Source: Singulisphaera sp. GP187 (GTDB lineage Bacteria > Planctomycetota > Phycisphaerae > Phycisphaerales > SM1A02). Taken from it: DNA of 64,000 nucleotides. The notes beneath the pieces are model-generated. The model saw nothing but the letters and a program-made list of their open reading frames with translations. It made no database searches and had not been told where the DNA came from. The stretch is taken from the NCBI GenBank assembly GCA_945869475.1, contig CAMBOV010000001.1:248001-312000 (forward strand), given 5' to 3'. Every line of letters begins with the position of its first letter. The first letter of the stretch is position 1. Shown here one piece after another: positions 1-64,000 of the stretch. Both the position numbers and the translations under genes were made by a program.

Positions 1-381
1 AACATTCTGTACTGGGAGAACGCCAACTGGTGGGCGTTTGGACCCAGTGGCGCGTCGCATGGCGGGGGGGTTCGCTGGCGCAATATCCCTCGGCTCGCGA
101 CCTGGCTCGAGAGTGGTCCATCGCCGCTCGTCGATGAGGTTGAACATCTCAAAGAGGATGGTCGCGTCGGAGAGTGCTTCATGCTCGGGCTTCGCTTGAT
201 TCGGGGAATGCCCATGGGGCGCGTCGAAGAGTTGCTCAGCGCAGGCGACGGTTCTCTGCGCCGCCGCCGAGTGATTACCGCGGCGGTCGCGGATGGGCGA
301 CTCGAATACGCAGATGAGCATCTTCGGCTCACGACGCATGGGTTGATGGTGGCGGATTCGGTGCTGAGCGCGCTCATCTGA
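1..381 (+). CDS. HemW-like radical SAM protein, C-terminal part
   Basis: The frame is open from the first base and ends in TGA at 379-381, so only the last 126 residues are present. The visible start has an aromatic stretch (ILYWENANWWAFGPSGASH) followed by an R-x-x-N pair, which matches the segment of HemW/HemN-type proteins that reads GPGAHS...R..N. The rest looks like the small helical and winged C-terminal HemN domain, ending in a helix-rich tail. HemW proteins are radical SAM enzymes that bind heme, often mislabelled as coproporphyrinogen oxidase. The catalytic CxxxCxxC cluster lies outside the window, so the exact subfamily cannot be checked. The next gene starts 22 bases downstream on the same strand. 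Confidence 0.75.
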   Translation, partial: NILYWENANWWAFGPSGASHGGGVRWRNIPRLATWLESGPSPLVDEVEHLKEDGRVGECFMLGLRLIRGMPMGRVEELLSAGDGSLRRRRVITAAVADGRLEYADEHLRLTTHGLMVADSVLSALI

Positions 382-403
382 AAAGTGTCGCGAGGGAGAA
401 GCC

Positions 404-1357
404 TTGACCGATAAACATTCCATGCCAGCCCTTCTGCGCCTGCTGAGACCAGGCGACTGGATCAAGAACATTTTCGTCTTGCTGCCGTTGATTTTCTGGC
501 TGCCTGGTGCTGGGCGGGGAATCGACGCGCCCACAACAACCGCCAAGCTCACAGTCGCTGCGCTCGCGTTCGTGGCCTTCTGTCTCGCCTCGAGTGGTTG
601 GTACGCGGTGAACGATGTGCTCGACTCGCGCGAAGATCGAATGCATCCAGTCAAGCAGCGGCGTCCGGTTGCGTCTGGTCAGGTTTCAGTCGTCTCAGCG
701 ATCGCCGTTGGAGTTGGGTGCATGGTCGCGGCACTCATCGCGGCTCGCGCGGTGAATGAAGCGACACTCTGGATCGTTGTGGCGTACCTCGTTCTGCAGG
801 GGTTCTACAACCTTGGGCTCAAACGCCTGATCTTCATCGACACCGCCACCATCGCGAGCGGTTTCTGTCTGCGCGCGATCTGTGGCGCGATGGCAATCGC
901 GGTGCCGGTTTCGATTTGGCTGGTGCTCTGCGTCTTTTTCTTGACGCTCTATCTTGCATTTATCAAGCGCGCCTGCGATCTCACCTCAGCGAATCGAACG
1001 CCGTTATCAATGTGGAAACAGCGCGCTCAATACGGTGATTGGACCGAACTCAACTGGCTCTTGAGTGTCAGCGGGGGACTGACCGTGCTGATGTATCTCA
1101 TGTACACGTTGAGTTCTCACGCGCAAGGAATCTTTGGTGGACGCGCTCTTGGACTCGCCCTGCTGACGCCCATTGTGCTCATCGTCGTTCACCGCTTCTA
1201 TCGACGCGCGATGCATGGACTCAGCGACTCGCCACTCGATGCGATCCGAACCGATCCGATTGTTGCCGCATCGCTCGCGCTCTTCGGATTTGGTGTGTAT
1301 GTCATCTTGTACGTCCCTGGAGTTGAAGCCGTCCTTCGCCAAGCGATCTTGATCTGA
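404..1357 (+). CDS. UbiA-family prenyltransferase, decaprenyl-phosphate phosphoribosyltransferase-like
   Basis: A 317-residue integral membrane protein of the UbiA superfamily. It carries the first Asp motif NDVLDSREDRMHPVKQRRP near residue 67 and a second one at IDTATIASGFCLRA near residue 145. The HPxKxxRP and GFxLRA forms are typical of the DPPR synthase branch (mycobacterial Rv3806c), which moves phosphoribose from PRPP to polyprenyl phosphate, rather than of ubiquinone or menaquinone enzymes. About eight hydrophobic segments follow. The start is TTG, supported by a GAGGGAG ribosome binding site at about 392-398. The stop overlaps the ATG of the next gene by one base, so the two are probably cotranslated. 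Known: family reaction. Inferred: this substrate here. Confidence 0.8.
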   Translation: MTDKHSMPALLRLLRPGDWIKNIFVLLPLIFWLPGAGRGIDAPTTTAKLTVAALAFVAFCLASSGWYAVNDVLDSREDRMHPVKQRRPVASGQVSVVSAIAVGVGCMVAALIAARAVNEATLWIVVAYLVLQGFYNLGLKRLIFIDTATIASGFCLRAICGAMAIAVPVSIWLVLCVFFLTLYLAFIKRACDLTSANRTPLSMWKQRAQYGDWTELNWLLSVSGGLTVLMYLMYTLSSHAQGIFGGRALGLALLTPIVLIVVHRFYRRAMHGLSDSPLDAIRTDPIVAASLALFGFGVYVILYVPGVEAVLRQAILI

Positions 1358-2730
1358 TGAGTCGTTCGATGCACCAGGCTGATGTCACTGCTGGCGACAC
1401 GCGCGGGGCTCGCGCATGGATTGTGCTCGTGTGCGCGTTCATCCTGCTCGTCGTGCCGGTGATTCTCTTTGGGATCGACAACACCAGTGAGTCGGATGAT
1501 CAGAACTTTCACCATCTGCTCGTCGTTCGACAGGCAACCGAATCGATCATTGGCGTGGGTGACGCGCCGTCGCTGGTCGCATTCTTGAAAAACTATCCGT
1601 CGGCGACGAGTCCGGGCTATCACCTGGCTCTTGCACTGGCCGAGACGTGCGGTCTGGGCAGCACGACACTTCTGCGGATGATTTCAAGCCTTTTTGGGCT
1701 CGCGTTGGTGCTTTCGCTTTGGAAAATTCTATCAACGCGCCTCGATGGATGGCTCGCCTTCGCGCTCACGCTCCCGCTGTTTTGCTCACCGTATTTTCTC
1801 TCAGGCAGCATGTGGCTGACCACCGACGTCGCCGCAGTCTTGTTCATCGTCTTGACACTCGGTTCGCTCCTCGCCGTGCCGATGACGCCGACACATCTCC
1901 TGCGCGGCGGACTCTGTGCGGCGCTCGCTGTTGTCGTGCGTCAACCCACAATCTGGCTCATCGCTCCTTTGTATCTCGCTGTCTGGCTCTCGCGGAAGAC
2001 CGTGAAAGTGACGGGATTCGCACGGTTCGCGTTGCCCGCTTTGCTCATGCTTCCCGTTGGCATCGTGGGATCGCTGATCGTGCTGTGGAGTGGGATCATG
2101 CCGGTGGCGTACCGATCGCTTCACAACACGGGAGCCAACAGCGCGACGCTCGCATTCGCACTGAGCCTCGTTGGATTGTGGGGTGTGCTGTGGGCAGTCG
2201 CGTTGCTCGGGACGCGATGGACGGACCTCAAGAAGCACGGGACGCGATGGATGATCGCCGGTCTGATCCTGCTGCCACTGCTCGCGATCCCACAGACGAG
2301 TTACAACCGTCCCGAAGGTCGCTGGGGTGGCCCACTCTGGAGCGTCGTTCACATCGCGCCCGTGATCATGGATCGCAGTCTCCTGCTCGTCACCCTCGCA
2401 TTGCTCGGAGTGGTTGTTTTGGGGGTTTTTGCGCGAGCGGCGCGCGCTGCGAGCTCGAGTGACGACCAGTCACACGGGTGGCTGATCCTCGCGGTCTCCG
2501 TCGCCGCGCTTGTCAGTGCCCTGACCGTGAATTCACAGTGTTGGGAGCGCTACGTCGATCTGCCGATGCTCGCGATTCTGCCGCTCGCAATCATGCTCGG
2601 GGTGGATCGATCCAATGATGGGCAGCGAAGGCGGCTCATCGTCGCTTCGTGTGCGATGGCGGTTCTGCAAGGAACGATGAGTCTCTGGATGGTCTATCGA
2701 CCAACGTTCTTCGGTGTACCACTCGTGTGA
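1357..2730 (+). CDS. GT-C type membrane glycosyltransferase, ALG10-like
   Basis: A 457-residue membrane protein with roughly ten to twelve hydrophobic segments. After the first membrane segment there is an acidic loop with SESDDQNFHH, followed by YPSATSPGYHLALA, then RQPTIWLIAPL further on. This order resembles the DIE2/ALG10 family, which has an acidic D-x-FH loop, a TTPPGLY-like stretch and an RQTNIIW segment. ALG10 enzymes add glucose to a dolichol-linked sugar using a lipid-phosphate sugar donor. A GT-C enzyme directly behind a DPPR-synthase-like protein would fit use of a polyprenyl-phosphate sugar. The ATG lies inside the TGA of the upstream gene (ATGA). The assignment is by recalled motifs only, so the acceptor and sugar are unknown. 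Confidence 0.6.
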   Translation: MSRSMHQADVTAGDTRGARAWIVLVCAFILLVVPVILFGIDNTSESDDQNFHHLLVVRQATESIIGVGDAPSLVAFLKNYPSATSPGYHLALALAETCGLGSTTLLRMISSLFGLALVLSLWKILSTRLDGWLAFALTLPLFCSPYFLSGSMWLTTDVAAVLFIVLTLGSLLAVPMTPTHLLRGGLCAALAVVVRQPTIWLIAPLYLAVWLSRKTVKVTGFARFALPALLMLPVGIVGSLIVLWSGIMPVAYRSLHNTGANSATLAFALSLVGLWGVLWAVALLGTRWTDLKKHGTRWMIAGLILLPLLAIPQTSYNRPEGRWGGPLWSVVHIAPVIMDRSLLLVTLALLGVVVLGVFARAARAASSSDDQSHGWLILAVSVAALVSALTVNSQCWERYVDLPMLAILPLAIMLGVDRSNDGQRRRLIVASCAMAVLQGTMSLWMVYRPTFFGVPLV

Positions 2731-2737
2731 GAAACCT

Positions 2738-3412
2738 ATGAGCACCAGATTTTCAGCAGCACTGTTTTCAAGAACACTCGGATCTCTGATGCGCGCACTG
2801 CACGGCCCGATCTATGCGAAGCGCCAAGCGGTGCTCGCCGCGATCGCTGCGGAGTATCTCCCTGCACACGGTCGACTGCTCGACGTTGGATGTGGAGTTG
2901 GAACGCTCGCGGCCGCGGTCATCGCGGATTCGCACTGCGGTCAGGGAGCGCGCGCGACAGGGCTCGAGAGTTCGCCGCGAGGTGGAGAGCCGATCGAAGT
3001 CGTCGCGTACGCAGGAGGGGTATTTCCATTCGCAGACGCCACCTTTGATCTCGTGATGATCGCCGATGTCTTGCACCACGAATTGAACGAAGCCCAACTC
3101 TTGCGTGAGTGCGCGCGTGTCTCGCGCGGTGTTGTGATCGTGAAAGATCATGCGCGCGAGGGATTCGCGGCGCAGTGGCGCATTTCACTCATGGACTGGG
3201 CGGCAAATCGGCCCTACGGCATCCCATGTCTCTACCGATATCACTCGCTACGAGAGTGGCGAGAACTTCTGCGCGCATGCGGGCTCGAACTCATCGCGGA
3301 GATCCATCCGATGCAGCTCTATCCGCTCTTCTGGCAGCAACTCTTTGGAGGTCGCTTGCAGTACCTCGCCGTCTCTCGACCTGGCGATTCGATTCCTACC
3401 CAGGAAAAATAA
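2738..3412 (+). CDS. class I SAM-dependent methyltransferase
   Basis: A 224-residue protein with the SAM-binding motif I LLDVGCGVGTLAAAV near residue 45, and a motif II/post-I region FPFADATFDLVMIADVLHH, typical of Methyltransf_11/25 proteins. The C-terminal part (YRYHSLREWRELLRACGL) is the usual cap of small-molecule methyltransferases. The frame is open from 2714 with an ATG there, but the ATG at 2738 is preferred because it lies just behind the stop of the upstream gene and gives a natural N-end; no strong ribosome binding site decides it. It follows the UbiA and GT-C genes on the same strand, so it may methylate a sugar or lipid intermediate. The 3' end overlaps the convergent next gene by 17 bases. 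Confidence 0.75.
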   Translation: MSTRFSAALFSRTLGSLMRALHGPIYAKRQAVLAAIAAEYLPAHGRLLDVGCGVGTLAAAVIADSHCGQGARATGLESSPRGGEPIEVVAYAGGVFPFADATFDLVMIADVLHHELNEAQLLRECARVSRGVVIVKDHAREGFAAQWRISLMDWAANRPYGIPCLYRYHSLREWRELLRACGLELIAEIHPMQLYPLFWQQLFGGRLQYLAVSRPGDSIPTQEK

Positions 3413-3896
3413 TCTTCGACTTCGGTGGCGCATCTGAGCGCGCGGCGGCGGTGGGTTGCCCGATCATCGAGGGCGAGCTCGCTCCAGCATTTCCACCCTG
3501 CGCCGCTTGCGCGGCGACGAGTTGAGCGAAGTGCACAAACCGCGAGCGCAACTCAGTGAGAATCGAGGTGAGTTCCTTTTGTTCTTCGGGTGAGAGATTG
3601 CCGGTGGTCTTCTCAGCGAGCACCCCAAGCAGATCGATCGCAAACTGTGCCGCTGGCAGGTCGACGACGATGCGCCGAGTGTCGGGGTCGCCGTAGGCGC
3701 CGAGTCCGCCGAGTGCTTGCGTTGCGAGAAGCCCGACGATGCTGCGAAAGTCAGCAGGAGGGAGCTTGTCGGGGTGTTCCTGCGCAGTGGTCGCGTCGCG
3801 CTCACTGTCGATCTTGCGCATTTTTTCGCGCTCTGCCTCGGCCTGCGCCTTCCAGTCACTGTCAACGTGCAATTTGGATTCATTCATGTTGCTCAC
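3396..3896 (-). CDS. DUF1844 domain protein
   Basis: A 166-residue soluble protein. Residues from about 45 to 110 match DUF1844: DFRSIVGLLATQALGGLG, then an Asp/Ala-rich helix with QFAIDLLGVLAEKTTGNLS and a final EEQKELTSILTELR helix. The N-terminal third is charged and helical and the tail is Ala/Ser/Pro-rich and probably disordered. The GTG at 3894-3896 is chosen because AGGAG lies six bases upstream (3903-3907); an ATG at 3885-3887 is the alternative. DUF1844 proteins occur in planctomycetes and deltaproteobacteria with no established function. It is transcribed away from the lipoprotein gene at 3959, leaving a 62-base divergent spacer, and its 3' end overlaps the methyltransferase gene. 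Confidence 0.8.
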   Translation of the reverse strand: MSNMNESKLHVDSDWKAQAEAEREKMRKIDSERDATTAQEHPDKLPPADFRSIVGLLATQALGGLGAYGDPDTRRIVVDLPAAQFAIDLLGVLAEKTTGNLSPEEQKELTSILTELRSRFVHFAQLVAAQAAQGGNAGASSPSMIGQPTAAARSDAPPKSKIIFPG

Positions 3897-3958
3897 GGTG
3901 GTCTCCTGTGGCGGAGTATAGGAAGTCAGCCATCGCAGCCGCACCGTAGACTCAGCGT

Positions 3959-5251
3959 ATGGTGCGTTGGCGCAGAGTCACGGTTGCAAGTTCGCTTATG
4001 GTGGTGGCTTTGCAGGGATGCAAGACGCTAGTCGATCGACCCGAGACGGCTCTTGAACTCACACCGCGTGATTTCACAACGGTGCCCGAGCAAGATCAAC
4101 ACCTCGATATCGTGCAAGTTCCGACGGATGTTTTTGCTCCGCACGAGTCCACGAGTGACGTGACCACCACCTCTGTCGGAGGGGTTGAGACGATCACCAC
4201 GCAGAAGTCGATCGTCGAGAAGAACAGTGACGGATCGACGAGGTCTGTTGACGTCGGTGCTCCGACCGAGCAGATTCGCCTGCGCGTTGGAGACAAGTGG
4301 ACTATTGACAGTCTCGTGGGGCAGATCAATGGACGACCTGTCTACGCGAGCAAGTTTATGCAGTCGATCGAAGACCGCATTCTTCGCATCGTCGCCGAGA
4401 ATCCCAGGCCGCGCGCGCGGCGACTGATCGGAGAACTCGTCTTCGAACGATTTGACCAGTACATCAACAACGAACTGATCATCGCCGAAGCCGAGGGGAT
4501 GATCTCTCCTGAAATGCAGGCTGGAATTTTCAACTGGCTGCAGGGATTGCAAGAGCAGACAGTCGCGGGTTACGGTGGAAATCGAGCCTCGGCGAGCGCC
4601 TCGTTGCAAGACCAGTTTGGAATGACGATGGAACAGTACTTGCGCGAGAAGCGCGACGAAGCGCTTGCGCAAGATCTACTGCGACGGCGCGTGAAGCCTC
4701 GCACCATTGTAAGTTGGCGCGATGTCGAACGGCGGTATGGACTGCTCGAGAAGGACTACAACCCCCAGCCCCACATCACGATTGGTCGCATCCGGTTGAC
4801 GCCATCCGATGAACTTCTGATTGCCGATGTCGAGTCGCGACTCGCGCGCGGCGAGACCTTTGCGCAGGTCGCGGCAGCGCTCACACTTCCGGATGGTGGG
4901 GCGTGGCAGCAGTGTCAACTTCCAGTCAATGGGATGGACGGCCTCGAACTCGCGCAAGACATTCGCACCGCTCTGGGCGCAGTCGCGCAGGGGAGTGTGA
5001 CAGCACCGATCCGGAAGCCGACCAGTGTGACGTGGTATTGCGTGATGGAAGTCTTGCAGCAGTCGCAGCGTTCAATCTTCGACTCGATGCTGCAGCGAGA
5101 ACTTCGGCGCGACCTTGAAGATAAACGGGGACGCTATGAGCAGTTTCGCTATCTGAAGTCGCTGCGCGCTCGATGGGTCACCAACGACATCGATCAGATG
5201 ACTCACCGACTGACGACCATCGCAGAGGATCGCTACCTGCCACGCGAGTGA
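3959..5251 (+). CDS. SurA-like lipoprotein with degenerate parvulin domain
   Basis: A 430-residue protein with a basic start, a short hydrophobic run and a possible lipobox LQGC at residues 18-21, so it is likely a membrane-anchored lipoprotein. Residues about 35-100 are Thr/Val/Asp-rich and low complexity. A SurA_N-like helical region follows (GQINGRPVYASKF, then INNELIIAEAEG), which is the way chaperone-type peptidyl-prolyl isomerases begin. The C-terminal half (ITIGRIRLTPSDE, RLARGETFAQVAAALT, DGGAW) follows the layout of a parvulin domain without its full consensus. The role is probably periplasmic folding of envelope proteins; isomerase activity is uncertain. It is divergent from the DUF1844 gene and convergent with yraN. 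Confidence 0.65.
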   Translation: MVRWRRVTVASSLMVVALQGCKTLVDRPETALELTPRDFTTVPEQDQHLDIVQVPTDVFAPHESTSDVTTTSVGGVETITTQKSIVEKNSDGSTRSVDVGAPTEQIRLRVGDKWTIDSLVGQINGRPVYASKFMQSIEDRILRIVAENPRPRARRLIGELVFERFDQYINNELIIAEAEGMISPEMQAGIFNWLQGLQEQTVAGYGGNRASASASLQDQFGMTMEQYLREKRDEALAQDLLRRRVKPRTIVSWRDVERRYGLLEKDYNPQPHITIGRIRLTPSDELLIADVESRLARGETFAQVAAALTLPDGGAWQQCQLPVNGMDGLELAQDIRTALGAVAQGSVTAPIRKPTSVTWYCVMEVLQQSQRSIFDSMLQRELRRDLEDKRGRYEQFRYLKSLRARWVTNDIDQMTHRLTTIAEDRYLPRE

Positions 5252-5631
5252 GGTCGCGCTTCGCCCGTGACGGCGTTCTGAAACCAATGAAAGGTCGGCG
5301 GGCAGTTCGGCGCCATCGAGACAGCGATGACGTCGATGCGAAGGGGAGTTGTGAGCCTTCCTCGGTGAGCGAGCGTTCGCGCAAGCCGTACGAGGCTGCG
5401 CTCTTTCGATGCGTCCACTCGTTCTTCAGGACGAGCTTGCGGGTTTGAGCGGGTCTTGACTTCGACGATGACGAGCGTCTCACCGCTGGCGGTTCGCATC
5501 ACCAGATCAGCCTCGTCGCAGCCAATACGCAGATTCTGCGCGCACAATTCGTAGCCGCGTGCTTCGAGATAGACGCGAGCTGCGTCTTCGCCGGCGCGGG
5601 CAAGTTCAGCTTGTAGTTGATCTCTCGCCAT
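5233..5631 (-). CDS. UPF0102 / YraN-family nuclease-like protein
   Basis: A 132-residue protein of the YraN family. The diagnostic parts are GEDAARVYLEARGYELCAQNLR, then an acidic GCDEADLVM where most members have GEIDLV, and VIVEVKTR. These belong to the restriction-endonuclease-like fold (D...ExK), so a nuclease role is likely but unproven for the family. The frame is open further upstream, but that part is the antisense of dxs; the ATG at 5629-5631 gives the family's normal N-end. It is the last gene of the minus-strand run prenyl synthase - dxs - yraN, 64 bases behind dxs. Its 3' end overlaps the convergent lipoprotein gene by 19 bases. Confidence 0.8.
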   Translation of the reverse strand: MARDQLQAELARAGEDAARVYLEARGYELCAQNLRIGCDEADLVMRTASGETLVIVEVKTRSNPQARPEERVDASKERSLVRLARTLAHRGRLTTPLRIDVIAVSMAPNCPPTFHWFQNAVTGEARPHSRGR

Positions 5632-5695
5632 CGAAGGCGACGCTAGCACTCCCCCGGGTGAAGGGGACAAACGTGTCCTTTTGGTCAGTCGACGC

Positions 5696-7651
5696 TTACG
5701 AAGCGGCAACGGCTGCAGGGGATGCCTCGCACAGAGGCGAGCCCGCAAGGACGGCACGAATCGTTCGCGCAATCGCGGCGCCATCGATCCCAGCCTCAGC
5801 AAGTTGTTCCTTGCGCTCGCCCTGATAAATCCACTGATCGGGCAGCGCCATCCGAGTGACGAGCCGGGTGTCGAGTCCGAGTTCGTGGCAGGTTTCGAGA
5901 ACGGCTGATCCAAAGCCGCCGCGAATTGAATGATCTTCGACGGTGATCACCGGGGTGCCTGAACCAATCAAGCGACGCAGCAGTTCGCCATCGACGGGCT
6001 TCGCGAATCGACCGTCGTAGAGTTCGACCTCGTACTCGCCCTTGAGCGAATCGATCGCCTCGGCCGCATCGATCGCGCAGACACCAAACGTGAGCACGGC
6101 GATTTCTCGATTCTCGCACGCGATCAACTGGCGAGCTCTTCCAAACTCAAACGGCGGACAACTCTGCTGCGCAAATCGCAGACTCACGTTTTCACGTGGG
6201 TAGCGCACCGACGAAATTCCCTCGCAATAGTCGCGCATGAACTCAATGGATGCGGCCAAGCTTGGTTCATCCATCGCCGCCATAATGCATGCCTTGGGAA
6301 GCACCGAAAGAAGGGCGATGTCGCAGAATCCATGGTGAACAGCGCCATCGCCACCGACGAGCCCTGCGCGATCGAGGCAGATTCGTACGGGCAATCCCTG
6401 CAACGCCGCCTCTTGGAATGCTTGATCAAACGCCCGCTGAAGGAAGGTCGAGTAGACGGCGAAGAATGGCTTCCATCCTGTCTTCGCGAGACCTGCCATC
6501 ATGTCGAAGGCGTGGCTCTCGCAGATACCACTATCCCAGACGCGATCTGGAAATTTTTCGATCACTTTGCTGACACCGGTCCCATCAGGCATCGCAGCGG
6601 TGCAGGCAACGACCTTCGGATCGCGCGTCATGAGCGATGAAAGAATCTCTCCAAACGCCGTCGTAAACGAGCGTCCACCCTTTTTCACTTCGACGCGGCA
6701 TCCTTCATTTTCAAGCGTCTCGATCTTGAATGCGCTCGGCGAGTGAAAGGCAGTCGCATCATTTTCAGCGAAGCTGTAGCCCTTGCCTTTGACCGTCTTG
6801 ACATGCAACACCATCGGTCGATCGAAGTGCTTTGCTTCGTTGAGAAAGTCGATGAGCGTTGGAAGGTCGTGACCATCGATTGGTCCGACGGTGACGAGTC
6901 CAAAGTGTTCGAACCAATGGTTCTCTGCGATGAAGGCTTTCGAAGACTCTCCCATTCGGTGGTAAAGGTCACGCAAGGTCTCGCCGCCTGGCATGTGTGA
7001 GGCGACTTCTTTTGCGCGCTTCTTGAACTCGCCGTAGGTGTGCGAGAGTCGCAGTCGATCGAAATATGCAGAGACCGCTCCCTGCGGCTTGGCGATGCTC
7101 ATTCCGTTGTCGTTGAGCACGACGAGAAATTGTCGCTTGAGAGTGCCCGCGTTGTTGAGTCCTTCCATCGCGACGCCGTTCACGATCGAGGCGTCGCCGA
7201 TGAGCGAGACGGTGCGCCGTCCCGATTGTTTTTCAGGGGACCATCCCTCGCCGTTCAGTGTGTCGCCGCGCGCCATTCCCACCGCTGTCGAGATCGCCGT
7301 GCCAGCGTGCCCAACTGTGAAGAGGTCATAGGACGATTCACGTGGCTCAGGAAAGCCAGACATGCCACCGCGCTGGCGAAGGCGCGGAAGGAGGTGTTGC
7401 CGTCCTGTGAGCAGTTTGTGGGTGTAGCACTGATGGCCGACGTCAAAGAGCAACCGGTCGAAGGAGAAGTCGAAGACGTAGTGCATCGCCACGGTGAGTT
7501 CGACGACGCCGAGATTTGGCGCGAGATGACCGCCACTCTTTGAAACCTGCTCGCAGATTGCCTGGCGAATCTCAGCGCAGACTTGCACGAGGTCGCCGGG
7601 TGGGAGTGCTTTGAGGGCTGAGGGGGAGTGGATCGATCCGAGCAAGTTCAT
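5696..7651 (-). CDS. dxs: 1-deoxy-D-xylulose-5-phosphate synthase
   Basis: A 651-residue thiamine-diphosphate enzyme making DXP from pyruvate and glyceraldehyde 3-phosphate, first step of the MEP isoprenoid route. The N-end is typical (HLAPNLGVVELTVAMHYVF, then FDVGHQCYTHKLLTGR). The ThDP motif GDASIVNGVAMEGLNNAG is at about residues 155-172. The pyrimidine domain has DRAGLVGGDGAVHHGFCD and the C-terminal domain begins around PVITVEDHSIRGGFG. Length agrees with the family, slightly longer than E. coli (620). The ATG at 7649-7651 has an AAGGA-like site about 11 bases upstream and starts with the family-like NLLGSIHSP; an ATG at 7705 would add 18 unlikely residues. The prenyl synthase gene ends 54 bases upstream, so the pair likely forms one isoprenoid operon. 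Confidence 0.97.
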   Translation of the reverse strand: MNLLGSIHSPSALKALPPGDLVQVCAEIRQAICEQVSKSGGHLAPNLGVVELTVAMHYVFDFSFDRLLFDVGHQCYTHKLLTGRQHLLPRLRQRGGMSGFPEPRESSYDLFTVGHAGTAISTAVGMARGDTLNGEGWSPEKQSGRRTVSLIGDASIVNGVAMEGLNNAGTLKRQFLVVLNDNGMSIAKPQGAVSAYFDRLRLSHTYGEFKKRAKEVASHMPGGETLRDLYHRMGESSKAFIAENHWFEHFGLVTVGPIDGHDLPTLIDFLNEAKHFDRPMVLHVKTVKGKGYSFAENDATAFHSPSAFKIETLENEGCRVEVKKGGRSFTTAFGEILSSLMTRDPKVVACTAAMPDGTGVSKVIEKFPDRVWDSGICESHAFDMMAGLAKTGWKPFFAVYSTFLQRAFDQAFQEAALQGLPVRICLDRAGLVGGDGAVHHGFCDIALLSVLPKACIMAAMDEPSLAASIEFMRDYCEGISSVRYPRENVSLRFAQQSCPPFEFGRARQLIACENREIAVLTFGVCAIDAAEAIDSLKGEYEVELYDGRFAKPVDGELLRRLIGSGTPVITVEDHSIRGGFGSAVLETCHELGLDTRLVTRMALPDQWIYQGERKEQLAEAGIDGAAIARTIRAVLAGSPLCEASPAAVAAS

Positions 7652-7705
7652 GGGGCAAAAATCCTTCTCAATGCAGTATAGACACGGACTCGTCTTCAAT
7701 CGCAC

Positions 7706-8590
7706 TCAGCGCGTCCGCGCGGCGAGATATTCGGTGATCGCCAAGAGATGCTCGGCGCGCGCACCGAGCGGCTCGAGCGTTGCAAGCGCCTCTTTGCGAA
7801 GCCTGCTGACCTCATGACGGGTCGCTTCAACTCCATACACCGATGGATACGTCAACTTGCCAGCATCGGCGTCTTTGCCGACGGCCTTGCCAACGTGTGC
7901 CGCGGATTGCGTCACATCAAGCAGGTCGTCGACCGCTTGAAACATGAGTCCGATGAGGTCGCCCCAGTGATCGATCGCCGCGAAATTCTCAGCGCGCGCA
8001 TCGCCACAGATCGCGCCGACCCGGCAGGCGCAGCGGATGAGCGCTCCGGTCTTGTGGTTGTGCACGAAATGAAGACGTTCGCGCGCGATCATCGACTCTG
8101 AAAAACCGCCGAGTGTGTCATAGACCTGCCCCGTGATCATTGCAAGAGTCGCGTTGGTGATCTCGTGAGCGATCCGAGCGGGATGTCGAGGGGTCGAGCA
8201 TGCGGCGTGCATCGCGAGCGCGAGAAGCGCGTCTCCAGAAAGGATCGCCATCGCCTCACCGAATGCCACATGCACCGTGGGACGACCGCGCCGCACCAAG
8301 TCATTGTCGAGGGCAGGGAGGTCATCATGGACGAGGCTAAATGCATGCACCATTTCAACAGCTGCTGCCGCCTCCACCGCGTCCTTTGTCGAGGCACCGC
8401 TCGCCTCGCAGCAGCGAAGCGCAAGCATGGGACGCAGGCGCTTCCCACCCCCAAGCAACGCGTAGGCGATGGCTTCACGAAGCCGAGGGGTCGAGGGTGA
8501 ATCATGAACAAACCGAGCGAGGCACTCTTCGATCTCTCGCAAAATGGATGGACAGAAGACGTCGGTTTCGATCGAGGGTGCTGCGCGCAT
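7706..8590 (-). CDS. short-chain polyprenyl diphosphate synthase (FPP/GGPP type)
   Basis: A 294-residue trans-isoprenyl diphosphate synthase. It has GGGKRLRPML near residue 48, the first Asp-rich motif HDDLPALDND near residue 89 and the second DDLLDVT near residue 217. The insert between the two Asp residues of the first motif (DDLPxxD) is the form found in bacterial IspA-type farnesyl and plant/bacterial GGPP synthases, so a C15 or C20 product is likely. It condenses IPP with allylic diphosphates made by the MEP pathway, whose first enzyme is encoded immediately downstream. Start ATG 8590; the divergent exbB-like gene begins 55 bases away, so both promoters must lie in this short spacer. Confidence 0.9.
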   Translation of the reverse strand: MRAAPSIETDVFCPSILREIEECLARFVHDSPSTPRLREAIAYALLGGGKRLRPMLALRCCEASGASTKDAVEAAAAVEMVHAFSLVHDDLPALDNDLVRRGRPTVHVAFGEAMAILSGDALLALAMHAACSTPRHPARIAHEITNATLAMITGQVYDTLGGFSESMIARERLHFVHNHKTGALIRCACRVGAICGDARAENFAAIDHWGDLIGLMFQAVDDLLDVTQSAAHVGKAVGKDADAGKLTYPSVYGVEATRHEVSRLRKEALATLEPLGARAEHLLAITEYLAARTR

Positions 8591-8645
8591 CTTTGCGAGT
8601 GTAGTGGCTGCCTCGGTGCGATCATCTCACTATCATCGCTCGCCT

Positions 8646-9317
8646 ATGGAATTCTTATGGAACAGTTTGTTTCTGTTGATGGAGCGTGGTGGTCCGGTCA
8701 TGTGGCCACTCTTGGTCTTAAGCATTCTCTCGGTCACGCTGACGGTTGAGCGCGTCTGGTTTTGGCACAAGATGGCGACGCGCGGCTCGCGTGTTCGCTT
8801 GCGCGCGATGATCAACGCGCTTCGTATGAATGACGCCGAGACGGTGACCGTGCTCGCGCAAGAAGATGACAGTCCGTACGGGGCGGTCGCCGCCGATCTC
8901 GCGTGCGATGGTCCATCGGATGCGATTGCGATCGCGTCGGTTGAGCGGCAGCGACCGCGACTCGAGCGTTTTCTGAACATTCAATCGACAATCGTGACGG
9001 CAGCGCCGATGCTCGGCATTCTCGGCACCGTCTCTGGAATCATCCGGAGCTTTGAATTGCTCGGTGGTAAGGACACGCTCAGCGATCCCCGACTCGTCTC
9101 GTCAGGAATCGCAGAAGCACTCGTCGCAACCGCGAGTGGTCTCGTCGTCGCGCTTGTTTCTCTCTTTCCATACATGTATTTCCGTTCGCATTCCGACAAA
9201 GCAATCGGTGTGATGGAAGGGCTCGTCGCCAGCGCGAAACTTGGAGTCGAACGACACGGCGGGAATCCAGATTCGTCACTGCGCGCGCCCGTCGCATCGG
9301 TAGGCCGCTCGACATGA
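8646..9317 (+). CDS. MotA/TolQ/ExbB family proton channel protein
   Basis: A 223-residue inner membrane protein. An N-terminal hydrophobic segment (MWPLLVLSILSVTLTVERVWFW) is followed by a cytoplasmic helical region, then two hydrophobic helices: STIVTAAPMLGILGTVSGIIRSF at about 115-138 and ALVATASGLVVALVSLFPYMYF at about 157-178. The GILGTVxGxIxxF and GLxVAxxxxxxxxxF patterns are the hallmark of ExbB/TolQ, which with ExbD/TolR pass proton-motive energy to the envelope. No ExbD/TolR gene is next to it. The ATG at 8646 is preferred over one at 8544, which lies inside the divergent prenyl synthase gene. Its TGA overlaps the start of the FHA-phosphatase gene (ATGA), which is an uncommon partner. 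Confidence 0.88.
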   Translation: MEFLWNSLFLLMERGGPVMWPLLVLSILSVTLTVERVWFWHKMATRGSRVRLRAMINALRMNDAETVTVLAQEDDSPYGAVAADLACDGPSDAIAIASVERQRPRLERFLNIQSTIVTAAPMLGILGTVSGIIRSFELLGGKDTLSDPRLVSSGIAEALVATASGLVVALVSLFPYMYFRSHSDKAIGVMEGLVASAKLGVERHGGNPDSSLRAPVASVGRST

Positions 9318-10957
9318 CGACCGGCACCTCCGAGAACTGTCGATTGGTGCCGATGGGCGAGTGCCCAATGAAACCGTTCGAAGTTCACTCCGCGGGCAAG
9401 GGCTGCATCATCGGTCGATCGGTTGGAGCGAGTGTGCATCTCGAGCATCCGTCGATCTCTCGTCAACACGCTGCCGTGCAGTTTCAAAATGGTCGCTGGA
9501 CGGTGACTGACCTTGGAAGTCGACATGGAACGTTGCTCAATGGAGTCGCACTCACTGCGCGTCATCCGATGCCACTTCGCACGGGCGATCGAATTTCACT
9601 CTCGCCGTGGACCATCCGATTCGAAATGGGATCAGCCGTCGCCGAAACCGTGATGGGCTCTGCAGACGAAGCAGGATTCAACTCTGTTCAGATTGTCCCT
9701 GAGTCGCGCGTCAAGAATGAAGCACAGCGACAACTTGACCTGCTTATCAATGCGTCGGTCGCAATCTGCAGTGCCCCAACCGAACCAGAACTCGCTCTCG
9801 TACTCACGCGCGCGTGCGTCGAAGGAACGAGGTGCGAACGCGCCCTGCTCGTGCGATTCTCGGCAGGGGATGGTCGCGTCGAAGTCGTGGGATGCTGGCC
9901 GGCGAACGCAATGAAGTCGCGACCGGTGAGCCGGACGTTGGTGCGCGCCGCAGCGCAGGGAAAGCCCGTGCGACTGACCGAAGATTCTTCGTTTCTCTCG
10001 GCGCAGAGCATCGTCGGAACGGGTGTGAATGGCGCACTGTGCATTCCAATCATGATCGACGAACAGGTCACCTCGTTCTTGTACATCGATCAACTCGATC
10101 TCAAGAAGGAGTTCGAAGAGATCTCCGCGTTCAGTCAAGCACTCGGACGACTCGCTGGCTTCGCGCTGATGAAGATGCAGCGCGCTGACCTCGAGTCGCG
10201 CCAACGCGACCTGCTTGAAGAACTTGCTTCGGCGCGGCGAGTGCAGGAGAAGATGATGGGATCGTCCGACGGAGCGGTGCATGGCGTGCACTGGCGAATG
10301 GTGTCGATCCCCGGTCAGGTCGTGGCCGGAGACATCTTTGGCATCCACACATCCAAGACGAGCAGCGAGCGAGTAGCAGTCTTCTTGGGTGACGTCAGCG
10401 GAAAGGGACTGGGCCCTGGACTCTTGATGGCGGCGATCACCGCGCATCTCGAAGCGCAACTCTCGGGTGGGGTCGATGCGCGCAAGGCGATTTTCGACCT
10501 CTCGAACTTCGTGAACGCACGCGCCGCGGCAGGTCAGTTTGCAACATTCGCACTCGCAGAGTTTTATCCCAAGTCGCGTCGAGTTGATCTCTTCGACGCG
10601 GGACATGGCTACTTCATGGTGTTGCAATCGAACGGCAAGGCGAAACCAATCGAGATCGATGGGGGAGTGCCCATTGGTGTGGTCGAAGATTTCGAATACG
10701 TCCGAAACGCGATCACACTCGAGGCTGGGGATCGACTCATCATTTTCAGTGATGGAGTCGCTGAGCAGCACAACCGCGAAGGGGTGATGCTCGGCAGCGA
10801 ACGCGTGGCCGCCGCACTGATTGGAAGTCGAAGTTGCGCAGAAGATGTTTCGCGCCTCGAAGGCATGCTCAAGAAATTTGCTGATGGACTCGCCTACACC
10901 GACGACGTGACCATCGCGAGTGTCATGATCGCAAGCGATCTTGCTGCGACGGGTTGA
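9314..10957 (+). CDS. FHA-GAF-PP2C (RsbU/SpoIIE-type) serine phosphatase
   Basis: A 547-residue signalling protein with three domains. Residues about 25-100 form an FHA domain with IIGRS, SISRQHA and GSRHGTLLNG, which binds phosphothreonine. Residues about 130-285 look like a GAF sensor. A linker helix (LLEELASARRVQEKM) precedes the PP2C/SpoIIE domain, which keeps the metal-binding acidic residues in FLGDVSGKGLGPGL, FDAGHGYF and IIFSDGVAEQ. Such RsbU-like phosphatases usually act on anti-sigma antagonists in partner-switch control. The start overlaps the stop of the ExbB-like gene, suggesting translational coupling. No sigma, anti-sigma or Ser/Thr kinase gene is visible nearby, so its target is unknown. 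Confidence 0.9.
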   Translation: MTTGTSENCRLVPMGECPMKPFEVHSAGKGCIIGRSVGASVHLEHPSISRQHAAVQFQNGRWTVTDLGSRHGTLLNGVALTARHPMPLRTGDRISLSPWTIRFEMGSAVAETVMGSADEAGFNSVQIVPESRVKNEAQRQLDLLINASVAICSAPTEPELALVLTRACVEGTRCERALLVRFSAGDGRVEVVGCWPANAMKSRPVSRTLVRAAAQGKPVRLTEDSSFLSAQSIVGTGVNGALCIPIMIDEQVTSFLYIDQLDLKKEFEEISAFSQALGRLAGFALMKMQRADLESRQRDLLEELASARRVQEKMMGSSDGAVHGVHWRMVSIPGQVVAGDIFGIHTSKTSSERVAVFLGDVSGKGLGPGLLMAAITAHLEAQLSGGVDARKAIFDLSNFVNARAAAGQFATFALAEFYPKSRRVDLFDAGHGYFMVLQSNGKAKPIEIDGGVPIGVVEDFEYVRNAITLEAGDRLIIFSDGVAEQHNREGVMLGSERVAAALIGSRSCAEDVSRLEGMLKKFADGLAYTDDVTIASVMIASDLAATG

Positions 10958-10971
10958 GTTGCGGCTGCGCG

Positions 10972-11964
10972 TTACGGACCGTGCGCGAAATTAGGGGCGT
11001 TGGCGCAGGGAATCCAGAGTCGGATGTCACTCAGTTCGGACATGCTCGATGACTTGACGCTTGCGTCACCCATGCCGACTCCAACGGTTCCGCCATGTCG
11101 AGCGAACGGAATCGCCTGATCGGTGTTCACAATGAGTTTTCCAGCATCGCCACTCGGAGCGGGATTCAAGTGCGCAGCGACGTCGACACCTTCGAGCGTT
11201 GCGCCGCCGAAACCCCAGATCGCAGTGGCAGCGAGTCGATTTGGAACACTCCACGCCGCGCCTGGTTGGAAGTCATCGAACGGTCCGTAGGTTCCCGCGT
11301 TGAGATATGTGCTCGCCGTGAAGACGATAAAATCGCTTGGTTTCGAGATGCCGCCGAGCGTGCGCGCGACGAGTCGTCCGCGCACCGTTGCGCCATCCTG
11401 AAGAAATGTGCTGTCGCCGAAAGTGAGAGTTGCGACTCCGGCGGCAGACTTCCACCAGCCCCCACAGTAGAAGGCGTTGTATCCAAATGCGGGTTGCAGA
11501 CTCGCGCCGGCGCCTGGCATCGATTCGGCCGCGGCGAGCTGGGTTGGCAGAGTGACTGGGATCGCCGCTGGGTAATACGTCGACTCATCGACTGTCTCTT
11601 CGGCGCTCTCGCGATAGCCGAGCATCGGTTCGTAGTTGAAGTCCAGAAAAGGCAGGAGGCGCCACGAGTATGTCTGGCAGAGCTCAGGTGCAAGTTCGGT
11701 TCCTTGACGATTCTTGTAGCGAACTCCCCAGAGGCCCTGAACCCCAGTGTCGAGAAAGCCAGGAAGAAGTTGATCTTCGTACTGACCTGAGTACATCGTC
11801 CATGCAGTCATCACGCCCTTGAGTCGGTTGAGCTCTTTGGTGCGCTTGCTCCCCGTGATCGCACCGCCGATGCCTGAGGCGAGCAACCCGAGCAAGATCG
11901 TGATGATGGCGATGACAACGAGAAGTTCGACAATTGTGAAACCGGATCGACGACTCTGAGTCAT
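10972..11964 (-). CDS. pilin-like protein with prepilin N-terminal methylation motif
   Basis: A 330-residue protein. Residues 6-29 are a type IV pilin/pseudopilin leader: RRSGFTIVELLVVIAIITIL, with cleavage expected between G and F and E at +5. The large C-terminal domain ends with FARHGGTVGVGMGDASVK, which resembles the RHGG...DGSV stretch of the planctomycete DUF1559 / H-X9-DG pseudopilins. The ATG at 11962-11964 has AAGGAG six bases upstream. It lies 16 bases behind ispG on the same strand, so it may share that transcript. A prepilin peptidase is encoded at 60200-61429. The role is probably a minor pilin or secretion-system pseudopilin; no other pilus gene is nearby. Confidence 0.85.
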   Translation of the reverse strand: MTQSRRSGFTIVELLVVIAIITILLGLLASGIGGAITGSKRTKELNRLKGVMTAWTMYSGQYEDQLLPGFLDTGVQGLWGVRYKNRQGTELAPELCQTYSWRLLPFLDFNYEPMLGYRESAEETVDESTYYPAAIPVTLPTQLAAAESMPGAGASLQPAFGYNAFYCGGWWKSAAGVATLTFGDSTFLQDGATVRGRLVARTLGGISKPSDFIVFTASTYLNAGTYGPFDDFQPGAAWSVPNRLAATAIWGFGGATLEGVDVAAHLNPAPSGDAGKLIVNTDQAIPFARHGGTVGVGMGDASVKSSSMSELSDIRLWIPCANAPNFAHGP

Positions 11965-11980
11965 GTGCATCTCCTTGATT

Positions 11981-13234
11981 TCAGGTGCGTCCGACGGTGA
12001 TCTGTTCAACGTGTCCCGCCGCGATCTTTGCATGACCGCTCCCGAGTTCTCCAATGGGATCTGGAGGAACGATGTCGACTTTCTTCTCGCCAAGCTTCGC
12101 CTCGCCAGCGCGGACCCGCGCCTCAAAGGTCTTGCATTCATGCAGCAATCGGGCGAGAATCTCTTCTTCTGGAACGTTGGCGACGCGTTGCCCTTGAACG
12201 TAAATGATGCCCCGTCGATCACCGGCGAAGACCGCAACATCGGCTCCCTCAGCCTCGCCAGGACCGTTCACGATGCAGCCCATCACGGCGACTTTGATTG
12301 GCAACTGAAGCTCAGGCATGAGCACTTTCTCGACTTCTTTCACGAGCGTAAAAAGATCGACTTGGATGCGTCCGCAGGTGGGGCAGGCGATCAACTCAAC
12401 ACCCTTGCGTTCGCGCTTGCCTAGGCAATAGAGCATCTCGAACGCATCCTTCACCTCGTCGATGTGATCGCTTGCGTACGAGATGCGCACCGTATCGCCA
12501 ATGCCGTTGGAGATGAGCGATCCCAATGCGACGACACTTCGGATGGCGCCGGAATCTTTCGTTCCTGCATGGGTCACACCCAGATGCAGCGGATAGTCGA
12601 AGCGGTTGGCGATTTCGCTGTAAATGTCGATCACGAGCGCCGCATCCATGCTCTTTGCGCTCAGCACGATTTCATGAAAGTTGCGCGCGTGAAAAATCTC
12701 GAGGTACTCCTCGAGTTTCGTGATCATCAACGCGAGCAAGTGCCCAGCGCGATGGTCGGCGAAGTATTTTCCGAGTTCCTCCATCCGCTTTTGTTTGTCT
12801 TTGCGTTCGATGATCGATCCTTCATTCACTCCGACGCGAATGGGAATGCCGCGCTCTTTGCACGCATCAATGACCGAATTGACCTGATCGCGGTCACTGA
12901 TGTTGCCTGGGTTGAGGCGAATCTTGTGCACGCCAGCTTCGATCGCTTCGAGCGCGCGTTGGTAGTGAAAGTGCACGTCGGCAACGATCGGAACGTCAAC
13001 CTGATTGATGATCTCTTTGAGCGCCTCGGTGTCTTTTCGCTCAGGCACAGCCACGCGCACAAGTTCCGCTCCGGCCTTGTGATAGCGACGAATCTCGGCG
13101 ACACATTTGTCGATGTCCCACGTGTAGCCGGCGCACATCGTCTGCACTGCGATGGGTGCGCCGCCGCCGATGGCGACCCGTCCGACGCGGTCATCTCCAA
13201 CCCAGACCTTTCGTGTCATTCGCCGTTCTTGCAT
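11981..13234 (-). CDS. ispG: (E)-4-hydroxy-3-methylbut-2-enyl diphosphate synthase (flavodoxin/ferredoxin)
   Basis: A 417-residue IspG/GcpE enzyme of the MEP pathway, converting MEcPP to HMBPP with a 4Fe-4S cluster. The TIM barrel begins with GGGAPIAVQTMC and has VPIVADVHFHYQRAL and KIRLNPGNI. The C-terminal cluster domain shows ELIACPTCGRIQVD and MGCIVNGPGEAEGADV, with three Cys positioned as in the short bacterial form. The extra domain of the longer plant/chlamydial form is absent. The start is uncertain: ATG 13234 (used, resembling other IspG N-ends) or ATG 13219; neither has a strong ribosome binding site. It is divergent from the transporter at 13292 and precedes the pilin-like gene by 16 bases. 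Confidence 0.97.
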   Translation of the reverse strand: MQERRMTRKVWVGDDRVGRVAIGGGAPIAVQTMCAGYTWDIDKCVAEIRRYHKAGAELVRVAVPERKDTEALKEIINQVDVPIVADVHFHYQRALEAIEAGVHKIRLNPGNISDRDQVNSVIDACKERGIPIRVGVNEGSIIERKDKQKRMEELGKYFADHRAGHLLALMITKLEEYLEIFHARNFHEIVLSAKSMDAALVIDIYSEIANRFDYPLHLGVTHAGTKDSGAIRSVVALGSLISNGIGDTVRISYASDHIDEVKDAFEMLYCLGKRERKGVELIACPTCGRIQVDLFTLVKEVEKVLMPELQLPIKVAVMGCIVNGPGEAEGADVAVFAGDRRGIIYVQGQRVANVPEEEILARLLHECKTFEARVRAGEAKLGEKKVDIVPPDPIGELGSGHAKIAAGHVEQITVGRT

Positions 13235-13291
13235 CACGGAAGTGTACGGATCTTCGGAGCCGCAGTGCTGCGAAACGATACGCTTTGTTGA

Positions 13292-14653
13292 ATGGCGCAC
13301 CCTTCTTTCTCGTCGCAGATGGTCCCGTGGGTTCGAACACGCCTCTCGGTGATGATGCTGCTGCAGTACGCGATTTGGGGGGCGTGGCTTCCGCTGCTCT
13401 GGCCCTACCTCTCCAACGTGCGAAAGTTCTCACCGACCGACATTGGGTACGCCTTCGCGGTGGGCGCGGTAGGCGCGATCATCGCGCCATTCGTCGCGGG
13501 TCAGCTCGCCGATCGCTACTTCAACACCGAAAAATTCCTCGGATTGAGCCACATCGTCGGTGGCATCTTGATCTTTCAACTTGCATCGATTGAGTCGCTT
13601 GGCGCATTTCTGCTCTTCAGTTTTGTCTACAGCGTGGTCTATTCGCCGACTCTTTCTCTCACAAACTCGATCAGTTTTCACCACGTCGACCGAGATCGAG
13701 ACTTCGGCAAGGTCAGACTCTGGGGAACGGTTGGATGGATCGTCGTTGGAATCGGTATCGGTCAGTGGTTGCTGCACCGCCACACGCCTGCGGTGGGACT
13801 GCCCAGTGAGGTCGCCGCTGCGCAATTCGCCGGAATGTCCGATGCGTTTCGACTCTCAGGAGTCTTGGGCATCGTGATGGGGTTGTACTGCTTGACACTT
13901 CCAGCAACCCCTCCAGTAAAGGGAGGAAAGCAGAACGCAACCTTCGAAGCGCTCAGTGAAGTGCGCGCTCAGCCACTGCTCGTGCTCTTCTTGCTCGCGG
14001 TGCCGATCTCATGCATCCACCAGTTCTACTTCGTGCACGCGGCAGGTTTTCTGGGCGCCTATCAAGCCGATGCTGGTGAGGATGGCTTTACGAAGTTTGT
14101 GAACTCGCTCGTGGGTGTGGGCGGCGGGGGACTCATGACGATTGGACAGATGAGCGAGATTGTCGTGCTCGCGATGATTCCACTCGCGGCGTCGGCTCTC
14201 TCGCGCAAGTCACTGCTCGCCATCGGCATCATCGCCTACGCCGTTCGAATGGCACTCTTTTCATACTCGCCGCAGATTGCCGGAGCGCTTGGCGTCTCGG
14301 AACTCGCGGTGCTGATGGCAGCGATCGCGTTGCATGGCGTCTGCTTTGGATGTTTCATCTTCGTGAGTTTCATGATTGTCGATGAGGAGACCACCGGAGA
14401 TGTGCGCGCGAGCGCGCAGAGTCTCTTCAACCTCGTTATTGTTGGTGTCGGCATCATCGTTGGAAGTTTCGTGGCCGGCGCTGTTGCTACCTGGGCATCG
14501 AGCAGTGGCACGATGGACTACTCAAAACTCTTTGGGGTTCCGATGTACGGCGCACTCGGATGCCTCGTCGCGCTTGCGCTTTTCTACAATGGAAGCGTGG
14601 GCAAGGGCCGAGTTGGTACGCGCGCTGCACTGCGCGAAAGTGCGCGCGCCTGA
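13292..14653 (+). CDS. MFS transporter, nucleoside:H+ symporter-like
   Basis: A 453-residue protein with about twelve hydrophobic segments. The N-end MMLLQYAIWGAWLPLLWPYL, the following GYAFAVGAVGAIIAPFVAGQLADRYF and the FGKVRLWGTVGWI segment match the nucleoside:H+ symporter branch (NupG/XapB-like) of the major facilitator superfamily. Several planctomycete members of this family are known only from sequence, so the substrate is not certain. The C-terminal half contains VDEETTGDVRASAQSLFNL, again typical of that branch. The start ATG at 13292 is close to the divergent ispG start, so the 57-base spacer must hold both promoters. It is convergent with topA, five bases away. Confidence 0.85.
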   Translation: MAHPSFSSQMVPWVRTRLSVMMLLQYAIWGAWLPLLWPYLSNVRKFSPTDIGYAFAVGAVGAIIAPFVAGQLADRYFNTEKFLGLSHIVGGILIFQLASIESLGAFLLFSFVYSVVYSPTLSLTNSISFHHVDRDRDFGKVRLWGTVGWIVVGIGIGQWLLHRHTPAVGLPSEVAAAQFAGMSDAFRLSGVLGIVMGLYCLTLPATPPVKGGKQNATFEALSEVRAQPLLVLFLLAVPISCIHQFYFVHAAGFLGAYQADAGEDGFTKFVNSLVGVGGGGLMTIGQMSEIVVLAMIPLAASALSRKSLLAIGIIAYAVRMALFSYSPQIAGALGVSELAVLMAAIALHGVCFGCFIFVSFMIVDEETTGDVRASAQSLFNLVIVGVGIIVGSFVAGAVATWASSSGTMDYSKLFGVPMYGALGCLVALALFYNGSVGKGRVGTRAALRESARA

Positions 14654-14658
14654 GTGAT

Positions 14659-17415
14659 TTAGCCCGCTTTCGCGGCCACGTCGAGTTCGCGCAGATAGTC
14701 CCCGTGGTATGCCAATGTTTGCACACCACCAGGCTTGATGAGCAACTCGACGGGGGTGCCTTCAGGAATCGGATCGCCGTTCTCGCGAGTCACGACGACG
14801 CGCACGAACGACTTCATGTGCGTCTCGAGCGCCGCTTGCAATTCTTTCTGTGTCGGATCTGGAAGTTTCGCGAAGCTCTCTCGTCCTCGGCACTTTGGAA
14901 AGCGACTGCATCCAAGCCAGGCACCGCGTTTACCATCGCGCAGATTCAGTGGTGAATCGCACTTGGGGCAGGGGAGCGTTGTGAGATAGGCCGGCGGCGA
15001 TGGCAGACGAAGTCCACCTTTGCGATCGATGTTTAAGATGAACGGACCGGTCTTCACCGCTGCCGCTTCGACCTCGCCCGTTGCACTTTTTTTCTTTGAC
15101 TTTGCCTTCGCCTTCTTCGGCTTCTCTGGCCGCGGGAGATCTTCAACAAGGAAGTCGCCAAATCGTCCATGTCGCTGCACCATCGCGACGCCATTGGGCG
15201 AGAGCAGGTCGAGTTGTGTTGGAAGGAGCGGTCGACCTTGGCGGTCAACTGGATTGGCGTAGGTGCAGGCTGGGTAACTGCCGCACGAAAGAAAGCGCCC
15301 GTGTCGACCGAGTCGATACTCGGTGCGCGAGCCGCATGTTGGACAGGAGTAGGGCGCCGAGATCGTCGTCGATTTGACGTGCACCATGAGGTTGCCCCGG
15401 TCGATCCCTGGCTGAAGCACCTTGACGAATCCGCGCAACATGTCTTTGAAATGTTCCTTGCCCTGTGCAATCTCATCGAACTCTTCTTCGATCCGCCGGG
15501 TGTAATCGAGCTCAATGAAATTCTCGCGAAAGGCCTCAGCGAGAAAATCATTGACAGCCATCCCGAGGTCGGTCGCATGAAAGCGCCGGTCTACTTGTTC
15601 GACATACTCGCGCTCTTGAATCACACGGATGATGCTCGCGTAGGTTGAGGGCCGTCCAATTCCAGCAGATTCAAGTGCTTTGACGAGGGTCGCTTCGCTG
15701 TAGCGCGGCGGTGGACTCGAAAACTTCTGCACAGGATCAATCGCGAGTGGCGCCGTCGTCTGCCCCTTCGTGACGACTGGCAGCGTTTGTTCACTGTCCG
15801 AACTCGGCACGCCGCTCGCGCGATAACAGCCGTCGAATGCGAGCACTCGTCCATTGGCCTTGAAGGTCGCGCCAGTTGGCTTGTCGTCACGCACGAGGCG
15901 AATCGCGGTTGAATCCCATTCTGCGTCGACCATCTGGCAGGCGACAAATCCGCGCCAAATCAGAGTGTAGAGCTTGAGTTGCTCTTCGGTGAGCGATGAT
16001 GCGAGCGACTCCGGAGTGAGTTCTGGATTCGTCGGGCGGATCGCCTCATGCGCCTCTTGCGCAGCCTTGTTGCTGCTTGAGTAGGTGCGCGGAGCCGTCG
16101 GCAGATAGTTGGGTCCGTACTTCTTCTGGATGAATGCCCGCGCCCGAGAAATCGCTTCGTTCGAAAGATGCGTGCTATCGGTGCGCATGTAGGTGATGAG
16201 ACCAACCCGTCCCTCGCCTGGAATGTCGATTCCCTCATAGAGCTGTTGCGCAATGCGCATCGTGCGGTCCGTCGCCATCGAGAGCCGACCCGATGCCGCC
16301 TGCTGCAGCGTGCTCGTGATGAACGGCGGGTAGGGCTTCGATTTCGTGCGCGTCGTTTCAATTGAATCAATGCGGTAGCGAGCCTTCGCGTCGAGTTGTC
16401 CAGTGATTGAGACGAGATTCTTCGCACGACCACGACCCTGTGCGTCTGTTGTGCGCGTGATCGCAACATCGATGAGGCCAGCAGCCTCAGCTGCCTTCAC
16501 GGCTGTCGGTGCGAGGTCATCCTTCGAATCGTTCGCGGCAGAGAGTTGGAAGGGCTTGCCTCCATACGAAATGAAGTCGCACTCGAGCGCACCATGTTGT
16601 GCGAGCCACGCCATGCGATCTCGAACCAGCGGTCCCTTGCCGCGTGCGTCACGACTCCCAACAAAACTTTTCCAGAGTGGAATATGTGCCCTCACCGCAG
16701 CGGGATCGAGCGCCATGATCGCACTCATCTCCCATGATTCCTCGGGGGTGAACGCGGCGATCTCGCGCTCTCGATCGACAATCATGCGCGTTGCCGGACT
16801 TTGCACCCGTCCGGCGCTGAGTCCGCCTGCAACTTTCTTCCAGAGAATCGGCGAGACGAGATATCCAACGATGCGGTCGAGAATTCGACGGGCCTGTTGC
16901 GCATCGACGCGGTCCATATTGATCGCGCGGGGATGGCGAAAGGCGTCTTGGACATCCGCCTTGGTGACCGCATCAAAGGTGACGCGCTTCGCCTGCGTGG
17001 GATCGACCCCCAGAATTTCCGCGAGATGCCAGGCGATTGCCTCGCCCTCACGGTCAAGATCGGTCGCGAACCAGATCTCGCTCGCAGACTTGGCGAGCTT
17101 TTTGAGTTCGCTCACGGTCTTGGCTTTCGCCTCGTCGACCACGTAGGTGGGCTCAAACGTTTCGAGATCCACGCCGGGCGCGGCCTGCTTCACTCCCTTG
17201 GGAGCGCGCTTTGGAAGGTCGCGAATATGCCCGATGCTCGCCCGAACGACATAGCCTTTTCCAAGGTATTTCTCGATGGTTTTTGCCTTCGCAGGGCTCT
17301 CGACGATGACGAGTTGGTACCCACCGGATGCGGATGGATCTGCCACCGTGGTCGGGGTTTTCGTCGCCGTCTTGGGCACCTTCTTAGATGCCTTCTTGGA
17401 TGCTTTCTTTGCCAT
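14659..17415 (-). CDS. topA: DNA topoisomerase I (type IA)
   Basis: A 918-residue enzyme relaxing negative supercoils. A Lys/Thr-rich tail (about 30 residues) precedes the Toprim domain with VIVESPAKAKTIEKYLG and the metal motif ATDLDREGEAIAWHL. The active-site tyrosine is in GLITYMRTDSTHL at about Y409. After the core come zinc-finger type repeats: CPTCG...CGSYPAC at about 700 and CPKCD...CSRFPKCRGRE at about 840, followed by a final region without cysteines. ATG 17415 is the natural start; an in-frame ATG at 17466 would add 17 residues. The 3' end faces the transporter gene; miaA lies upstream on the same strand, ending 117 bases before the start. Confidence 0.97.
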   Translation of the reverse strand: MAKKASKKASKKVPKTATKTPTTVADPSASGGYQLVIVESPAKAKTIEKYLGKGYVVRASIGHIRDLPKRAPKGVKQAAPGVDLETFEPTYVVDEAKAKTVSELKKLAKSASEIWFATDLDREGEAIAWHLAEILGVDPTQAKRVTFDAVTKADVQDAFRHPRAINMDRVDAQQARRILDRIVGYLVSPILWKKVAGGLSAGRVQSPATRMIVDREREIAAFTPEESWEMSAIMALDPAAVRAHIPLWKSFVGSRDARGKGPLVRDRMAWLAQHGALECDFISYGGKPFQLSAANDSKDDLAPTAVKAAEAAGLIDVAITRTTDAQGRGRAKNLVSITGQLDAKARYRIDSIETTRTKSKPYPPFITSTLQQAASGRLSMATDRTMRIAQQLYEGIDIPGEGRVGLITYMRTDSTHLSNEAISRARAFIQKKYGPNYLPTAPRTYSSSNKAAQEAHEAIRPTNPELTPESLASSLTEEQLKLYTLIWRGFVACQMVDAEWDSTAIRLVRDDKPTGATFKANGRVLAFDGCYRASGVPSSDSEQTLPVVTKGQTTAPLAIDPVQKFSSPPPRYSEATLVKALESAGIGRPSTYASIIRVIQEREYVEQVDRRFHATDLGMAVNDFLAEAFRENFIELDYTRRIEEEFDEIAQGKEHFKDMLRGFVKVLQPGIDRGNLMVHVKSTTISAPYSCPTCGSRTEYRLGRHGRFLSCGSYPACTYANPVDRQGRPLLPTQLDLLSPNGVAMVQRHGRFGDFLVEDLPRPEKPKKAKAKSKKKSATGEVEAAAVKTGPFILNIDRKGGLRLPSPPAYLTTLPCPKCDSPLNLRDGKRGAWLGCSRFPKCRGRESFAKLPDPTQKELQAALETHMKSFVRVVVTRENGDPIPEGTPVELLIKPGGVQTLAYHGDYLRELDVAAKAG

Positions 17416-17532
17416 CTTTGGGTGTGATGATGCTGCGACTTTTGAAATTGTCAAGCGACTCGTCATCGGCGCAATCGACCAACGCGCACGAACGGACGAA
17501 TGAAAAAGTCGAGTTCTGCCTTCAGAACGAGG

Positions 17533-18468
17533 CTATTTGAGCCTGAGAGCGTTCAAGAAAAATTCGTGAGAAGTTTTTTCGCCGCAGGGGTCAGTCGACC
17601 AGGTCGAATGTTCGATGTGACGAAATCGCCGCAGCCATGTTCGCTGTTGACGGGCGAGCTTTCGCGTTCGAATCTTGATCGCCTCAAAAGCATCATCAAG
17701 TTTCATCTCGCCGTCAATGTGCGCCGCAAGTTCGCGGTATCCGACCGCTTCGGCTGCCTGCCTCGCAAGCGGGGCGACCGTGCGCAGCGCGCGAACCTCG
17801 GCGAGAAACCCGCAGTCCATCATCATTTTCGCGCGCGTGTTGATCGCGCGACCGTTCGACTCCGGATCGGGAAGGAGTCCCAGGCACTGCCATCCGCTGG
17901 GAAGCGTCGGTGGAGCGGCACTCCACTGCGATTGGTGGACGCTCATCGCCACTCCCGTGTGCCGCGTGACTTCGATCGCGCGAATCATCCGTCGCTGGTC
18001 ATTGGGATGGATTCGCTGCGCCGAAGGCGGATCGATCAACTCAAGTTGCTCGCGAAGTTCGTCCAGCGAGAGCGCCCGCAATTCGGCGCGCATCGTCTCG
18101 TCTGCTGCGGGTCCCTCGAAGAGTCCTGCGAGCAGCGCTTGCACATAGAGATTGGTTCCTCCAACAATCAGCGCGCACTTCTCTCTGCTGTTGATCGCGG
18201 CGATCGTGTCGTGGGCGCCTTGCAGCCACCGGTCGACTGTGAATCCCTCGTGGTAGGGGCTCTCGATGTCGATGAGATGGTGACGAACTGCCGCCCGCTC
18301 CTGCATCGAGGGCTTTGCAGTGCCGACATTCATCCCGGTGTAGATCTGCATCGAATCTGCGCTGACGATTTCACACTCGTCGCGTAGAGACTGACTCAGG
18401 GCGAGGGCGAGCGCGCTCTTGCCACTGGCGGTGGGTCCAAGAATCAGGATCGCGCGCGGGTCTCTCAT
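17533..18468 (-). CDS. miaA: tRNA dimethylallyltransferase
   Basis: A 311-residue enzyme that adds dimethylallyl from DMAPP to A37 of tRNAs reading UNN codons. The P-loop LILGPTASGKSALALAL starts at residue 7, followed by IVSADSMQIYTGMNVGTAKP, the diagnostic DSxQxY...GTAKP block. Further motifs are HHLIDIESPYHEGFTVDRW, IVGGTNLYVQALLAG and HPNDQRRMIRAIEV, then RQAAEAVGYRE and RTRKLARQQRTWLRRF near the end. Length is normal for the family. The ATG at 18466-18468 puts the P-loop at the usual distance; the longer open frame is antisense to pgk. The divergent pgk gene starts 27 bases away. It uses DMAPP, which the MEP genes in this window supply. Confidence 0.96.
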   Translation of the reverse strand: MRDPRAILILGPTASGKSALALALSQSLRDECEIVSADSMQIYTGMNVGTAKPSMQERAAVRHHLIDIESPYHEGFTVDRWLQGAHDTIAAINSREKCALIVGGTNLYVQALLAGLFEGPAADETMRAELRALSLDELREQLELIDPPSAQRIHPNDQRRMIRAIEVTRHTGVAMSVHQSQWSAAPPTLPSGWQCLGLLPDPESNGRAINTRAKMMMDCGFLAEVRALRTVAPLARQAAEAVGYRELAAHIDGEMKLDDAFEAIKIRTRKLARQQRTWLRRFRHIEHSTWSTDPCGEKTSHEFFLNALRLK

Positions 18469-18495
18469 CGACGAGCGAGTTGTACCCTCTGAAAG

Positions 18496-19743
18496 ATGAT
18501 TCCTCGAATAATTGACCAGGTCGACGTTGCGAACAAGCGTGTTTTCGTGCGCGGAGATTTCAACGTCCCTCAATCGGAGGATGGTCAGATCACCGATGAC
18601 CGCCGCATTCGGCTGACCGTCGCAACGATTGAGTCGATTCTTTCGCGCGGCGGGAGCGTGGTTCTGGCGAGCCATCTCGGTCGACCCGCCGGAGGTGCAT
18701 ACGAAGCAGCGTTTTCGCTCGCGCCAGTTGCCGCGCGATTGCGCGAACTCTCGCCGCTGCTCAAAGATCTCACGCTCGTGGGACAGCGTTGCACCGATGC
18801 AACGGTCGCGACCGCCACTGCTGCGCTCAGGCCAGGTGGAGCACTCTTGATCGAAAACCTGCGCTTCGAGACGGGCGAGAAGAAAGGTGACGTGGCGCTT
18901 GCTGCCACGCTCGCGAACTACGCCGACATCTACTGTAACGATGCCTTCGGCGCCTCGCACCGAGGAGATGCATCCATGTTGGCTCTTCCTGCGGCGATGC
19001 GTGCGCAAGGAAAGCCCTGCGCCGCGGGGTTCTTGCTCGCGCGAGAAATTCGCTACCTCAGTGGAGTGCTTGACCGTCCCGAAAAGCCATTTGTCGCGAT
19101 CGTCGGCGGCGCGAAAGTCTCAGACAAGCTCATCGCGCTTCGAAATCTCTGTGGTCGAGTCGACACAATTCTCGTCGGTGGCGCGATGGCGTACACCTTT
19201 CTCAAAGCGCTCGGATCGCCCGTGGGACGCAGTCTCGTGCAACAGCAGATGCTCGATGAAGCGCGCGCGATTCTCAGCCACGCGGCAGCGACATCAACCT
19301 CAATTGTGTTGCCATTCGACCACGTCTGCGGCGAAGCGCTTGCGCTCGGAACGCTGACGCAGGTGGTCGTCGGTGCGATTCCAGATGCGCTCATGGGTCT
19401 CGACATCGGCCCCGCGACTGTTGCGAAGTTTTCTGCGGTTGTGCGCGGTGCACGGACCATCGTGTGGAATGGTCCACTCGGAGCGTTCGAGACGGCTCCT
19501 TTTCAAGAGGGAACGTTCGCGGTCATCGAGGCCGTTCTCGAGGCCACGCGCGCGGGGGCGACGAGTATCGCGGGTGGGGGCGACACCGCAGCCGCGGTCG
19601 GGGCTGCGGGTGCGAGCGAAGGGTTCAGCCACATCTCGACTGGAGGCGGGGCATCGCTCGAAATGTTGGAAGGCAAAGAGTTCGAGTGCCTGAATGCGCT
19701 CGATTCACTCTCGCCAGTCGGCTATAGTGGGAGTCGAAAGTAG
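18496..19743 (+). CDS. pgk: phosphoglycerate kinase
   Basis: A 415-residue glycolytic enzyme interconverting 1,3-bisphosphoglycerate and 3-phosphoglycerate with ATP. The N-domain has KRVFVRGDFNVPQ and ASHLGRP, the hinge region has LLIENLRFETGEKKGD and CNDAFGASHRGDASML. The C-domain has VAIVGGAKVSDKL, TIVWNGPLGAFE and the nucleotide loop SIAGGGDTAAAV with the final HISTGGGASLEMLEG. All expected motifs are present in order. The start ATG 18496 follows TCTGAAAG without a strong ribosome binding site. It heads a plus-strand run pgk - thioredoxin-like - rpe - accD - lnt, linking central carbon and lipid functions, though only the tight spacing supports co-transcription. Confidence 0.97.
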   Translation: MIPRIIDQVDVANKRVFVRGDFNVPQSEDGQITDDRRIRLTVATIESILSRGGSVVLASHLGRPAGGAYEAAFSLAPVAARLRELSPLLKDLTLVGQRCTDATVATATAALRPGGALLIENLRFETGEKKGDVALAATLANYADIYCNDAFGASHRGDASMLALPAAMRAQGKPCAAGFLLAREIRYLSGVLDRPEKPFVAIVGGAKVSDKLIALRNLCGRVDTILVGGAMAYTFLKALGSPVGRSLVQQQMLDEARAILSHAAATSTSIVLPFDHVCGEALALGTLTQVVVGAIPDALMGLDIGPATVAKFSAVVRGARTIVWNGPLGAFETAPFQEGTFAVIEAVLEATRAGATSIAGGGDTAAAVGAAGASEGFSHISTGGGASLEMLEGKEFECLNALDSLSPVGYSGSRK

Positions 19744-19753
19744 AGGACTCCTC

Positions 19754-20863
19754 ATGCGCAGCATCCGAACTCTTGCCATCATCTGTGTCTCGCTCGTGGT
19801 CGCTGGTTTCTCGCCGATTCTGCAGGATGAACCAGCGCTCAAGGTTGGATCGAACGCGCCAGCCATCGAGGGGCTTGAATTCGTGCAAGGTGAACTCGCA
19901 GCAAGCCCGAAGGTTCGCGTCGTCGAATTCTGGGCGACCTGGTGTGGACCCTGTTTGCAATCGATTCCGCACATCAACGAGCTCTACCAAGCGCAGCGCA
20001 GCAAGGGTCTCGAGGTGCTGGGGATCAGCAACGAGAAACGAGAGAAGGTTGAGCCATTCGTTCGCAAGCGATCGGGTCAGATGTCCTACACCGTGGCGAT
20101 CGATCCAGAAAAGAAGATGAGTCAGGCGTTCATGCAGGCGGCAGGCAAGAATGGCATCCCATGCGCATTCGTGATTGGGACAAACAACAAGATCGTCTAC
20201 ATCGGTCACCCGATGGATGAGGAGTTCGCGCGTGCCGTGAAACTCTCGCTCGACGGTCGCTACGACCCCGTACTGTCGAAGAAGGCCGCGCCGCTCATGG
20301 AAGCCGCCCGACGAGCCGTGAAGTTAGGGAACTTCAAGGATGCCTATCTGCGTTTCGACGAGGTCATCGCGCTCGATCCAACGATCTTCACCGATGCGGC
20401 GCTCGAAAAGTATCGGGTGATGTTGAACAACGAGAAGAACACCGCTGCGGCGAAGGCCTACGCCAACGAACTCACGACGGCATTCGCAGCGGCGTCCGAT
20501 GCGCCAGCACTACGCGATCTCGCCGTGACGCTCTCATCCGACGCGCGAGTCACGCAGTACGACAATGATCTGGCACTTCTCGCCGCGCAGGCGATGGTGA
20601 AGGCCGCTCCAAGTTCCGATCCGTCGGCACAGGCAACGATCGCCTCGGTCTATTACGCGAGGGGCGATTTCGCAAAGGCGGTCGAGGCGCAGAAGAAGGC
20701 AGTTCGATTGGCGGAACCCTCGATCAAGGCCTCGCTCAAACCAACGCTCGAAGCGTATGAATTGGCGCTCAAGCGGGGGGTCAAGGTCGACGTCCCCGTG
20801 ACGACGGCTGCGACGTCCGCTCCGGCGGTCGTGCCAACGACTGTTCCCGTAGGAACTCCATAA
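19754..20863 (+). CDS. secreted TlpA-like thioredoxin protein with helical repeats
   Basis: A 369-residue protein with a signal peptide (MRSIRTLAIICVSLVVAGFS). Residues about 30-165 form a TlpA/ResA-like thioredoxin domain with the active site WATWCGPCLQSIPHIN and the cis-Pro segment GIPCAFVIG. The remaining part has alpha-helical TPR-like stretches (ARRAVKLGNFKDAYLRFDEVIALDP, then ASVYYARGDFAKAVEAQKKAVRLAE), and ends in a Thr/Pro/Val-rich tail. It likely reduces disulfides in the periplasm, while the TPRs bind a partner. ATG 19754 with AGAGGA about seven bases upstream is preferred over 19694, which lies inside pgk. The stop is followed after two bases by the rpe start. Confidence 0.88.
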   Translation: MRSIRTLAIICVSLVVAGFSPILQDEPALKVGSNAPAIEGLEFVQGELAASPKVRVVEFWATWCGPCLQSIPHINELYQAQRSKGLEVLGISNEKREKVEPFVRKRSGQMSYTVAIDPEKKMSQAFMQAAGKNGIPCAFVIGTNNKIVYIGHPMDEEFARAVKLSLDGRYDPVLSKKAAPLMEAARRAVKLGNFKDAYLRFDEVIALDPTIFTDAALEKYRVMLNNEKNTAAAKAYANELTTAFAAASDAPALRDLAVTLSSDARVTQYDNDLALLAAQAMVKAAPSSDPSAQATIASVYYARGDFAKAVEAQKKAVRLAEPSIKASLKPTLEAYELALKRGVKVDVPVTTAATSAPAVVPTTVPVGTP

Positions 20864-20865
20864 GT

Positions 20866-21558
20866 TTGCGCCGGCGAGCGATTCCATTGTTCGCGCGGGT
20901 GCTCGATCGACCACTCGTGGGTCCATCGATTCTCTCAGCCGATTTCGCTCACCTCGGTCGTGAAGTGAAGGCTGTCTTGCGCGGTGGGGCTGACTACATC
21001 CATGTCGATGTGATGGATGGTCACTTCGTGCGCAATCTCTCGATGGGTCCCGCCATCTGCGCGGCCGTTCGTCGCGCGGCGCCTCGCGCATGGATTGATG
21101 TGCACTTGATGGTCACCGATCCTGCTGAGTTCATCGATCCATTCATCGACGCAGGTGCGAATCACATCTCACTGCACATCGAGAGCGTGCGCAAGCCAGC
21201 GGCACTCATTCGCAAGATTCAATCACGCGCAGCCACGGCCGGAATCGCATTGAAACCAGAAACGCCGTGGAAGGCAGTGGCTTCGCTCTTCATGCTCGCT
21301 GACCTCTTCTTAGTCATGAGCGTGCATCCAGGTTTCAGCGGGCAGAAATTTCTGCCAAGCGCGCTTGCGAAAGTACGGGCGATTCGCGCGCGGATTTCAG
21401 ATCGGCAACGCGTCGAACTCGATGGAGGAGTGAACCCGAGCAACGCACGCGCGTGCATCGACGCAGGATGCGATGCACTCGTTTCAGGATCGGTGATCTT
21501 CGCGTCGGACAATTACACCAAGGTGATCACGCAACTTCGCGCAGGGTCCGGTCGTTAG
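20866..21558 (+). CDS. rpe: ribulose-phosphate 3-epimerase
   Basis: A 230-residue TIM-barrel enzyme interconverting ribulose 5-phosphate and xylulose 5-phosphate. Family motifs: GPSILSADFAHLGREV, ADYIHVDVMDGHFVRNLSMG, WIDVHLMVTDP, FLVMSVHPGFSGQKF, VELDGGVNPSNA and DALVSGSVIF, carrying the catalytic Asp pair and the metal-binding His residues. The start is TTG at 20866, two bases behind the upstream stop, giving an N-terminal extension of about 18 residues compared with E. coli; a later start cannot be excluded. It ends ten bases before accD. Confidence 0.96.
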   Translation: MRRRAIPLFARVLDRPLVGPSILSADFAHLGREVKAVLRGGADYIHVDVMDGHFVRNLSMGPAICAAVRRAAPRAWIDVHLMVTDPAEFIDPFIDAGANHISLHIESVRKPAALIRKIQSRAATAGIALKPETPWKAVASLFMLADLFLVMSVHPGFSGQKFLPSALAKVRAIRARISDRQRVELDGGVNPSNARACIDAGCDALVSGSVIFASDNYTKVITQLRAGSGR

Positions 21559-21568
21559 GATGTGCGCC

Positions 21569-22405
21569 ATGGCCGAGCCGACATGGGAAGTGGCGCAGAG
21601 CGCAATGACAAAGCGTGCCGTCCCAGACGGTTTGTGGATGCAGTGCCCATCGTGCGGCGAGACTCTCTTTACGAAGGCCGTTGCGCAGAATCTCAATGTC
21701 TGCCCCCGCTGCGATTATCACATGCGCATCTCAGGGCGCGAGCGCATCGAGCAGTTGCTCGATCCTGGCACCTTTGAGCCAATGAACGCGCATATGGCGC
21801 CGTGCGACCCTCTTGAGTTTTCAGATCTCAAGGCCTATCGAGATCGAATCACTCAGGCGCAGAAGCAGACGGGTGAGAATGACGGCGTTCAGACTGGCAC
21901 TGGATTCATCAAGGGGCGAAAGGTCGTCGTCGCTGCGATGGATTTCACCTTTCTCGCGGGGTCGATGGGATCGGTCGTTGGTGAAAAAATTACCTGCGCG
22001 ATCGAGCACGCGACCGATCACGGACTTCCGTTGGTCATCGTCTGCTGCTCGGGCGGTGCGCGCATGCAGGAGTCGGGATTTTCGTTGATGCAAATGGCCA
22101 AGACAAGTGCGGCGCTCGCGCGACATGACGACGCAAAGGGAGTCTTCATTTCGGTCTTGACCGATCCAACCACAGGCGGAGTCACCGCAAGCTTTGCTAT
22201 GTTGGGTGACGTAATTTTTGCCGAACCCAAAGCGCTCATCGGCTTCGCGGGACCGCGGGTGATCCGACAGACAATTCGGCAAGAGCTGCCCGAAGATTTT
22301 CAGACGAGTGAGTTCTTGCTCTCGTGCGGATTCATTGACCGAATCGTTCATCGCGCGAATCTGCGAAGCGAGCTCAGTCGCGTCATCGATTACTCAGGGA
22401 ACTAG
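21569..22405 (+). CDS. accD: acetyl-CoA carboxylase carboxyltransferase subunit beta
   Basis: A 278-residue subunit of the carboxyltransferase that makes malonyl-CoA for fatty-acid synthesis. The N-terminal zinc ribbon is CPSC...CPRC at about residues 26-48 with the usual spacing. The carboxylase core has FLAGSMGSVVGEKIT, LVIVCCSGGARMQES, LTDPTTGGVTASFAMLGD and FAGPRVIRQTI. ATG 21569 with AGGA eight bases upstream (overlapping the rpe stop) is preferred over ATG 21560. The partner accA is not in this window. It is followed three bases later by lnt. Confidence 0.96.
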   Translation: MAEPTWEVAQSAMTKRAVPDGLWMQCPSCGETLFTKAVAQNLNVCPRCDYHMRISGRERIEQLLDPGTFEPMNAHMAPCDPLEFSDLKAYRDRITQAQKQTGENDGVQTGTGFIKGRKVVVAAMDFTFLAGSMGSVVGEKITCAIEHATDHGLPLVIVCCSGGARMQESGFSLMQMAKTSAALARHDDAKGVFISVLTDPTTGGVTASFAMLGDVIFAEPKALIGFAGPRVIRQTIRQELPEDFQTSEFLLSCGFIDRIVHRANLRSELSRVIDYSGN

Positions 22406-22408
22406 CGC

Positions 22409-25273
22409 GTGGATGCTCAGAGGCTCACACCACGACACGTGTGGCTCCTGGCAATCGGTCCGCCGCTCTGCACCGCGCTGGCGTTTCCTCCCTGTGGTCT
22501 CTGGTGGCTGACGTTCGTCGCTCTGACAGGATGGGTTGTGCTCGCCGCACTGCCGACACTCACGCGCACTACATGGGTCGCCGTCACAATGAGTTCACTC
22601 GCGATGTGGCTCTGGTTTCAACTCTGGGTGATCGATGTCGCAGTCGTTGGCTATCCATTCATGTGCCTCTACCTCGCGCTGTACGCACCGCTCTTTCTGT
22701 GGATCGCGCGTCGAGTCGCAGGTGGCAGTGTTGGTCGACGACTTCCATGGGCCGTGCTGACGCCACTGGTCGCCGTCACGGTTGAGTGGGTTCGCGGAGT
22801 CGTCGTCTTCAACGGATATCCGTGGTACTCGATTGGGCAACCCCTCATCGATTGCCCGCCGCTTGCGCAGATCGCAGACTTTGGCGGAACGCCGGCCGCG
22901 TCGTTTCTCGTCGCATCGGTGAGCGGCGGAGTTGTCGATGCAGTTCGCGGCAGGAGGGTGGGAATGGTCTTTGCGACCTGCGCACTCGCAGCATCACTTG
23001 GGTACGGGCTCTTCCGTCAGCACGAGAGTCAAACCTACCTCTCGAGCGGTCCGCGCATCCTTGCCGTGCAGACAAACATCACCACAGACAATAAGTTGGG
23101 GTGGCCCCGAGAGCGACAGGAATCGGACGTCGCCGAATTTGCGAGGATGACTTTCTCACTCGCGCACGAGGCGCGCGAACGCGGCGAAGCGATCGATCTG
23201 GTCGTCTGGCCAGAGACGATGCTGCCGGGCATGGGGCTCGAACCCGAGACGATCGCACTGATGACGGCGGGGGGATGGTGGCCCGGAGATCGATTTGCCA
23301 CGATCGCGCAGTTGATCGCGCAGCGGGTCGACGCACCGTTTCTTGTTGGAAGTCCGGCCTACATCGGACTGCGCGCCGAGAACGAACGGTGGGCCTGGGA
23401 TCAGCAATTCAACAGCGCGTACGTGCTCGATCCTCGCGGGCCGTCGCAGCGATATGACAAGATCTTTCTCACGCCCTTCGGCGAGACGATGCCGTACATC
23501 TCGAATTGGACGTGGCTCGAAACGAAACTGCTCGCTCTGGGCGCACGAGGGATGACCTTCGATCTCGATGCCTCGACTGAAGTGCGCAGACTCTCGTTCA
23601 CCTGGCGAGATGCGCCAGAGGGTCAGCAGCTCATCGAATTCGCGACTCCCATTTGCTTCGAGGACACCGTCGCGCCACTGGTTCGACAACTCGTCTACGA
23701 CCACGAGCACGTGAAGCGCGCGCAACTCATCGTGAACCTTTCGAACGATGGGTGGTTTGGATTCAGCGACGCCGGACGCGCGCAACACGCGCTCATCGCC
23801 CGTTGGCGGTGCATCGAGAATCGCGTACCGATGGTGCGCGTTGCGAACACTGGAATCTCTCAAGGATTCACGAGCATGGGTGCGCCGATCGAGGGCGCCC
23901 TCTGCCCCGCACGCACGGCTGGAGGATTCACTCTCTGCGCGCAACTTGACTCGCGCGAGACCCTTTTCGGTCGATGGGGCGATGTAGGATCGCCTCTCAT
24001 GTCGTTCGTCACACTTTTTCTGTTGGTGAGATGGAACCGCTGCAGCGCACGCGTCGCGAATTCATCAGCGTCTGCAATGGCTGTACTGCTTGGCACATCG
24101 ATCGCACTCCTCTTTCCTGGTTGCACCCCGTCGCAAACGAGTCCGTCCGCTGCAGCGACGACATCGTGGAGTTCGCGACCGCCCAAAGTCGATCCCAGCA
24201 TGTCGATTCGTGAGCCAGCGCCCATCGATGTCACGGTCGAGATTACTCCCACCGAAGTTGTGGTGGTCGAAGAGGTCGCCATTGAGAACACCCCAGAGGC
24301 GCTGCCGCCTGCGAGCACAGAGAGCGCGTCGATCGCGATGCGTGCTGGCAAGACTCCAGCACAGTTGGCACTCGACATTCTTGTCGCGGCCTCGTCGAGC
24401 CAAGAAGCGATCTACCGCGCGCATGCCCTCGAAGGGTTGCAGCCTTGTCCGGCGGAACTTGAGCCAGCGGCCTTTCGACTTCTCGCAGACGAGAATCCGG
24501 GCGTTCGATTTGCTGCAGCGGTGACCGTTGGACGCAATCGCTTTGCGCAGTGCGCACAGGTCGTTGAACCGCTCACGCTCGATCCAAATCTGTCGGTACG
24601 TGCTGCGGCGCTGTATGCGCTCGTTCGACTCGGTCGCGTGGTTGATCTCACGCCGTTGGCGCAACTCATGATGAGCGAAGACGCGGATGTGCGATCGAAT
24701 GCGTTCTTTGTGCTCGGTGAGTTGCGCAATCCATCAGCGATTCCGCTTGTCGAGAGTGCCGTGGGGCGACCGTTGATCGGGGCCGATCGCACGCGCGCGC
24801 GCATCGTCGACCTGCAGGGCGCCGAGGCGATGGCGAAGATGGGTGACTACCGACAGTTCGATCCAATTCGTGCTGCGCTCTTTGCGCCGAGCGATCAGTC
24901 AGAAATCGTTGCGCTCGCTTGCCAAATGGTTGGTGAGATCGATGACCGAGGAGCTCGTGGCCATCTCATCGGCCTCTGGAATGGAAGGGACCAACTGCAG
25001 AAACCGCTCGAAGTCCGCCTGATCGTCGGCACCGCGCTCGTTCGGATCGGCGAGCCAAATCTTGAGCCGATCCTTCAACTCTGCGTGACATCGAGCAAGG
25101 ATCCTTCACCCTCAGTGCGAGCGCAAACGGCTGCAACCCTTGGGTGGGTTGGCGGTCCTCAGGCGATTGCGCTCCTTAGCGGCGCGATGGCAGACCCCGT
25201 GCCAATTGTTCGCCTGACCGCTGCCGCTGGCTACATGCGGGCGACAACCAAGTCCGGCGGAAACGGCGGGTAA
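22409..25273 (+). CDS. lnt: apolipoprotein N-acyltransferase continuing into a HEAT-repeat domain
   Basis: A 954-codon frame. Residues 1-545 are a complete Lnt, which N-acylates lipoproteins at the inner membrane: several N-terminal membrane helices, then a nitrilase domain with the catalytic triad E269 (VVWPETMLPG), K351 (YDKIFLTPFGE) and C416 (PICFED), and a last membrane helix around 529-541. The frame does not stop. Instead comes a second hydrophobic stretch M557-AVLLGTSIALLFPGC ending in a lipobox-like Cys572, a disordered linker, and from about residue 650 a set of HEAT-like helical repeats (ENPGVRFAAAVTVGR, DPNLSVRAAALYALVRLG, EDADVRSNAFFVLGEL, DPVPIVRLTAAAGYM). It may be a true fusion, or a lipoprotein may be started internally at ATG 24077. 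The GTG start at 22409 is three bases after accD. Confidence 0.88.
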   Translation: MDAQRLTPRHVWLLAIGPPLCTALAFPPCGLWWLTFVALTGWVVLAALPTLTRTTWVAVTMSSLAMWLWFQLWVIDVAVVGYPFMCLYLALYAPLFLWIARRVAGGSVGRRLPWAVLTPLVAVTVEWVRGVVVFNGYPWYSIGQPLIDCPPLAQIADFGGTPAASFLVASVSGGVVDAVRGRRVGMVFATCALAASLGYGLFRQHESQTYLSSGPRILAVQTNITTDNKLGWPRERQESDVAEFARMTFSLAHEARERGEAIDLVVWPETMLPGMGLEPETIALMTAGGWWPGDRFATIAQLIAQRVDAPFLVGSPAYIGLRAENERWAWDQQFNSAYVLDPRGPSQRYDKIFLTPFGETMPYISNWTWLETKLLALGARGMTFDLDASTEVRRLSFTWRDAPEGQQLIEFATPICFEDTVAPLVRQLVYDHEHVKRAQLIVNLSNDGWFGFSDAGRAQHALIARWRCIENRVPMVRVANTGISQGFTSMGAPIEGALCPARTAGGFTLCAQLDSRETLFGRWGDVGSPLMSFVTLFLLVRWNRCSARVANSSASAMAVLLGTSIALLFPGCTPSQTSPSAAATTSWSSRPPKVDPSMSIREPAPIDVTVEITPTEVVVVEEVAIENTPEALPPASTESASIAMRAGKTPAQLALDILVAASSSQEAIYRAHALEGLQPCPAELEPAAFRLLADENPGVRFAAAVTVGRNRFAQCAQVVEPLTLDPNLSVRAAALYALVRLGRVVDLTPLAQLMMSEDADVRSNAFFVLGELRNPSAIPLVESAVGRPLIGADRTRARIVDLQGAEAMAKMGDYRQFDPIRAALFAPSDQSEIVALACQMVGEIDDRGARGHLIGLWNGRDQLQKPLEVRLIVGTALVRIGEPNLEPILQLCVTSSKDPSPSVRAQTAATLGWVGGPQAIALLSGAMADPVPIVRLTAAAGYMRATTKSGGNGG

Positions 25274-25287
25274 CGAGCGTCGAGTCG

Positions 25288-25316
25288 TTGACATCAACGG
25301 GGGGTGGAGGTAAAAC
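25288..25316 (+). promoter_or_regulatory. candidate sigma70 promoter ahead of the mre cluster
   Basis: TTGACA at 25288-25293 matches the -35 consensus exactly. A 17-base spacer leads to TAAAAC at 25311-25316, which matches four of six -10 bases. It lies just after the lnt stop and about 85 bases before the preferred GTG start of the coiled-coil gene, so it could drive the run of genes from 25400 onward. This is by-eye matching only. Confidence 0.4.
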
Positions 25317-25399
25317 AGAAGGTCTGTTGGATGGTCGGCGAATCGCCGAGCTTCCGAGTCTGTGTCCTGAGTGATCTCCAAACCCAATTAGGTCCACAC

Positions 25400-26293
25400 G
25401 TGCATATTCTGACGAAAGTATTTGTTGTTCTCGTTTCCCTTCTTGCGGTCGCTCTTGTTCCACTCGTCGCAGTGCAGAGCATGAATCAGGCAGCACTCCG
25501 CCAGCAAGTCAGTGACAAGGATGGCGCAGTCACTTCGGCCCGCCGCGAACTCGACTCCGAACGGGCCCTTCGTGCCAAGTCAGAGAACGACACAGCACTT
25601 CAACTCAAAGACCTCGACAGTGAGAAGAACCGATTGCAGTCTGCCGTCGAAGAGGGAACTTCGCGCGTGCGTGCACTCGAAGGAGAACTGGCTCAGTCGG
25701 AGATTCGACGAACCAGCCTCGAGCAGACCGTCTCTGTCATGATTGAGACCGACCGCACGAAGACCGAGTTGACCCGCACGCTCACCGAAGAGTTGGATTC
25801 TCAGCGCTCGCTCGTCACCGACTGCGAGAAGGTTCGCATTGACATTGAGCAGAAGCTCGGAAAGACCGATAGCGATCTGCGCGTGGCACAAGAGGCTGTG
25901 GGCGATCTCAAGGAGCAGGTTGCATCACTGAGTTCAGAGAAGACTAAGTCGGACCAAGTTGTCCGCGACTACTCGGCTCGATTTGGATCGGTCGCACCCG
26001 ACGCCGCGGCTGGAAGTGATTCATCCACAGTGGCCGATCGCGACCTCACCGCACGCATCGTGAATGTGCGGCGCACCGATGACGCTGTCTACGCCGAGAT
26101 CGACGCGGGCAGTCGCGATGGGATCAAGCAGGGATGGACGCTGACAATCGGCGACGGTTCTCGATTCATCGGAAAGGTTCGCATCACCTCGGTGGATGTC
26201 AACAAGTCTGTCGGCACGGTCGAGCTCGAAGATGCCGCGGGACGCGGTCCCGTGCGAGTCGGTCAGCGAGTGACCGTGCGCCGCGGACAGTAA
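25400..26293 (+). CDS. membrane-anchored coiled-coil protein with MreC-like C-terminal domain
   Basis: A 297-residue protein: one N-terminal membrane helix (ILTKVFVVLVSLLAVALVPLVAV), a long coiled coil from about 30 to 195 rich in Glu/Gln/Lys/Arg heptads, and a small beta-rich end with YAEIDAGSRDGIKQGWTLTI and FIGKVRITSVDVNKSVGTVE. The end resembles the beta domains of MreC (AGSxxGIxxGDxV...VGxV). The GTG at 25400 is chosen because AGGT lies about six bases upstream and it gives a clean anchor; ATG 25304 would add 32 polar residues. Sitting ahead of mreB, it is probably part of the cell-shape machinery. No named family was recognised, so this role is inferred from position and fold. Confidence 0.75.
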   Translation: MHILTKVFVVLVSLLAVALVPLVAVQSMNQAALRQQVSDKDGAVTSARRELDSERALRAKSENDTALQLKDLDSEKNRLQSAVEEGTSRVRALEGELAQSEIRRTSLEQTVSVMIETDRTKTELTRTLTEELDSQRSLVTDCEKVRIDIEQKLGKTDSDLRVAQEAVGDLKEQVASLSSEKTKSDQVVRDYSARFGSVAPDAAAGSDSSTVADRDLTARIVNVRRTDDAVYAEIDAGSRDGIKQGWTLTIGDGSRFIGKVRITSVDVNKSVGTVELEDAAGRGPVRVGQRVTVRRGQ

Positions 26294-26306
26294 CGAGTTC
26301 GAAACC

Positions 26307-26348
26307 AAGACCAAGAACAAGATCAAGAACAAGATCAAGATCAAGAAC
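26307..26348 (+). repeat. seven tandem AAGAMC hexamers
   Basis: Seven consecutive six-base units read AAGACC, AAGAAC, AAGATC, AAGAAC, AAGATC, AAGATC, AAGAAC. They fill most of the spacer between the coiled-coil gene and the small membrane protein gene, directly ahead of its AAAGGA ribosome binding site. The stretch is poor in T and G, so it should stay unpaired in mRNA; it may aid ribosome loading or be a slippage-prone microsatellite. Confidence 0.85.
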
Positions 26349-26361
26349 AAAGGATCTCACA

Positions 26362-26739
26362 ATGGCATTCCTCGGCATCGGTAAAAAGTCAGTCAAGCCC
26401 GTCGCAGCATCGGCGTCCGCTGCCAATGGCAGCGGCGGAAGTGGCTTTGGCGATGCACTGGGCGGCAGCGGCGGCAGTCCAGCAGTTGCCACGCCAGCGA
26501 AGTCTGGCAAGAAGGGCCTCTTCGCAGCGAAGGCAAAGTCTGCCCCCGCTGCAAAGTCACAGGCAGGAAAGCCAAAGGCTCGCGCGGTCGGCGGGGATCT
26601 CGATATCTACACAGCAGTGCTCGTCGCCGCTGTTCTGGCACTCGCTGCAGGATGCGTTTTCGTTGCGTTGGACAACCTCGCTGGGGTCGAAGGCACCTCG
26701 GACGCTGGGAATCCATTTGTTGTTCTCTCTTCTCGCTGA
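26362..26739 (+). CDS. small single-pass membrane protein of the mre cluster
   Basis: A 125-residue protein of unknown family. It begins MAFLGIGKKSVK, continues with a low-complexity Ala/Gly/Ser/Lys-rich region of about 75 residues that is probably disordered and basic, then DLDIYTAVLVAAVLALAAGCVFVALDNL, a membrane helix, and a short outer tail. ATG 26362 has AAAGGA seven bases upstream, which decides the start; the frame is open further upstream but that part is the antisense-free hexamer repeat. It lies between the coiled-coil gene and mreB. A basic cytoplasmic tail plus one helix is what a membrane adaptor would look like, but this is speculation. Confidence 0.7.
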   Translation: MAFLGIGKKSVKPVAASASAANGSGGSGFGDALGGSGGSPAVATPAKSGKKGLFAAKAKSAPAAKSQAGKPKARAVGGDLDIYTAVLVAAVLALAAGCVFVALDNLAGVEGTSDAGNPFVVLSSR

Positions 26740-26781
26740 GAGGAGCTGGTCCGTCGTCACAGGCCAAGGAGGTGGCCGAAT

Positions 26782-27849
26782 ATGGGTCTAGAGAAGATGA
26801 TCGGTTGGTTTAGCGTGGATATGGGAATTGATCTGGGGACATGCAACACATTGGTCTGCGTTCGTGGCGAGGGGATTGTGCTCAATGAGCCATCCGTCGT
26901 CGCAGTTCGCAAGGGCACAAATCAAGTCTTGATGAATGGAACCGCCGTTGGTTTCGCTGCGAAAGAGATGCTTGGCCGTACGCCTGGGTCGATCCAGGCG
27001 ATCCGTCCATTGAAGGACGGCGTCATCTCTGACTTCGAAATCACCGAGGCGATGTTGAAGTACTTCATCCAAAAGGTGATGGGTCGAAGCCGAATCTTTG
27101 GACCGCGGGTTGTCATTTCGATTCCATCAGGAATCACCGCGGTTGAAAAACGCGCGGTGCTCGATAGTGCCGAACGGGCCGGCGCGCGCAAGGTTTTCCT
27201 GCTCGAAGAGCCCATGGCCGCCGCGATGGGTGCCAACCTTCCATTTGATGAGGCGACTGCAAGCATGGTCGTCGACATCGGCGGCGGCACCAGTGAAATC
27301 GCAATTCTGAGTCTCGCGGACATCGCGAAAGCGTCGAGTTTGCGCGTGGCAGGTGACGACTTCGATGAGGCGATCATCCGTTACCTCGAAGAGAAGCGCG
27401 GATTGCGCGTCGGAGAGCAGACCTCTGAGCAAATCAAGATTCGAATCGGAAGTGCGTGGCCACTCCCCGAAGAACTTGCGATGAAAGTGCGAGGACGAGA
27501 TGTCGCGAGTGGACTTCCTCGTCAAATCGAAGTGAATTCAGTCGAGATCCGCGAGGCGCTCGCCGAACCCCTCAAAAAGATTGCCGACGAAGTCGTCAAG
27601 ACGCTGCGCGAAGCCGATCCTGAACTTGCAGCAGATCTCTGCAACCCTGATCTTCCACACAATGGAATCACCGTTGCCGGTGGAGGTGCATTGCTGCGAG
27701 GCATCGATCAAATGTTCGCAGATCGCACGGGCCTCACCGTCAAGATCGCAGACGATCCGCTCACGTGTGTCGCTCGCGGAACGGCGCTCTACCTCGAAAA
27801 CCTTGAGCAGTACAAGTCGATTCTCGAATCGAATGTCGAGGAACTCTGA
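26782..27849 (+). CDS. mreB: rod shape-determining protein MreB
   Basis: A 355-residue bacterial actin. The phosphate-1 motif is GIDLGTCNTLVCV near residue 15, the connecting and phosphate-2 motifs are VISIPSGITAVEKRAV and VVDIGGGTSEIAIL near residue 170, and the adenosine motif is GITVAGGGALLRG near residue 290. The body follows MreB throughout (GRTPGSIQAIRPLKDGVISDFE). An AGGAGG ribosome binding site lies about ten bases upstream of the ATG. It forms membrane filaments that direct lateral wall synthesis. It is followed by mreC and mreD in the classical order. Confidence 0.97.
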   Translation: MGLEKMIGWFSVDMGIDLGTCNTLVCVRGEGIVLNEPSVVAVRKGTNQVLMNGTAVGFAAKEMLGRTPGSIQAIRPLKDGVISDFEITEAMLKYFIQKVMGRSRIFGPRVVISIPSGITAVEKRAVLDSAERAGARKVFLLEEPMAAAMGANLPFDEATASMVVDIGGGTSEIAILSLADIAKASSLRVAGDDFDEAIIRYLEEKRGLRVGEQTSEQIKIRIGSAWPLPEELAMKVRGRDVASGLPRQIEVNSVEIREALAEPLKKIADEVVKTLREADPELAADLCNPDLPHNGITVAGGGALLRGIDQMFADRTGLTVKIADDPLTCVARGTALYLENLEQYKSILESNVEEL

Positions 27850-27867
27850 GTTCACACGAACACTCTT

Positions 27868-27887
27868 GATCATGGATGATCATGGAT
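27868..27887 (+). repeat. 10-base tandem duplication at the mreC start
   Basis: GATCATGGAT occurs twice without interruption at 27868-27877 and 27878-27887; the second copy runs into the ATG used as the mreC start (27886). Two out-of-frame ATGs lie within the repeat, which may affect initiation. Probably a recent slip duplication. Confidence 0.9.
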
Positions 27888-28740
27888 GCTCACGGTGCGC
27901 CGCATTCCTCCTCTTGCTCTGGTTGTCACGCTGATTGTGCTTCTGGGTCTCTGCCCGACTCGGTGGATCGCTCCGCTGACCGGTGATCTCTCGTCGGTGC
28001 TCTGGGTGCCGCTCTCGCCGCTTTCACACGGCGCAACCGCTGCACGGCTCTGGCTTCGCCCGCGACCCAACACTCCGTCGATCGATGAGGCAACGGCCGT
28101 TGCAGAGCGTGAGTACTACCGAGGACTCTGGCATGCAGAGCGCATTCAAACCGAACTGCTCGAGAAGAAGTTGCGACTCTATGAGGTGACGGTCGGTGGT
28201 GCTTCACGCGGAGTTGCGGTGCGACTCGCGAGCGCGAATGTGATCTCGCGCACGCCAGGATCGGGCGGCCTCGCACTGAAAGTGAATGTCGGATCGCAGC
28301 ATGGAATCGCCGCGGGAGATATCGCTGTCGTTGATGGAGATGCAATTGTGGGCCGTGTTGCCCCGGAAGTTGGCGCAGTGACGAGCGTCGTCGTCTCGAT
28401 GGCTGATCGTTCGGTGGGGCGATTCGATGCCTACATCGTGCCAGCTGCGCAGGAGAAATCGAATCGTCCGCAGGTGATCCCGGTGCAGTTGATCGGAGAT
28501 GGAACGGGTCAGGTGCGCGGAGACATCGACCTTCCAAGCGGTGTGCGACCAGGGGATCTCGTGCGACTCAAAGACTCGCAGTGGCCACGTGGGGCGCAAG
28601 GGATGCGCGTCGGCGTCGTCACCGAGGTCAAACGCAAAGACGCGCAGCCGCTGCGCGGTGAGGTCTTCGTGCAGCCGGCAATCGATCCAGCAATGGTTGG
28701 AGAACTCGTGCTCAAGCTCAGTGCGGGGTCGACGCAATGA
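27886..28740 (+). CDS. mreC: rod shape-determining protein MreC
   Basis: A 284-residue membrane-anchored protein: one N-terminal helix (LALVVTLIVLLGLCP), a short helical stretch with AVAEREYYRGLWHAERIQTELLEKKLRLYE, then the MreC beta domains: SRTPGSGGLALKVNVGSQHGIAAGDIAVVDGDAIVGRVAPEVGAVTSVVVSMAD is the characteristic part from about residue 125. Divergent from the E. coli protein but in the right place behind mreB. It scaffolds wall synthesis enzymes in the periplasm. Start ATG 27886 sits in a 10-base tandem repeat and has no good ribosome binding site, so initiation could be elsewhere. The stop overlaps the mreD ATG (ATGA). Confidence 0.85.
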   Translation: MLTVRRIPPLALVVTLIVLLGLCPTRWIAPLTGDLSSVLWVPLSPLSHGATAARLWLRPRPNTPSIDEATAVAEREYYRGLWHAERIQTELLEKKLRLYEVTVGGASRGVAVRLASANVISRTPGSGGLALKVNVGSQHGIAAGDIAVVDGDAIVGRVAPEVGAVTSVVVSMADRSVGRFDAYIVPAAQEKSNRPQVIPVQLIGDGTGQVRGDIDLPSGVRPGDLVRLKDSQWPRGAQGMRVGVVTEVKRKDAQPLRGEVFVQPAIDPAMVGELVLKLSAGSTQ

Positions 28741-29330
28741 GGTGGATTGTTGCGATCCCATTCTTGATTGCGGCGCTCGTCGCCGACGTCTCGTTCATGC
28801 CCGTCTTTGAGATCGGGGGCGTCACGCCACACCTCGTCATCATCGTCGTTGCCTTCGTGGCGATGCACGCCGACTCATCGACGGTGAATTGGTTTGCGCT
28901 TCTCGCTGGATTCTTGATGGATCTCTCGGAGCCATCGCTCACTGGACCGCGTGCGCCGCTCTACCTCGTGGGTCCATCGACGCTCGGTATGTTTTTCGGA
29001 GCGCACGCCCTTCTTGCGATGCGCGGATTGCTCATCCGACGAAATCCAATTGCAATGAGTGTGATGTCGGGCGTGCTCGGATTCACCAGCGGACTTTTCT
29101 GGACCGCGTGGTGGGCACTGCGTTCGTGGTATCCAGAGTCGCCGCCACCATGGGGCGATGGTTCGGCGTTGGGCGAACTCGCGACGCAATCACTGGAAGC
29201 ACTTTCAGTTGGTGTTGTTGGCTTGCCATGTGGATGGCTGCTCTTGCACTTCTCTCGTCTGTGGGTCTTCCCGTCGGTGCTCGAGCGCGCGCGACGATCC
29301 GGTGGCTCCGCGCGAATCATTCGGCAGTAG
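28737..29330 (+). CDS. mreD: rod shape-determining protein MreD-like
   Basis: A 197-residue inner membrane protein with about five hydrophobic segments. The N-end MRWIVAIPFLIAALVADVSFMPVFEIGGVTPHLVIIVVAFVAMH and the following GFLMDLSEPSLTGP fit MreD, where a GLLxDxxxxxxxG motif follows the second helix. MreD sequences vary widely; position directly behind mreC, with a start overlapping its stop, is the strongest argument. It completes the MreBCD set. The alternative GlmU gene begins nine bases downstream. Confidence 0.82.
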   Translation: MRWIVAIPFLIAALVADVSFMPVFEIGGVTPHLVIIVVAFVAMHADSSTVNWFALLAGFLMDLSEPSLTGPRAPLYLVGPSTLGMFFGAHALLAMRGLLIRRNPIAMSVMSGVLGFTSGLFWTAWWALRSWYPESPPPWGDGSALGELATQSLEALSVGVVGLPCGWLLLHFSRLWVFPSVLERARRSGGSARIIRQ

Positions 29331-29339
29331 AGTGCGCCG

Positions 29340-30590
29340 ATGCGCTCCACTGGTCCGATCGTTGCACTCTTCGACGATGGTCAAACGCGGTTTGGTCCAC
29401 TCGGAGATTTGCGGGCATCGTTCGAGCAACGATTGGGGGTGCTGACCGCGATCGAGCGAACGAAACTCGTTTTGGGAAGAGTTGATGCACTCTTTCCGCA
29501 GGAACATCTCAGCGCAGTCATCACCGAACGCCAATCGAATGGCGGCGCACTCGTTGGGCGATTGCCACCCGATGCACATGAGGTGATCCTCATCAACGGC
29601 GCGCTCGATTGTCTCGAAGACGCAGCTGACCTCTGCAGTGGCGAGACGATCCTCTCGCCCGAAGGTCGCGTTGTGATGGGTCGGTGGCCACTCGCACTTG
29701 CGCACTCGTTCTTGGATCGGCTCGCGTCAAATGATCGACATCCACCAAAGACTCCTGTGCGTGCGATGGCGCATGGTCAACTCATCGGAGCCCCATGGAA
29801 CTTGCTCGAGCGTCTCGCAGTGAGCATCCCCGCAGACATCGCACTGCTGAGCCGAAACGGTGAGATGACCGATCGAGTCTCGGTCGGTGTGCAGCGCTTT
29901 GGAAATCATCCGCTCTTGATGGATCCCACCGCGCGTGTGCTTCCCGGCGCGATCATCGACACGACCGACGGACCTGTGCTGCTCGCACATGGCGCGATCG
30001 TGCGACCGGGCGCCGTCGTGTGCGGTCCCGTTGCAGTGCTTGAGCACTCGTCGATCATGGACCGCGCGCTGATCAAGGCACGCACCGTCATTGGACCCGA
30101 GTGCAAAGTCGGCGGAGAGGTTGGATCGACGGTTTTTCAAGGCTTTTCGAACAAAGCGCACGAGGGGCATCTCGGCGATGCGCTCATTGGTGAGTGGGTG
30201 AATCTTGGCGCGGGCACCTGCAACTCAAACTTGATGAACACCTACGGCGAGGTCACGACACGCCTCGACGCCTCGGGAAGTATCGAACGTACCAATCGAG
30301 TCTTCTATGGATGCATCATCGCGGACCACGCGAAGTGTGCGATCCTCGTCGCGATCAATACTGGATCGACCATCGGCACCGGCGCGATGATCGCGCTTGC
30401 GAGGCCCGTGACGTTTGTCGATCGTTTCGCCTGGCTGACGGCCGACCGTTCGCAGTCCTATCGATTCGATCGCTTCGAGAGTGCGTTGACCGCAGTCATG
30501 GCGCGCCGCGGACGAGTTCCAGGTGAGGCCTACCTCGCGAGACTCCGTGCGCTGCATGAGGCGCACGCACATCGCGCGACCCGCGGTTGA
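29340..30590 (+). CDS. GlmU-like sugar nucleotidyltransferase/acetyltransferase (alternative bacterial type)
   Basis: A 416-residue protein matching the alternative bacterial GlmU family (TIGR03991), which combines a divergent nucleotidyltransferase N-part with a left-handed beta-helix. The N-end has FGPLGDLRASFEQRLGVLTAIERTK. The C-part has hexapeptide-like turns (GAIVRPGAVVCGPVAVLEHSSIMD) and the signature GEVGSTVFQGFSNKAHEGHLGD and GEWVNLGAGTCNSNLMNTYGEV. The likely product is UDP-GlcNAc from glucosamine 1-phosphate, the first building block of peptidoglycan and LPS, which suits its place after mreBCD. Canonical GlmU pyrophosphorylase motifs are not visible. The enzymatic assignment is by family. 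Confidence 0.82.
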   Translation: MRSTGPIVALFDDGQTRFGPLGDLRASFEQRLGVLTAIERTKLVLGRVDALFPQEHLSAVITERQSNGGALVGRLPPDAHEVILINGALDCLEDAADLCSGETILSPEGRVVMGRWPLALAHSFLDRLASNDRHPPKTPVRAMAHGQLIGAPWNLLERLAVSIPADIALLSRNGEMTDRVSVGVQRFGNHPLLMDPTARVLPGAIIDTTDGPVLLAHGAIVRPGAVVCGPVAVLEHSSIMDRALIKARTVIGPECKVGGEVGSTVFQGFSNKAHEGHLGDALIGEWVNLGAGTCNSNLMNTYGEVTTRLDASGSIERTNRVFYGCIIADHAKCAILVAINTGSTIGTGAMIALARPVTFVDRFAWLTADRSQSYRFDRFESALTAVMARRGRVPGEAYLARLRALHEAHAHRATRG

Positions 30591-30618
30591 TCCCACAACG
30601 CGCGCATGCGATGGCACC

Positions 30619-33600
30619 ATGACTTCACACACTCCTGTGCATCTTCCAGTGATCGACTCCGTCGCGGCGGATCGTGTTCGCCAGTCGATTGCCGATGAGA
30701 TCGCTCGCTCGATCAAGGGTGAGGTGCGATTCAGTGCGCACGACCGGATGCTCTATGCAACCGATGCGAGTCTCTATCAGGTCGAACCCATCGGAGTCGT
30801 CATTCCTGCAAGCGTGCAGGATGGACGTGCAGCGATCGAAGTCTGTGCGCGGCTCGGGGTGCCGGTGCTTGCTCGCGGTGGAGGCACCGCCCTCGCGGGG
30901 CAGACGGTGAACCACGCCGTCGTCATCGATTTCAGCGCGAACTGCCGGAACATCGTCACGGTCGACCCAGTCGCGAAGCGCGCGCGCGTCGAACCTGGCG
31001 TCGTGCTTGATCAACTCAACGACGCGCTCGCGTCGCACGGGCTGATGTTCGGCGCGGATGTCGCCACGAGTTCGCACGCGACCATTGGCGGGATGATCGG
31101 CAACAACTCGGCGGGAGCGAACTCGATTCTCTATGGACGCACGGTCGAGAATCTTGTGGCGCTCGACGTCGCACTTGCTGACGGAAGACGGGTGCGACTC
31201 GACGAGGGAGCGAGCGACCGCGATCCACAGCTGAATGAGATGACACGGCGACTCGCAGCAATCGTTCTGCCGATTGCCGATGAGATCGACCGTCGCATTC
31301 CAAAGATTCGAAGGCACGTCGATGGATACAACCTCGACCTCTTGCTCGCGCAGTTGCGCAGTTCGACCCCAGGCACCTTTGACCGAGTGAACCTCGCCAC
31401 ACTCGTCTGTGGTTCAGAGGGCACACTCGCTGTCACCCTCGAAGCAGAGCTCGCACTTGTCGCGCGCCCCAAGGTGCGCGGACTCGTCATCGTTGGCTTT
31501 GATTCCGTCGCGGCAGCACTCGCTCCTCTGCAAGCAATGCTCGCCACTGGGCCGAGTGCCGTCGAACTCATCGACGACATGGTGATCGAGATGGCCAAGC
31601 GCCACACGAGTTACCACGTGGATGTCGAGGTGATGCCGCGGCCCGCCACTGGACACCTTGGCGCTGTGATGTATGTGCAGTATTTCGGCGACTCACGCGA
31701 GGAAATCACCGCAAAGATGGACCAGCTCGAGCACGCGCTCGCGGGCGCCTCGATGGTTCGGCACCTTGACCAAGCAGCGATGGATGCCGCGTGGCGATTG
31801 CGCAAGGCGGGAGAGCCGCTCTTGCACACCGTTCGAGGCGAACGAAAGCCGATCACGTTTGTCGAAGACACGGCGGTCGATCCACTGCGGCTCGCCGAAT
31901 TTGTCGAGAGGTTTCGCGCGATCGTCACTCGCCACGGCAGCATCGCGGCCTACTACGCGCATGCGTCCGTGGGATGCCTGCACATTCGTCCACTCGTTGC
32001 GATCTCGAGCGACCAGGGTCTCGAGATGATGCAGTCGATCGCGTGCGAGGTCGCTGACCTCGTCGTTGAATTTGGCGGAGCGCTGAGTGGAGAGCACGGC
32101 GACGGGCGAGTTCGCACTCCGCTCTTGACGCGCGTGCTCGGTTCAGTGATCGCCAAGGCGATCCGAGATGTGAAACATGTCTTCGATCCAGAGGGACGGC
32201 TCAACCCCGGCATTCTCGTTGACAACGACGCACCCACCGCGATCACATCACGACTTCGTGTGCGCCCTGATGACCGGCACTTCGTGCACGCACCGCCAGT
32301 GCCGACTTTTTTCAGTTACGAACGTGAAGAGGGGTTCACCCACGCCCTCGAGCAGTGCAACGGCGCTGGCCTTTGTCGGCGGCTTACTCCAGGGGGAACC
32401 ATGTGTCCCTCCTATCGCGTCCTCAAAGACGAACGGCACGCGACGCGTGGGCGCGCCAACGCGCTGCGATTGGCGGTGACGGGTCAACTCTCGCCGCAGG
32501 TGAGTTCCGCAACGGGGAGTTCGCCGCAGGGCGCGCCGGCGTGGAGCGATCCTGCGACCAAAGAGACCCTCGCGCTCTGCCTCTCGTGCAAGGCATGCAA
32601 GTCAGAATGCCCCAGCAACGTCGACATCTCGAAGTTGAAAGCCGAATTCACGGCGCAAGAGTTCTTGGCCCGCGGCGGTGTGCCGTGGCGAGTGCGGATA
32701 CTCAGCCGTGTCGCAACGATCAATGCACTTGGTTCTGCGCTCTGGCCGCTCTCGAACTGGATCGTCGGCTTCGCGCCAGCGCGCGCAATGATCGCAGGTG
32801 TGATGGGATTCGCGAGTGAGCGTTCGCTTCCAACATTTGGTCCCTCGCTTCGCGGGTGGATTCATCGTCGCACGAGAGCGCGGGCGCGAGAGTCCGGTCC
32901 AGAGTCGATCAATCCAAAGCCAACAGTCTTGCTGTTGCCCGATTGTTTTACCCAGTGGTCAGAACCAGAGATCGGCCGCAGTGCGATTGAAGTGCTCGAG
33001 CGGTTTGGATACCGAGTCGTCCTGCCGCGCGTTGGTTGTTGTGGACGCGCAGCAATCTCGCAGGGAATGCTCGCTGACGCGGCGCGATCCTGTCGAGCGA
33101 CGGCCCTTGACCTTGCAGAGGCCTTTCGCCGCGAGGGCGCCGTTGCACTCGTTGGGCTTGAGCCATCGTGCCTCTCTGCAATCAAGGATGATTGGATCGA
33201 TCTCAACATGGGGCTCGATCGAGCCGTGGTGCGCGATCTCGCGTCAAAGACCTGGATGATCGAAGAATGGCTCGAAGCGAACTGGGCGCGCCATCCGACG
33301 CGTCCGACATTTGCACCGACAACCGAAGGGGTGCTGGTGCATGAACACTGTCATCAGAAAGCACTCTTTGGAGCTGGAACTTCGTCGCGACTCGTGAAGC
33401 GAGTTTTCGGCGAGCGAGCGCAGCTCATCAAGAGTGGATGTTGTGGGATGGCAGGGGGGTTTGGTTTTCAACGTGCGAACTACGAACTCTCGATGCAGAT
33501 CGGTGCGAGTGACTTGTTCCCGAAGCTCAACGCAAACGAAACCGCCATCGTCTGCACGCCTGGCGCAAGTTGCAGACACCAAGTCGCTGATGGCATCGCA

Positions 33601-33654
33601 CGCAAGAGTTTTCATCCCATCGAATTGATTGCCCGTGCTCTCGCCGACCACTGA
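30619..33654 (+). CDS. FAD-linked dehydrogenase fused to Fe-S/CCG oxidoreductase (D-2-hydroxyacid or lactate type)
   Basis: A 1011-residue protein with three parts. Residues about 45-230: FAD_binding_4 domain with VPVLARGGGTALAGQTVN, VEPGVVLDQLN and SSHATIGGMIGNNSAGANSILYG. Residues about 240-530: FAD-oxidase C-terminal domain, including SGEHGDGRVRTPLL. Then an Fe-S region with CNGAGLCRR...MCPSY and CLSCKACKSECPSNVDISKLKAEF, followed by two CCG domains (RVGCCGRAAISQGM and KSGCCGMAGGFGF). This is the layout of YdiJ-type / D-lactate or D-2-hydroxyglutarate dehydrogenases, which feed electrons from a 2-hydroxyacid to the respiratory chain. ATG 30619 is used; ATG 30523 lies inside the glmU-like gene. 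The substrate cannot be told from sequence alone. Confidence 0.92.
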   Translation: MTSHTPVHLPVIDSVAADRVRQSIADEIARSIKGEVRFSAHDRMLYATDASLYQVEPIGVVIPASVQDGRAAIEVCARLGVPVLARGGGTALAGQTVNHAVVIDFSANCRNIVTVDPVAKRARVEPGVVLDQLNDALASHGLMFGADVATSSHATIGGMIGNNSAGANSILYGRTVENLVALDVALADGRRVRLDEGASDRDPQLNEMTRRLAAIVLPIADEIDRRIPKIRRHVDGYNLDLLLAQLRSSTPGTFDRVNLATLVCGSEGTLAVTLEAELALVARPKVRGLVIVGFDSVAAALAPLQAMLATGPSAVELIDDMVIEMAKRHTSYHVDVEVMPRPATGHLGAVMYVQYFGDSREEITAKMDQLEHALAGASMVRHLDQAAMDAAWRLRKAGEPLLHTVRGERKPITFVEDTAVDPLRLAEFVERFRAIVTRHGSIAAYYAHASVGCLHIRPLVAISSDQGLEMMQSIACEVADLVVEFGGALSGEHGDGRVRTPLLTRVLGSVIAKAIRDVKHVFDPEGRLNPGILVDNDAPTAITSRLRVRPDDRHFVHAPPVPTFFSYEREEGFTHALEQCNGAGLCRRLTPGGTMCPSYRVLKDERHATRGRANALRLAVTGQLSPQVSSATGSSPQGAPAWSDPATKETLALCLSCKACKSECPSNVDISKLKAEFTAQEFLARGGVPWRVRILSRVATINALGSALWPLSNWIVGFAPARAMIAGVMGFASERSLPTFGPSLRGWIHRRTRARARESGPESINPKPTVLLLPDCFTQWSEPEIGRSAIEVLERFGYRVVLPRVGCCGRAAISQGMLADAARSCRATALDLAEAFRREGAVALVGLEPSCLSAIKDDWIDLNMGLDRAVVRDLASKTWMIEEWLEANWARHPTRPTFAPTTEGVLVHEHCHQKALFGAGTSSRLVKRVFGERAQLIKSGCCGMAGGFGFQRANYELSMQIGASDLFPKLNANETAIVCTPGASCRHQVADGIARKSFHPIELIARALADH

Positions 33655-33698
33655 TCGGGACGCAGCGGTCTCGGGGAGGTTTCGTATGATCCTTTTCA

Positions 33699-34157
33699 AT
33701 GAATGCACCAGCGCCACTCTCATCAGGAGTCGACCTCAGCGAAGGCAGGGTGTTGATCGTCGATGACAATACTCAGAACCTCGAACTCATTCAGGCGTTC
33801 ATGGAATCCCTGCCTTGTCAACTTCTCGTTGCGCGCGATGGTCTCGAAGCGATCGCCCAGATCGAGAGTGCGCATCCCGATCTCGTTCTTCTCGACGTCA
33901 TGATGCCCAAGATGTCAGGCTTCGAAGTCTGCCAGCGGGTGAAGGCGAATCCAGCCACGCGCGACACGATCATCATCATGGTCACTGCGCTGCACGAACT
34001 CGGAGACATGGAACGAGCCGTCGAATCGGGCTGCGATGATTTCGTTTCGAAGCCCGTAAACAAGGTCGAACTCTTGACACGCGTGCGCGGGCTCTTGGCC
34101 CTTGCGCTGCTCAAGAAAAAGATGGCTTCCTATCTCGCCGATCGCGGCGCCGAGTAA
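33699..34157 (+). CDS. stand-alone response regulator receiver protein
   Basis: A 152-residue protein with a single CheY-like receiver domain. The acidic pocket is VDDN at about 21-24, the phosphoacceptor Asp is in LVLLDVMMPKMSGFE near residue 67, the Thr in IIIMVTAL near 98 and the Lys in DDFVSKPVNKVEL near 119. The tail ALALLKKKMASYLADRGAE is a short amphipathic helix with no output domain. Such lone receivers act by protein contacts or in phosphorelays. No kinase is adjacent. It begins 44 bases after the dehydrogenase gene. Confidence 0.92.
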   Translation: MNAPAPLSSGVDLSEGRVLIVDDNTQNLELIQAFMESLPCQLLVARDGLEAIAQIESAHPDLVLLDVMMPKMSGFEVCQRVKANPATRDTIIIMVTALHELGDMERAVESGCDDFVSKPVNKVELLTRVRGLLALALLKKKMASYLADRGAE

Positions 34158-34620
34158 AAACGCAGAGATCAGTGTGTGCCCACGTGCGCACCCTCGCCAA
34201 GGGGACTTACGCGGCAGTTCGGCAGACGATGGCGGATGTGTCACCGAGTCGTCGCCATGGGGTCGCTGATTCACGCGGCTCGCCGGCGCATTCAAGATGC
34301 TGCAAGTATCGACCCAAGTCGTAGCAATCGAAGGTGACGAGCCATGACCGATCTGCCCTCGGATTGAGCGCGACGATTGATTCGACGAGATGGTCGACGG
34401 TTCCAAGGGCTCGATCGTTGTTCATGGTCTTTCTACATCGGACGTCATGGCACTGCCGCTCCTGTGAAATCCGCGCGAGCATCAGCCGATCGATGCGCCC
34501 ACATTCCGAACTACGACGGATGGTGGTTTCGGGTGACGGTCGGTACGAGAAGTTGGGTCTCATGCCACTGCGACCTCGCGCTTGGGCTAAAAGTTTTTTG
34601 CCCCGTACACTCGCGCGACC
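34158..34620. other. 463-base spacer with one doubtful minus-strand ORF
   Basis: Between the receiver gene and the POT transporter lie 463 bases with no recognised gene. Short plus-strand frames here show no family motif. On the minus strand a 118-codon frame (34207-34563) looks like coding sequence by its codon choice; it is listed separately. No repeat, tRNA or clear terminator was seen. The start of the POT gene at 34621 must have its promoter in this region. Confidence 0.6.
34207..34563 (-). CDS. hypothetical small protein, no family recognised
   Basis: A 118-residue frame inside a gap that has no other gene. Its codons mostly end in C or G like the neighbours, for example through the stretch reading VDHLVESIVALNP and SWLVTFDCYDLGRYLQHLEC, which also looks like folded protein. 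It contains a few Cys, no signal peptide and no membrane helix. The start is uncertain: ATG 34563 is used, but ATG 34473 or so is possible, and no ribosome binding site helps. No domain could be named. It could be a real orphan gene or a chance frame. Confidence 0.4.
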   Translation of the reverse strand: MRPNFSYRPSPETTIRRSSECGRIDRLMLARISQERQCHDVRCRKTMNNDRALGTVDHLVESIVALNPRADRSWLVTFDCYDLGRYLQHLECAGEPRESATPWRRLGDTSAIVCRTAA

Positions 34621-36222
34621 ATGGCGACCACCTATCGAACGACACCCGAAGTGACTGACAAGATGCCCAGCGGAATTGCCTACATCGTGGGCAATGAGGC
34701 TGCAGAACGCTTCTCGTTCTATGGGATGAAGACGATTTTGGCGGTCTTTATGACGCAATACCTCCTGACCGCGACCGGTGAGCCCGCGTTTCTTACGAAG
34801 ACGGAGTCGACCGAGTGGGTCAGCCTCTTCGTCGCGAGCGCATACTTTTTTCCAGTCATCGGCGCATTGATCGCCGACGTGGTCTTGGGCAAATACCTCA
34901 CGATCATGTTGCTCTCGGTCGTCTACTGCCTGGGGCATCTCTGCCTGGCGTTCATCGACCTCCCAACCGCACTCTTACAGTCGACCCTCGATCCACGAGG
35001 ATGGATGATCGCAGGATTGCTTCTCGTCGCGATCGGTTCGGGCGGCATCAAGCCATGCGTCTCGGCGAACGTTGGCGATCAGTTTGGTGCGAAGAACGCA
35101 CATCTGCTCGAACGAGTCTTCGGCTGGTTCTACTTCGCGATCAACTTTGGATCGCTCTTCTCGACGCTTCTTACCCCATGGATGTTGAAGAAGTATGGTC
35201 CAGGGTGGGCGTTTGGCATCCCAGGCATCTTGATGGCGCTTGCCACCCTCATTTTCTTCATGGGGCGAAAGAAGTTCGTGCACGTTCAACCGCGCGGATT
35301 TAGATATTTTCGTGAGACCTTCGGACCCGCGGGTCTGCGCGCCATTTTCAAACTCATCCCGATCTACATCTTCGTTGCTGTTTTCTGGTCGCTCTATGAT
35401 CAGGGTGGATCGAGTTGGGTGCTTCAAGCGCAGCAGATGAACTGCACGTTCCTAGGCATTACCTGGCTCGAGAGTCAAGTTCAGGCGATCAATCCCCTCC
35501 TGATCTTGATCTTCATTCCCCTCTTCGCGTACGTCGTCTATCCGCTTGCGGGCAAGGTCGTGACGCTCACAGCAACGCGCAAACTCTTCTGTGGATTCAT
35601 GCTCACGGTCGTTGCGTTTTCGATTTCGTCTTATGCGCAAGAGATGATCGATCAGGAAGAGGTGGCGTTTCGGGCGATTGCGCAACCGATCTGCCAGGAT
35701 GGGAAACTCGATGTTGCTGCCACGATCACAGAGATGGAACGCCTCGAGATGAATGCCTCCGCAGCACAGTTGCGCGAGGCAGTTGAGATGAAGGCTTCGG
35801 CTGAAGCGTTTGTGACTCCACTCGTCAAAGCGGGCATCGCAATCTCGAAAGACGGCACGACCTCGCGTGCACAGTGGCCGTCGATTGGATGGCAACTCCT
35901 TGCGTATGTCGTGCTGACTGCCGGGGAGGTGCTCGTTTCGATTACCTGCCTTGAGTTCAGTTACAGCCAATCTCCCAAGCAGATGAAGTCGTTCATCATG
36001 AGCCTCTTCCTGCTCTCAGTCTCAGCAGGAAATCTCTTCACAGCGATGGTGAACCGCTTCACGATGGACGCGGCAGGCAATTCGACGCTCGTTGGCGCGA
36101 GCTATTTCTGGTTCTTCACCTACACGATGGCCGTCTCGACGCTTCTCTTCATCGTTGTCATGGTGCTCTACAAGCCTCGCAACTACGTCACTGAAGTCGA
36201 TGGAGCCCAGGTCAATTCATGA
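34621..36222 (+). CDS. POT-family proton-dependent oligopeptide transporter
   Basis: A 533-residue membrane protein with about twelve to fourteen hydrophobic segments. The family signature is clear: YIVGNEAAERFSFYGMKTIL at about 20-39 (the ExxER motif) and GSGGIKPCVSANVGDQF near 140, then FGWFYFAINFGSLF. It imports di- and tripeptides with protons. A long loop or insert of about 80 residues around 330-420 is rich in charged residues. The stop lies 23 bases inside the next gene's start (36200), so the NUDIX gene is likely translated from the same message. Confidence 0.94.
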   Translation: MATTYRTTPEVTDKMPSGIAYIVGNEAAERFSFYGMKTILAVFMTQYLLTATGEPAFLTKTESTEWVSLFVASAYFFPVIGALIADVVLGKYLTIMLLSVVYCLGHLCLAFIDLPTALLQSTLDPRGWMIAGLLLVAIGSGGIKPCVSANVGDQFGAKNAHLLERVFGWFYFAINFGSLFSTLLTPWMLKKYGPGWAFGIPGILMALATLIFFMGRKKFVHVQPRGFRYFRETFGPAGLRAIFKLIPIYIFVAVFWSLYDQGGSSWVLQAQQMNCTFLGITWLESQVQAINPLLILIFIPLFAYVVYPLAGKVVTLTATRKLFCGFMLTVVAFSISSYAQEMIDQEEVAFRAIAQPICQDGKLDVAATITEMERLEMNASAAQLREAVEMKASAEAFVTPLVKAGIAISKDGTTSRAQWPSIGWQLLAYVVLTAGEVLVSITCLEFSYSQSPKQMKSFIMSLFLLSVSAGNLFTAMVNRFTMDAAGNSTLVGASYFWFFTYTMAVSTLLFIVVMVLYKPRNYVTEVDGAQVNS

Positions 36223-36883
36223 TCGCCTGATCTGGTTGAGGCGGCCGGCTCGTGTTGTTGCGAGCGACCTCGCGTTCACTGCGCTTGTGCCAGAGCACGA
36301 GATCGCAGTTGCGTGGGAGGCACTCATGCGTGCGAACTCTCGACTTACCGATGGACCGTGCTGGCACGTCATGGGTGTGCACCGTGACGGACACGGCGGC
36401 GCAACGGTGCATGTCACACGCACGACCTACAAGATGGGGGCGGTGCGTGGAAGTGGTCTCGCCACTGGATTCATCGGGCTTGGAACCAAAGCGATCGCTC
36501 ACTGGAAGGGCCGATGCTTGATTGGACGGCGCGCACTCTCGTGCGCGACCTATCCCGGGCACTGGGAGTTTTCCCCCGCAGGAGCCGTCGAGCCGGATGA
36601 AGACCCCGCAGTTGGAATCGAACGCGAACTCATTGAAGAGTGCGCGACGAAGGCTGTTGCTCCTGCGCGAGCGATTGCGATCTTCTTCGATCCCATCGCA
36701 CGCAACTGGGAGATCGTGCACGAACTGATGATCGAATGTCCACCCGATGCCCCGCCCAACTGGGAGTATTCAGAGTTGCGGCTGACGGATGTCGGCGCTC
36801 TCGACGGGGGGCTTCCGGCGCCGGCTTCACCATCATCAACGACGATGGTGAAGATCGCGCACCGAGTGCTCAGCGAGCGATGA
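36200..36883 (+). CDS. NUDIX hydrolase
   Basis: A 227-residue protein with the NUDIX box GAVEPDEDPAVGIERELIEECA at about 135-156, which fits Gx5Ex7REUxEExGU except that the last Gly is Cys. It has the usual upstream pattern YPGHWEFSPAGAVE. The extra N-terminal 90 residues contain no clear domain. NUDIX enzymes hydrolyse nucleoside diphosphates linked to X; the substrate is not evident. The start ATG 36200 overlaps the transporter gene by 23 bases; an upstream ATG at 36092 is deep inside it and was not used. Its 3' end overlaps the convergent lipoprotein gene by 14 bases. Confidence 0.85.
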   Translation: MEPRSIHDRLIWLRRPARVVASDLAFTALVPEHEIAVAWEALMRANSRLTDGPCWHVMGVHRDGHGGATVHVTRTTYKMGAVRGSGLATGFIGLGTKAIAHWKGRCLIGRRALSCATYPGHWEFSPAGAVEPDEDPAVGIERELIEECATKAVAPARAIAIFFDPIARNWEIVHELMIECPPDAPPNWEYSELRLTDVGALDGGLPAPASPSSTTMVKIAHRVLSER

Positions 36884-37529
36884 ATTCGGCTGATGGCGGT
36901 GAGATTCCAACCCATTGCACGCGCTTGAGCGCATTGCTGGTGTACTGACTCGCGGCGCGTCGCAATTGACGCGTCGCCGCGTCGTCATGTTGCGTGCGCA
37001 ATCGTCCACTCAATTGGGATGGGCTCAAGAGATCGACGAAGGCTGGAGTCGACGCGAGAAGCGAGAGGTTCGATCCGACGATGTCAACGCCAAACTCGGC
37101 GTCGCCCGCAGTGCCAGTTGGCCACCCAAATCCGCCGCCTCCATAGAGCCCCATCTCGTGACCTGAAAAGACGAGCAGTCGAATACTCAAGTTTGTGGCA
37201 GCGGGGTCGACGGCGGTCTTGCCAGCCTTTGGTTCCCACATGAGTTCGACATGCAAGAGCTGTCCGAAAACTCCTGCGGCGTCAGCGAGTTGGGTGGTGG
37301 TGACATCGCTCAAGATGAATGAGACATTGGCTTGCTCGATCGAATAGGTGCCAACACCAAGGTCAGCGCGAAAGGTGCGGGGGGTATCGCCAACACTGGT
37401 GACCTCGAGTCGCTCGGGGGCGCTCACCCCGCAGGCGCAGAGCAACGCAACCATGAACGAAGACAAGAGAACTGCCGAGAATGCCGCAAGAATTCGATGG
37501 GTTCGATTGGATTGCGCGAGAGCGATCAT
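36870..37529 (-). CDS. putative lipoprotein, family unknown
   Basis: A 219-residue protein with a long hydrophobic leader (ILAAFSAVLLSSFMVALLCACG) ending in a lipobox-like LCAC, so probably a lipoprotein with Cys at about residue 33. The mature part is beta-rich by appearance (FRADLGVGTYSIEQANVSFILSDVTT, LHVELMWEPKAGKTAVDPAATNLSIRLLVFSG, GLYGGGGFGWPTGTAGDAEFGVDIVGSNLSLLAST) and no family was recognised. The ATG 37527-37529 overlaps the stop of the upstream amidohydrolase gene (ATGA), suggesting coupled translation. It is convergent with the NUDIX gene. Confidence 0.65.
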   Translation of the reverse strand: MIALAQSNRTHRILAAFSAVLLSSFMVALLCACGVSAPERLEVTSVGDTPRTFRADLGVGTYSIEQANVSFILSDVTTTQLADAAGVFGQLLHVELMWEPKAGKTAVDPAATNLSIRLLVFSGHEMGLYGGGGFGWPTGTAGDAEFGVDIVGSNLSLLASTPAFVDLLSPSQLSGRLRTQHDDAATRQLRRAASQYTSNALKRVQWVGISPPSAEFIAR

Positions 37530-38461
37530 CGGCGCATGGCAGATGGATGTGCGCCGACATCGGTTCGATCGTTCATATCGGTGGCATGCGAGGCATGCGA
37601 TGAAGAGCCAGTGAGCAGCGGTGCGTTCATCCCCAGAGTTGCAATTGGATTGCGCTCGACGATCAGTCGAAGTGCCGCACGTGGAATCGCAGAGAGGTTC
37701 GTGCCCAGCGCGTAGGAGTTGAGCGAGTAGATCGCTTCGACTGCGGAAGCGGGAGAGGCGAAAGGAAATCCAGAGGCAAGAAAAATCTTCTCGAGCACTC
37801 CAGCTTCGTGTGCATGCAAGAGCGTGGTGTAGAGACGCCAGGATTGCGATGCGATGCCACTCGTGTCTGCGTACATGCCTGGATGTTTCGCGAGTAAGGC
37901 GATGGTCTCGTCGATCCACGGCGACCCGATTTCGCCCAAGACAATCTTGAGAGTTGGAAAGGTGCGCGCGACCTCATCCCACGGAGTCGGTCGATCGAAT
38001 TCCATGATCATCGATGGAGTCATCAATCCAGGACGGGTCACGAAGAGTGGAAGCTGTTCTTTCGCACATCGGTCGTAGAGTCGCATCGCCGTCGAGTGCG
38101 TTGGATGAAAACCTTGTGCTGAGGGAGAGATGTTGACGCCCACGAGTCCAAGTGACTTGGCGTGGTCAAGGTCATCAAACCACGAAGGGCACATGGGATC
38201 GATCCCCGCGATGCCGGCGAGTCGGTGCGGTTGACGACCAACCACTCCTGCGATGAACTCTGGAGGGACGACGGCCGAGAGTGCTTGCGACTTGAATCCG
38301 TGAACGAGGGCGCAACCGATGCACTCGAGCGCCTGACTATGCGCGCCCATCGTGCCATCAACGCCACCTGGCCGCCGAGCGGCACTGCGAATTCCCTCGG
38401 CAAGCTCGAATCCGAGTTGCTCTGGAGAGTGCCAAACGCGCGTTAAGACATCGAAAATCAT
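37526..38461 (-). CDS. amidohydrolase_2-family TIM-barrel hydrolase/decarboxylase
   Basis: A 311-residue protein resembling amidohydrolase family 2. It begins MIFDVLTRVW, where active members have a D-x-H metal motif, so the usual first metal ligands are changed or missing (DVLTRVWH). Other parts fit the fold: GLVGVNISPSAQGFHPTHSTAMRLYDRCAKEQLPLFVTRP, IVLGEIGSPWIDETIALLAKHPGMYADTSG and KIFLASGFPFASP in the place of LFGSDxPF. The activity is thus uncertain. ATG 38461 is used since the frame upstream is antisense to nothing recognised and carries no motif. It is coupled to the lipoprotein gene by a four-base overlap. Confidence 0.72.
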   Translation of the reverse strand: MIFDVLTRVWHSPEQLGFELAEGIRSAARRPGGVDGTMGAHSQALECIGCALVHGFKSQALSAVVPPEFIAGVVGRQPHRLAGIAGIDPMCPSWFDDLDHAKSLGLVGVNISPSAQGFHPTHSTAMRLYDRCAKEQLPLFVTRPGLMTPSMIMEFDRPTPWDEVARTFPTLKIVLGEIGSPWIDETIALLAKHPGMYADTSGIASQSWRLYTTLLHAHEAGVLEKIFLASGFPFASPASAVEAIYSLNSYALGTNLSAIPRAALRLIVERNPIATLGMNAPLLTGSSSHASHATDMNDRTDVGAHPSAMRR

Positions 38462-38490
38462 GGTTCGATTCGAGTGTAGCGAAAGGTGGC

Positions 38491-39294
38491 TCAGCCTGCG
38501 ACGAAACCGACCGAAATCACACACGTTCCCATCGTCAATGGATGCTGGGTGACTTTGGAAAATCCTGCAGAAATCAGCTGCTCGCTGAGCTGCGCGGGAC
38601 CGAGAAAAGTCTCGACCGACCGAGGCAAGTAGCGGTAGGCCCCCGATCGATCTCGCGCGAGCAGCGTGGCGGTGAATGGCATGATGTGGTTGGTGTAAAG
38701 GCCGTGAAAGAAGCGAACGATCGCAGAGGGCGGCTCGGCAAACTCAAGCACGATCACCCGTCCGCCAGGAGCCAGCACTCGGCGAAACTCACGCATCGCC
38801 CGCAGTGGATCTGCAACGTTTCGAATTCCAAAGGCGATTGAGACGACGTCGAATGAGTGATCTGCGTACGGAAGTTCGTGCGCGTCTCCTTGCACGTACT
38901 GAATCTCAGCGAGGCGACCGCGCCCGCGCGCAGCCTTCACCCGGGCGTGGTCCAACATCGCAGGTGTGTAGTCGAGACCGATCACGGTTGTGGCCCCGCC
39001 GCGAACGAATGCCATGGTGAGATCGCCAGTCCCGCACGCGACGTCGAGCACCGTCGCCTGCGCGAGCGGTCCTGCGAGTTGCACCGCAACTCGACGCCAG
39101 TGCTGATCGAGTCCCAGTGAATGCACACGGTTGTTCAGGTCATACGAGTGCGCGATCGATGTAAACATCTCGCGAACTCGGCTGGCCTTGTCGGTGCGCT
39201 CGTGGGGATTACCCGTGAGAGTCTTCGAATCCCAACCGGTCGAGGGTGGTGGTGCAGGGGTGATGGTGCGGTTGGGCTCTCTCTCAGAGGTCAT
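38491..39294 (-). CDS. ubiE: UbiE/MenG-type quinone methyltransferase
   Basis: A 267-residue class I methyltransferase. After an N-terminal disordered tail of about 40 residues the family pattern begins: VREMFTSIAHSYDLNNRVHSLGLDQHWRR, then motif I ATVLDVACGTGDLTMAFV, GLDYTPAMLDHAR, SFDVVSIAFGIRNVADP and LRAMREFRRVLAPGGRVIVLEFAEP. These are the UbiE signatures for C-methylation of demethylmenaquinone or the ubiquinone precursor; in a planctomycete menaquinone is more likely. ATG 39294 begins the tail. The stop lies 29 bases from the amidohydrolase gene on the same strand. Confidence 0.93.
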   Translation of the reverse strand: MTSEREPNRTITPAPPPSTGWDSKTLTGNPHERTDKASRVREMFTSIAHSYDLNNRVHSLGLDQHWRRVAVQLAGPLAQATVLDVACGTGDLTMAFVRGGATTVIGLDYTPAMLDHARVKAARGRGRLAEIQYVQGDAHELPYADHSFDVVSIAFGIRNVADPLRAMREFRRVLAPGGRVIVLEFAEPPSAIVRFFHGLYTNHIMPFTATLLARDRSGAYRYLPRSVETFLGPAQLSEQLISAGFSKVTQHPLTMGTCVISVGFVAG

Positions 39295-39413
39295 TTCTCG
39301 ATCGTAGACGCGTTTGTGTGCCCGATAAACACCCAGAGTGAGCGGATAACGCTTTGGGATTGATTTTTGTTGGGTGATCGGTGCGCCACGACCCGCCCGT
39401 CGATGAACACTGC

Positions 39414-40148
39414 ATGACCTCCCCAACAATGAACACTGAACTTGCCCTCGAACGACTTCTGCAACTCTGCGTCTCTGGCGATCGTCCAGCCACGCGAACA
39501 TTCATCGAGCAAGTGCACCGTCATGGATTCACATCGATGCAACTCTCGCAAGAACTCTATTGGCCTGCGATGCAGACGATCTTTCGAATGTGGCGCCAGG
39601 ATCAGTTGACGATGTTGGCGTACCAGTACTCGACGCGAATGTTGCGGATGCTCGTCGATCAGGCGCAGGCTGGATACACGCAGGCTGCGCGCAATGGTCG
39701 CCGACTGCTCTGCGTCTGTGGACAGAATGAATCTGAAGATCTCGCAGGCCAACTCTGCAGCGACATCCTTGAAGCGAGTGGATATGAAGTCTTCTTCGCA
39801 GCGGGCGGCGTCGCAAACGATGAGATTCTTGCAGAGGCAGGACGGCGCCGTCCAGACGCAGTGGTTGTCTTTGCAGCGGCAGCATCGGATGCGCCAAAGA
39901 TTCGCAACCTGATCGACATGATTCGCTCGACCGATTCGAATCCGGGACTGGCCGTGATCTGCGGTGGCGGGGTCTTCGCTCGAGCGCCTGGTCTCGCTGA
40001 AGAGATCGGTGCCGATGCCACTGCTGATGACGTTTTCGCCGTCGAACGAATGGTTCGCTGCGCGCTCGCGACTCCGAGGGTGACGGCTGCGGCCACGTCG
40101 AACGCCACGGTCGGGCTTTCAACGAGACGTCGTGCAGCCGTAGCATGA
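39414..40148 (+). CDS. B12-binding-fold protein lacking the His motif
   Basis: A 244-residue protein. Residues about 10-85 look like the helical module of B12-binding proteins (MQTIFRMWRQDQLTMLAYQYSTRMLRMLV), and from about 95 comes a Rossmann-like domain (RRLLCVCGQNESEDLAGQLCSDILEASGYEVFFAAGGVANDEI...PDAVVVFAAAASDAPKIRNLIDMIRS...AVICGGG). Where cobalamin-binding proteins have D-x-H-x-x-G, this has N-E-S-E-D-L-A-G, so the cobalt-ligand His is missing. It may bind a B12 form base-on, bind another ligand, or act only as a scaffold. The start is unsure: ATG 39414 or 39429. It precedes tilS by four bases. Confidence 0.65.
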   Translation: MTSPTMNTELALERLLQLCVSGDRPATRTFIEQVHRHGFTSMQLSQELYWPAMQTIFRMWRQDQLTMLAYQYSTRMLRMLVDQAQAGYTQAARNGRRLLCVCGQNESEDLAGQLCSDILEASGYEVFFAAGGVANDEILAEAGRRRPDAVVVFAAAASDAPKIRNLIDMIRSTDSNPGLAVICGGGVFARAPGLAEEIGADATADDVFAVERMVRCALATPRVTAAATSNATVGLSTRRRAAVA

Positions 40149-40152
40149 GTTC

Positions 40153-41175
40153 GTGAAATCGATCGATGCCCACGAAGTGCTGCGCTCTGCAGGGCGCCAT
40201 CCACTGACCGGGCAATTCACTCGCAACATGACGCTGCGATGCCGGCGTGCGAAAGGCGAGCCGATGGTGGTGGGATTGAGCGGGGGGGTCGATTCGACCG
40301 CGCTGCTGGTTCTCGCAGCGGTCATCGCACAACGTGAATCAACCCTCGCGTTACTGCATGCGATGTACGTGCATCATCATTTGCGAGCTGAGGCCGATGA
40401 CGAGGTGATCCACTGCCAGAATCTCTGCGACGCACTTGGTGTGCCCTTCACAACGACTCACGTGCATCCCATCGCAGCTGGTCATGGACTCGCCGCCGCA
40501 GCGCGACGGTTGCGCCATCGTGCGCTTATCGCGGGTGCGCAACATGTCGGTGCGAAGTTCATCTTGCTCGGGCATCACAGCGATGATGTGCTCGAGACGC
40601 TTCTGATGCGACTCGGACGGGGAATCGCACTGCGCGGTTTATCGACGATTCCGTGGAGGCGACGAGCCGATCCAGCGAGTGAGATCGTGATTGGCCGTCC
40701 ACTGCTTTGCGCGAGTCGCGCGCAGCTCGTGCAATTCTGTACAGCGTGCGGCGTCACTTGGCGAGAAGACTCGAGCAACGCAAACGTGAAATCTGCGCGG
40801 GGGTTTCTGCGAGCAACAGTCGTTGAAGAGTTGCGCAGTCGCTGGCCAGCGATCGCTCAGCACGCAGTTCATGCATCGGATGCGGCACGAAGTGGTGAAT
40901 GGGCGTTGTCGCAGATCGCCAACCGCGATGGATGGTGCGCGCAAGAAATCTCACGCGCGCAGTTTCGTGCGCGGGGCGCAGTGCTTGCGTTCGCGCTTCT
41001 TACGAGCGCCCTTCGCGCAGGAAAGGTTGAACTTTCGCCGCGCATGGTGCGTGCCGTCGTCGATGCCGCGTGCGATGACGAGCAGCGCCCACGCAGTTTT
41101 CAAGAGGCCTCAGTCGTCGTGACCGTGAATGCGCGGGGTGTGCGAGTTGCGACGCGCGAGTGCCGAGCGCCTTAG
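40153..41175 (+). CDS. tilS: tRNA(Ile)-lysidine synthetase
   Basis: A 340-residue enzyme that converts C34 of tRNA-Ile(CAU) into lysidine so that it reads AUA. The PP-loop VVGLSGGVDSTALLVLA is at about residues 38-54, followed by LHAMYVHHHLRAEADDE, HGLAAAARRLRHRAL and the ILLGHHSDDVLETLLMRLGRG core motif. REDSSNANVKSARGFLR is typical of the end of the catalytic domain. It lacks the long C-terminal extension of E. coli TilS. The start is GTG at 40153, four bases after the B12-fold gene. The 3' end overlaps the next, convergent gene by four bases. Confidence 0.95.
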   Translation: MKSIDAHEVLRSAGRHPLTGQFTRNMTLRCRRAKGEPMVVGLSGGVDSTALLVLAAVIAQRESTLALLHAMYVHHHLRAEADDEVIHCQNLCDALGVPFTTTHVHPIAAGHGLAAAARRLRHRALIAGAQHVGAKFILLGHHSDDVLETLLMRLGRGIALRGLSTIPWRRRADPASEIVIGRPLLCASRAQLVQFCTACGVTWREDSSNANVKSARGFLRATVVEELRSRWPAIAQHAVHASDAARSGEWALSQIANRDGWCAQEISRAQFRARGAVLAFALLTSALRAGKVELSPRMVRAVVDAACDDEQRPRSFQEASVVVTVNARGVRVATRECRAP

Positions 41176-42125
41176 GGCGTCGCAGCGGGAAGAGTCGGCG
41201 GCTGCAAGCACGCTTTCCAATCTGAGTCGGTTGCGCAGACAACGCGGCCATCCTCGACGACGACAACTGTCGGGGGCTTCACGAGGTAGGTCTTGCCCGC
41301 TGGCAGCGAGAGTCGCTCGCAGTTCGCGCAGGGCATCGGTCCAAGGTTGTCTCCGTCGAGTGCGATTGTGCCTGGCGATGCAGGTATCTCAACCGCAATC
41401 ACCTTCGCGTCGGTGCGCTGCGTTGCGAAATACTCCTCGAAGACTTCGCGACAATGACCACACGATGGGCTGTAGAGAATGATGATGCTGCGTCCTTCGA
41501 GGGTGAGTGCAGTCAACATCGGCAGCAATCGAGAGAGTCCGGTGTCGGGCAGCGTTCGCCCTTGCCACTGCACGTAATCGAGAATCACGGTGTCTGCGCT
41601 CGCGGTGCGCGCCGCGTTCATCGTCGCGTTATGCGTGACAGGAAGTCGCACGGCAACACCAACACTGAGCACCCACACTGCAAGCACGCCAGCACTGAAC
41701 CAGACTCCGCTGCCGCTTCGGGTCGTTGCTGAGTCACTGACCGGTCGATTGATCACCGAGTAGAACCACAACGAGAGCACAAGCCCAGCGATTGGTGCCG
41801 CGAGTGGCGAGATTCCAGATCCCGTCGCAGCCGGTGCCGCGACGAGTGACGCAAGTGTTGCAACGCAGCAGAAGGCGTATGCAAGCAACGTCACTCGCGC
41901 AACGAATCGAGCGAAGAGTCGACGAGAACCAAAGAGAAAGAGTGAGATCGCCGCGGCAGCCGCGAGCCCAATAGTGAGCTGCACGGTTGCGCTCGGCGTG
42001 AGCGAGAGTCGCCCGCCGACGTTGAGCAGCCACGCCGGTGACCACTGCGTTCCTCCGAGTAACCACGAGATCGCGGTTGCGAGAAACAAGAGCGGCGTCA
42101 GAAGTCGAATCGTGAGAGTTCGCAT
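41172..42125 (-). CDS. multi-pass membrane protein with thioredoxin-like C-terminal domain (copy B)
   Basis: A 317-residue protein: about four to five hydrophobic segments in residues 1-170, then a periplasmic-type domain from about 200 with IIILYSPSCGHCREVFEEYFATQR, a CxxC redox motif in a thioredoxin fold, and a Cys pair MPCANC and a last Cys in VVCATDSDWKACL. The related copy A lies upstream (42149-43231) on the same strand. Both have a CxxC followed by C-x-x-C further on (PCANC here, PCGECQL there). The function is probably disulfide exchange at the membrane, but no family was named. ATG 42125 starts a clean membrane N-end. Confidence 0.7.
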   Translation of the reverse strand: MRTLTIRLLTPLLFLATAISWLLGGTQWSPAWLLNVGGRLSLTPSATVQLTIGLAAAAAISLFLFGSRRLFARFVARVTLLAYAFCCVATLASLVAAPAATGSGISPLAAPIAGLVLSLWFYSVINRPVSDSATTRSGSGVWFSAGVLAVWVLSVGVAVRLPVTHNATMNAARTASADTVILDYVQWQGRTLPDTGLSRLLPMLTALTLEGRSIIILYSPSCGHCREVFEEYFATQRTDAKVIAVEIPASPGTIALDGDNLGPMPCANCERLSLPAGKTYLVKPPTVVVVEDGRVVCATDSDWKACLQPPTLPAATP

Positions 42126-42148
42126 AGTTTTTGCAGCGCGTGCAGGTC

Positions 42149-43231
42149 CTACCGAGCGATGCAACGTTCGACGGCGGCACGGTCTTCTGGATCGGTCACG
42201 ATGTCTGTGATGACACCATCCACAACGCGCAGCAGGACAGGCGTCGTGAGCACGTAGTCGGGTCCCTTCACAAGCGTGCGCAGCTGACATTCGCCGCACG
42301 GCATCTCAAGCGACGCCGCCGGATCGGTGTCTGGAATCGAAATCGTCAGGGTGGGTGTGGCGAGCGGTCCAGAGAAATACGTTTGCAAGAGCTCGTGGCA
42401 GTGATCGCAATCTTCGCGGTAGAGCATGACGAACCAGGTGCCCGTGTTGATCGAAGGAGGAGGCGCTGGTGTTGTCAGTCGCGCGAGCTCTTGCGAGTCG
42501 AGCCGGGTGCCACGCCAGGAGGCGAAGTCTGGAATGTAGTACGGCTGTGCGGTGGCTGGCATCGCAGGCCACGGAGCCGGCAGGGTCGCAACAACCACTG
42601 GATTCACAGGTGGATCTTGCGGATTCACCAGAGGCGGATCGACCGACGGCGGATCTGGGATCGGCGCCACGATTGTGATTTCACCGCGGGCCGGGATCGC
42701 AAACGCGATCGCTGCGCCAACGAGTGTGAGTGCGATCGCGCTTGGCATCCCAAAGGATCTTGGGAGATCTGCGTGTGCCCACACGCGCCGCTTCGAGAGA
42801 ATCGCAAGCAGCAAAAGCACCAAATCGATTGCGAGCATGATGACTGGGTTTGGACCACCCGATCCAAAGCAGCCGCACGAGCCCTTCCATGCGCCCTCCA
42901 AACCCTTGTCGAGAAACGCAGGGGTGATCACGCTGAGCAAGATCACACAGAAGAGCGAGAGCGTCGCGATCGCGACGAGGCGCGCGAAGCGTGGCATGCA
43001 GAGCATCACCGCGACGAGTGCGAATTCGCCGAGCACGATGAGTCGCATTGAAAGGTCGAGTGAGGCGACGCCGCTTGCGACGAACCATCCATCAACGAAT
43101 TGAACGACGTTCAAGACTGGCGGCGGCAGCAACTTTGGATTGCGCTCGGACAACTTGACGACGGCGCCTGCGAGTAACCACAGTGGGATGACGAGGCGGC
43201 ACACGATGTAGAAGAGTCGATGTCTGCTCAT
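42149..43231 (-). CDS. MauE/DoxX-like membrane protein with thioredoxin-like C-terminal domain (copy A)
   Basis: A 360-residue protein. Residues about 1-160 have four hydrophobic segments and a CGCFGSG motif (GSCGCFGSGGPNP) at about 119, the feature of MauE and related methylamine-utilisation/DoxX membrane proteins. A Pro-rich stretch follows, then from about 260 a thioredoxin-like domain with WFVMLYREDCDHCHELLQTYF (CxxC) and MPCGECQLRTLV. ATG 43231 is preferred to the further-upstream ATG of the open frame. It lies 23 bases before copy B and ten bases after gmhA ends on the same strand, so the three may be one transcript. MauE-type proteins can pass reducing power across the membrane. Confidence 0.72.
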   Translation of the reverse strand: MSRHRLFYIVCRLVIPLWLLAGAVVKLSERNPKLLPPPVLNVVQFVDGWFVASGVASLDLSMRLIVLGEFALVAVMLCMPRFARLVAIATLSLFCVILLSVITPAFLDKGLEGAWKGSCGCFGSGGPNPVIMLAIDLVLLLLAILSKRRVWAHADLPRSFGMPSAIALTLVGAAIAFAIPARGEITIVAPIPDPPSVDPPLVNPQDPPVNPVVVATLPAPWPAMPATAQPYYIPDFASWRGTRLDSQELARLTTPAPPPSINTGTWFVMLYREDCDHCHELLQTYFSGPLATPTLTISIPDTDPAASLEMPCGECQLRTLVKGPDYVLTTPVLLRVVDGVITDIVTDPEDRAAVERCIAR

Positions 43232-43241
43232 ACGAAAAAGC

Positions 43242-43820
43242 TCAGGCTGGTTCAAGCGCCTCGCAGAGAATATGCACAATCACCTGATGCATCTCTTGAA
43301 TTGCAGCGCTCTCGATGGCCGCGACCAGCAGCGAGTGATCACAGAGAGCGCGCGCCTTGCCGCCATCGGGTCCGAGCAGTCCAAGCGTGGTCGCACCCGC
43401 CGCGCGGGCCGCTTCGAGCGCGCGCAGGATGTTTGGGCTGTTTCCAGAGGTTGAAAGCGCAATCAGGAGGTCGCCGCGAGTGGCAAGCGCCTCGACTTGT
43501 CGCGCGTAGATCTCGGTGAATCCAAAGTCGTTGGCGATGCATGTCAGCGCCGTTGTGTCGGCGCACAAACAGATTGATTTCAGCGGCGCCCGCGACGAGC
43601 GATATCGACCGATGAGTTCCTCCGAGAGGTGCAGCGCTTGCGCGGCACTCCCGCCATTGCCGCAGGTGAGGATCATCTTGCCAGATCGAAGTGTCTCTCG
43701 AATCACATCGATCGCGCGCAGCAGTTCTGGCTGCAACCCATTGAGATTGTTGAGCGCCTGCTGAGCATGCGCGAGGCGAGAGCGGATGCATTCTTCAGCG
43801 TTCCGTGCGAAAGTTGGCAT
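43242..43820 (-). CDS. gmhA: phosphoheptose isomerase (GmhA-like SIS protein)
   Basis: A 192-residue SIS-domain protein. It has KMILTCGNGGSAAQALHLSEELIGRYR with the conserved His and Glu of the GmhA zinc/active site, then DTTALTCIANDFGFTEIYARQVEALATRGDLLIALSTSGNSPNILRAL and the C-terminal IQEMHQVIVHILCEAL. These match GmhA, which converts sedoheptulose 7-phosphate into D-glycero-D-manno-heptose 7-phosphate for LPS core or S-layer heptose. HldE and GmhB are not in the window. Other SIS proteins such as DiaA look similar, but the GmhA pattern is closer. It is divergent from the SDR gene. Confidence 0.88.
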   Translation of the reverse strand: MPTFARNAEECIRSRLAHAQQALNNLNGLQPELLRAIDVIRETLRSGKMILTCGNGGSAAQALHLSEELIGRYRSSRAPLKSICLCADTTALTCIANDFGFTEIYARQVEALATRGDLLIALSTSGNSPNILRALEAARAAGATTLGLLGPDGGKARALCDHSLLVAAIESAAIQEMHQVIVHILCEALEPA

Positions 43821-43838
43821 CGCCCTAGTCTAGTGAGA

Positions 43839-44780
43839 ATGATGAGTCGCACCCAGAGTGACCGTGAGTCGTCGCGCGTGATCGCCGTGACGGGAGCTTC
43901 TGGCGCCGTTGGCAGTGCGCTGTGCAAATCGTTGACTGCATCAGGAGATCGGGTCATTCGACTCGTGCGCGGTCATGCGCCGCTCAACCGCGATGAGATT
44001 CGCTGGGATCGTTCAGGAGCGTGGGATGCTTCTGCCCTCGAAGGGCTCGACGCACTCGTGCACCTCGCAGGTGAGAACATCGCGGCAGGTCGGTGGACGC
44101 GCGCTCGAAAGGCCTCGATCATGCAGAGTCGATCGATCGGCACGCGCACGCTCTGCGAGAAACTTGCGGCTCTCTCGCGACCGCCAGCGGTTGTCGTGAG
44201 CGCATCCGCAGTCGGCTACTACGGCAACAGTTCGGTGCGCTCGCTCGACGAATCTGCGCCACCTGGCGAAGGATTTCTCGCGAGCGTGGCGCGCGAGTGG
44301 GAGGCTTCGACGGAGCCCTTGCAGCGACGCAACGTTCGCACTGTTCGCCTGCGTATCGGCGTCGTTGTGAGCGCACACTCTGGAGTCGTGGCAAAGATGC
44401 GGCTGCCATTTCTGTGTGGCGTCGGCGGTCGCGTTGGTTCTGGTCAGCAGGGGATGAGTTGGATTCACCTTGATGATCTCGTCGCGGCGATCCGCTTCAC
44501 GATCGAAACTCAAAGCGTGCACGGAGCGGTGAACGCGGTTGCTCCACACGCTGTGAGCCAGCACGAGTTTGCCCGCGCGCTCGCGACGGCGCTTCATCGA
44601 CCCTGCCTCGCGCCTCTTCCGGCATGGGCCGTCAGAGTGCTGCTGGGTGAGATGGGATCCCAACTTCTCTTGAGTGGGCAATTCGTCGAGCCTGCGGTGC
44701 TCAACGCGCACGGCTTTCGCTGTGCCTGCGAACGCATCGACGATGCGATGCGCCGTGAATTTTCGCCGTCATCGCAGTGA
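43839..44780 (+). CDS. SDR-family epimerase, TIGR01777/YfcH type
   Basis: A 313-residue NAD(P)-binding protein. It begins with VIAVTGASGAVGSALCKSL (Rossmann G-x-x-G-x-x-G), followed by LDALVHLAGENIAAGRWT, the LAGxxIxxxRW motif of the TIGR01777 family, then VVSASAVGYYGN, GSGQQGMSWIHLDDLVAAI and a short DUF1731 tail (HRPCLAPLPAWAVRVLLGEM). The function of this family is not well defined. ATG 43839 is adjacent to a second ATG at 43842; the frame is open upstream inside gmhA, which was not used. It faces the MFS gene at its 3' end. Confidence 0.9.
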   Translation: MMSRTQSDRESSRVIAVTGASGAVGSALCKSLTASGDRVIRLVRGHAPLNRDEIRWDRSGAWDASALEGLDALVHLAGENIAAGRWTRARKASIMQSRSIGTRTLCEKLAALSRPPAVVVSASAVGYYGNSSVRSLDESAPPGEGFLASVAREWEASTEPLQRRNVRTVRLRIGVVVSAHSGVVAKMRLPFLCGVGGRVGSGQQGMSWIHLDDLVAAIRFTIETQSVHGAVNAVAPHAVSQHEFARALATALHRPCLAPLPAWAVRVLLGEMGSQLLLSGQFVEPAVLNAHGFRCACERIDDAMRREFSPSSQ

Positions 44781-44801
44781 TCCGCTCGCGGCAGCGCGCC
44801 T

Positions 44802-46001
44802 CTACGACGAGATGCGCGCGTGCGCCCGTCGATGGCGAATCCACGGAAGTGCCGCTGGAATGGCCGCAATCGCGAGCAATCCGCAGACGACTGCGACGGT
44901 CGATCCACCGCCTCCGAGCGAGTAGCCAACAAGACCAGCCGCAGGACCGACGACGTAGCCGAGTCCGATGAGCGCTTCGTGCGTTCCACCTGCATCGATG
45001 CTCGCGCTTCCGACGCGCAGCGCGTAGTAGAGCGCCGCGTAGTAGATCACGCCGTGACCCGCGCCGAAGAGCACGAGTCCTGCTGCGATGAATCCCAGCG
45101 ACGGAGCGGTGACCACGATTGCGAATCCGGCGACTAAGAAGATCGCGCCCGAGAGCAGCGTCGACCATCGACCTCGCCACTGCGACATGCCGAGCATGAC
45201 TGCCGCAACAACGACGCGCGTCGTGAGCCAGACCGCCGTGAGCGGAGTCTCATACGCCGGATTCATCGCAAGCCGGTCGAGCACGTATGGCATGAGCGGA
45301 TTCAATGCGCCCACGAGGACGTACGACGCTGGCAGAAGGATTCGCGCACTCTTCAGCTGCGCCACGTAGTGCGCAGGTGGAGCTTCGGTGCTCTGCGCGT
45401 GATGGCCGGGCTTCGATGGCAGCATGCACGTGAATCCGATCGAGAGAAGGCTCATCGGTGCGAGCGCAAGGAGCGCCATCGCAGGAGTGAGCCATCCCTC
45501 ATTGCGTTGCAGCGGACCCATCAGCACCAGCGAGAGCGCCACCGCGATCATCCACGCGATGCACCACTTTCCAACGGCGCGGCGGGTTTCATGCGGATTC
45601 CTGCCTGCTCCAACATACGACTCAACGATTGGCCAGAGGCAGGCGCCGGTCATGCTCGTGACGAGCACGATGACGATGACACCCGCACTCGACTCGCCCA
45701 CGAGGGCGAGCGGCGCAACGAGTGCTTGAATCGATCCCAGAAGAATCAGCACCGTGCGAGGGGTCACTGTGCCGTCGAGCCGAGCCAAAAACCTGCCGCA
45801 GAAGAATGCCGTGAGGGCATAGATCGCTCCCGCGGCGATGAAAAGTGCGTAGGTTTCGCTCGCCGAATAGTGATATTCGCGCGATGTGATAAACCCAAGA
45901 CCATTCCAGAGCACGCCCGTCGCGAGTGAGTTTGTGAGCGTGACGCCGAGAATTCCAAGTCGATTCGAGAGAGGCACAGGAGGATCATTCTCGAGGTGCA
46001 T
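44802..46001 (-). CDS. MFS transporter
   Basis: A 399-residue protein with about twelve hydrophobic segments of the major facilitator superfamily. The N-half includes VTLTNSLATGVLWNGLGFI, YALFIAAGAIYALTAFFCGRFLARLDG and TSMTGACLWPIVESYV; the C-half ends with ALIGLGYVVGPAAGLVGYSLGGGG. No substrate motif was recognised. ATG 46001 is the natural start: the open frame runs on upstream through a tRNA gene and cannot be coding there. It is convergent with the SDR gene and divergent from the tRNA. Confidence 0.87.
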   Translation of the reverse strand: MHLENDPPVPLSNRLGILGVTLTNSLATGVLWNGLGFITSREYHYSASETYALFIAAGAIYALTAFFCGRFLARLDGTVTPRTVLILLGSIQALVAPLALVGESSAGVIVIVLVTSMTGACLWPIVESYVGAGRNPHETRRAVGKWCIAWMIAVALSLVLMGPLQRNEGWLTPAMALLALAPMSLLSIGFTCMLPSKPGHHAQSTEAPPAHYVAQLKSARILLPASYVLVGALNPLMPYVLDRLAMNPAYETPLTAVWLTTRVVVAAVMLGMSQWRGRWSTLLSGAIFLVAGFAIVVTAPSLGFIAAGLVLFGAGHGVIYYAALYYALRVGSASIDAGGTHEALIGLGYVVGPAAGLVGYSLGGGGSTVAVVCGLLAIAAIPAALPWIRHRRAHARISS

Positions 46002-46055
46002 GGGGACCCTGAGGCTAACCACGCGCGGTGGCGGTGGGGGTAGGCTTGCCGCAGA

Positions 46056-46129
46056 GTCTTCGTAGCTCAACTGGATAGAGCGTTGCCCTCCGAAGGCAAA
46101 GGTTGTGCGTTCGACCCGCACCGAGGACG
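46056..46129 (+). tRNA. tRNA-Arg (anticodon CCG)
   Basis: A 74-base cloverleaf: acceptor stem GTCTTCG pairs with CGAGGAC (one G-T pair), D-arm GCTC...GAGC, anticodon stem TTGCC/GGCAA with loop CTCCGAA giving anticodon CCG (codon CGG), and T-arm GTGCG-TTCGACC-CGCAC with G as discriminator base. The 3' CCA is not encoded. Folding by eye leaves no mismatch in the four stems. Confidence 0.95.
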
Positions 46130-46153
46130 TTTTGTGATTCTCAGAAAGTCTTT

Positions 46154-46182
46154 TTGCGCAAACAAACTTCACTACGTATGGT
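46154..46182 (+). promoter_or_regulatory. weak promoter candidate for the FG-GAP gene
   Basis: TTGCGC at 46154-46159 and TATGGT at 46177-46182 are 17 bases apart, matching three and four of six consensus positions. It lies between the tRNA and the FG-GAP protein gene, about 70 bases from its ATG. The match is modest. Confidence 0.2.
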
Positions 46183-46253
46183 TTCGTAGGAGTCGCTGCG
46201 TCTGAGACGGCGTTTCTCTGCTTGGAATTCTCTCCCCTGAGGCATTGTTTTTT

Positions 46254-47876
46254 ATGACCGATCTGCAGCCAACCACAAAACAGCGCGGAGTCAGCACAGT
46301 TGCAGCGTGTATCGCACTCGCTGCGGTCGCAACTTCTGCGCTCTCTCAAGGCACGCAGTCTCCCGATCCACTCGGTCAATTCGACGCTCCCGCTGGTGGA
46401 TCGTCGGTCGATCTCTTTGGTGCCGATCTCGCGTTCGCCACAACGTTCGCCGCAGTGAGCGCTCCCTCGTTGCCAGTCATCGGCGGCGGTGGAGGCGTTC
46501 ATCTCGCGCAGGGTGGAGTGCACCTCTATCGCCACTTGGGCGATGGCGAGTTTGCCTGGACTCGCACGCTCACACCAGCGGGAGGCGTTGCAAATGATTG
46601 GTGCGGAACCTCGATCGCAGCGAGCGAAGGATGGGTCGTCGCGGGCGCTCCTGGTCGCGAGGTCTATACCCCTGGCACACAATTGCAAGCCGGTGTCGGG
46701 TGGCTCTGGAAATTGAGCGAGGGCATCTGGGTTGAACATCCCGGGCAACTGCGCCACCCAGCACCGAAGTCTCTTGATCTCTTTGGATCAGCGATCGCGC
46801 TCGACGAGCAGTTCATCGACGGAGTACTGAGGTCAACAATTGCAGCAACTGCGCCGGCCGATGATGAGGTCGCGCGAACAGATTGCGGATCGGTGACACT
46901 CTTCGAATGGAACAAGATTCCATCGCCACTGGGCACCTGGGCGCAGACCGCGTTCATCGCTCCACCCGTGTTGAGCGGCGAGAGCGTCTCGTTGAGCGCG
47001 TACGGACTCTTTGGAAGCGCGGTCGCGTTCGATGGCGACTATCTCTTCATCGGAGCGAAGCGCCAGACAGGCGCATTCATTCGACAGGGACTCGTCTGGG
47101 TCTTTCGACGCAACACACTCGACAATCCAGCTCCGACGATTCTTCAGACCAATCCGGCGTGGGGCGAGTGGTGCCTCGTGCAACGGCTCGCTGCTGACGT
47201 TGCGACACAGGACGAACAATTCGGCGCAAGCGTCGCTGCACAAGGTGGATTGCTCATCGTCGGCGCGCCGGGAGCAGCGGCTGCGCAGGGCTCAGCAACA
47301 ATCTTTGAATTGATCGGCGATACGGGCACCTATGCCTTGAACGCGCAACTCTCAGCGATCGGCGGACAGGTGGGCGATCGCTTCGGCGCTGCTGTTGCAA
47401 TCACCGCTGACCAAGCGCTCGTCGGTGCGCCTGGACTCGATACTGGTTCAGTGCCCATGTATCCGGATCGCGGTGCGGTCTTCATCTTCGCGCGCGAAGA
47501 CGAACAGTGCGAAGCCTGGTCGCAGCGAACGAAGTATCGACCGCCAGTGACGGCGGATGTTTCTGGCGCGAATTTCGGCGAGAGCATCGAACTTGGTTCA
47601 TCGCTGATTCTCATCGGTGCGCCGCACGCACCCAATGCAATACTCGGCCAAGGGATTGTCTTCTCGTATGAAATTGACATCATTGGCTGCCCGACCGATC
47701 TGAATGGAAATGGATTCACCGATGGCCCTGATCTTGCGCTCTTCCTCTCGCACTGGGGAGGAGTGACTTCGGGTGATGAGGTTGCAGACTTCATCACCGA
47801 CGGCGTCGTCGATGGGCTCGATCTCACGCACATCCTCGCGACCTGGGGTCCGTGCATCTGCGCGCCGGGCGGCTGA
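46254..47876 (+). CDS. secreted FG-GAP repeat protein with dockerin-like C-terminal tail
   Basis: A 540-residue exported protein with a signal peptide (GVSTVAACIALAAVATSALSQ). The body has about seven beta-propeller type repeats of the FG-GAP kind, each with DLFG-like or FGA motifs and GAP (for example DLFGADLAFA, VVAGAPGREV, FGASVAAQGGLLIVGAPGAA, DRFGAAVAITADQALVGAPGL, FGESIELGSSLILIGAPHAP). The last 60 residues, CPTDLNGNGFTDGPDLALFLSHWG and DGVVDGLDLTHILATWG, form two Ca-binding dockerin-like loops found at the ends of many Phycisphaerae secreted proteins. ATG 46254 is used rather than an upstream TTG at 46245. Likely an extracellular or surface protein of unknown partner. Confidence 0.85.
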   Translation: MTDLQPTTKQRGVSTVAACIALAAVATSALSQGTQSPDPLGQFDAPAGGSSVDLFGADLAFATTFAAVSAPSLPVIGGGGGVHLAQGGVHLYRHLGDGEFAWTRTLTPAGGVANDWCGTSIAASEGWVVAGAPGREVYTPGTQLQAGVGWLWKLSEGIWVEHPGQLRHPAPKSLDLFGSAIALDEQFIDGVLRSTIAATAPADDEVARTDCGSVTLFEWNKIPSPLGTWAQTAFIAPPVLSGESVSLSAYGLFGSAVAFDGDYLFIGAKRQTGAFIRQGLVWVFRRNTLDNPAPTILQTNPAWGEWCLVQRLAADVATQDEQFGASVAAQGGLLIVGAPGAAAAQGSATIFELIGDTGTYALNAQLSAIGGQVGDRFGAAVAITADQALVGAPGLDTGSVPMYPDRGAVFIFAREDEQCEAWSQRTKYRPPVTADVSGANFGESIELGSSLILIGAPHAPNAILGQGIVFSYEIDIIGCPTDLNGNGFTDGPDLALFLSHWGGVTSGDEVADFITDGVVDGLDLTHILATWGPCICAPGG

Positions 47877-47905
47877 CCGAGGCGGTAGAGCAGTACGATC
47901 GGCTC

Positions 47906-48190
47906 ATGCATATCTCAGAATTTCAGGCGTGGATCCGAGCGCGGTATGACGACACCGATCGGGCGCGCGGTCCATCGAAAACTTTCATTTGGTTCGCCGA
48001 AGAGTTCGGAGAGCTTGCGCACGCGATCGGCACCTTCGAAAAGGGTGAAGCGAATGGTGACAACCTGCGCGAAGAGTTCGCCGATTGCCTTGCGTGGATG
48101 TGCACACTCGCAAACATCTGTGATGTCGATCTTGAGCAGGCCTTGCAGGAGAAATATCTCAAGGACGGCGGTCCAAAGGGCACGAAGTGA
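47906..48190 (+). CDS. MazG-like nucleotide pyrophosphohydrolase
   Basis: A 94-residue single-domain MazG-type protein. It has the metal-binding helix WFAEEFGELAHAIGTFE (ExxE pattern) and a second helix LREEFADCLAWMCTLANICD (ExxD), as in dCTP or dUTP-type all-alpha NTP pyrophosphohydrolases. It removes non-canonical or excess nucleoside triphosphates. The ATG 47906 is used; an ATG at 47852 lies inside the FG-GAP gene. Its stop overlaps the GTG of the next gene by four bases, so the two are coupled. Confidence 0.9.
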   Translation: MHISEFQAWIRARYDDTDRARGPSKTFIWFAEEFGELAHAIGTFEKGEANGDNLREEFADCLAWMCTLANICDVDLEQALQEKYLKDGGPKGTK

Positions 48191-48654
48191 ACAGTGCGTG
48201 TGGGGAGTGCGGCGTCTGCGCGGTTCATGCAGAGACTGCCGCGCAGCATGACGTCGCATGGCAGAACGATCGATGGATCCTTCGCCATCACCCAGCGCCG
48301 GCGCCACTTGCGGGATGGTTCTTGCTCGATACCCGTCGCCATGCGGCGAGCGCGGCCGATCTGAATGCGAACGAAGAAGCCGAATTCGCAGGAGTTCTCG
48401 CAGCGTCGATGCGTGCGATCCGAACTGTCGTTGGTGTGCCTCGCGTCTACGTGGTGATGTTCGGCGAGGGGGCGCACCACTTGCACGCGCACCTCATCGC
48501 GCGCGATCCAACGCGTAATGACACCACAGCGTGGAAGGTCGCAGATCTCTACCGGATGGTCGAACGAGGTGAGATGCAGGGGGCCGATCCTGCGCAGGTC
48601 GCACGAATTGCTGCGGGAGTTGGCGAGATGATGCGTGTCACACTTTCGGTGTGA
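48187..48654 (+). CDS. HIT-family protein (nucleotide hydrolase-like)
   Basis: A 155-residue protein with the histidine triad HLHAHLI near residue 100 (HxHxH-hydrophobic-hydrophobic) preceded by VYVVMFGEGAHH. The N-end has CGECGVCAVH and WILRHHPAPAPLAGWFLLDTRRH, which is how diadenosine-tetraphosphate-hydrolase-like HIT proteins begin. The start is GTG at 48187, overlapping the MazG stop (GTGA). Its 3' end overlaps the convergent flavoprotein gene by 17 bases. With MazG it may form a nucleotide-clearing pair, which is an inference from coupling. Confidence 0.82.
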   Translation: MNSACGECGVCAVHAETAAQHDVAWQNDRWILRHHPAPAPLAGWFLLDTRRHAASAADLNANEEAEFAGVLAASMRAIRTVVGVPRVYVVMFGEGAHHLHAHLIARDPTRNDTTAWKVADLYRMVERGEMQGADPAQVARIAAGVGEMMRVTLSV

Positions 48655-49924
48655 CAGATCCGGCGAGCGCTGCTGCGGCGCATCCTGCGACGTATCCACT
48701 CGACCACGCCCACTGAAAGCTGAATCCGCCGAGTCGTCCATCGACGTCGAGCATTTCGCCGCAGATGAAGAGACCTGGCGTCGCAAGACTCTCGAGTCGA
48801 TCGAGATTCATCTGTGCGAGGGGAACACCACCGGCCGTTGTCTCGGCGGCAAGAAACCCGCGTGAACCCGTCGGAAGGATGCGCTGCGCCGTGAGAAGTC
48901 GAACGAGCAGTTGCCGCCGTTCTCGTGGAAGTTGTTGGATGCCACAGGTGCCATCGACGCCGACGTGCGCGATCGCCGCGCGCAAGAAACGATCTGGAAC
49001 TCTCCCGTGCAGCACTGCGAGGAGGCTCGTGCCCTTCGATGCGACCAACTCTGCGTCGAGTGATGCTTCGGTCACTGCGGGCATCCAGTTGATGATGAGG
49101 TGCGACTCGGCATCGGTCGCCGTCGCGCAGATCCAGTGGCGACTGACATCGAGAATCGCCGGTCCCGAGAGTCCAAAGTGAGTGCAGAGAATGGCACCTT
49201 GAATCAGTGGGATCGCCTTGCCGTTCGCATCGCGCGCGAGCTTGCCGCTGCCAGCGGCGACGGTGATCTCTGCGGGAAGTGCGAGTCCGCTGAGTTCCTT
49301 CAGCCAGTGATCGCTCGCAAGTGTCAGCGGGACGAGCGATGGAACGACGAGCGGAGTCAGCGTGTGTCCAAGCGCCTGTGCGAAGCGAAAACCAGCGCCA
49401 TCCGATCCTGACTTGGGCAAACTCAGACCTCCAGTTGCGAGGATGACGCACTTTGCCGTGACTGACCCGCCCTCGCTCGCGACACAAAAGCCACCTTCAC
49501 ACGTCGTGACCGATTCGACCCGCATGGGATGGATGATCTCGACGCGTGCGTCGCGCGCAGCGACGAGCAGTGCGGTCAACACAGTGCGCGCTTGGTCGGT
49601 GGTTGGAAAGAGTTTTCCAGTCTCTTCGCGCTTCAGGGTGACGCCCAGTTGTTCGAAGAACGCGATGGTCTCGTCGACGCCGAACCGTCGAAGAACGCGC
49701 GCAATAAGTGCGGCAGTGCTTCCCGCGTAGTCCGAAGCGTTCACTGCGTGATGGGTGACGTTGCATCGACCGCCACCCGCGACCAAGATCTTCGCGCCAA
49801 GAATTTTTGCTCCATCGATGGCGACGACGCGAAGCGCCGGACTCGCGCGTGCCGCAGAGATTGCTGCGAAGAGTCCCGCCGCACCCGCACCGACCACCGC
49901 GATGTCAGCGCTCGACGCACTCAC
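48638..49924 (-). CDS. HI0933/BaiN-family NAD(P)/FAD-dependent oxidoreductase
   Basis: A 428-residue flavoprotein. It starts with the FAD-binding motif IAVVGAGAAGLFAAISAAR, followed by AKILVAGGGRCNVTHH, the distinctive GGGRCNxTN-like motif of HI0933 proteins, and GKLFPTTDQA. CVILATGGLSLPKSGSDGAGFRFA and the C-end LFICGEMLDVDGRLGGFSFQWAWSSGYVAG complete the family. Its biological role is not established. The start is GTG at 49924, overlapping the stop of the upstream M14 gene (GTGA). Confidence 0.92.
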   Translation of the reverse strand: MSASSADIAVVGAGAAGLFAAISAARASPALRVVAIDGAKILGAKILVAGGGRCNVTHHAVNASDYAGSTAALIARVLRRFGVDETIAFFEQLGVTLKREETGKLFPTTDQARTVLTALLVAARDARVEIIHPMRVESVTTCEGGFCVASEGGSVTAKCVILATGGLSLPKSGSDGAGFRFAQALGHTLTPLVVPSLVPLTLASDHWLKELSGLALPAEITVAAGSGKLARDANGKAIPLIQGAILCTHFGLSGPAILDVSRHWICATATDAESHLIINWMPAVTEASLDAELVASKGTSLLAVLHGRVPDRFLRAAIAHVGVDGTCGIQQLPRERRQLLVRLLTAQRILPTGSRGFLAAETTAGGVPLAQMNLDRLESLATPGLFICGEMLDVDGRLGGFSFQWAWSSGYVAGCAAAALAGSVTPKV

Positions 49925-51684
49925 TTCGATGGTGCGAGCGTGAAGGTCTGCTCGATCGAGGTGAACTTCTCACCCGTATAGCGAGCGGTGATGGTCGATC
50001 CTGCGCGACCTTGAACGATGAAACGGAAGGCGTCCGTCGCGAGCCCAGAGATGCCATTCTCGACCGCAAGGTCGTGCGGATTCTGTCGCACTGGTTCGAA
50101 GGTCGTGCCGAGTCGCTGCGCCATCGGTCCGCCTGCGAGCACTTTGATATCGGCTCCGGCGATCGTGAGATGATCCGGAAATCCGATCTTCTTGTGACTC
50201 GCGCGAACGGTGCGTGTGGGAATGCGGTGGTCGTTGGCAATTGCGACGGTCACTTGCCAGAGAGCATCGCCGAGCGGTGTGATCTCGACCGATGAGAAAC
50301 GAAGGCGCGGCATCTGCTGCGCGTGAAATGCGGTGAACGCGAAGTTTCGATGAGCCTCTTCTTCAAGCATGAACGGCGGGGGGATGCGGCTCGACCACTT
50401 TGTTCCACCACCGACGAGCACCGTTCCATAGTCGGGATGGTTGAGCTCTTTCCAGTCGCTGGTTGTCTGTCCGAAGAGAAGGCGATCGCGCCAGCGAATC
50501 ATCTCTTCACCAGTGGGCTCTCTGCCATTCTGCAGAATTCGGTTGTCACTCCAGAGTTCGTTGGTGAACGAAATGATTCCCAGTGACTCGGCTAGCCAAT
50601 TCACGAAGCCACCGTGCACCGTGTAGAGCTCTTTGAAGATCACCATCGGTCGGTAGTGCGGCAACATCTCGGCGCCGGCTGTCGAAATGGCGTCGTAGGT
50701 CGCGCGGTCTTCGCTTGAGTAATCGCCTTCGCGGTAGTCCGCACCCGGACCGCGCAAAATCATCCCCCCAGCGTTGTGGTAGCTCTGCCCAGCGGCGATG
50801 TTGGGGTGTTTGAGAATCCACTGAGCGACTGCGAGCGTCTCAGGAAAGCACAGCGGATAGTCGCCCGCGCCGCGTTGCACGTGTTCGGGTTGCCAATCAC
50901 CTGGCCAATTGCGATTCATGTCATATCCACCCGGACCATCTTCATTGATGCGTCCATCCCCATCGTTGTCGATTCCTTCTTGTCCTCCGTTCGACCACTC
51001 GCCGTGTTCAAGTGGATCACCGGTCGCACCGGGCTTGGGCTCAGTCGAAACGCGCTCGAGAATGCGCGGATCTCGCGCGCTGCGCCGATGCGTGCCAAGT
51101 GGATCCTTTCTCCACATCTGCCCGATCGATCCATCACCGTCGAGATCGTCGGGTCCATCCTCATCTTTGGTCCCATCGTGATCATCGTCGGTGGGTTGCA
51201 TCCCGGTGCGCGAGGTGTGGGGATTGTTCTGCTGGGTGAACCAGTTGGCTCGCCCATCCGGATTCACGCTCGCAAGAAAATAGAAGGTCGATTGGTCGAC
51301 GAGTTCGGTGAGCGCAGGCACGTGGCCGTGTGCGCGACACAAATAGTCAATCGAGTAGAGCACCGTCTCAGTCGCTTGAATCTCGTTGCCGTGGATATTT
51401 CCGTCGATCCACATCGCCGGCTTTGTCGCTGCTGCGCCCGTCTGTGCGTTGCACAGTGTCACAACAAGAAGCGGCCGCCCTTGCACGCTCCTGCCGATCT
51501 CCTCAACCGTCAACAATTCTGGATAGGCCCCAACGAGTCGGTGAATGATCGACAGGACCTCGGGATAGTTGTAGAAACGATTCCACGCGATCTCAACTTT
51601 CGCTGGCAGTTGCTGCTGAGCGATCGCCGAGGATGAAAGCAGTGCGAGTGTGAGAAGCGCGGTGGTGCGTCGGAGTGCGTTCAT
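49921..51684 (-). CDS. secreted M14 zinc carboxypeptidase with Ca-loop insertions
   Basis: A 587-residue exported protease with a signal peptide ending around SSSAIAQ. The catalytic M14 features are H98 and E101 (NIHGNE), NPDGR at 141-145, DMNRNWPG near 255, the third zinc His at GQSYH303, and the general base E376 in SFTNELW. Acidic DxDxDG-like segments (about 165-190 and 238-250) interrupt the catalytic domain and probably bind calcium. A C-terminal region of about 150 residues looks like beta-sandwich. ATG 51684 is four bases inside the upstream related gene (ATGA overlap). It degrades peptides outside the cytoplasm. Confidence 0.93.
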   Translation of the reverse strand: MNALRRTTALLTLALLSSSAIAQQQLPAKVEIAWNRFYNYPEVLSIIHRLVGAYPELLTVEEIGRSVQGRPLLVVTLCNAQTGAAATKPAMWIDGNIHGNEIQATETVLYSIDYLCRAHGHVPALTELVDQSTFYFLASVNPDGRANWFTQQNNPHTSRTGMQPTDDDHDGTKDEDGPDDLDGDGSIGQMWRKDPLGTHRRSARDPRILERVSTEPKPGATGDPLEHGEWSNGGQEGIDNDGDGRINEDGPGGYDMNRNWPGDWQPEHVQRGAGDYPLCFPETLAVAQWILKHPNIAAGQSYHNAGGMILRGPGADYREGDYSSEDRATYDAISTAGAEMLPHYRPMVIFKELYTVHGGFVNWLAESLGIISFTNELWSDNRILQNGREPTGEEMIRWRDRLLFGQTTSDWKELNHPDYGTVLVGGGTKWSSRIPPPFMLEEEAHRNFAFTAFHAQQMPRLRFSSVEITPLGDALWQVTVAIANDHRIPTRTVRASHKKIGFPDHLTIAGADIKVLAGGPMAQRLGTTFEPVRQNPHDLAVENGISGLATDAFRFIVQGRAGSTITARYTGEKFTSIEQTFTLAPSK

Positions 51685-53411
51685 GGTGTCACCGTGACTT
51701 GTGAGAGTGTCGCGTCATTTGAAATTGTGATGTGCTGTGTGCCGGCGGGTTCCCACTGAACGGCGAGTGTCGTTGGCTCACCTGCACGTGTGCGGATGAC
51801 CCAGCGAAAACTCTTGCGACCACCCGCACCTGCGAGTGCTTGGATCGAAGTGACTCGCTGACCCGAGAGCAGGCGATCTCGGGGCGTCGAGAGCCGCACG
51901 ATGATTGGCACCGGTTGCGAGTTGACCTTGCCCATCGCCGACGCGGTGGGAAGCCATCCTTCGTTGACGACCTCTGCTTGCAGTTCGATCACGCCAGGTG
52001 CGATCGAGTGCGCAGTCACATTGCGCAGTTCCACGCGCGCCTGTTTCGACGCGAGTTCGCCGAGAAAAGTTGCAACCGCCTTGCCGAGTCGTGCGATCTC
52101 ACTCGCAGGGGGATCACTGCGAAATCCCGCGCGAAATCCGCCGATTTCGACTTTGCCCAGCGTGGGATGATCGAATGGAGTCCACGCAATGAATCCGCGG
52201 CCAGCTTGGTCGCGATCGCTCCACAGCAACCATCCGGCTTCTTCTGCATTGGATGGCGTTGCCGGCGGTGGTGGTGCTGCGACCGCTGGCGCAGGCGCAA
52301 CTGGCGTCTCTGCCGTTGCCGCGGGCGCAACCGGTGGTGGTGGTACCGCAGGGGCAGCCGACGCATCGGGTCGTCCCCACAGTTGCGTTGCGAGCGTTGG
52401 AATTCCTCGATGCGCGTAGAGCCAGAGCGCGAACGATCCTGATGGATCGCTCTCCTGTGAGCGCGATTGCAGCGAGAGTTCACGCCAACGTTGTGCGAGT
52501 TCTTCCCACGTCGCCTTGTCGCCGCCTTCGAGTGCGAGCGGCGTCTTGCCAGTGATGTCGCGCGGACTCGAATCAGGAGTCTTGGTCAAGCTCTCCCAGC
52601 GACCGATCACGAGTGCTGCGACGATGCGAGGATGGGTGAGCACGAACTGCGCGAGCGCTTGCGATTCAGGTTCGCTCAACTGTGTCGGACCAGCGGTGCG
52701 GTCGAATTCTTGCCAGCGGTGGGGGAAGTTGCGGTCGATGTCGACGCCGCCGATGCCATCCTCTGCGATGAGTCCATCGTGATCTGTATCGAGACCTTCG
52801 ACGTAGATCGTGTGCGTCGCGCGCAGATCTTTCGTCGCGTCGGGGGTTCGCATCAGCCGTGAGTCGGCTGGGTCTGGCAGATGTGTTGGTGGATCATCTG
52901 CTGGAGGAGCGAGCCTTCGCATCATCGTGATCGCGCCGTCGCCATTGATGTCTTGAGGAGCATCTTCGTCGACTCGTCCATCGCGATCTTCATCGACGGG
53001 GCGCCTGTTTCGACCGGCGTTCTCTTCACAATCACTGCCACCCGCCAGAGACGCGTCGGGATTGGCACACGCAATGATGTAGTAGGTGGTCGACGTGAGC
53101 AGTTCGGGATGGGTAAGCAGTTGCGTCGCTGCTTGCACGCTGACCGCCACAGAACTTGGACGATTGCCATCGAGCCCACTCACGAGCAACACGCTCGGTT
53201 TCTTGTCGGCATCGAGCAGATTGCCACTGAGCACGAGCACCTCGATCGGTGCGCCACTGAACGATGCGCCGATGGTGCGAAGCGCGGCACGCGTCGGGTT
53301 GCTCGCAACGAGTGCTCGAGCACTCTGCAGTGCGTCAGCGGGGGTCACCGCGGGCGCAGCGCCATCGGCAGTGAGAGAGATCACGAGAGTGAGAAGAAGC
53401 GTGCACGGCAT
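51681..53411 (-). CDS. inactive M14-like protein (pseudopeptidase)
   Basis: A 576-residue exported protein related to the downstream M14 peptidase, sharing the order of parts: signal peptide, M14 core with NPDAS (118-121), acidic Ca-loops (EDRDGRVDED, DINGDGA, TDHDGLIAED) and DIDRNFPHRW. But the zinc and catalytic residues are gone: the HGNE equivalent is D81-G-N-R84, the third His region reads VIGRWESL and the general base position has Q343 in ATQLWG. A Pro/Ala-rich linker follows, then a C-terminal beta region. It is thus likely a non-catalytic partner or substrate binder. Overlaps the active gene by ATGA and follows the DUF3299-like gene with a gap of three bases. Confidence 0.85.
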   Translation of the reverse strand: MPCTLLLTLVISLTADGAAPAVTPADALQSARALVASNPTRAALRTIGASFSGAPIEVLVLSGNLLDADKKPSVLLVSGLDGNRPSSVAVSVQAATQLLTHPELLTSTTYYIIACANPDASLAGGSDCEENAGRNRRPVDEDRDGRVDEDAPQDINGDGAITMMRRLAPPADDPPTHLPDPADSRLMRTPDATKDLRATHTIYVEGLDTDHDGLIAEDGIGGVDIDRNFPHRWQEFDRTAGPTQLSEPESQALAQFVLTHPRIVAALVIGRWESLTKTPDSSPRDITGKTPLALEGGDKATWEELAQRWRELSLQSRSQESDPSGSFALWLYAHRGIPTLATQLWGRPDASAAPAVPPPPVAPAATAETPVAPAPAVAAPPPPATPSNAEEAGWLLWSDRDQAGRGFIAWTPFDHPTLGKVEIGGFRAGFRSDPPASEIARLGKAVATFLGELASKQARVELRNVTAHSIAPGVIELQAEVVNEGWLPTASAMGKVNSQPVPIIVRLSTPRDRLLSGQRVTSIQALAGAGGRKSFRWVIRTRAGEPTTLAVQWEPAGTQHITISNDATLSQVTVTP

Positions 53412-53414
53412 GAG

Positions 53415-54146
53415 TTAGATTTCCGTTGAAAGTGTTGCCTCGTCCATCGTGTAGAGCCCAACGAGCCAGCGCTCGACAAGATACGGATCGATGTGCAGGA
53501 TTCCCTCGATCGTTCCGACGCGCACAACGTGTCGCTTCGAATTGTCAGCGGGGGTTGCAAGTTTGACTTCGATTGCGTCGTAGGGCGAGGGTGGCACTCC
53601 GATGCAGCAGCCATCCCATTGATTGAGCATCACGAGACACTCGTCGCTCTCAGTAGTGACGAGCGGAAAGGCAATGAACCCAGAGATGCGCACGTGCTTT
53701 CCATTCAACATCGCGATTCGTTGTGGGATCACCTTCTCGCCGAGGCGGGGGATGTAGGTGTCTGAGGCGCTGACGAGCAGTTCCCAGGTGATTTCGTAGG
53801 GGTTTTCTTTGGTGCCAGCTCCCGGAATGCGGAAGGTTCGATCGGCTGAGATTGCACCCGCCTCTTGCAGCAACTTCCCCCGAAGCACCGTTGCATCCTT
53901 GATCTGTTGATCGAGTCCTAGAGTGAGTTCGCCAGTGGTCGCGGGCGCTGGTGTTGGCGCCGCAGTTGGCGGTGCAGTTGGTGGCGCCACAGTTGGTGCG
54001 ATCGCAGGCGCAACCCGCAATTCACGCACGGTCGCGTCGCCGCTCGCGCCCGCGCTCTCAACCTCGGAATTACTCGGGGGCACAAGAAAGAGTGCGAGTG
54101 CACCGGCGCAGACGAGCAGAAGAACAGTGATCCAAAACGTTCGCAT
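53415..54146 (-). CDS. DUF3299-like membrane-anchored periplasmic protein
   Basis: A 243-residue protein with an N-terminal membrane helix (FWITVLLLVCAGALALFLV), a Val/Ala/Pro/Thr-rich linker of about 50 residues, and a compact domain: ITWELLVS, IPQRIAMLNGKHVRISGFIAFPLVTTESDECLVMLNQWDGCCIGVPPSPYDAIEVKL. The GKxVRISGFxxP...CCxGxPPxxxxxIxV pattern is that of DUF3299 proteins, which are often encoded next to metal-linked ABC systems. The Cys-Cys pair may bind metal. ATG 54146 is used rather than the open frame's upstream ATG. It sits ten bases behind the permease gene and is followed by the two M14 genes. Confidence 0.75.
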   Translation of the reverse strand: MRTFWITVLLLVCAGALALFLVPPSNSEVESAGASGDATVRELRVAPAIAPTVAPPTAPPTAAPTPAPATTGELTLGLDQQIKDATVLRGKLLQEAGAISADRTFRIPGAGTKENPYEITWELLVSASDTYIPRLGEKVIPQRIAMLNGKHVRISGFIAFPLVTTESDECLVMLNQWDGCCIGVPPSPYDAIEVKLATPADNSKRHVVRVGTIEGILHIDPYLVERWLVGLYTMDEATLSTEI

Positions 54147-54156
54147 GGGTGAATTC

Positions 54157-55476
54157 TTAGGCGAGTGGACGCAAGTGGCGAGCAACTGGAGTTCGGTAGC
54201 TCTTCACCGCGGGAATCACCCCCGCGATCGCGGCGAGCACGACAGCTCCGGCGATGACAAGCACGGCCGATCGCAGGTCGATCGTTCCAGAGATTCGCAG
54301 TCCGATGCGCTCTGCGAGCAGCGAACTTGCGACCTCGCAGCCGACGACCGCGAGCGTGGCACCGAGCAGTGCCCCCATTGCACCGATCAGCGTGCTCTCA
54401 GTGATTGCAAGCAAGAAGACGCGCCACGCGCTTGCACCGAGTACGCGCAAGATCGCGACTTGCCTACGGCGAAGTTCCATTGAGGCAACCATGGCCAGCA
54501 TGATGCTCACACTGCTTGAAAGCAGCACGACTGCTGCCATTGCGACGAAGAGCCAGTCGATATCGCCCACGATCGCCATCAGTCGCCCGATTTGTTGCGC
54601 GGGTTGCGCGACATTGATCGAGGTGTCTCGCCGCAATCGGTCGAGTTGGGATGAAAGCGAAGCGGATGCATCGCTGCCCGGCCGCGTCGGCAATCGCAGC
54701 AGAATGCCGGTGATGAGTTTGTCGGCATCGGTGAGATCCTGCGCATCGACGTGTGCATGATCGTGTGCTTCGCCATCATGATCGGCTGCCGCCGACGCGT
54801 CCTGTCCCGTGCCAGCCTCGCGTCGATCTTCTGCGTGGATGATCCACGTGCTTTGCAGATTCGTAAAGAGAGCACGATCGTGGGCAGAACCGGTCGGCTC
54901 GAGAACTCCCACAACTTCGTAGGGATGCGCTCCATGCTCGTGGCCGCCGTGGCTTGCGCCCGCACCATGGCTCATGACAAGCTTCGTTCCGAGTGTGAGT
55001 CCATGCTCGCTCGCAGCCTGCGCTCCAACCACGACTTCGAAGTCGGCGGCGAAAACTCGTCCTGCCGCGAAGCGAAAAGGCTTGCCAACCACTGGCTCAA
55101 ACTCTTCGAGAAACTCTGACTCGGTCGCCATCACTGGAGAGCCGAGATACGAATCTCCAAGCTGCGTCGGAATCGCCCACTTCCACGGAAAGCTCTCTTG
55201 AATCTCCTCGAACTTTGTCCACGCAATCGGATTGGCTGGCGCGTTGGCGTAGAAGAGTCCATTGAGCACGCCAACAAGTGGACTCGCATCCGCACTGACG
55301 AGCAGATGAATGTTGCCAGTTCCGCGCCGAAAAGCCTGTGCTGCACCTTCACGCAGCGAGAGCAGCACAAGCAAAAGCGCCACGGCGACCATCACCATCG
55401 CAACCGTAACGCAACTCGAGAGTTGTCGCGCGCGAAGGCTGCGCCAGACGAGAGTCAGATCGCTCATGCCCTTCAT
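54157..55476 (-). CDS. FtsX-like ABC transporter permease with His-rich loop
   Basis: A 439-residue MacB/LolC-type permease: one N-terminal membrane helix, a large periplasmic domain and three C-terminal helices (LFVAMAAVVLLSSSVSIMLAM, ITESTLIGAMGALLGATLAVV, AVLVIAGAVVLAAIAGVI). The periplasmic domain holds two His-rich stretches, residues 170-184 (HGAGASHGGHEHGAH) and about 233-242 (HDGEAHDHAH), which suggests metal binding. The C-end (SYRTPVARHLRP) is usual. It overlaps the ATPase gene by ATGA and is followed after ten bases by the DUF3299-like gene. Confidence 0.88.
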   Translation of the reverse strand: MKGMSDLTLVWRSLRARQLSSCVTVAMVMVAVALLLVLLSLREGAAQAFRRGTGNIHLLVSADASPLVGVLNGLFYANAPANPIAWTKFEEIQESFPWKWAIPTQLGDSYLGSPVMATESEFLEEFEPVVGKPFRFAAGRVFAADFEVVVGAQAASEHGLTLGTKLVMSHGAGASHGGHEHGAHPYEVVGVLEPTGSAHDRALFTNLQSTWIIHAEDRREAGTGQDASAAADHDGEAHDHAHVDAQDLTDADKLITGILLRLPTRPGSDASASLSSQLDRLRRDTSINVAQPAQQIGRLMAIVGDIDWLFVAMAAVVLLSSSVSIMLAMVASMELRRRQVAILRVLGASAWRVFLLAITESTLIGAMGALLGATLAVVGCEVASSLLAERIGLRISGTIDLRSAVLVIAGAVVLAAIAGVIPAVKSYRTPVARHLRPLA

Positions 55477-56168
55477 GGTGCAGCTCGCTTCGAGGTGAAC
55501 TCACTCACATCAATCACCCGAGAGAACGAACTTCGCAGCAGCGGATCGTGACTCGTGACGATCAGCGCAGCACCCGCGCGCGTGGCCGCTTCTTGAATCA
55601 GCGCAATCGTGTTTCGCGCATTCTCAGGATCGAGACTCGCTGTTGGCTCATCCGCCAACACCAGCGAGGGGCGACCGGCGACCGCACGGGCGACTGCGAC
55701 ACGTTGCTGCTGTCCAACCGAAAGTGTCTCGATCATCGCGTGTGGTTCTGTGATGCCAAGTTGTGCGAGCACACTCTCGGCGCGCTGTGATTGTTCGAGC
55801 TGCGAAGACCCGCCGAGCATCAGGGCGAGCATCACATTCTCGCGCGCAGTGAATCCCTGCAGCAGGTTGAGTGTTTGAAAGATCATGCCGATATGTCGGC
55901 CGCGAAAGGTGTCGCGCGCTGCGCCGCGCAGGCGGGTGAAGTCGCTCCCTTGCATATGAATCTCTCCTGAATTCACATCTTCGAGCCCCGCGATGAGATG
56001 CAAGAGCGTTGACTTGCCACTGCCCGAACTTCCAGCGAGAAGCACCTGTTCGCCGGCATTGACTTGGAGGTCAGGGATGTGAATCGAAAACCCGCGTGCG
56101 TATTCGAAGGTCACGCGCGTGAGCCTCAGTGCGTGCGTCGAGGCAGTTCCTGGCGGCGCGCTGGTCAT
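55473..56168 (-). CDS. LolD/MacB-type ABC transporter ATPase
   Basis: A 231-residue ATPase with Walker A LLAGSSGSGKSTLLHL near residue 42, Q-loop IFQTLNLLQGFT, signature LSVGQQQRVAVARA, Walker B PSLVLADEPTASLDPENA and the H-loop in VTSHDPLL. These place it in the LolD/MacB group that works with FtsX-like permeases, as found immediately downstream (ATGA overlap). The role is transport or mechanotransmission across the envelope. ATG 56168 is nine bases from the recG stop on the same strand. Confidence 0.93.
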   Translation of the reverse strand: MTSAPPGTASTHALRLTRVTFEYARGFSIHIPDLQVNAGEQVLLAGSSGSGKSTLLHLIAGLEDVNSGEIHMQGSDFTRLRGAARDTFRGRHIGMIFQTLNLLQGFTARENVMLALMLGGSSQLEQSQRAESVLAQLGITEPHAMIETLSVGQQQRVAVARAVAGRPSLVLADEPTASLDPENARNTIALIQEAATRAGAALIVTSHDPLLRSSFSRVIDVSEFTSKRAAP

Positions 56169-56177
56169 TGCGCAAGC

Positions 56178-58337
56178 CTAGCCGATGTCACTGAGCCCGA
56201 GCGCCTGTCCATAGAGACTGAGCACCTTGCGCCGAAGTGGTCGGTCGCGCACATCGGTGAGATCTCCCGTTGAGCCGATCCACGTCTGCGCATCTTCACG
56301 AGCACCGATCAAGAGTTGAATGTCACGCGAAAAATCAGCGATGCGAAGGGGAGGCAACCCCGACTGACGCGCCCCAAAGAACTCACCGGGACCGCGCAGC
56401 GTCAGATCAAGCTCAGCAATCTCAAATCCGTCTGTTGAATTGGCGATCGCATCCAATCGCGCCTGCGCAACATCAGTGGTTGGATCGCCGATCAAAACGC
56501 AATAGCCCTGCTTTCCGCCGCGACCGACTCGTCCCCGCAGTTGATGCAATTGCGCAAGTCCGAATTGCTCGGCGTGCTCAATCACCATCACAGTCGCGTT
56601 GGCAACATCCACACCGACTTCGATCACGACCGTTGCAACGAGCACGTCGATCTCATTGCGCCGAAAGGCCTCCATGACCGCTTCGCTCTCACCCTGCTTC
56701 ATCCGTCCATGCAGTTGACCGATGCGTAGACCGCGCAACTGGTTCTCGGCGAGGGCGAGCGCGTGGGATGCGACATCCTTGAGTCCGCGCTGGCTCTCGT
56801 CGATCGCTGGTACGACCACAAAGGCCTGCTCTCCTCGCTCGATTCGCGAACGAAGCCACGTATAGACCTCATCGCTGCGCGACGATCGCATCACGCGAGT
56901 AGTCGCCGCTGTCCGGCCAGGCAGAAGTCCGCGCAGTGAACTGATATCGAGGTCGCCAAAGAACGAAAGCGCGAGCGTGCGCGGGATCGGTGTCGCCGTC
57001 ATTACCAACGTGTGTGGCACCTGATCTTTCGTCGGTCCCTTCGTGCGCAAAGTCGCCCGTTGTTCGACTCCAAATCGGTGCTGCTCGTCGATGATCGCGA
57101 CGGCCAGATTCTTGAAGACGACATCTTCGCCCAGAAGTGCGTGCGTTCCAACCGCGAGATCGAAATCGCCTGATGCGAGTCCACTGAGCACGACCGCGCG
57201 GTCGGCGACGCGCATACCACCTGTGAGCCCTGCGATGCGCACGTGACTCTTCTCGAGCAGCTTCGTGATCACCGCGAGGTGTTGCTCGGCGAGAATCTCA
57301 GTGGGTGCAAGCATGACAGCCTGCGCGCCATGCGCCACCGCATCGAGCATCGCATAGACCGCCACGGCAGTCTTTCCGCTTCCAACGTCGCCCTGCAAGA
57401 GTCGATTCATCGGAAGCGACCCTGCGAGGTCACCGGCGATCTCATGGCAGACTCGAAGTTGCTCCTCAGTCAACGTGAACGGAAGCCGCGCGAGAATTTT
57501 TTTCTCGATCGTCTTGCTCACCGGAAGTTCGGGTGCACGCATCGCATGGCGAACCTGGTAGCGACGCATCTCCATTGCAAGTTGCAGCATCAACAACTCG
57601 TCGTATGCGAGTCGCGTGCGGCCGCGCTCCGCTTCGAGCGCGTCACCCGGAGCATGCACCATCCGGTACGCCTCTGCGAGCCCGACGAGCCCACGTTGTG
57701 CGAGCAGTTCACCGCGAACGAGATCGACGACACTCGCAATCGCTCGAGGCAGCACGAGCGCAATCACTCGTTCGATGCGCAGCGATGAGAGCTCTTCAGT
57801 CGCCGAGTAAATCGGTCGCAATCGCCCTGCGTGCACGAGTGGCGATGCCTCATCGAGAAGGGGAGTCCACTTTGGATTGGTCATCTCGAGATAACCCGCG
57901 CGCACCTTTGCACGTCCCTGTGCGATCCCTCGCGCGCCCGGATGGATGCTTTTGGCCAACCAGGTCGCGTTGAACCAGACGAGGCGAACCGTGCCGCTTT
58001 CATCTGCGAGCACTGCTTCGAGCCGCGGTCGGCGCCCAGGCACATGTCGCACTTTCTGAATCTCGCCGCGCACCGATCGGGTGACGGCGTCCTGCGATGT
58101 CTCAGTCGCCTCTCGCACCTCGGTCGCGCACGCTTCAGCCGCCTCCGTTTCGTATCGAATGGGGATGTGTTTCAGCAGGTCGCCAACCGTGCGAAGTGCG
58201 AGTCGCGCGAACTGCAGAGTTGTTGTCGGGCCGACCCTATCGAGCGCCGCAATCGCTTCGCGAAGATCGATCGGCGCCAGAGGTTCGGGCGCAGAGATGC
58301 CTTCACCCTCCGCGAGATTGTCTTGCGTATCACTCAC
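56178..58337 (-). CDS. recG: ATP-dependent DNA helicase RecG
   Basis: A 719-residue superfamily 2 helicase that regresses stalled forks and branch-migrates junctions. The wedge/OB region has IQKVRHVPGRRPRLEAVLADESGTVRLVWFN. Helicase motifs: NRLLQGDVGSGKTAVAVYAML (I), VAIIDEQHRFGVEQR (II, the DEQH form of RecG), MTATPIPRTLALSFFGDLD (III), IGQLHGRMKQGESEAVMEAF, and QLHQLRGRVGRGGKQGYCVL (VI). The start is GTG at 58337, since no ATG is present at a suitable place; the longer frame upstream is antisense to the xseA repeat. It is divergent from xseA with 18 bases between. Confidence 0.96.
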   Translation of the reverse strand: MSDTQDNLAEGEGISAPEPLAPIDLREAIAALDRVGPTTTLQFARLALRTVGDLLKHIPIRYETEAAEACATEVREATETSQDAVTRSVRGEIQKVRHVPGRRPRLEAVLADESGTVRLVWFNATWLAKSIHPGARGIAQGRAKVRAGYLEMTNPKWTPLLDEASPLVHAGRLRPIYSATEELSSLRIERVIALVLPRAIASVVDLVRGELLAQRGLVGLAEAYRMVHAPGDALEAERGRTRLAYDELLMLQLAMEMRRYQVRHAMRAPELPVSKTIEKKILARLPFTLTEEQLRVCHEIAGDLAGSLPMNRLLQGDVGSGKTAVAVYAMLDAVAHGAQAVMLAPTEILAEQHLAVITKLLEKSHVRIAGLTGGMRVADRAVVLSGLASGDFDLAVGTHALLGEDVVFKNLAVAIIDEQHRFGVEQRATLRTKGPTKDQVPHTLVMTATPIPRTLALSFFGDLDISSLRGLLPGRTAATTRVMRSSRSDEVYTWLRSRIERGEQAFVVVPAIDESQRGLKDVASHALALAENQLRGLRIGQLHGRMKQGESEAVMEAFRRNEIDVLVATVVIEVGVDVANATVMVIEHAEQFGLAQLHQLRGRVGRGGKQGYCVLIGDPTTDVAQARLDAIANSTDGFEIAELDLTLRGPGEFFGARQSGLPPLRIADFSRDIQLLIGAREDAQTWIGSTGDLTDVRDRPLRRKVLSLYGQALGLSDIG

Positions 58338-58355
58338 CTCTCGTACGATAGTCGC

Positions 58356-59876
58356 ATGAGTCGCAAGCCCTTCGATCCTGATCGCGCCGTGGGCGGTCTC
58401 TTCGACGCACAGCCTGTCGCGGGAAAGCCCGCAGTTGGTTCGCCGGCGAAAGTTGCGCCTGCGACTGGCGCTGCTGCGAAAGACGCACCGGCGAAAGACG
58501 CACCGGCGAAAGACGCACCGGCGAAAGGTCCAGCCGTTGTGGGGGTCTCGGCACTCTCTCAACTCATCCGCTCGACGCTCGAGGGAACCATCGGCAAGAT
58601 CGCAGTCGCTGGTGAGATCTCAAACTTTCGCGCGGTGCAAGGACACTGGTACTTCACCCTCAAAGATGCCTCTGCGCGCATCGATGCGATGATGTTTCGC
58701 TCGGCCGCCGAGCGTTCGTCGTGCAAGCCTGTCGATGGGATGGCTGTCATCGTCCGCGGCGAAGTCACCCACTATCCGCCGCAGGGGCGCACGCAGATTC
58801 AGTGCTCCGCCGTCGAACTCGCCGGAGCGGGCGACCTTGATGCGAAGTTTCGCGCACTCTGCACTGAACTGCGCGAGTTGGGCTATTTCGATCCAGAGAA
58901 AAAGATCGCAATTCCTCCGTGTGCGATGTGCATCGCGCTCTTGACGAGTGCGCACAGCGCGGCTGAAGCCGACTGCTTCGATGCCGCTGCGCAAACATTT
59001 CCGGCGACGAAGATTTTTGCGGTTGATGTTCGCGTGCAGGGTGAGCAGGCGGCAGCCGGCATCGCTCGAGCGATCGCCGCCGTCGACCGATCGGCGAAGG
59101 CGCTCGGAATCGAAATCATTCTGCTCGTTCGAGGTGGCGGGAGTCAGGAAGATCTCTGGGCGTTCAATGAACGGGTCGTCGCCGATGCGATCTTCGCCTG
59201 CAAGACGCCCATCGTGACTGGCATTGGTCATGAGAGCGACACATCGATCGCTGACTTGGTGGCCGACCTTCGCGCGGCGACTCCATCGCGCGCGATCACC
59301 GAGGTGCTGCCACACCGAGAAACAATGGTGCAACAACTCAGCGGTTCGACGCGCCGCATTACACGCGCAATGAACACGCGACTTTTGCGGCTCGGATCGT
59401 CGCTCGAGTTGCTCGCCCGCGCGCGAGAATTGACCGATCCGCGCACGACTTTGACGCTTCGAAGTGCGGTGCTCTCGAAACATGCGCGCCATCTCGCCCA
59501 TGCAATGGTGGGTTGCATGCAAATGCGTGAGAGTCGCCTCGCGCGTGCCCTCGCACGCTTGCAACAACAGCATCCGGCGAACCGGCTCGCGACTGCGTCG
59601 GCACGTCTTGATGCAGCCTGTGCACTGCTGCGCCGCGTCGCGAGTGTTCGGCTTCAACGAAGCCAAGAACGCGTCGAATCCGCAGCGCGCACGCTCGAAG
59701 CGATCGGACCGCGCGCCGTACTCGAACGCGGATATTCGATCACCGTCGATGCCTCGGGGATGCCTCTTCGCACCGTCGACACACTTGCGGTGGGCGAGCG
59801 CGTCACGACGCATCTTGCGCAAGGAACTCTTGAGAGCACCATCGACGCACTCTCCAAGAGGGACGAGTCGACATGA
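58356..59876 (+). CDS. xseA: exodeoxyribonuclease VII large subunit
   Basis: A 506-residue protein with a repeat-bearing N-terminal tail, then the OB fold (VSALSQLIRSTLEGTIGKIAVAGEISNFRAVQGHWYFTLKDASARIDAMMFR) from about residue 70. The catalytic core has LVRGGGSQEDLWAFNERVVADAIFACKTPIVTGIGHESDTSIADLVADLRAATPSRA, and a long helical region follows to the end, with ARTLEAIGPRAVLERGYSITVD at the C-end. With XseB it degrades single-stranded DNA. The tail contains an AKDAP repeat (see repeat). ATG 58356 is preferred, and xseB begins 34 bases downstream. Confidence 0.96.
   Translation: MSRKPFDPDRAVGGLFDAQPVAGKPAVGSPAKVAPATGAAAKDAPAKDAPAKDAPAKGPAVVGVSALSQLIRSTLEGTIGKIAVAGEISNFRAVQGHWYFTLKDASARIDAMMFRSAAERSSCKPVDGMAVIVRGEVTHYPPQGRTQIQCSAVELAGAGDLDAKFRALCTELRELGYFDPEKKIAIPPCAMCIALLTSAHSAAEADCFDAAAQTFPATKIFAVDVRVQGEQAAAGIARAIAAVDRSAKALGIEIILLVRGGGSQEDLWAFNERVVADAIFACKTPIVTGIGHESDTSIADLVADLRAATPSRAITEVLPHRETMVQQLSGSTRRITRAMNTRLLRLGSSLELLARARELTDPRTTLTLRSAVLSKHARHLAHAMVGCMQMRESRLARALARLQQQHPANRLATASARLDAACALLRRVASVRLQRSQERVESAARTLEAIGPRAVLERGYSITVDASGMPLRTVDTLAVGERVTTHLAQGTLESTIDALSKRDEST
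58476..58527 (+). repeat. 15-base tandem repeat in xseA, encoding AKDAP units
   Basis: GCGAAAGACGCACCG occurs three times without change at 58476-58490, 58491-58505 and 58506-58520, with seven bases of a fourth copy. It encodes Ala-Lys-Asp-Ala-Pro units in the flexible N-tail of XseA, and no frame change results from adding or losing units. Confidence 0.95.
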
Positions 59877-59910
59877 CTCATCCTGCGCACCATCACTAGA
59901 CTCACCACAC

Positions 59911-60207
59911 ATGAGCGATCCAAAAAAAACAACTTTCTCACCTGCTTCAGCGAGCGGCGCTCCATCCGAAACCGACGCCTCAACGCTGGGCTACGAAGCG
60001 GCTCTCGCTGAACTCGAAACAATCATCGCTCGAATTGAACGGGGCGACGGCGCGCTCGACGAGAGTTTGCGCCAGTACCGCCGCGGCGCGACGCTCGTGA
60101 AGCGCTGTCGCGACGTGCTCGATCAGGCGCGAGCTGAAGTGGAGCGCATCGCAGTCTCCGACCTCGCCGAGCGCGCCGAGAGTGCCTCGAAACAACCCGA
60201 TGCGTGA
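59911..60207 (+). CDS. xseB: exodeoxyribonuclease VII small subunit
   Basis: A 98-residue protein, the usual length for XseB. After a polar tail it has LGYEAALAELETIIARIERGDGALDESLRQYRRGATLVKRCRDVLDQARAEVERI, the family pattern YExALxxLExIVxxLExGxLxLEESLxxYExGxxLxxxCxxxLxxAExxI. It binds XseA as a helical hairpin. The 3' end overlaps the prepilin peptidase gene by eight bases. Confidence 0.95.
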   Translation: MSDPKKTTFSPASASGAPSETDASTLGYEAALAELETIIARIERGDGALDESLRQYRRGATLVKRCRDVLDQARAEVERIAVSDLAERAESASKQPDA

Positions 60208-61429
60208 CTTTCTTCTCATCTGGCTCCCGCATCTGATCGGCATGGGATTCACCTTCGCTTTCGGGGCGTGCGTTGGCAGTTTCGTCAATGTTGTGTCGCT
60301 GCGAACTCCCCAAGGGATGAGTGTCGTTGCGCCGCCAAGTCGATGCGGCGTCTGCGGACGACGATTGACCTGGTACGAAAACCTTCCAGTGATTGGATGG
60401 CTTGCCGCACGCGGTCGCTGCTGGAGTTGTGGCACGACGATCTCGGTGCGCTACATCGCGGTTGAGATCAGCGTCGCGCTCTTGTTTACAGCTGTGTTCA
60501 CACTCGAATACGTCGCGGCTCCGCACGGATGGTGGGGACGAGGTGGAGCAGGATGGTTTCAATCGCACGGCTTCATCGAGACCCTTCCAGCATTCATCGC
60601 GATCGTCGCATTGCTCGGCGCACTCTTCGCGGCGACGCTCACCGACCTCACATCATTCTCGATTCCACTCTCGATCACCCTTGTGCCGACACTGGTTGGC
60701 CTCGCCGCATGGACCGTCCAAGGATTGATGGCGGGCAGCGTGCCCTCTGTTGCGTGGCCCATTCCACTTGCCAGCAGTGAGCAACTCGGCATCGCACTCG
60801 GCGGCGGAGCGGGCATCCTGTGCTCGCTGATCTTGCTCGCCCGTGGCACGATCAGGCGTTCCTTCGAGGACTACCACGAGTACGTCAAAGAAGGCGAAGT
60901 GCTAGCGGACTACCCGCACGCCCGTCGTGAGATGCGTCGAGAGCTTGTCTTTCTCGCGCCTGTCATCGCTGGGATGGTCTGTGGATTCTTCGCCTGCAAG
61001 GCGTTCGTCGACCCGCCTCCACATGCGCTGCAAGCGCTTGGTGGCGCGGCCTTTGGCTACATCGTCGCAGCGGGTCTTATGTGGCTCGTGCGGGTGGTGG
61101 CATCCTTCGCAAAGGGAGTCGAGGCGATGGGAATGGGTGATGTGCATCTCATGGGAGCAGCGGGTGCAACGCTTGGGTGGATCGATCCTGTGATTGCATT
61201 CTTCGTTGCTCCATTCTTTGGATTGACTTGGGTCGCACTCACGGGAGTCTGGGGTGCTCTTCACAAAGGAAGTTCCCGACGAGAGATTCCATACGGTCCT
61301 CACCTCGCACTCGCGATCACTGTGGTCGTGCTGTTGCGTCCTGCAGTGATCGACGTCGGTCGAGTGCTCTTTCCTGGGATTATTTCTTCGAATTCCGCTT
61401 TACATGGCGCATCCTCGAAGGTCAAATAA
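60200..61429 (+). CDS. prepilin peptidase / type IV pilin processing enzyme
   Basis: A 409-residue membrane protease and methyltransferase of the PilD/GspO family. The N-terminal part has FGACVGSFVNVVSLRTPQG, then the zinc-type CGVCGRRLTWYENLPVIGWLAARGRCWSCG (CxxC...CxxC). The active-site aspartates are in LTDLTSFSIP (first) and MGMGDVHLMGAAG (second). It has about seven hydrophobic segments and is longer than usual by about 120 residues, mainly a loop of 60 residues around 220-250 (SFEDYHEYVKEGEVLADYPHARREMRREL). It removes the leader from pilin-like proteins such as that at 10972-11964. ATG 60200 overlaps the xseB end. Confidence 0.92.
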   Translation: MRDFLLIWLPHLIGMGFTFAFGACVGSFVNVVSLRTPQGMSVVAPPSRCGVCGRRLTWYENLPVIGWLAARGRCWSCGTTISVRYIAVEISVALLFTAVFTLEYVAAPHGWWGRGGAGWFQSHGFIETLPAFIAIVALLGALFAATLTDLTSFSIPLSITLVPTLVGLAAWTVQGLMAGSVPSVAWPIPLASSEQLGIALGGGAGILCSLILLARGTIRRSFEDYHEYVKEGEVLADYPHARREMRRELVFLAPVIAGMVCGFFACKAFVDPPPHALQALGGAAFGYIVAAGLMWLVRVVASFAKGVEAMGMGDVHLMGAAGATLGWIDPVIAFFVAPFFGLTWVALTGVWGALHKGSSRREIPYGPHLALAITVVVLLRPAVIDVGRVLFPGIISSNSALHGASSKVK

Positions 61430-61438
61430 CCAGTACGT

Positions 61439-61467
61439 ACACGGATCGTCCGTGTGCCATTAGCACA
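61439..61467 (+). promoter_or_regulatory. overlapping stem-loops in the leader of the OmpA-family gene
   Basis: ACACGGA-TCG-TCCGTGT (61439-61455) is a perfect 7-base palindrome, and TGTGC-CATTA-GCACA (61453-61467) is a second 5-base stem. They share bases 61453-61455, so both cannot form fully. A third small stem GGAG...CTCC brackets the AAAGGA ribosome binding site. There is no T-run, so it is not a plain terminator; it could be an operator or leader control. Confidence 0.4.
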
Positions 61468-61487
61468 ACTCGGAGAAAGGACTCCCG

Positions 61488-62120
61488 ATGAAGAAGACAT
61501 GGATGGTTTGTGGCGGTATCGCCTTGCTCGCCCTCGTGGCGGGCTGTGACAATTCAACTCAAAAACAAAATGGAACGTTGCTCAGCGAGAACGAAACGCT
61601 CAAGCAGCAACTCGCTGATCGCAGCGCTGCTCTCGAGCAGGCCGATCGTGAGAAACAAGCAGCACTTGCGCGCGCAACTGCAGCTGAATCGCAGAAATCT
61701 GCGGCCGAACCAGCAGCAGCAGACGCTGGCGCATTCGCTGGCATCGAAGGTGTGACCGCATCAGCGCACGGATCAGCGATTCACGTCTCGATCGAGGGCG
61801 ATGTGCTTTTCGATGCAGGCAAAGATTCGGTTCGTTCGACTGCCAAGAAGTCTCTCGACAAGATCGTGACGATTCTCAAGGACAATTACAGCAGCAAGCG
61901 AATTGATGTTGCTGGATTCACCGACGTCGATCCGATCAAGTACTCAGCCTTCAAGGACAACTACTACCTCGGATTCGGACGCGCCTACTCAGTGCGCGAG
62001 TACCTGATCAGCAAGGGCATGGACAGCAAAATGATCTCGCTCTCAAGTTTCGGTCCAGATGCTCCGCTCGACACGAAGGCCAAGAGCCGACGTGTTGAGA
62101 TCGTTGTCATCAGCGAGTGA
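61488..62120 (+). CDS. OmpA-family lipoprotein
   Basis: A 210-residue protein. The leader MKKTWMVCGGIALLALVAGC ends in a good lipobox (LVAGC, Cys at 20). A helical stretch of Gln/Glu/Ala-rich heptads follows (about 30-70), then an OmpA C-terminal domain, IDVAGFTDVDPIKYSAFKDNYYLGFGRAYSVREYLISKGMDSKMISLSSFG, which normally binds diaminopimelate in peptidoglycan. The presence of Asp and Arg at the ligand site (FTDVDP... and KSRRVEI) fits. It anchors the outer membrane to the wall, as Pal does. AAAGGA lies seven bases upstream of the ATG. It is convergent with the MCE gene. Confidence 0.9.
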   Translation: MKKTWMVCGGIALLALVAGCDNSTQKQNGTLLSENETLKQQLADRSAALEQADREKQAALARATAAESQKSAAEPAAADAGAFAGIEGVTASAHGSAIHVSIEGDVLFDAGKDSVRSTAKKSLDKIVTILKDNYSSKRIDVAGFTDVDPIKYSAFKDNYYLGFGRAYSVREYLISKGMDSKMISLSSFGPDAPLDTKAKSRRVEIVVISE

Positions 62121-62149
62121 CGCTTCAGTCTTGATGACGAAACTCGCCG

Positions 62150-63064
62150 CTAGAACTTGACACCAAGTCCTTCGGCGCGAATCTTCTGCATCAAGAGTTC
62201 GACTTCGCCCAGTGCGCGTTTGAGACGCGCGGCCGAGTCAACAAGAGCGTTGTACAAATCAGGATTGTTCATCAGCTGACCGACGGTTCCAGTGCCGTCG
62301 GTCGCTGTTTTTGTGAGCGTCTCAATCTGTGCAAGCGTCGTACTGAGTTGGTCGAGCACAGGTTGCAGCGACACCGTGAGCGTCTGCGCATTCCCTTGGA
62401 TTCCCTTCGCCGCCTCGGTGAGCGCCATCATCGTTGCAGTTGCCTGCTCGATGAGATTCTGCGCCTTCCAAACGGCACTCTTCGCATCCGCGTGCAACTG
62501 CTCATCGCCGAGCCATTTCTGCGCCTCCACGGCGAGTTTCTGCACATCGAGCGCAAGCGCGGTGACCGCGCGTGACGCGGTATCGAACCCGCCCAACTTC
62601 TCGGTGATGATGCGCGCCATTCGCTCTTCGATCGCTTCGAACTGCGCCTCGATCACAGCACTGCCATTGCGCGCGAGCGTCGCACCACCCGTCACATAGC
62701 CCTGTGGAATCGAAAGGTCGAGTCGCGCTGTCCCGCCGATGAGGCTGGTCGTGACCGACGCCTGCGCTCCCTCTGGAAGGTCAACCAAGCCGTTGATGCG
62801 CGCCACCAATCGCACTGGCCGTGGATTCGACAGCGGATTCTCGAGCCGCACCGAGACACTCTCGATCGCTCCGACGGGAACCCCCACGAGGGTGACGGGA
62901 CTTCCGTGGCGCAATCCAAGCGCCTGATTCGTGCGAATCTCAATGAGATAGTTCGTTTGCATCGAAAGGTTCAGATCTCCAAAGAGCAGCAGTAGCGCAG
63001 CAAAGCCAGTGAATGCGATGATCGCGACGATGCCTGTAACGAAGTTTCGAGTTGTTTCTTTCAT
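62150..63064 (-). CDS. mlaD: MlaD-like MCE-domain protein
   Basis: A 304-residue protein: an N-terminal membrane helix (FVTGIVAIIAFTGFAALLLLF) and an MCE domain at about 40-125 with IRTNQALGLRHGSPVTLVGVPVGAIESVSV and NPRPVRLVARINGLVDLPEGAQASVTTSLIGGTARLDLSI. A long helical region follows (about 140-300). MCE proteins carry lipids between the membranes together with MlaE and MlaF. The matching ATPase is directly upstream (five-base gap); no MlaE permease or other Mla gene is seen. Start ATG 63064. Confidence 0.85.
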   Translation of the reverse strand: MKETTRNFVTGIVAIIAFTGFAALLLLFGDLNLSMQTNYLIEIRTNQALGLRHGSPVTLVGVPVGAIESVSVRLENPLSNPRPVRLVARINGLVDLPEGAQASVTTSLIGGTARLDLSIPQGYVTGGATLARNGSAVIEAQFEAIEERMARIITEKLGGFDTASRAVTALALDVQKLAVEAQKWLGDEQLHADAKSAVWKAQNLIEQATATMMALTEAAKGIQGNAQTLTVSLQPVLDQLSTTLAQIETLTKTATDGTGTVGQLMNNPDLYNALVDSAARLKRALGEVELLMQKIRAEGLGVKF

Positions 63065-63069
63065 GGGGG

Positions 63070-63870
63070 TCAGTTGTGGCGGGCGGGGACATCATCGCCG
63101 CTCTTGTGAATTCGTGCGAGGTCCTCTGCGGTGATCTCGCCGCGCAGAAACCGACCCGCGACCGGGTCGTTCGTTTCACGAAACTCTTCTGGAGAGCCTT
63201 CGAGCGCCACGCGTCCCTCGTGCAAGAGCACCATTCGGTCGGCAATTCGAAAAGCGCTCACGAGATCATGCGTCACGACGATGCTCGTGATACCCAGAGC
63301 ATCCGAGAGTTTCAGGATGAGTTGGTTGATGATCTCTGAACGGATTGGATCGAGGCCCGTCGTCGGCTCGTCATAGAGCACGACGCGCGGTTCGAGCACG
63401 ACTGCGCGCGCAAGTGCGACGCGTTTGCGTTGCCCGCCCGAGAGTTCGCTTGGCATTTGATCGACCGTCTCAGTCAATCCGACGAGTTCGAGCACGTGCA
63501 TCACTTTGTCGTTGATGAGTCGCTGCACGGTCATCCCATGCTCACACAACGGAAATGCGATGTTCTCGCGCACGGTGAGCGAATCAAAGAGGGCACTCTG
63601 CTGAAAGAGAAAGCCAATCTGTCGGCGCACGATGCCGAGTTCGCGCTCTGGAAGGTTGTCGATGCGGGTTGAGCCAGACCAGACTTCTCCCTTGTCTGGA
63701 CGAAGCAGTCCCACGAGGTGCTTGAGCATCACGCTCTTGCCGCAGCCTGACGCACCCATCACGACCGTGATCTGCCCCTTGGCAAACTCAAGAGTCACCC
63801 CGCGCAAGACTTCATTGCGAACGAAACGCTTGTGCAGATTCACGATTCGCATATCGATCTGACCGCTCAT
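63070..63870 (-). CDS. mlaF: MlaF-like ABC transporter ATPase
   Basis: A 266-residue ATPase. Walker A is VMGASGCGKSVMLKHL near residue 36, then LFQQSALFDSLTVRENIAF (Q-loop), signature ELSGGQRKRVALARA, Walker B RVVLYDEPTTGLDPI and the H-loop IVVTHDLVSAFRIADRMVLL. The QQxALFDSLTVxENxAFPL and MPSELSGGxxKRVALARA patterns are those of MlaF. It powers lipid transport by the MCE protein encoded just downstream. Start ATG 63870. A divergent gene begins at 63902. Confidence 0.92.
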   Translation of the reverse strand: MSGQIDMRIVNLHKRFVRNEVLRGVTLEFAKGQITVVMGASGCGKSVMLKHLVGLLRPDKGEVWSGSTRIDNLPERELGIVRRQIGFLFQQSALFDSLTVRENIAFPLCEHGMTVQRLINDKVMHVLELVGLTETVDQMPSELSGGQRKRVALARAVVLEPRVVLYDEPTTGLDPIRSEIINQLILKLSDALGITSIVVTHDLVSAFRIADRMVLLHEGRVALEGSPEEFRETNDPVAGRFLRGEITAEDLARIHKSGDDVPARHN

Positions 63871-63901
63871 CGTCTCATCCTATGATCGAAAGTCACAAGC
63901 A

Positions 63902-64000
63902 ATGAGACCGTCGCCCAGAGAAATTGTTCTTCAGAGCAGCGTCTTCGCCGTCGAGAGGTTGACCGTCACCCTGCGCGGCGGCGAGGTCGCGCATCGCCAT
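63902..64000 (+). CDS. start of a probable NUDIX ADP-ribose pyrophosphatase (truncated by window end)
   Basis: Only 33 codons are in the window. The frame from ATG 63902 reads IVLQSSVFAVERLTVTLRGGE and runs off the end. This opening, two short beta strands with V-F-x-V-E-x-L-x-V and a GG turn, is like the start of ADP-ribose pyrophosphatase-type NUDIX proteins. No NUDIX box is visible, so this is a guess from the N-end. It is divergent from mlaF with a 31-base gap. Confidence 0.5.
   Translation, partial: MRPSPREIVLQSSVFAVERLTVTLRGGEVAHRH

Follow-up and report, generated by a model that had tools for sequence, protein, structure and literature searches.

A conserved reading frame joining apolipoprotein N-acyltransferase to a HEAT-repeat domain through an internal lipobox-like motif in Phycisphaerales

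A polytopic membrane protein and an exported protein can be made as one chain, as in Bradyrhizobium, where the cytochrome b / cytochrome c1 precursor (fbcH) is cut at an internal signal peptide. In lipoprotein maturation, Lgt and LspA act at the outer face of the membrane. Fusions of apolipoprotein N-acyltransferase (Lnt) are already known from the mycobacterial Lnt-Ppm protein (Rv2051c / BCG_2070c, PMC3850990). E. coli Lnt, from which the residue numbers K335 and C387 are taken, has both termini in the cytoplasm (PMC5500888).

Here an lnt frame that continues into HEAT repeats is described from the window (the whole stretch of 64,000 nucleotides that was analysed), which belongs to a genome deposited as Singulisphaera sp. 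GP187. Its product shares the membrane domain, the nitrilase domain, the Glu/Lys/Cys triad and the last transmembrane (TM) helix with E. coli Lnt (PDB 5n6h). However, E. coli Lnt stops after its eighth helix in the cytoplasm, whereas the window protein adds a turn, a predicted ninth helix that carries the lipobox and a HEAT domain.

The fused frame and its parts

The fused frame begins with GTG downstream of the accD frame and runs through 954 codons without an internal stop (Table 1). GC content is unchanged across the lnt/HEAT junction, and no promoter-like or terminator-like site was found there. The Pfam domains are LNT_N (residues 21-173), CN_hydrolase (239-486) and HEAT_2 / HEAT (within about 690-940). 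The Lnt part passes the Lnt equivalog model TIGR00546 of NCBIfam (220 bits, cut-off 132.9) and Pfam LNT_N (71 bits, cut-off 27.1), and is the single LNT_N match in the genome. A single-sequence phmmer search of the Lnt part against the PDB gave no match at 1e-3 and a profile was required; the profile recovers Lnt entries of known structure, in which K351 and C416 pair with E. coli K335 and C387 (5n6h), while E269 is assigned only by motif and by alignment within the family. No exception to the triad occurs among 56 fused and 20 separate homologues at the columns that they cover. Thus, the full Lnt with triad E269, K351 and C416 that an earlier note had read from the sequence of the window is confirmed, as are its second helix ending in LFPGC (Cys572) and the linker and HEAT repeats that follow in the same frame, since positions and domains agree.

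The HEAT part is modelled confidently by AlphaFold2 as a solenoid of 18 helices. A Foldseek search with this model returned only generic HEAT/alphaRep-like proteins, with no functional hint. NblB and TIGR02270 were tried for the HEAT part and rejected, as their matches are far under the cut-off. The full-length AlphaFold2 model (nine sequences) has a pLDDT of 48, too poor for topology, and its TM helices are of low confidence. Between the predicted lipid anchor and the HEAT domain lies an otherwise variable linker with a W[SG][ST][RK] motif, found in 55/56 fused proteins and, in a slightly wider pattern, in 11 separate family members. This putative binding site is WSSR in the window.

Table 1. 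Positions of the lnt-HEAT frame and its features in the window.
Feature	Position	Strand	Evidence
lnt-HEAT fused ORF, 954 aa + stop	22409..25273	+	same single frame in 56 genomes, the window included
Lnt part, residues 1-546: membrane domain, nitrilase domain, last TM helix ~529-546	22409..24046	+	Pfam, TIGR00546 and PDB profile match; helix limits from a low-confidence model
Catalytic Glu269	23213..23215	+	invariant in all fused and separate homologues that cover the site
Catalytic Lys351 (E. coli K335)	23459..23461	+	profile alignment to 5n6h and homologue conservation
Catalytic Cys416 (E. coli C387)	23654..23656	+	profile alignment to 5n6h and homologue conservation
Positively charged turn from last Lnt helix to second helix (VRWNRCSARVANSSA), expected to be cytoplasmic	24029..24073	+	3 K/R, 0 D/E in the window
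Second hydrophobic helix, residues 553-571, putative internal lipoprotein signal peptide	24065..24121	+	model helix 553-567 (low confidence); hydrophobic in every fused member
Internal ATG (Met557), proposed start, unsupported	24077..24079	+	no Shine-Dalgarno site, no charged n-region, unconserved
Lipobox-like LFPGC with Cys572; predicted LspA cut before Cys572	24110..24124	+	Cys in 56/56; -1 residue G/A/S in 56/56
WSSR linker motif, residues 587-590	24167..24178	+	motif conservation in fused and separate family members
HEAT-repeat solenoid, residues 650-949	24356..25255	+	Pfam; AlphaFold2 model, pLDDT 90

Distribution and gene neighbourhood

The locus was compared in 60 relatives, the HEAT part was then searched in 181 genomes of the same family, and 40 further loci were read. 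With the window included, lnt and HEAT share one frame in 56 genomes from nine genera of the same Phycisphaerales family (g1, 17 genomes; g253, 15; g258, 11; g18, 6; g6, 3; g2, g16, g260 and g243, 1 each). In the window's genus the junction is open in 17/17 genomes that have it on one contig; G003 and G005, of the same genus, are broken by contig ends and cannot be judged. Among the first 60 loci, whenever both parts share a contig, HEAT lies in the lnt frame or starts within or directly after lnt. Several of the fused records stem from different, separately published MAG projects.

A stop codon missed through an error in sequencing or assembly, named in the earlier note as a ground for rejecting the fusion, might be suspected since the draft of the window genome has 32 contigs and relatives with separate genes exist. 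However, the same open junction recurs in 56 genomes of nine genera from several sampling projects, so the probability of a missed stop is practically nil. Relatives with two genes, the other ground named, are indeed found, but in outer lineages, where they show the source of the fusion. These outer relatives have two ORFs. Of 36 separate pairs, 31 have them in different frames, and stop and start codons often overlap by 4 bases. Two separate ORFs are probably the ancestral state.

In the Lnt+HEAT trees most fused genera fall in one region, G370 (g243) is placed elsewhere, and several deep nodes are weakly supported. Two genomes with separate lnt and HEAT, G034 of g17 (locus L092) and G480 of g259 (L175), are nested in or beside the fused clade; these may be fissions of a fused ancestor or signs of repeated fusion. 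The tree positions of g17, g259 and G370 call for two or more fusions, or for both a fusion and a fission. In a phylum sample of 294 genomes, no other C-terminal Lnt domain fusion was seen among the ten long frames read. Those ten Lnt frames, of 800-1160 aa, have their extra length upstream of Lnt (in one case this is in part a low-complexity tail). Near relatives (L133, L135 and L139) are deposited as 'Singulisphaera sp. GP187' and 'Planctomycetia bacterium', others as Phycisphaerales. As their loci are very similar, some of the record names appear to be wrong.

The gene order of the family is rpe, accD, lnt, HEAT, coiled-coil gene, mreB and mreC, and is kept in most family genomes (20866-28740 in the window). 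This cluster is likely one operon, joining lipoprotein maturation, fatty-acid synthesis and cell-shape genes. The HEAT gene adjoins lnt throughout the sampled order, which makes the HEAT lipoprotein a candidate functional partner of Lnt. The HEAT domain is also better conserved than Lnt (87% vs 71% to G018). Conservation of the neighbourhood together with that of the HEAT domain suggests that the HEAT lipoprotein matters, and that it works with Lnt or with the envelope growth machinery.

Separate HEAT genes beside lnt in the same order share with the fused form a homologous HEAT domain, the lipobox, the gene order and, within the family, a WS[ST][RK] motif. They differ in having their own start codon, mostly a Shine-Dalgarno site and a frame usually different from that of lnt, whereas fused HEAT lies in the lnt frame. 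Most HEAT ORFs of the separate family members have an ordinary lipoprotein signal and a lipobox of similar kind. In other families of the order (G056, L102; G040, L107; G052, L110) the HEAT gene has a signal without the lipobox Cys (AGA/AQ-type ends). Thus, the Cys can evidently be absent, and lipidation probably differs between lineages.

The junction and internal start codons

All 56 fused proteins have a Cys at the end of the second hydrophobic stretch, with Gly (43), Ala (11) or Ser (2) at -1. Mean identity over the 26 residues before the Cys is 17% between genera, and no column but the Cys is invariant from -26 to +15 in 21 fused members. Residue -3 is Leu, Ile or Val in 35/56 fused members. 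The lipobox that the earlier note had placed at the junction therefore stands as to Cys572 and the small residue at -1 (Gly in the window), which are kept, but the box of the window is relaxed rather than canonical, with Phe at -3 and Pro at -2; that of G018 is LAGC, close to canonical. In g258 and g253 (L149-L150, L162-L174) the lipobox Cys is often followed at once by Asp or Ser-Asp (CD.., CSD..). In E. coli an Asp at +2 retains lipoproteins in the inner membrane, and the HEAT lipoprotein may therefore be sorted differently in these two genera.

A positive n-region followed by a hydrophobic stretch is present, as an internal segment rather than at the protein N-terminus. Summed over the 56 fused members, the stretch from -34 to -13 holds 164 K/R against 5 D/E, a pattern that, as far as sequence can indicate, agrees with a cytoplasmic end of the last Lnt helix. 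Because of this charge and the cytoplasmic C-terminus of E. coli Lnt (PMC5500888), the second helix is predicted to point outward. A positive turn followed by another helix would thus place HEAT outside and the Cys at the outer face of the membrane. The genome holds one LGT match and one Peptidase_A8 (LspA) match, both above cut-off.

The earlier note had offered two readings of this frame: a true fusion, or a lipoprotein whose own start is the internal ATG at 24077. The latter reading is not supported in the window's genus, as this ATG is absent at that place in relatives, has no Shine-Dalgarno pairing (duplex energy +0.1 kcal/mol) and, 15 codons before the Cys, lies inside the helix, with no K/R after it within the signal and thus no positive n-region. 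In a more general form, two products could be made from one frame, the full-length Lnt-HEAT and a HEAT lipoprotein from some start codon inside lnt. Such an arrangement would resemble that of separate relatives, in which HEAT starts near the end of lnt and often overlaps it. In g18, all six members (L146-L148, L151, L157, L082) have an ATG 31 codons before the Cys, in the last Lnt helix, with strong pairing (-7.3 to -8.4 kcal/mol); this may be a coincidence of conserved codons or a real internal start. In-frame candidates with pairing of -5 kcal/mol or better are also found in G033, G370, G410, G412 and G416.

However, the window's genus has no conserved candidate, and no independent start for the HEAT part is indicated there by sequence. 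The best Shine-Dalgarno pairing at its in-frame starts 15-34 codons before the Cys (median -2.1 kcal/mol) is indistinguishable from that of random gene interiors (-2.4 kcal/mol, p=0.59), weaker than that of gene starts of the same loci (-3.9 kcal/mol, p=2e-4), and far weaker than that of the separate HEAT genes of the family (-7.6 kcal/mol, p=4e-5). The tests do not correct for relatedness, and the genus uses Shine-Dalgarno sites only modestly, so they support a single chain rather than prove it, and the absence of a Shine-Dalgarno site is the weaker evidence. The cases without any usable internal start appear to be stronger evidence for one chain than the pairing statistics. In 17/56 fused members there is no ATG, GTG or TTG at -30 to -15 with a charged n-region after it. 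None of these start codons occurs in G011 between the last Lnt helix and -13, in G467 between -37 and -12 or in G483 from -42 to -13. A second product from the same frame is thus considered quite unlikely.

The scarcity of efficient internal starts is also compatible with an uncut two-domain membrane protein, in which the second helix merely anchors HEAT close to the active site of Lnt, perhaps for the recruitment of substrates or partners, and the Cys is unprocessed or is lipidated without a cut. Joint work of the two domains is suggested by their being neighbours throughout the sampled order, and the non-canonical lipobox of the window also fits an uncut chain. However, an anchor needs neither the Cys nor a small residue at -1, and both are kept in every fused member while the helix sequence drifts. 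This is the main argument against an uncut fusion, which seems unlikely. The true-fusion reading of the earlier note, with HEAT exported on the second helix, is strongly supported by the single frame in 56 genomes and the kept junction Cys.

The polyprotein reading and known systems

The most economical account of the locus is a polyprotein. Lnt-HEAT is probably made as one chain; Lgt would lipidate it and LspA would cut it at the internal lipobox, after which Lnt would N-acylate the HEAT lipoprotein. The broader statement, that a maturation enzyme and one of its own substrates form a single polyprotein cut by the lipoprotein pathway at an internal lipobox and fixed across genera, is given a little better than an even chance.

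For topology, lipidation, cutting and acylation, we infer the following course. Lnt would insert in its normal topology, with the last helix running from periplasm to cytoplasm. After a short positive turn, the second helix would re-cross the membrane as an internal lipoprotein signal peptide and HEAT would be exported. Lgt would add diacylglycerol to Cys572 and LspA would cut before it, leaving Lnt with one extra C-terminal helix. The released HEAT lipoprotein would have a new N-terminal Cys, to be N-acylated by Lnt in cis or in trans, and enzyme and one substrate would be made 1:1. The fusion probably arose when the stop codon that separated lnt from an adjacent or overlapping gene for the HEAT lipoprotein was lost.

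No description of an Lnt-HEAT fusion was found in the literature searched, in which subscription journals are thinly covered, and the same literature gave no precedent for an internal lipobox in a polytopic protein or for LspA acting on such an internal signal. A search for polyprotein processing by a bacterial signal peptidase gave no relevant paper.

Cutting of the chain would mean that LspA accepts an internal signal within a polytopic membrane protein, a natural example of such action by signal peptidase II. Lipoproteins would then have to be sought more widely, since predictors that consider only the N-terminus miss internal ones, and annotation would label the fused gene simply 'Lnt'. 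Separation of Lnt from its partner would depend on Lgt and LspA, and the first molecule acylated by each Lnt may be its co-made partner. A key envelope enzyme would thus be tied to one partner at a fixed 1:1 ratio across whole genera.

The closest described Lnt fusion, Lnt-Ppm, is alike in that a second protein is fused to Lnt in one ORF and that related species have separate neighbouring genes. However, Lnt-Ppm adds a polyprenol-phosphate mannose synthase, whereas the addition in the window protein is a HEAT domain, predicted to be exported, that follows a lipobox and is itself probably a substrate of the enzyme. The fbcH precursor belongs to a respiratory complex and is cut by signal peptidase I, whereas the window protein contains a lipoprotein enzyme and would be cut by signal peptidase II. 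The parts are familiar; their combination, an enzyme and what is probably its own substrate within one conserved frame that retains the lipobox, is not.
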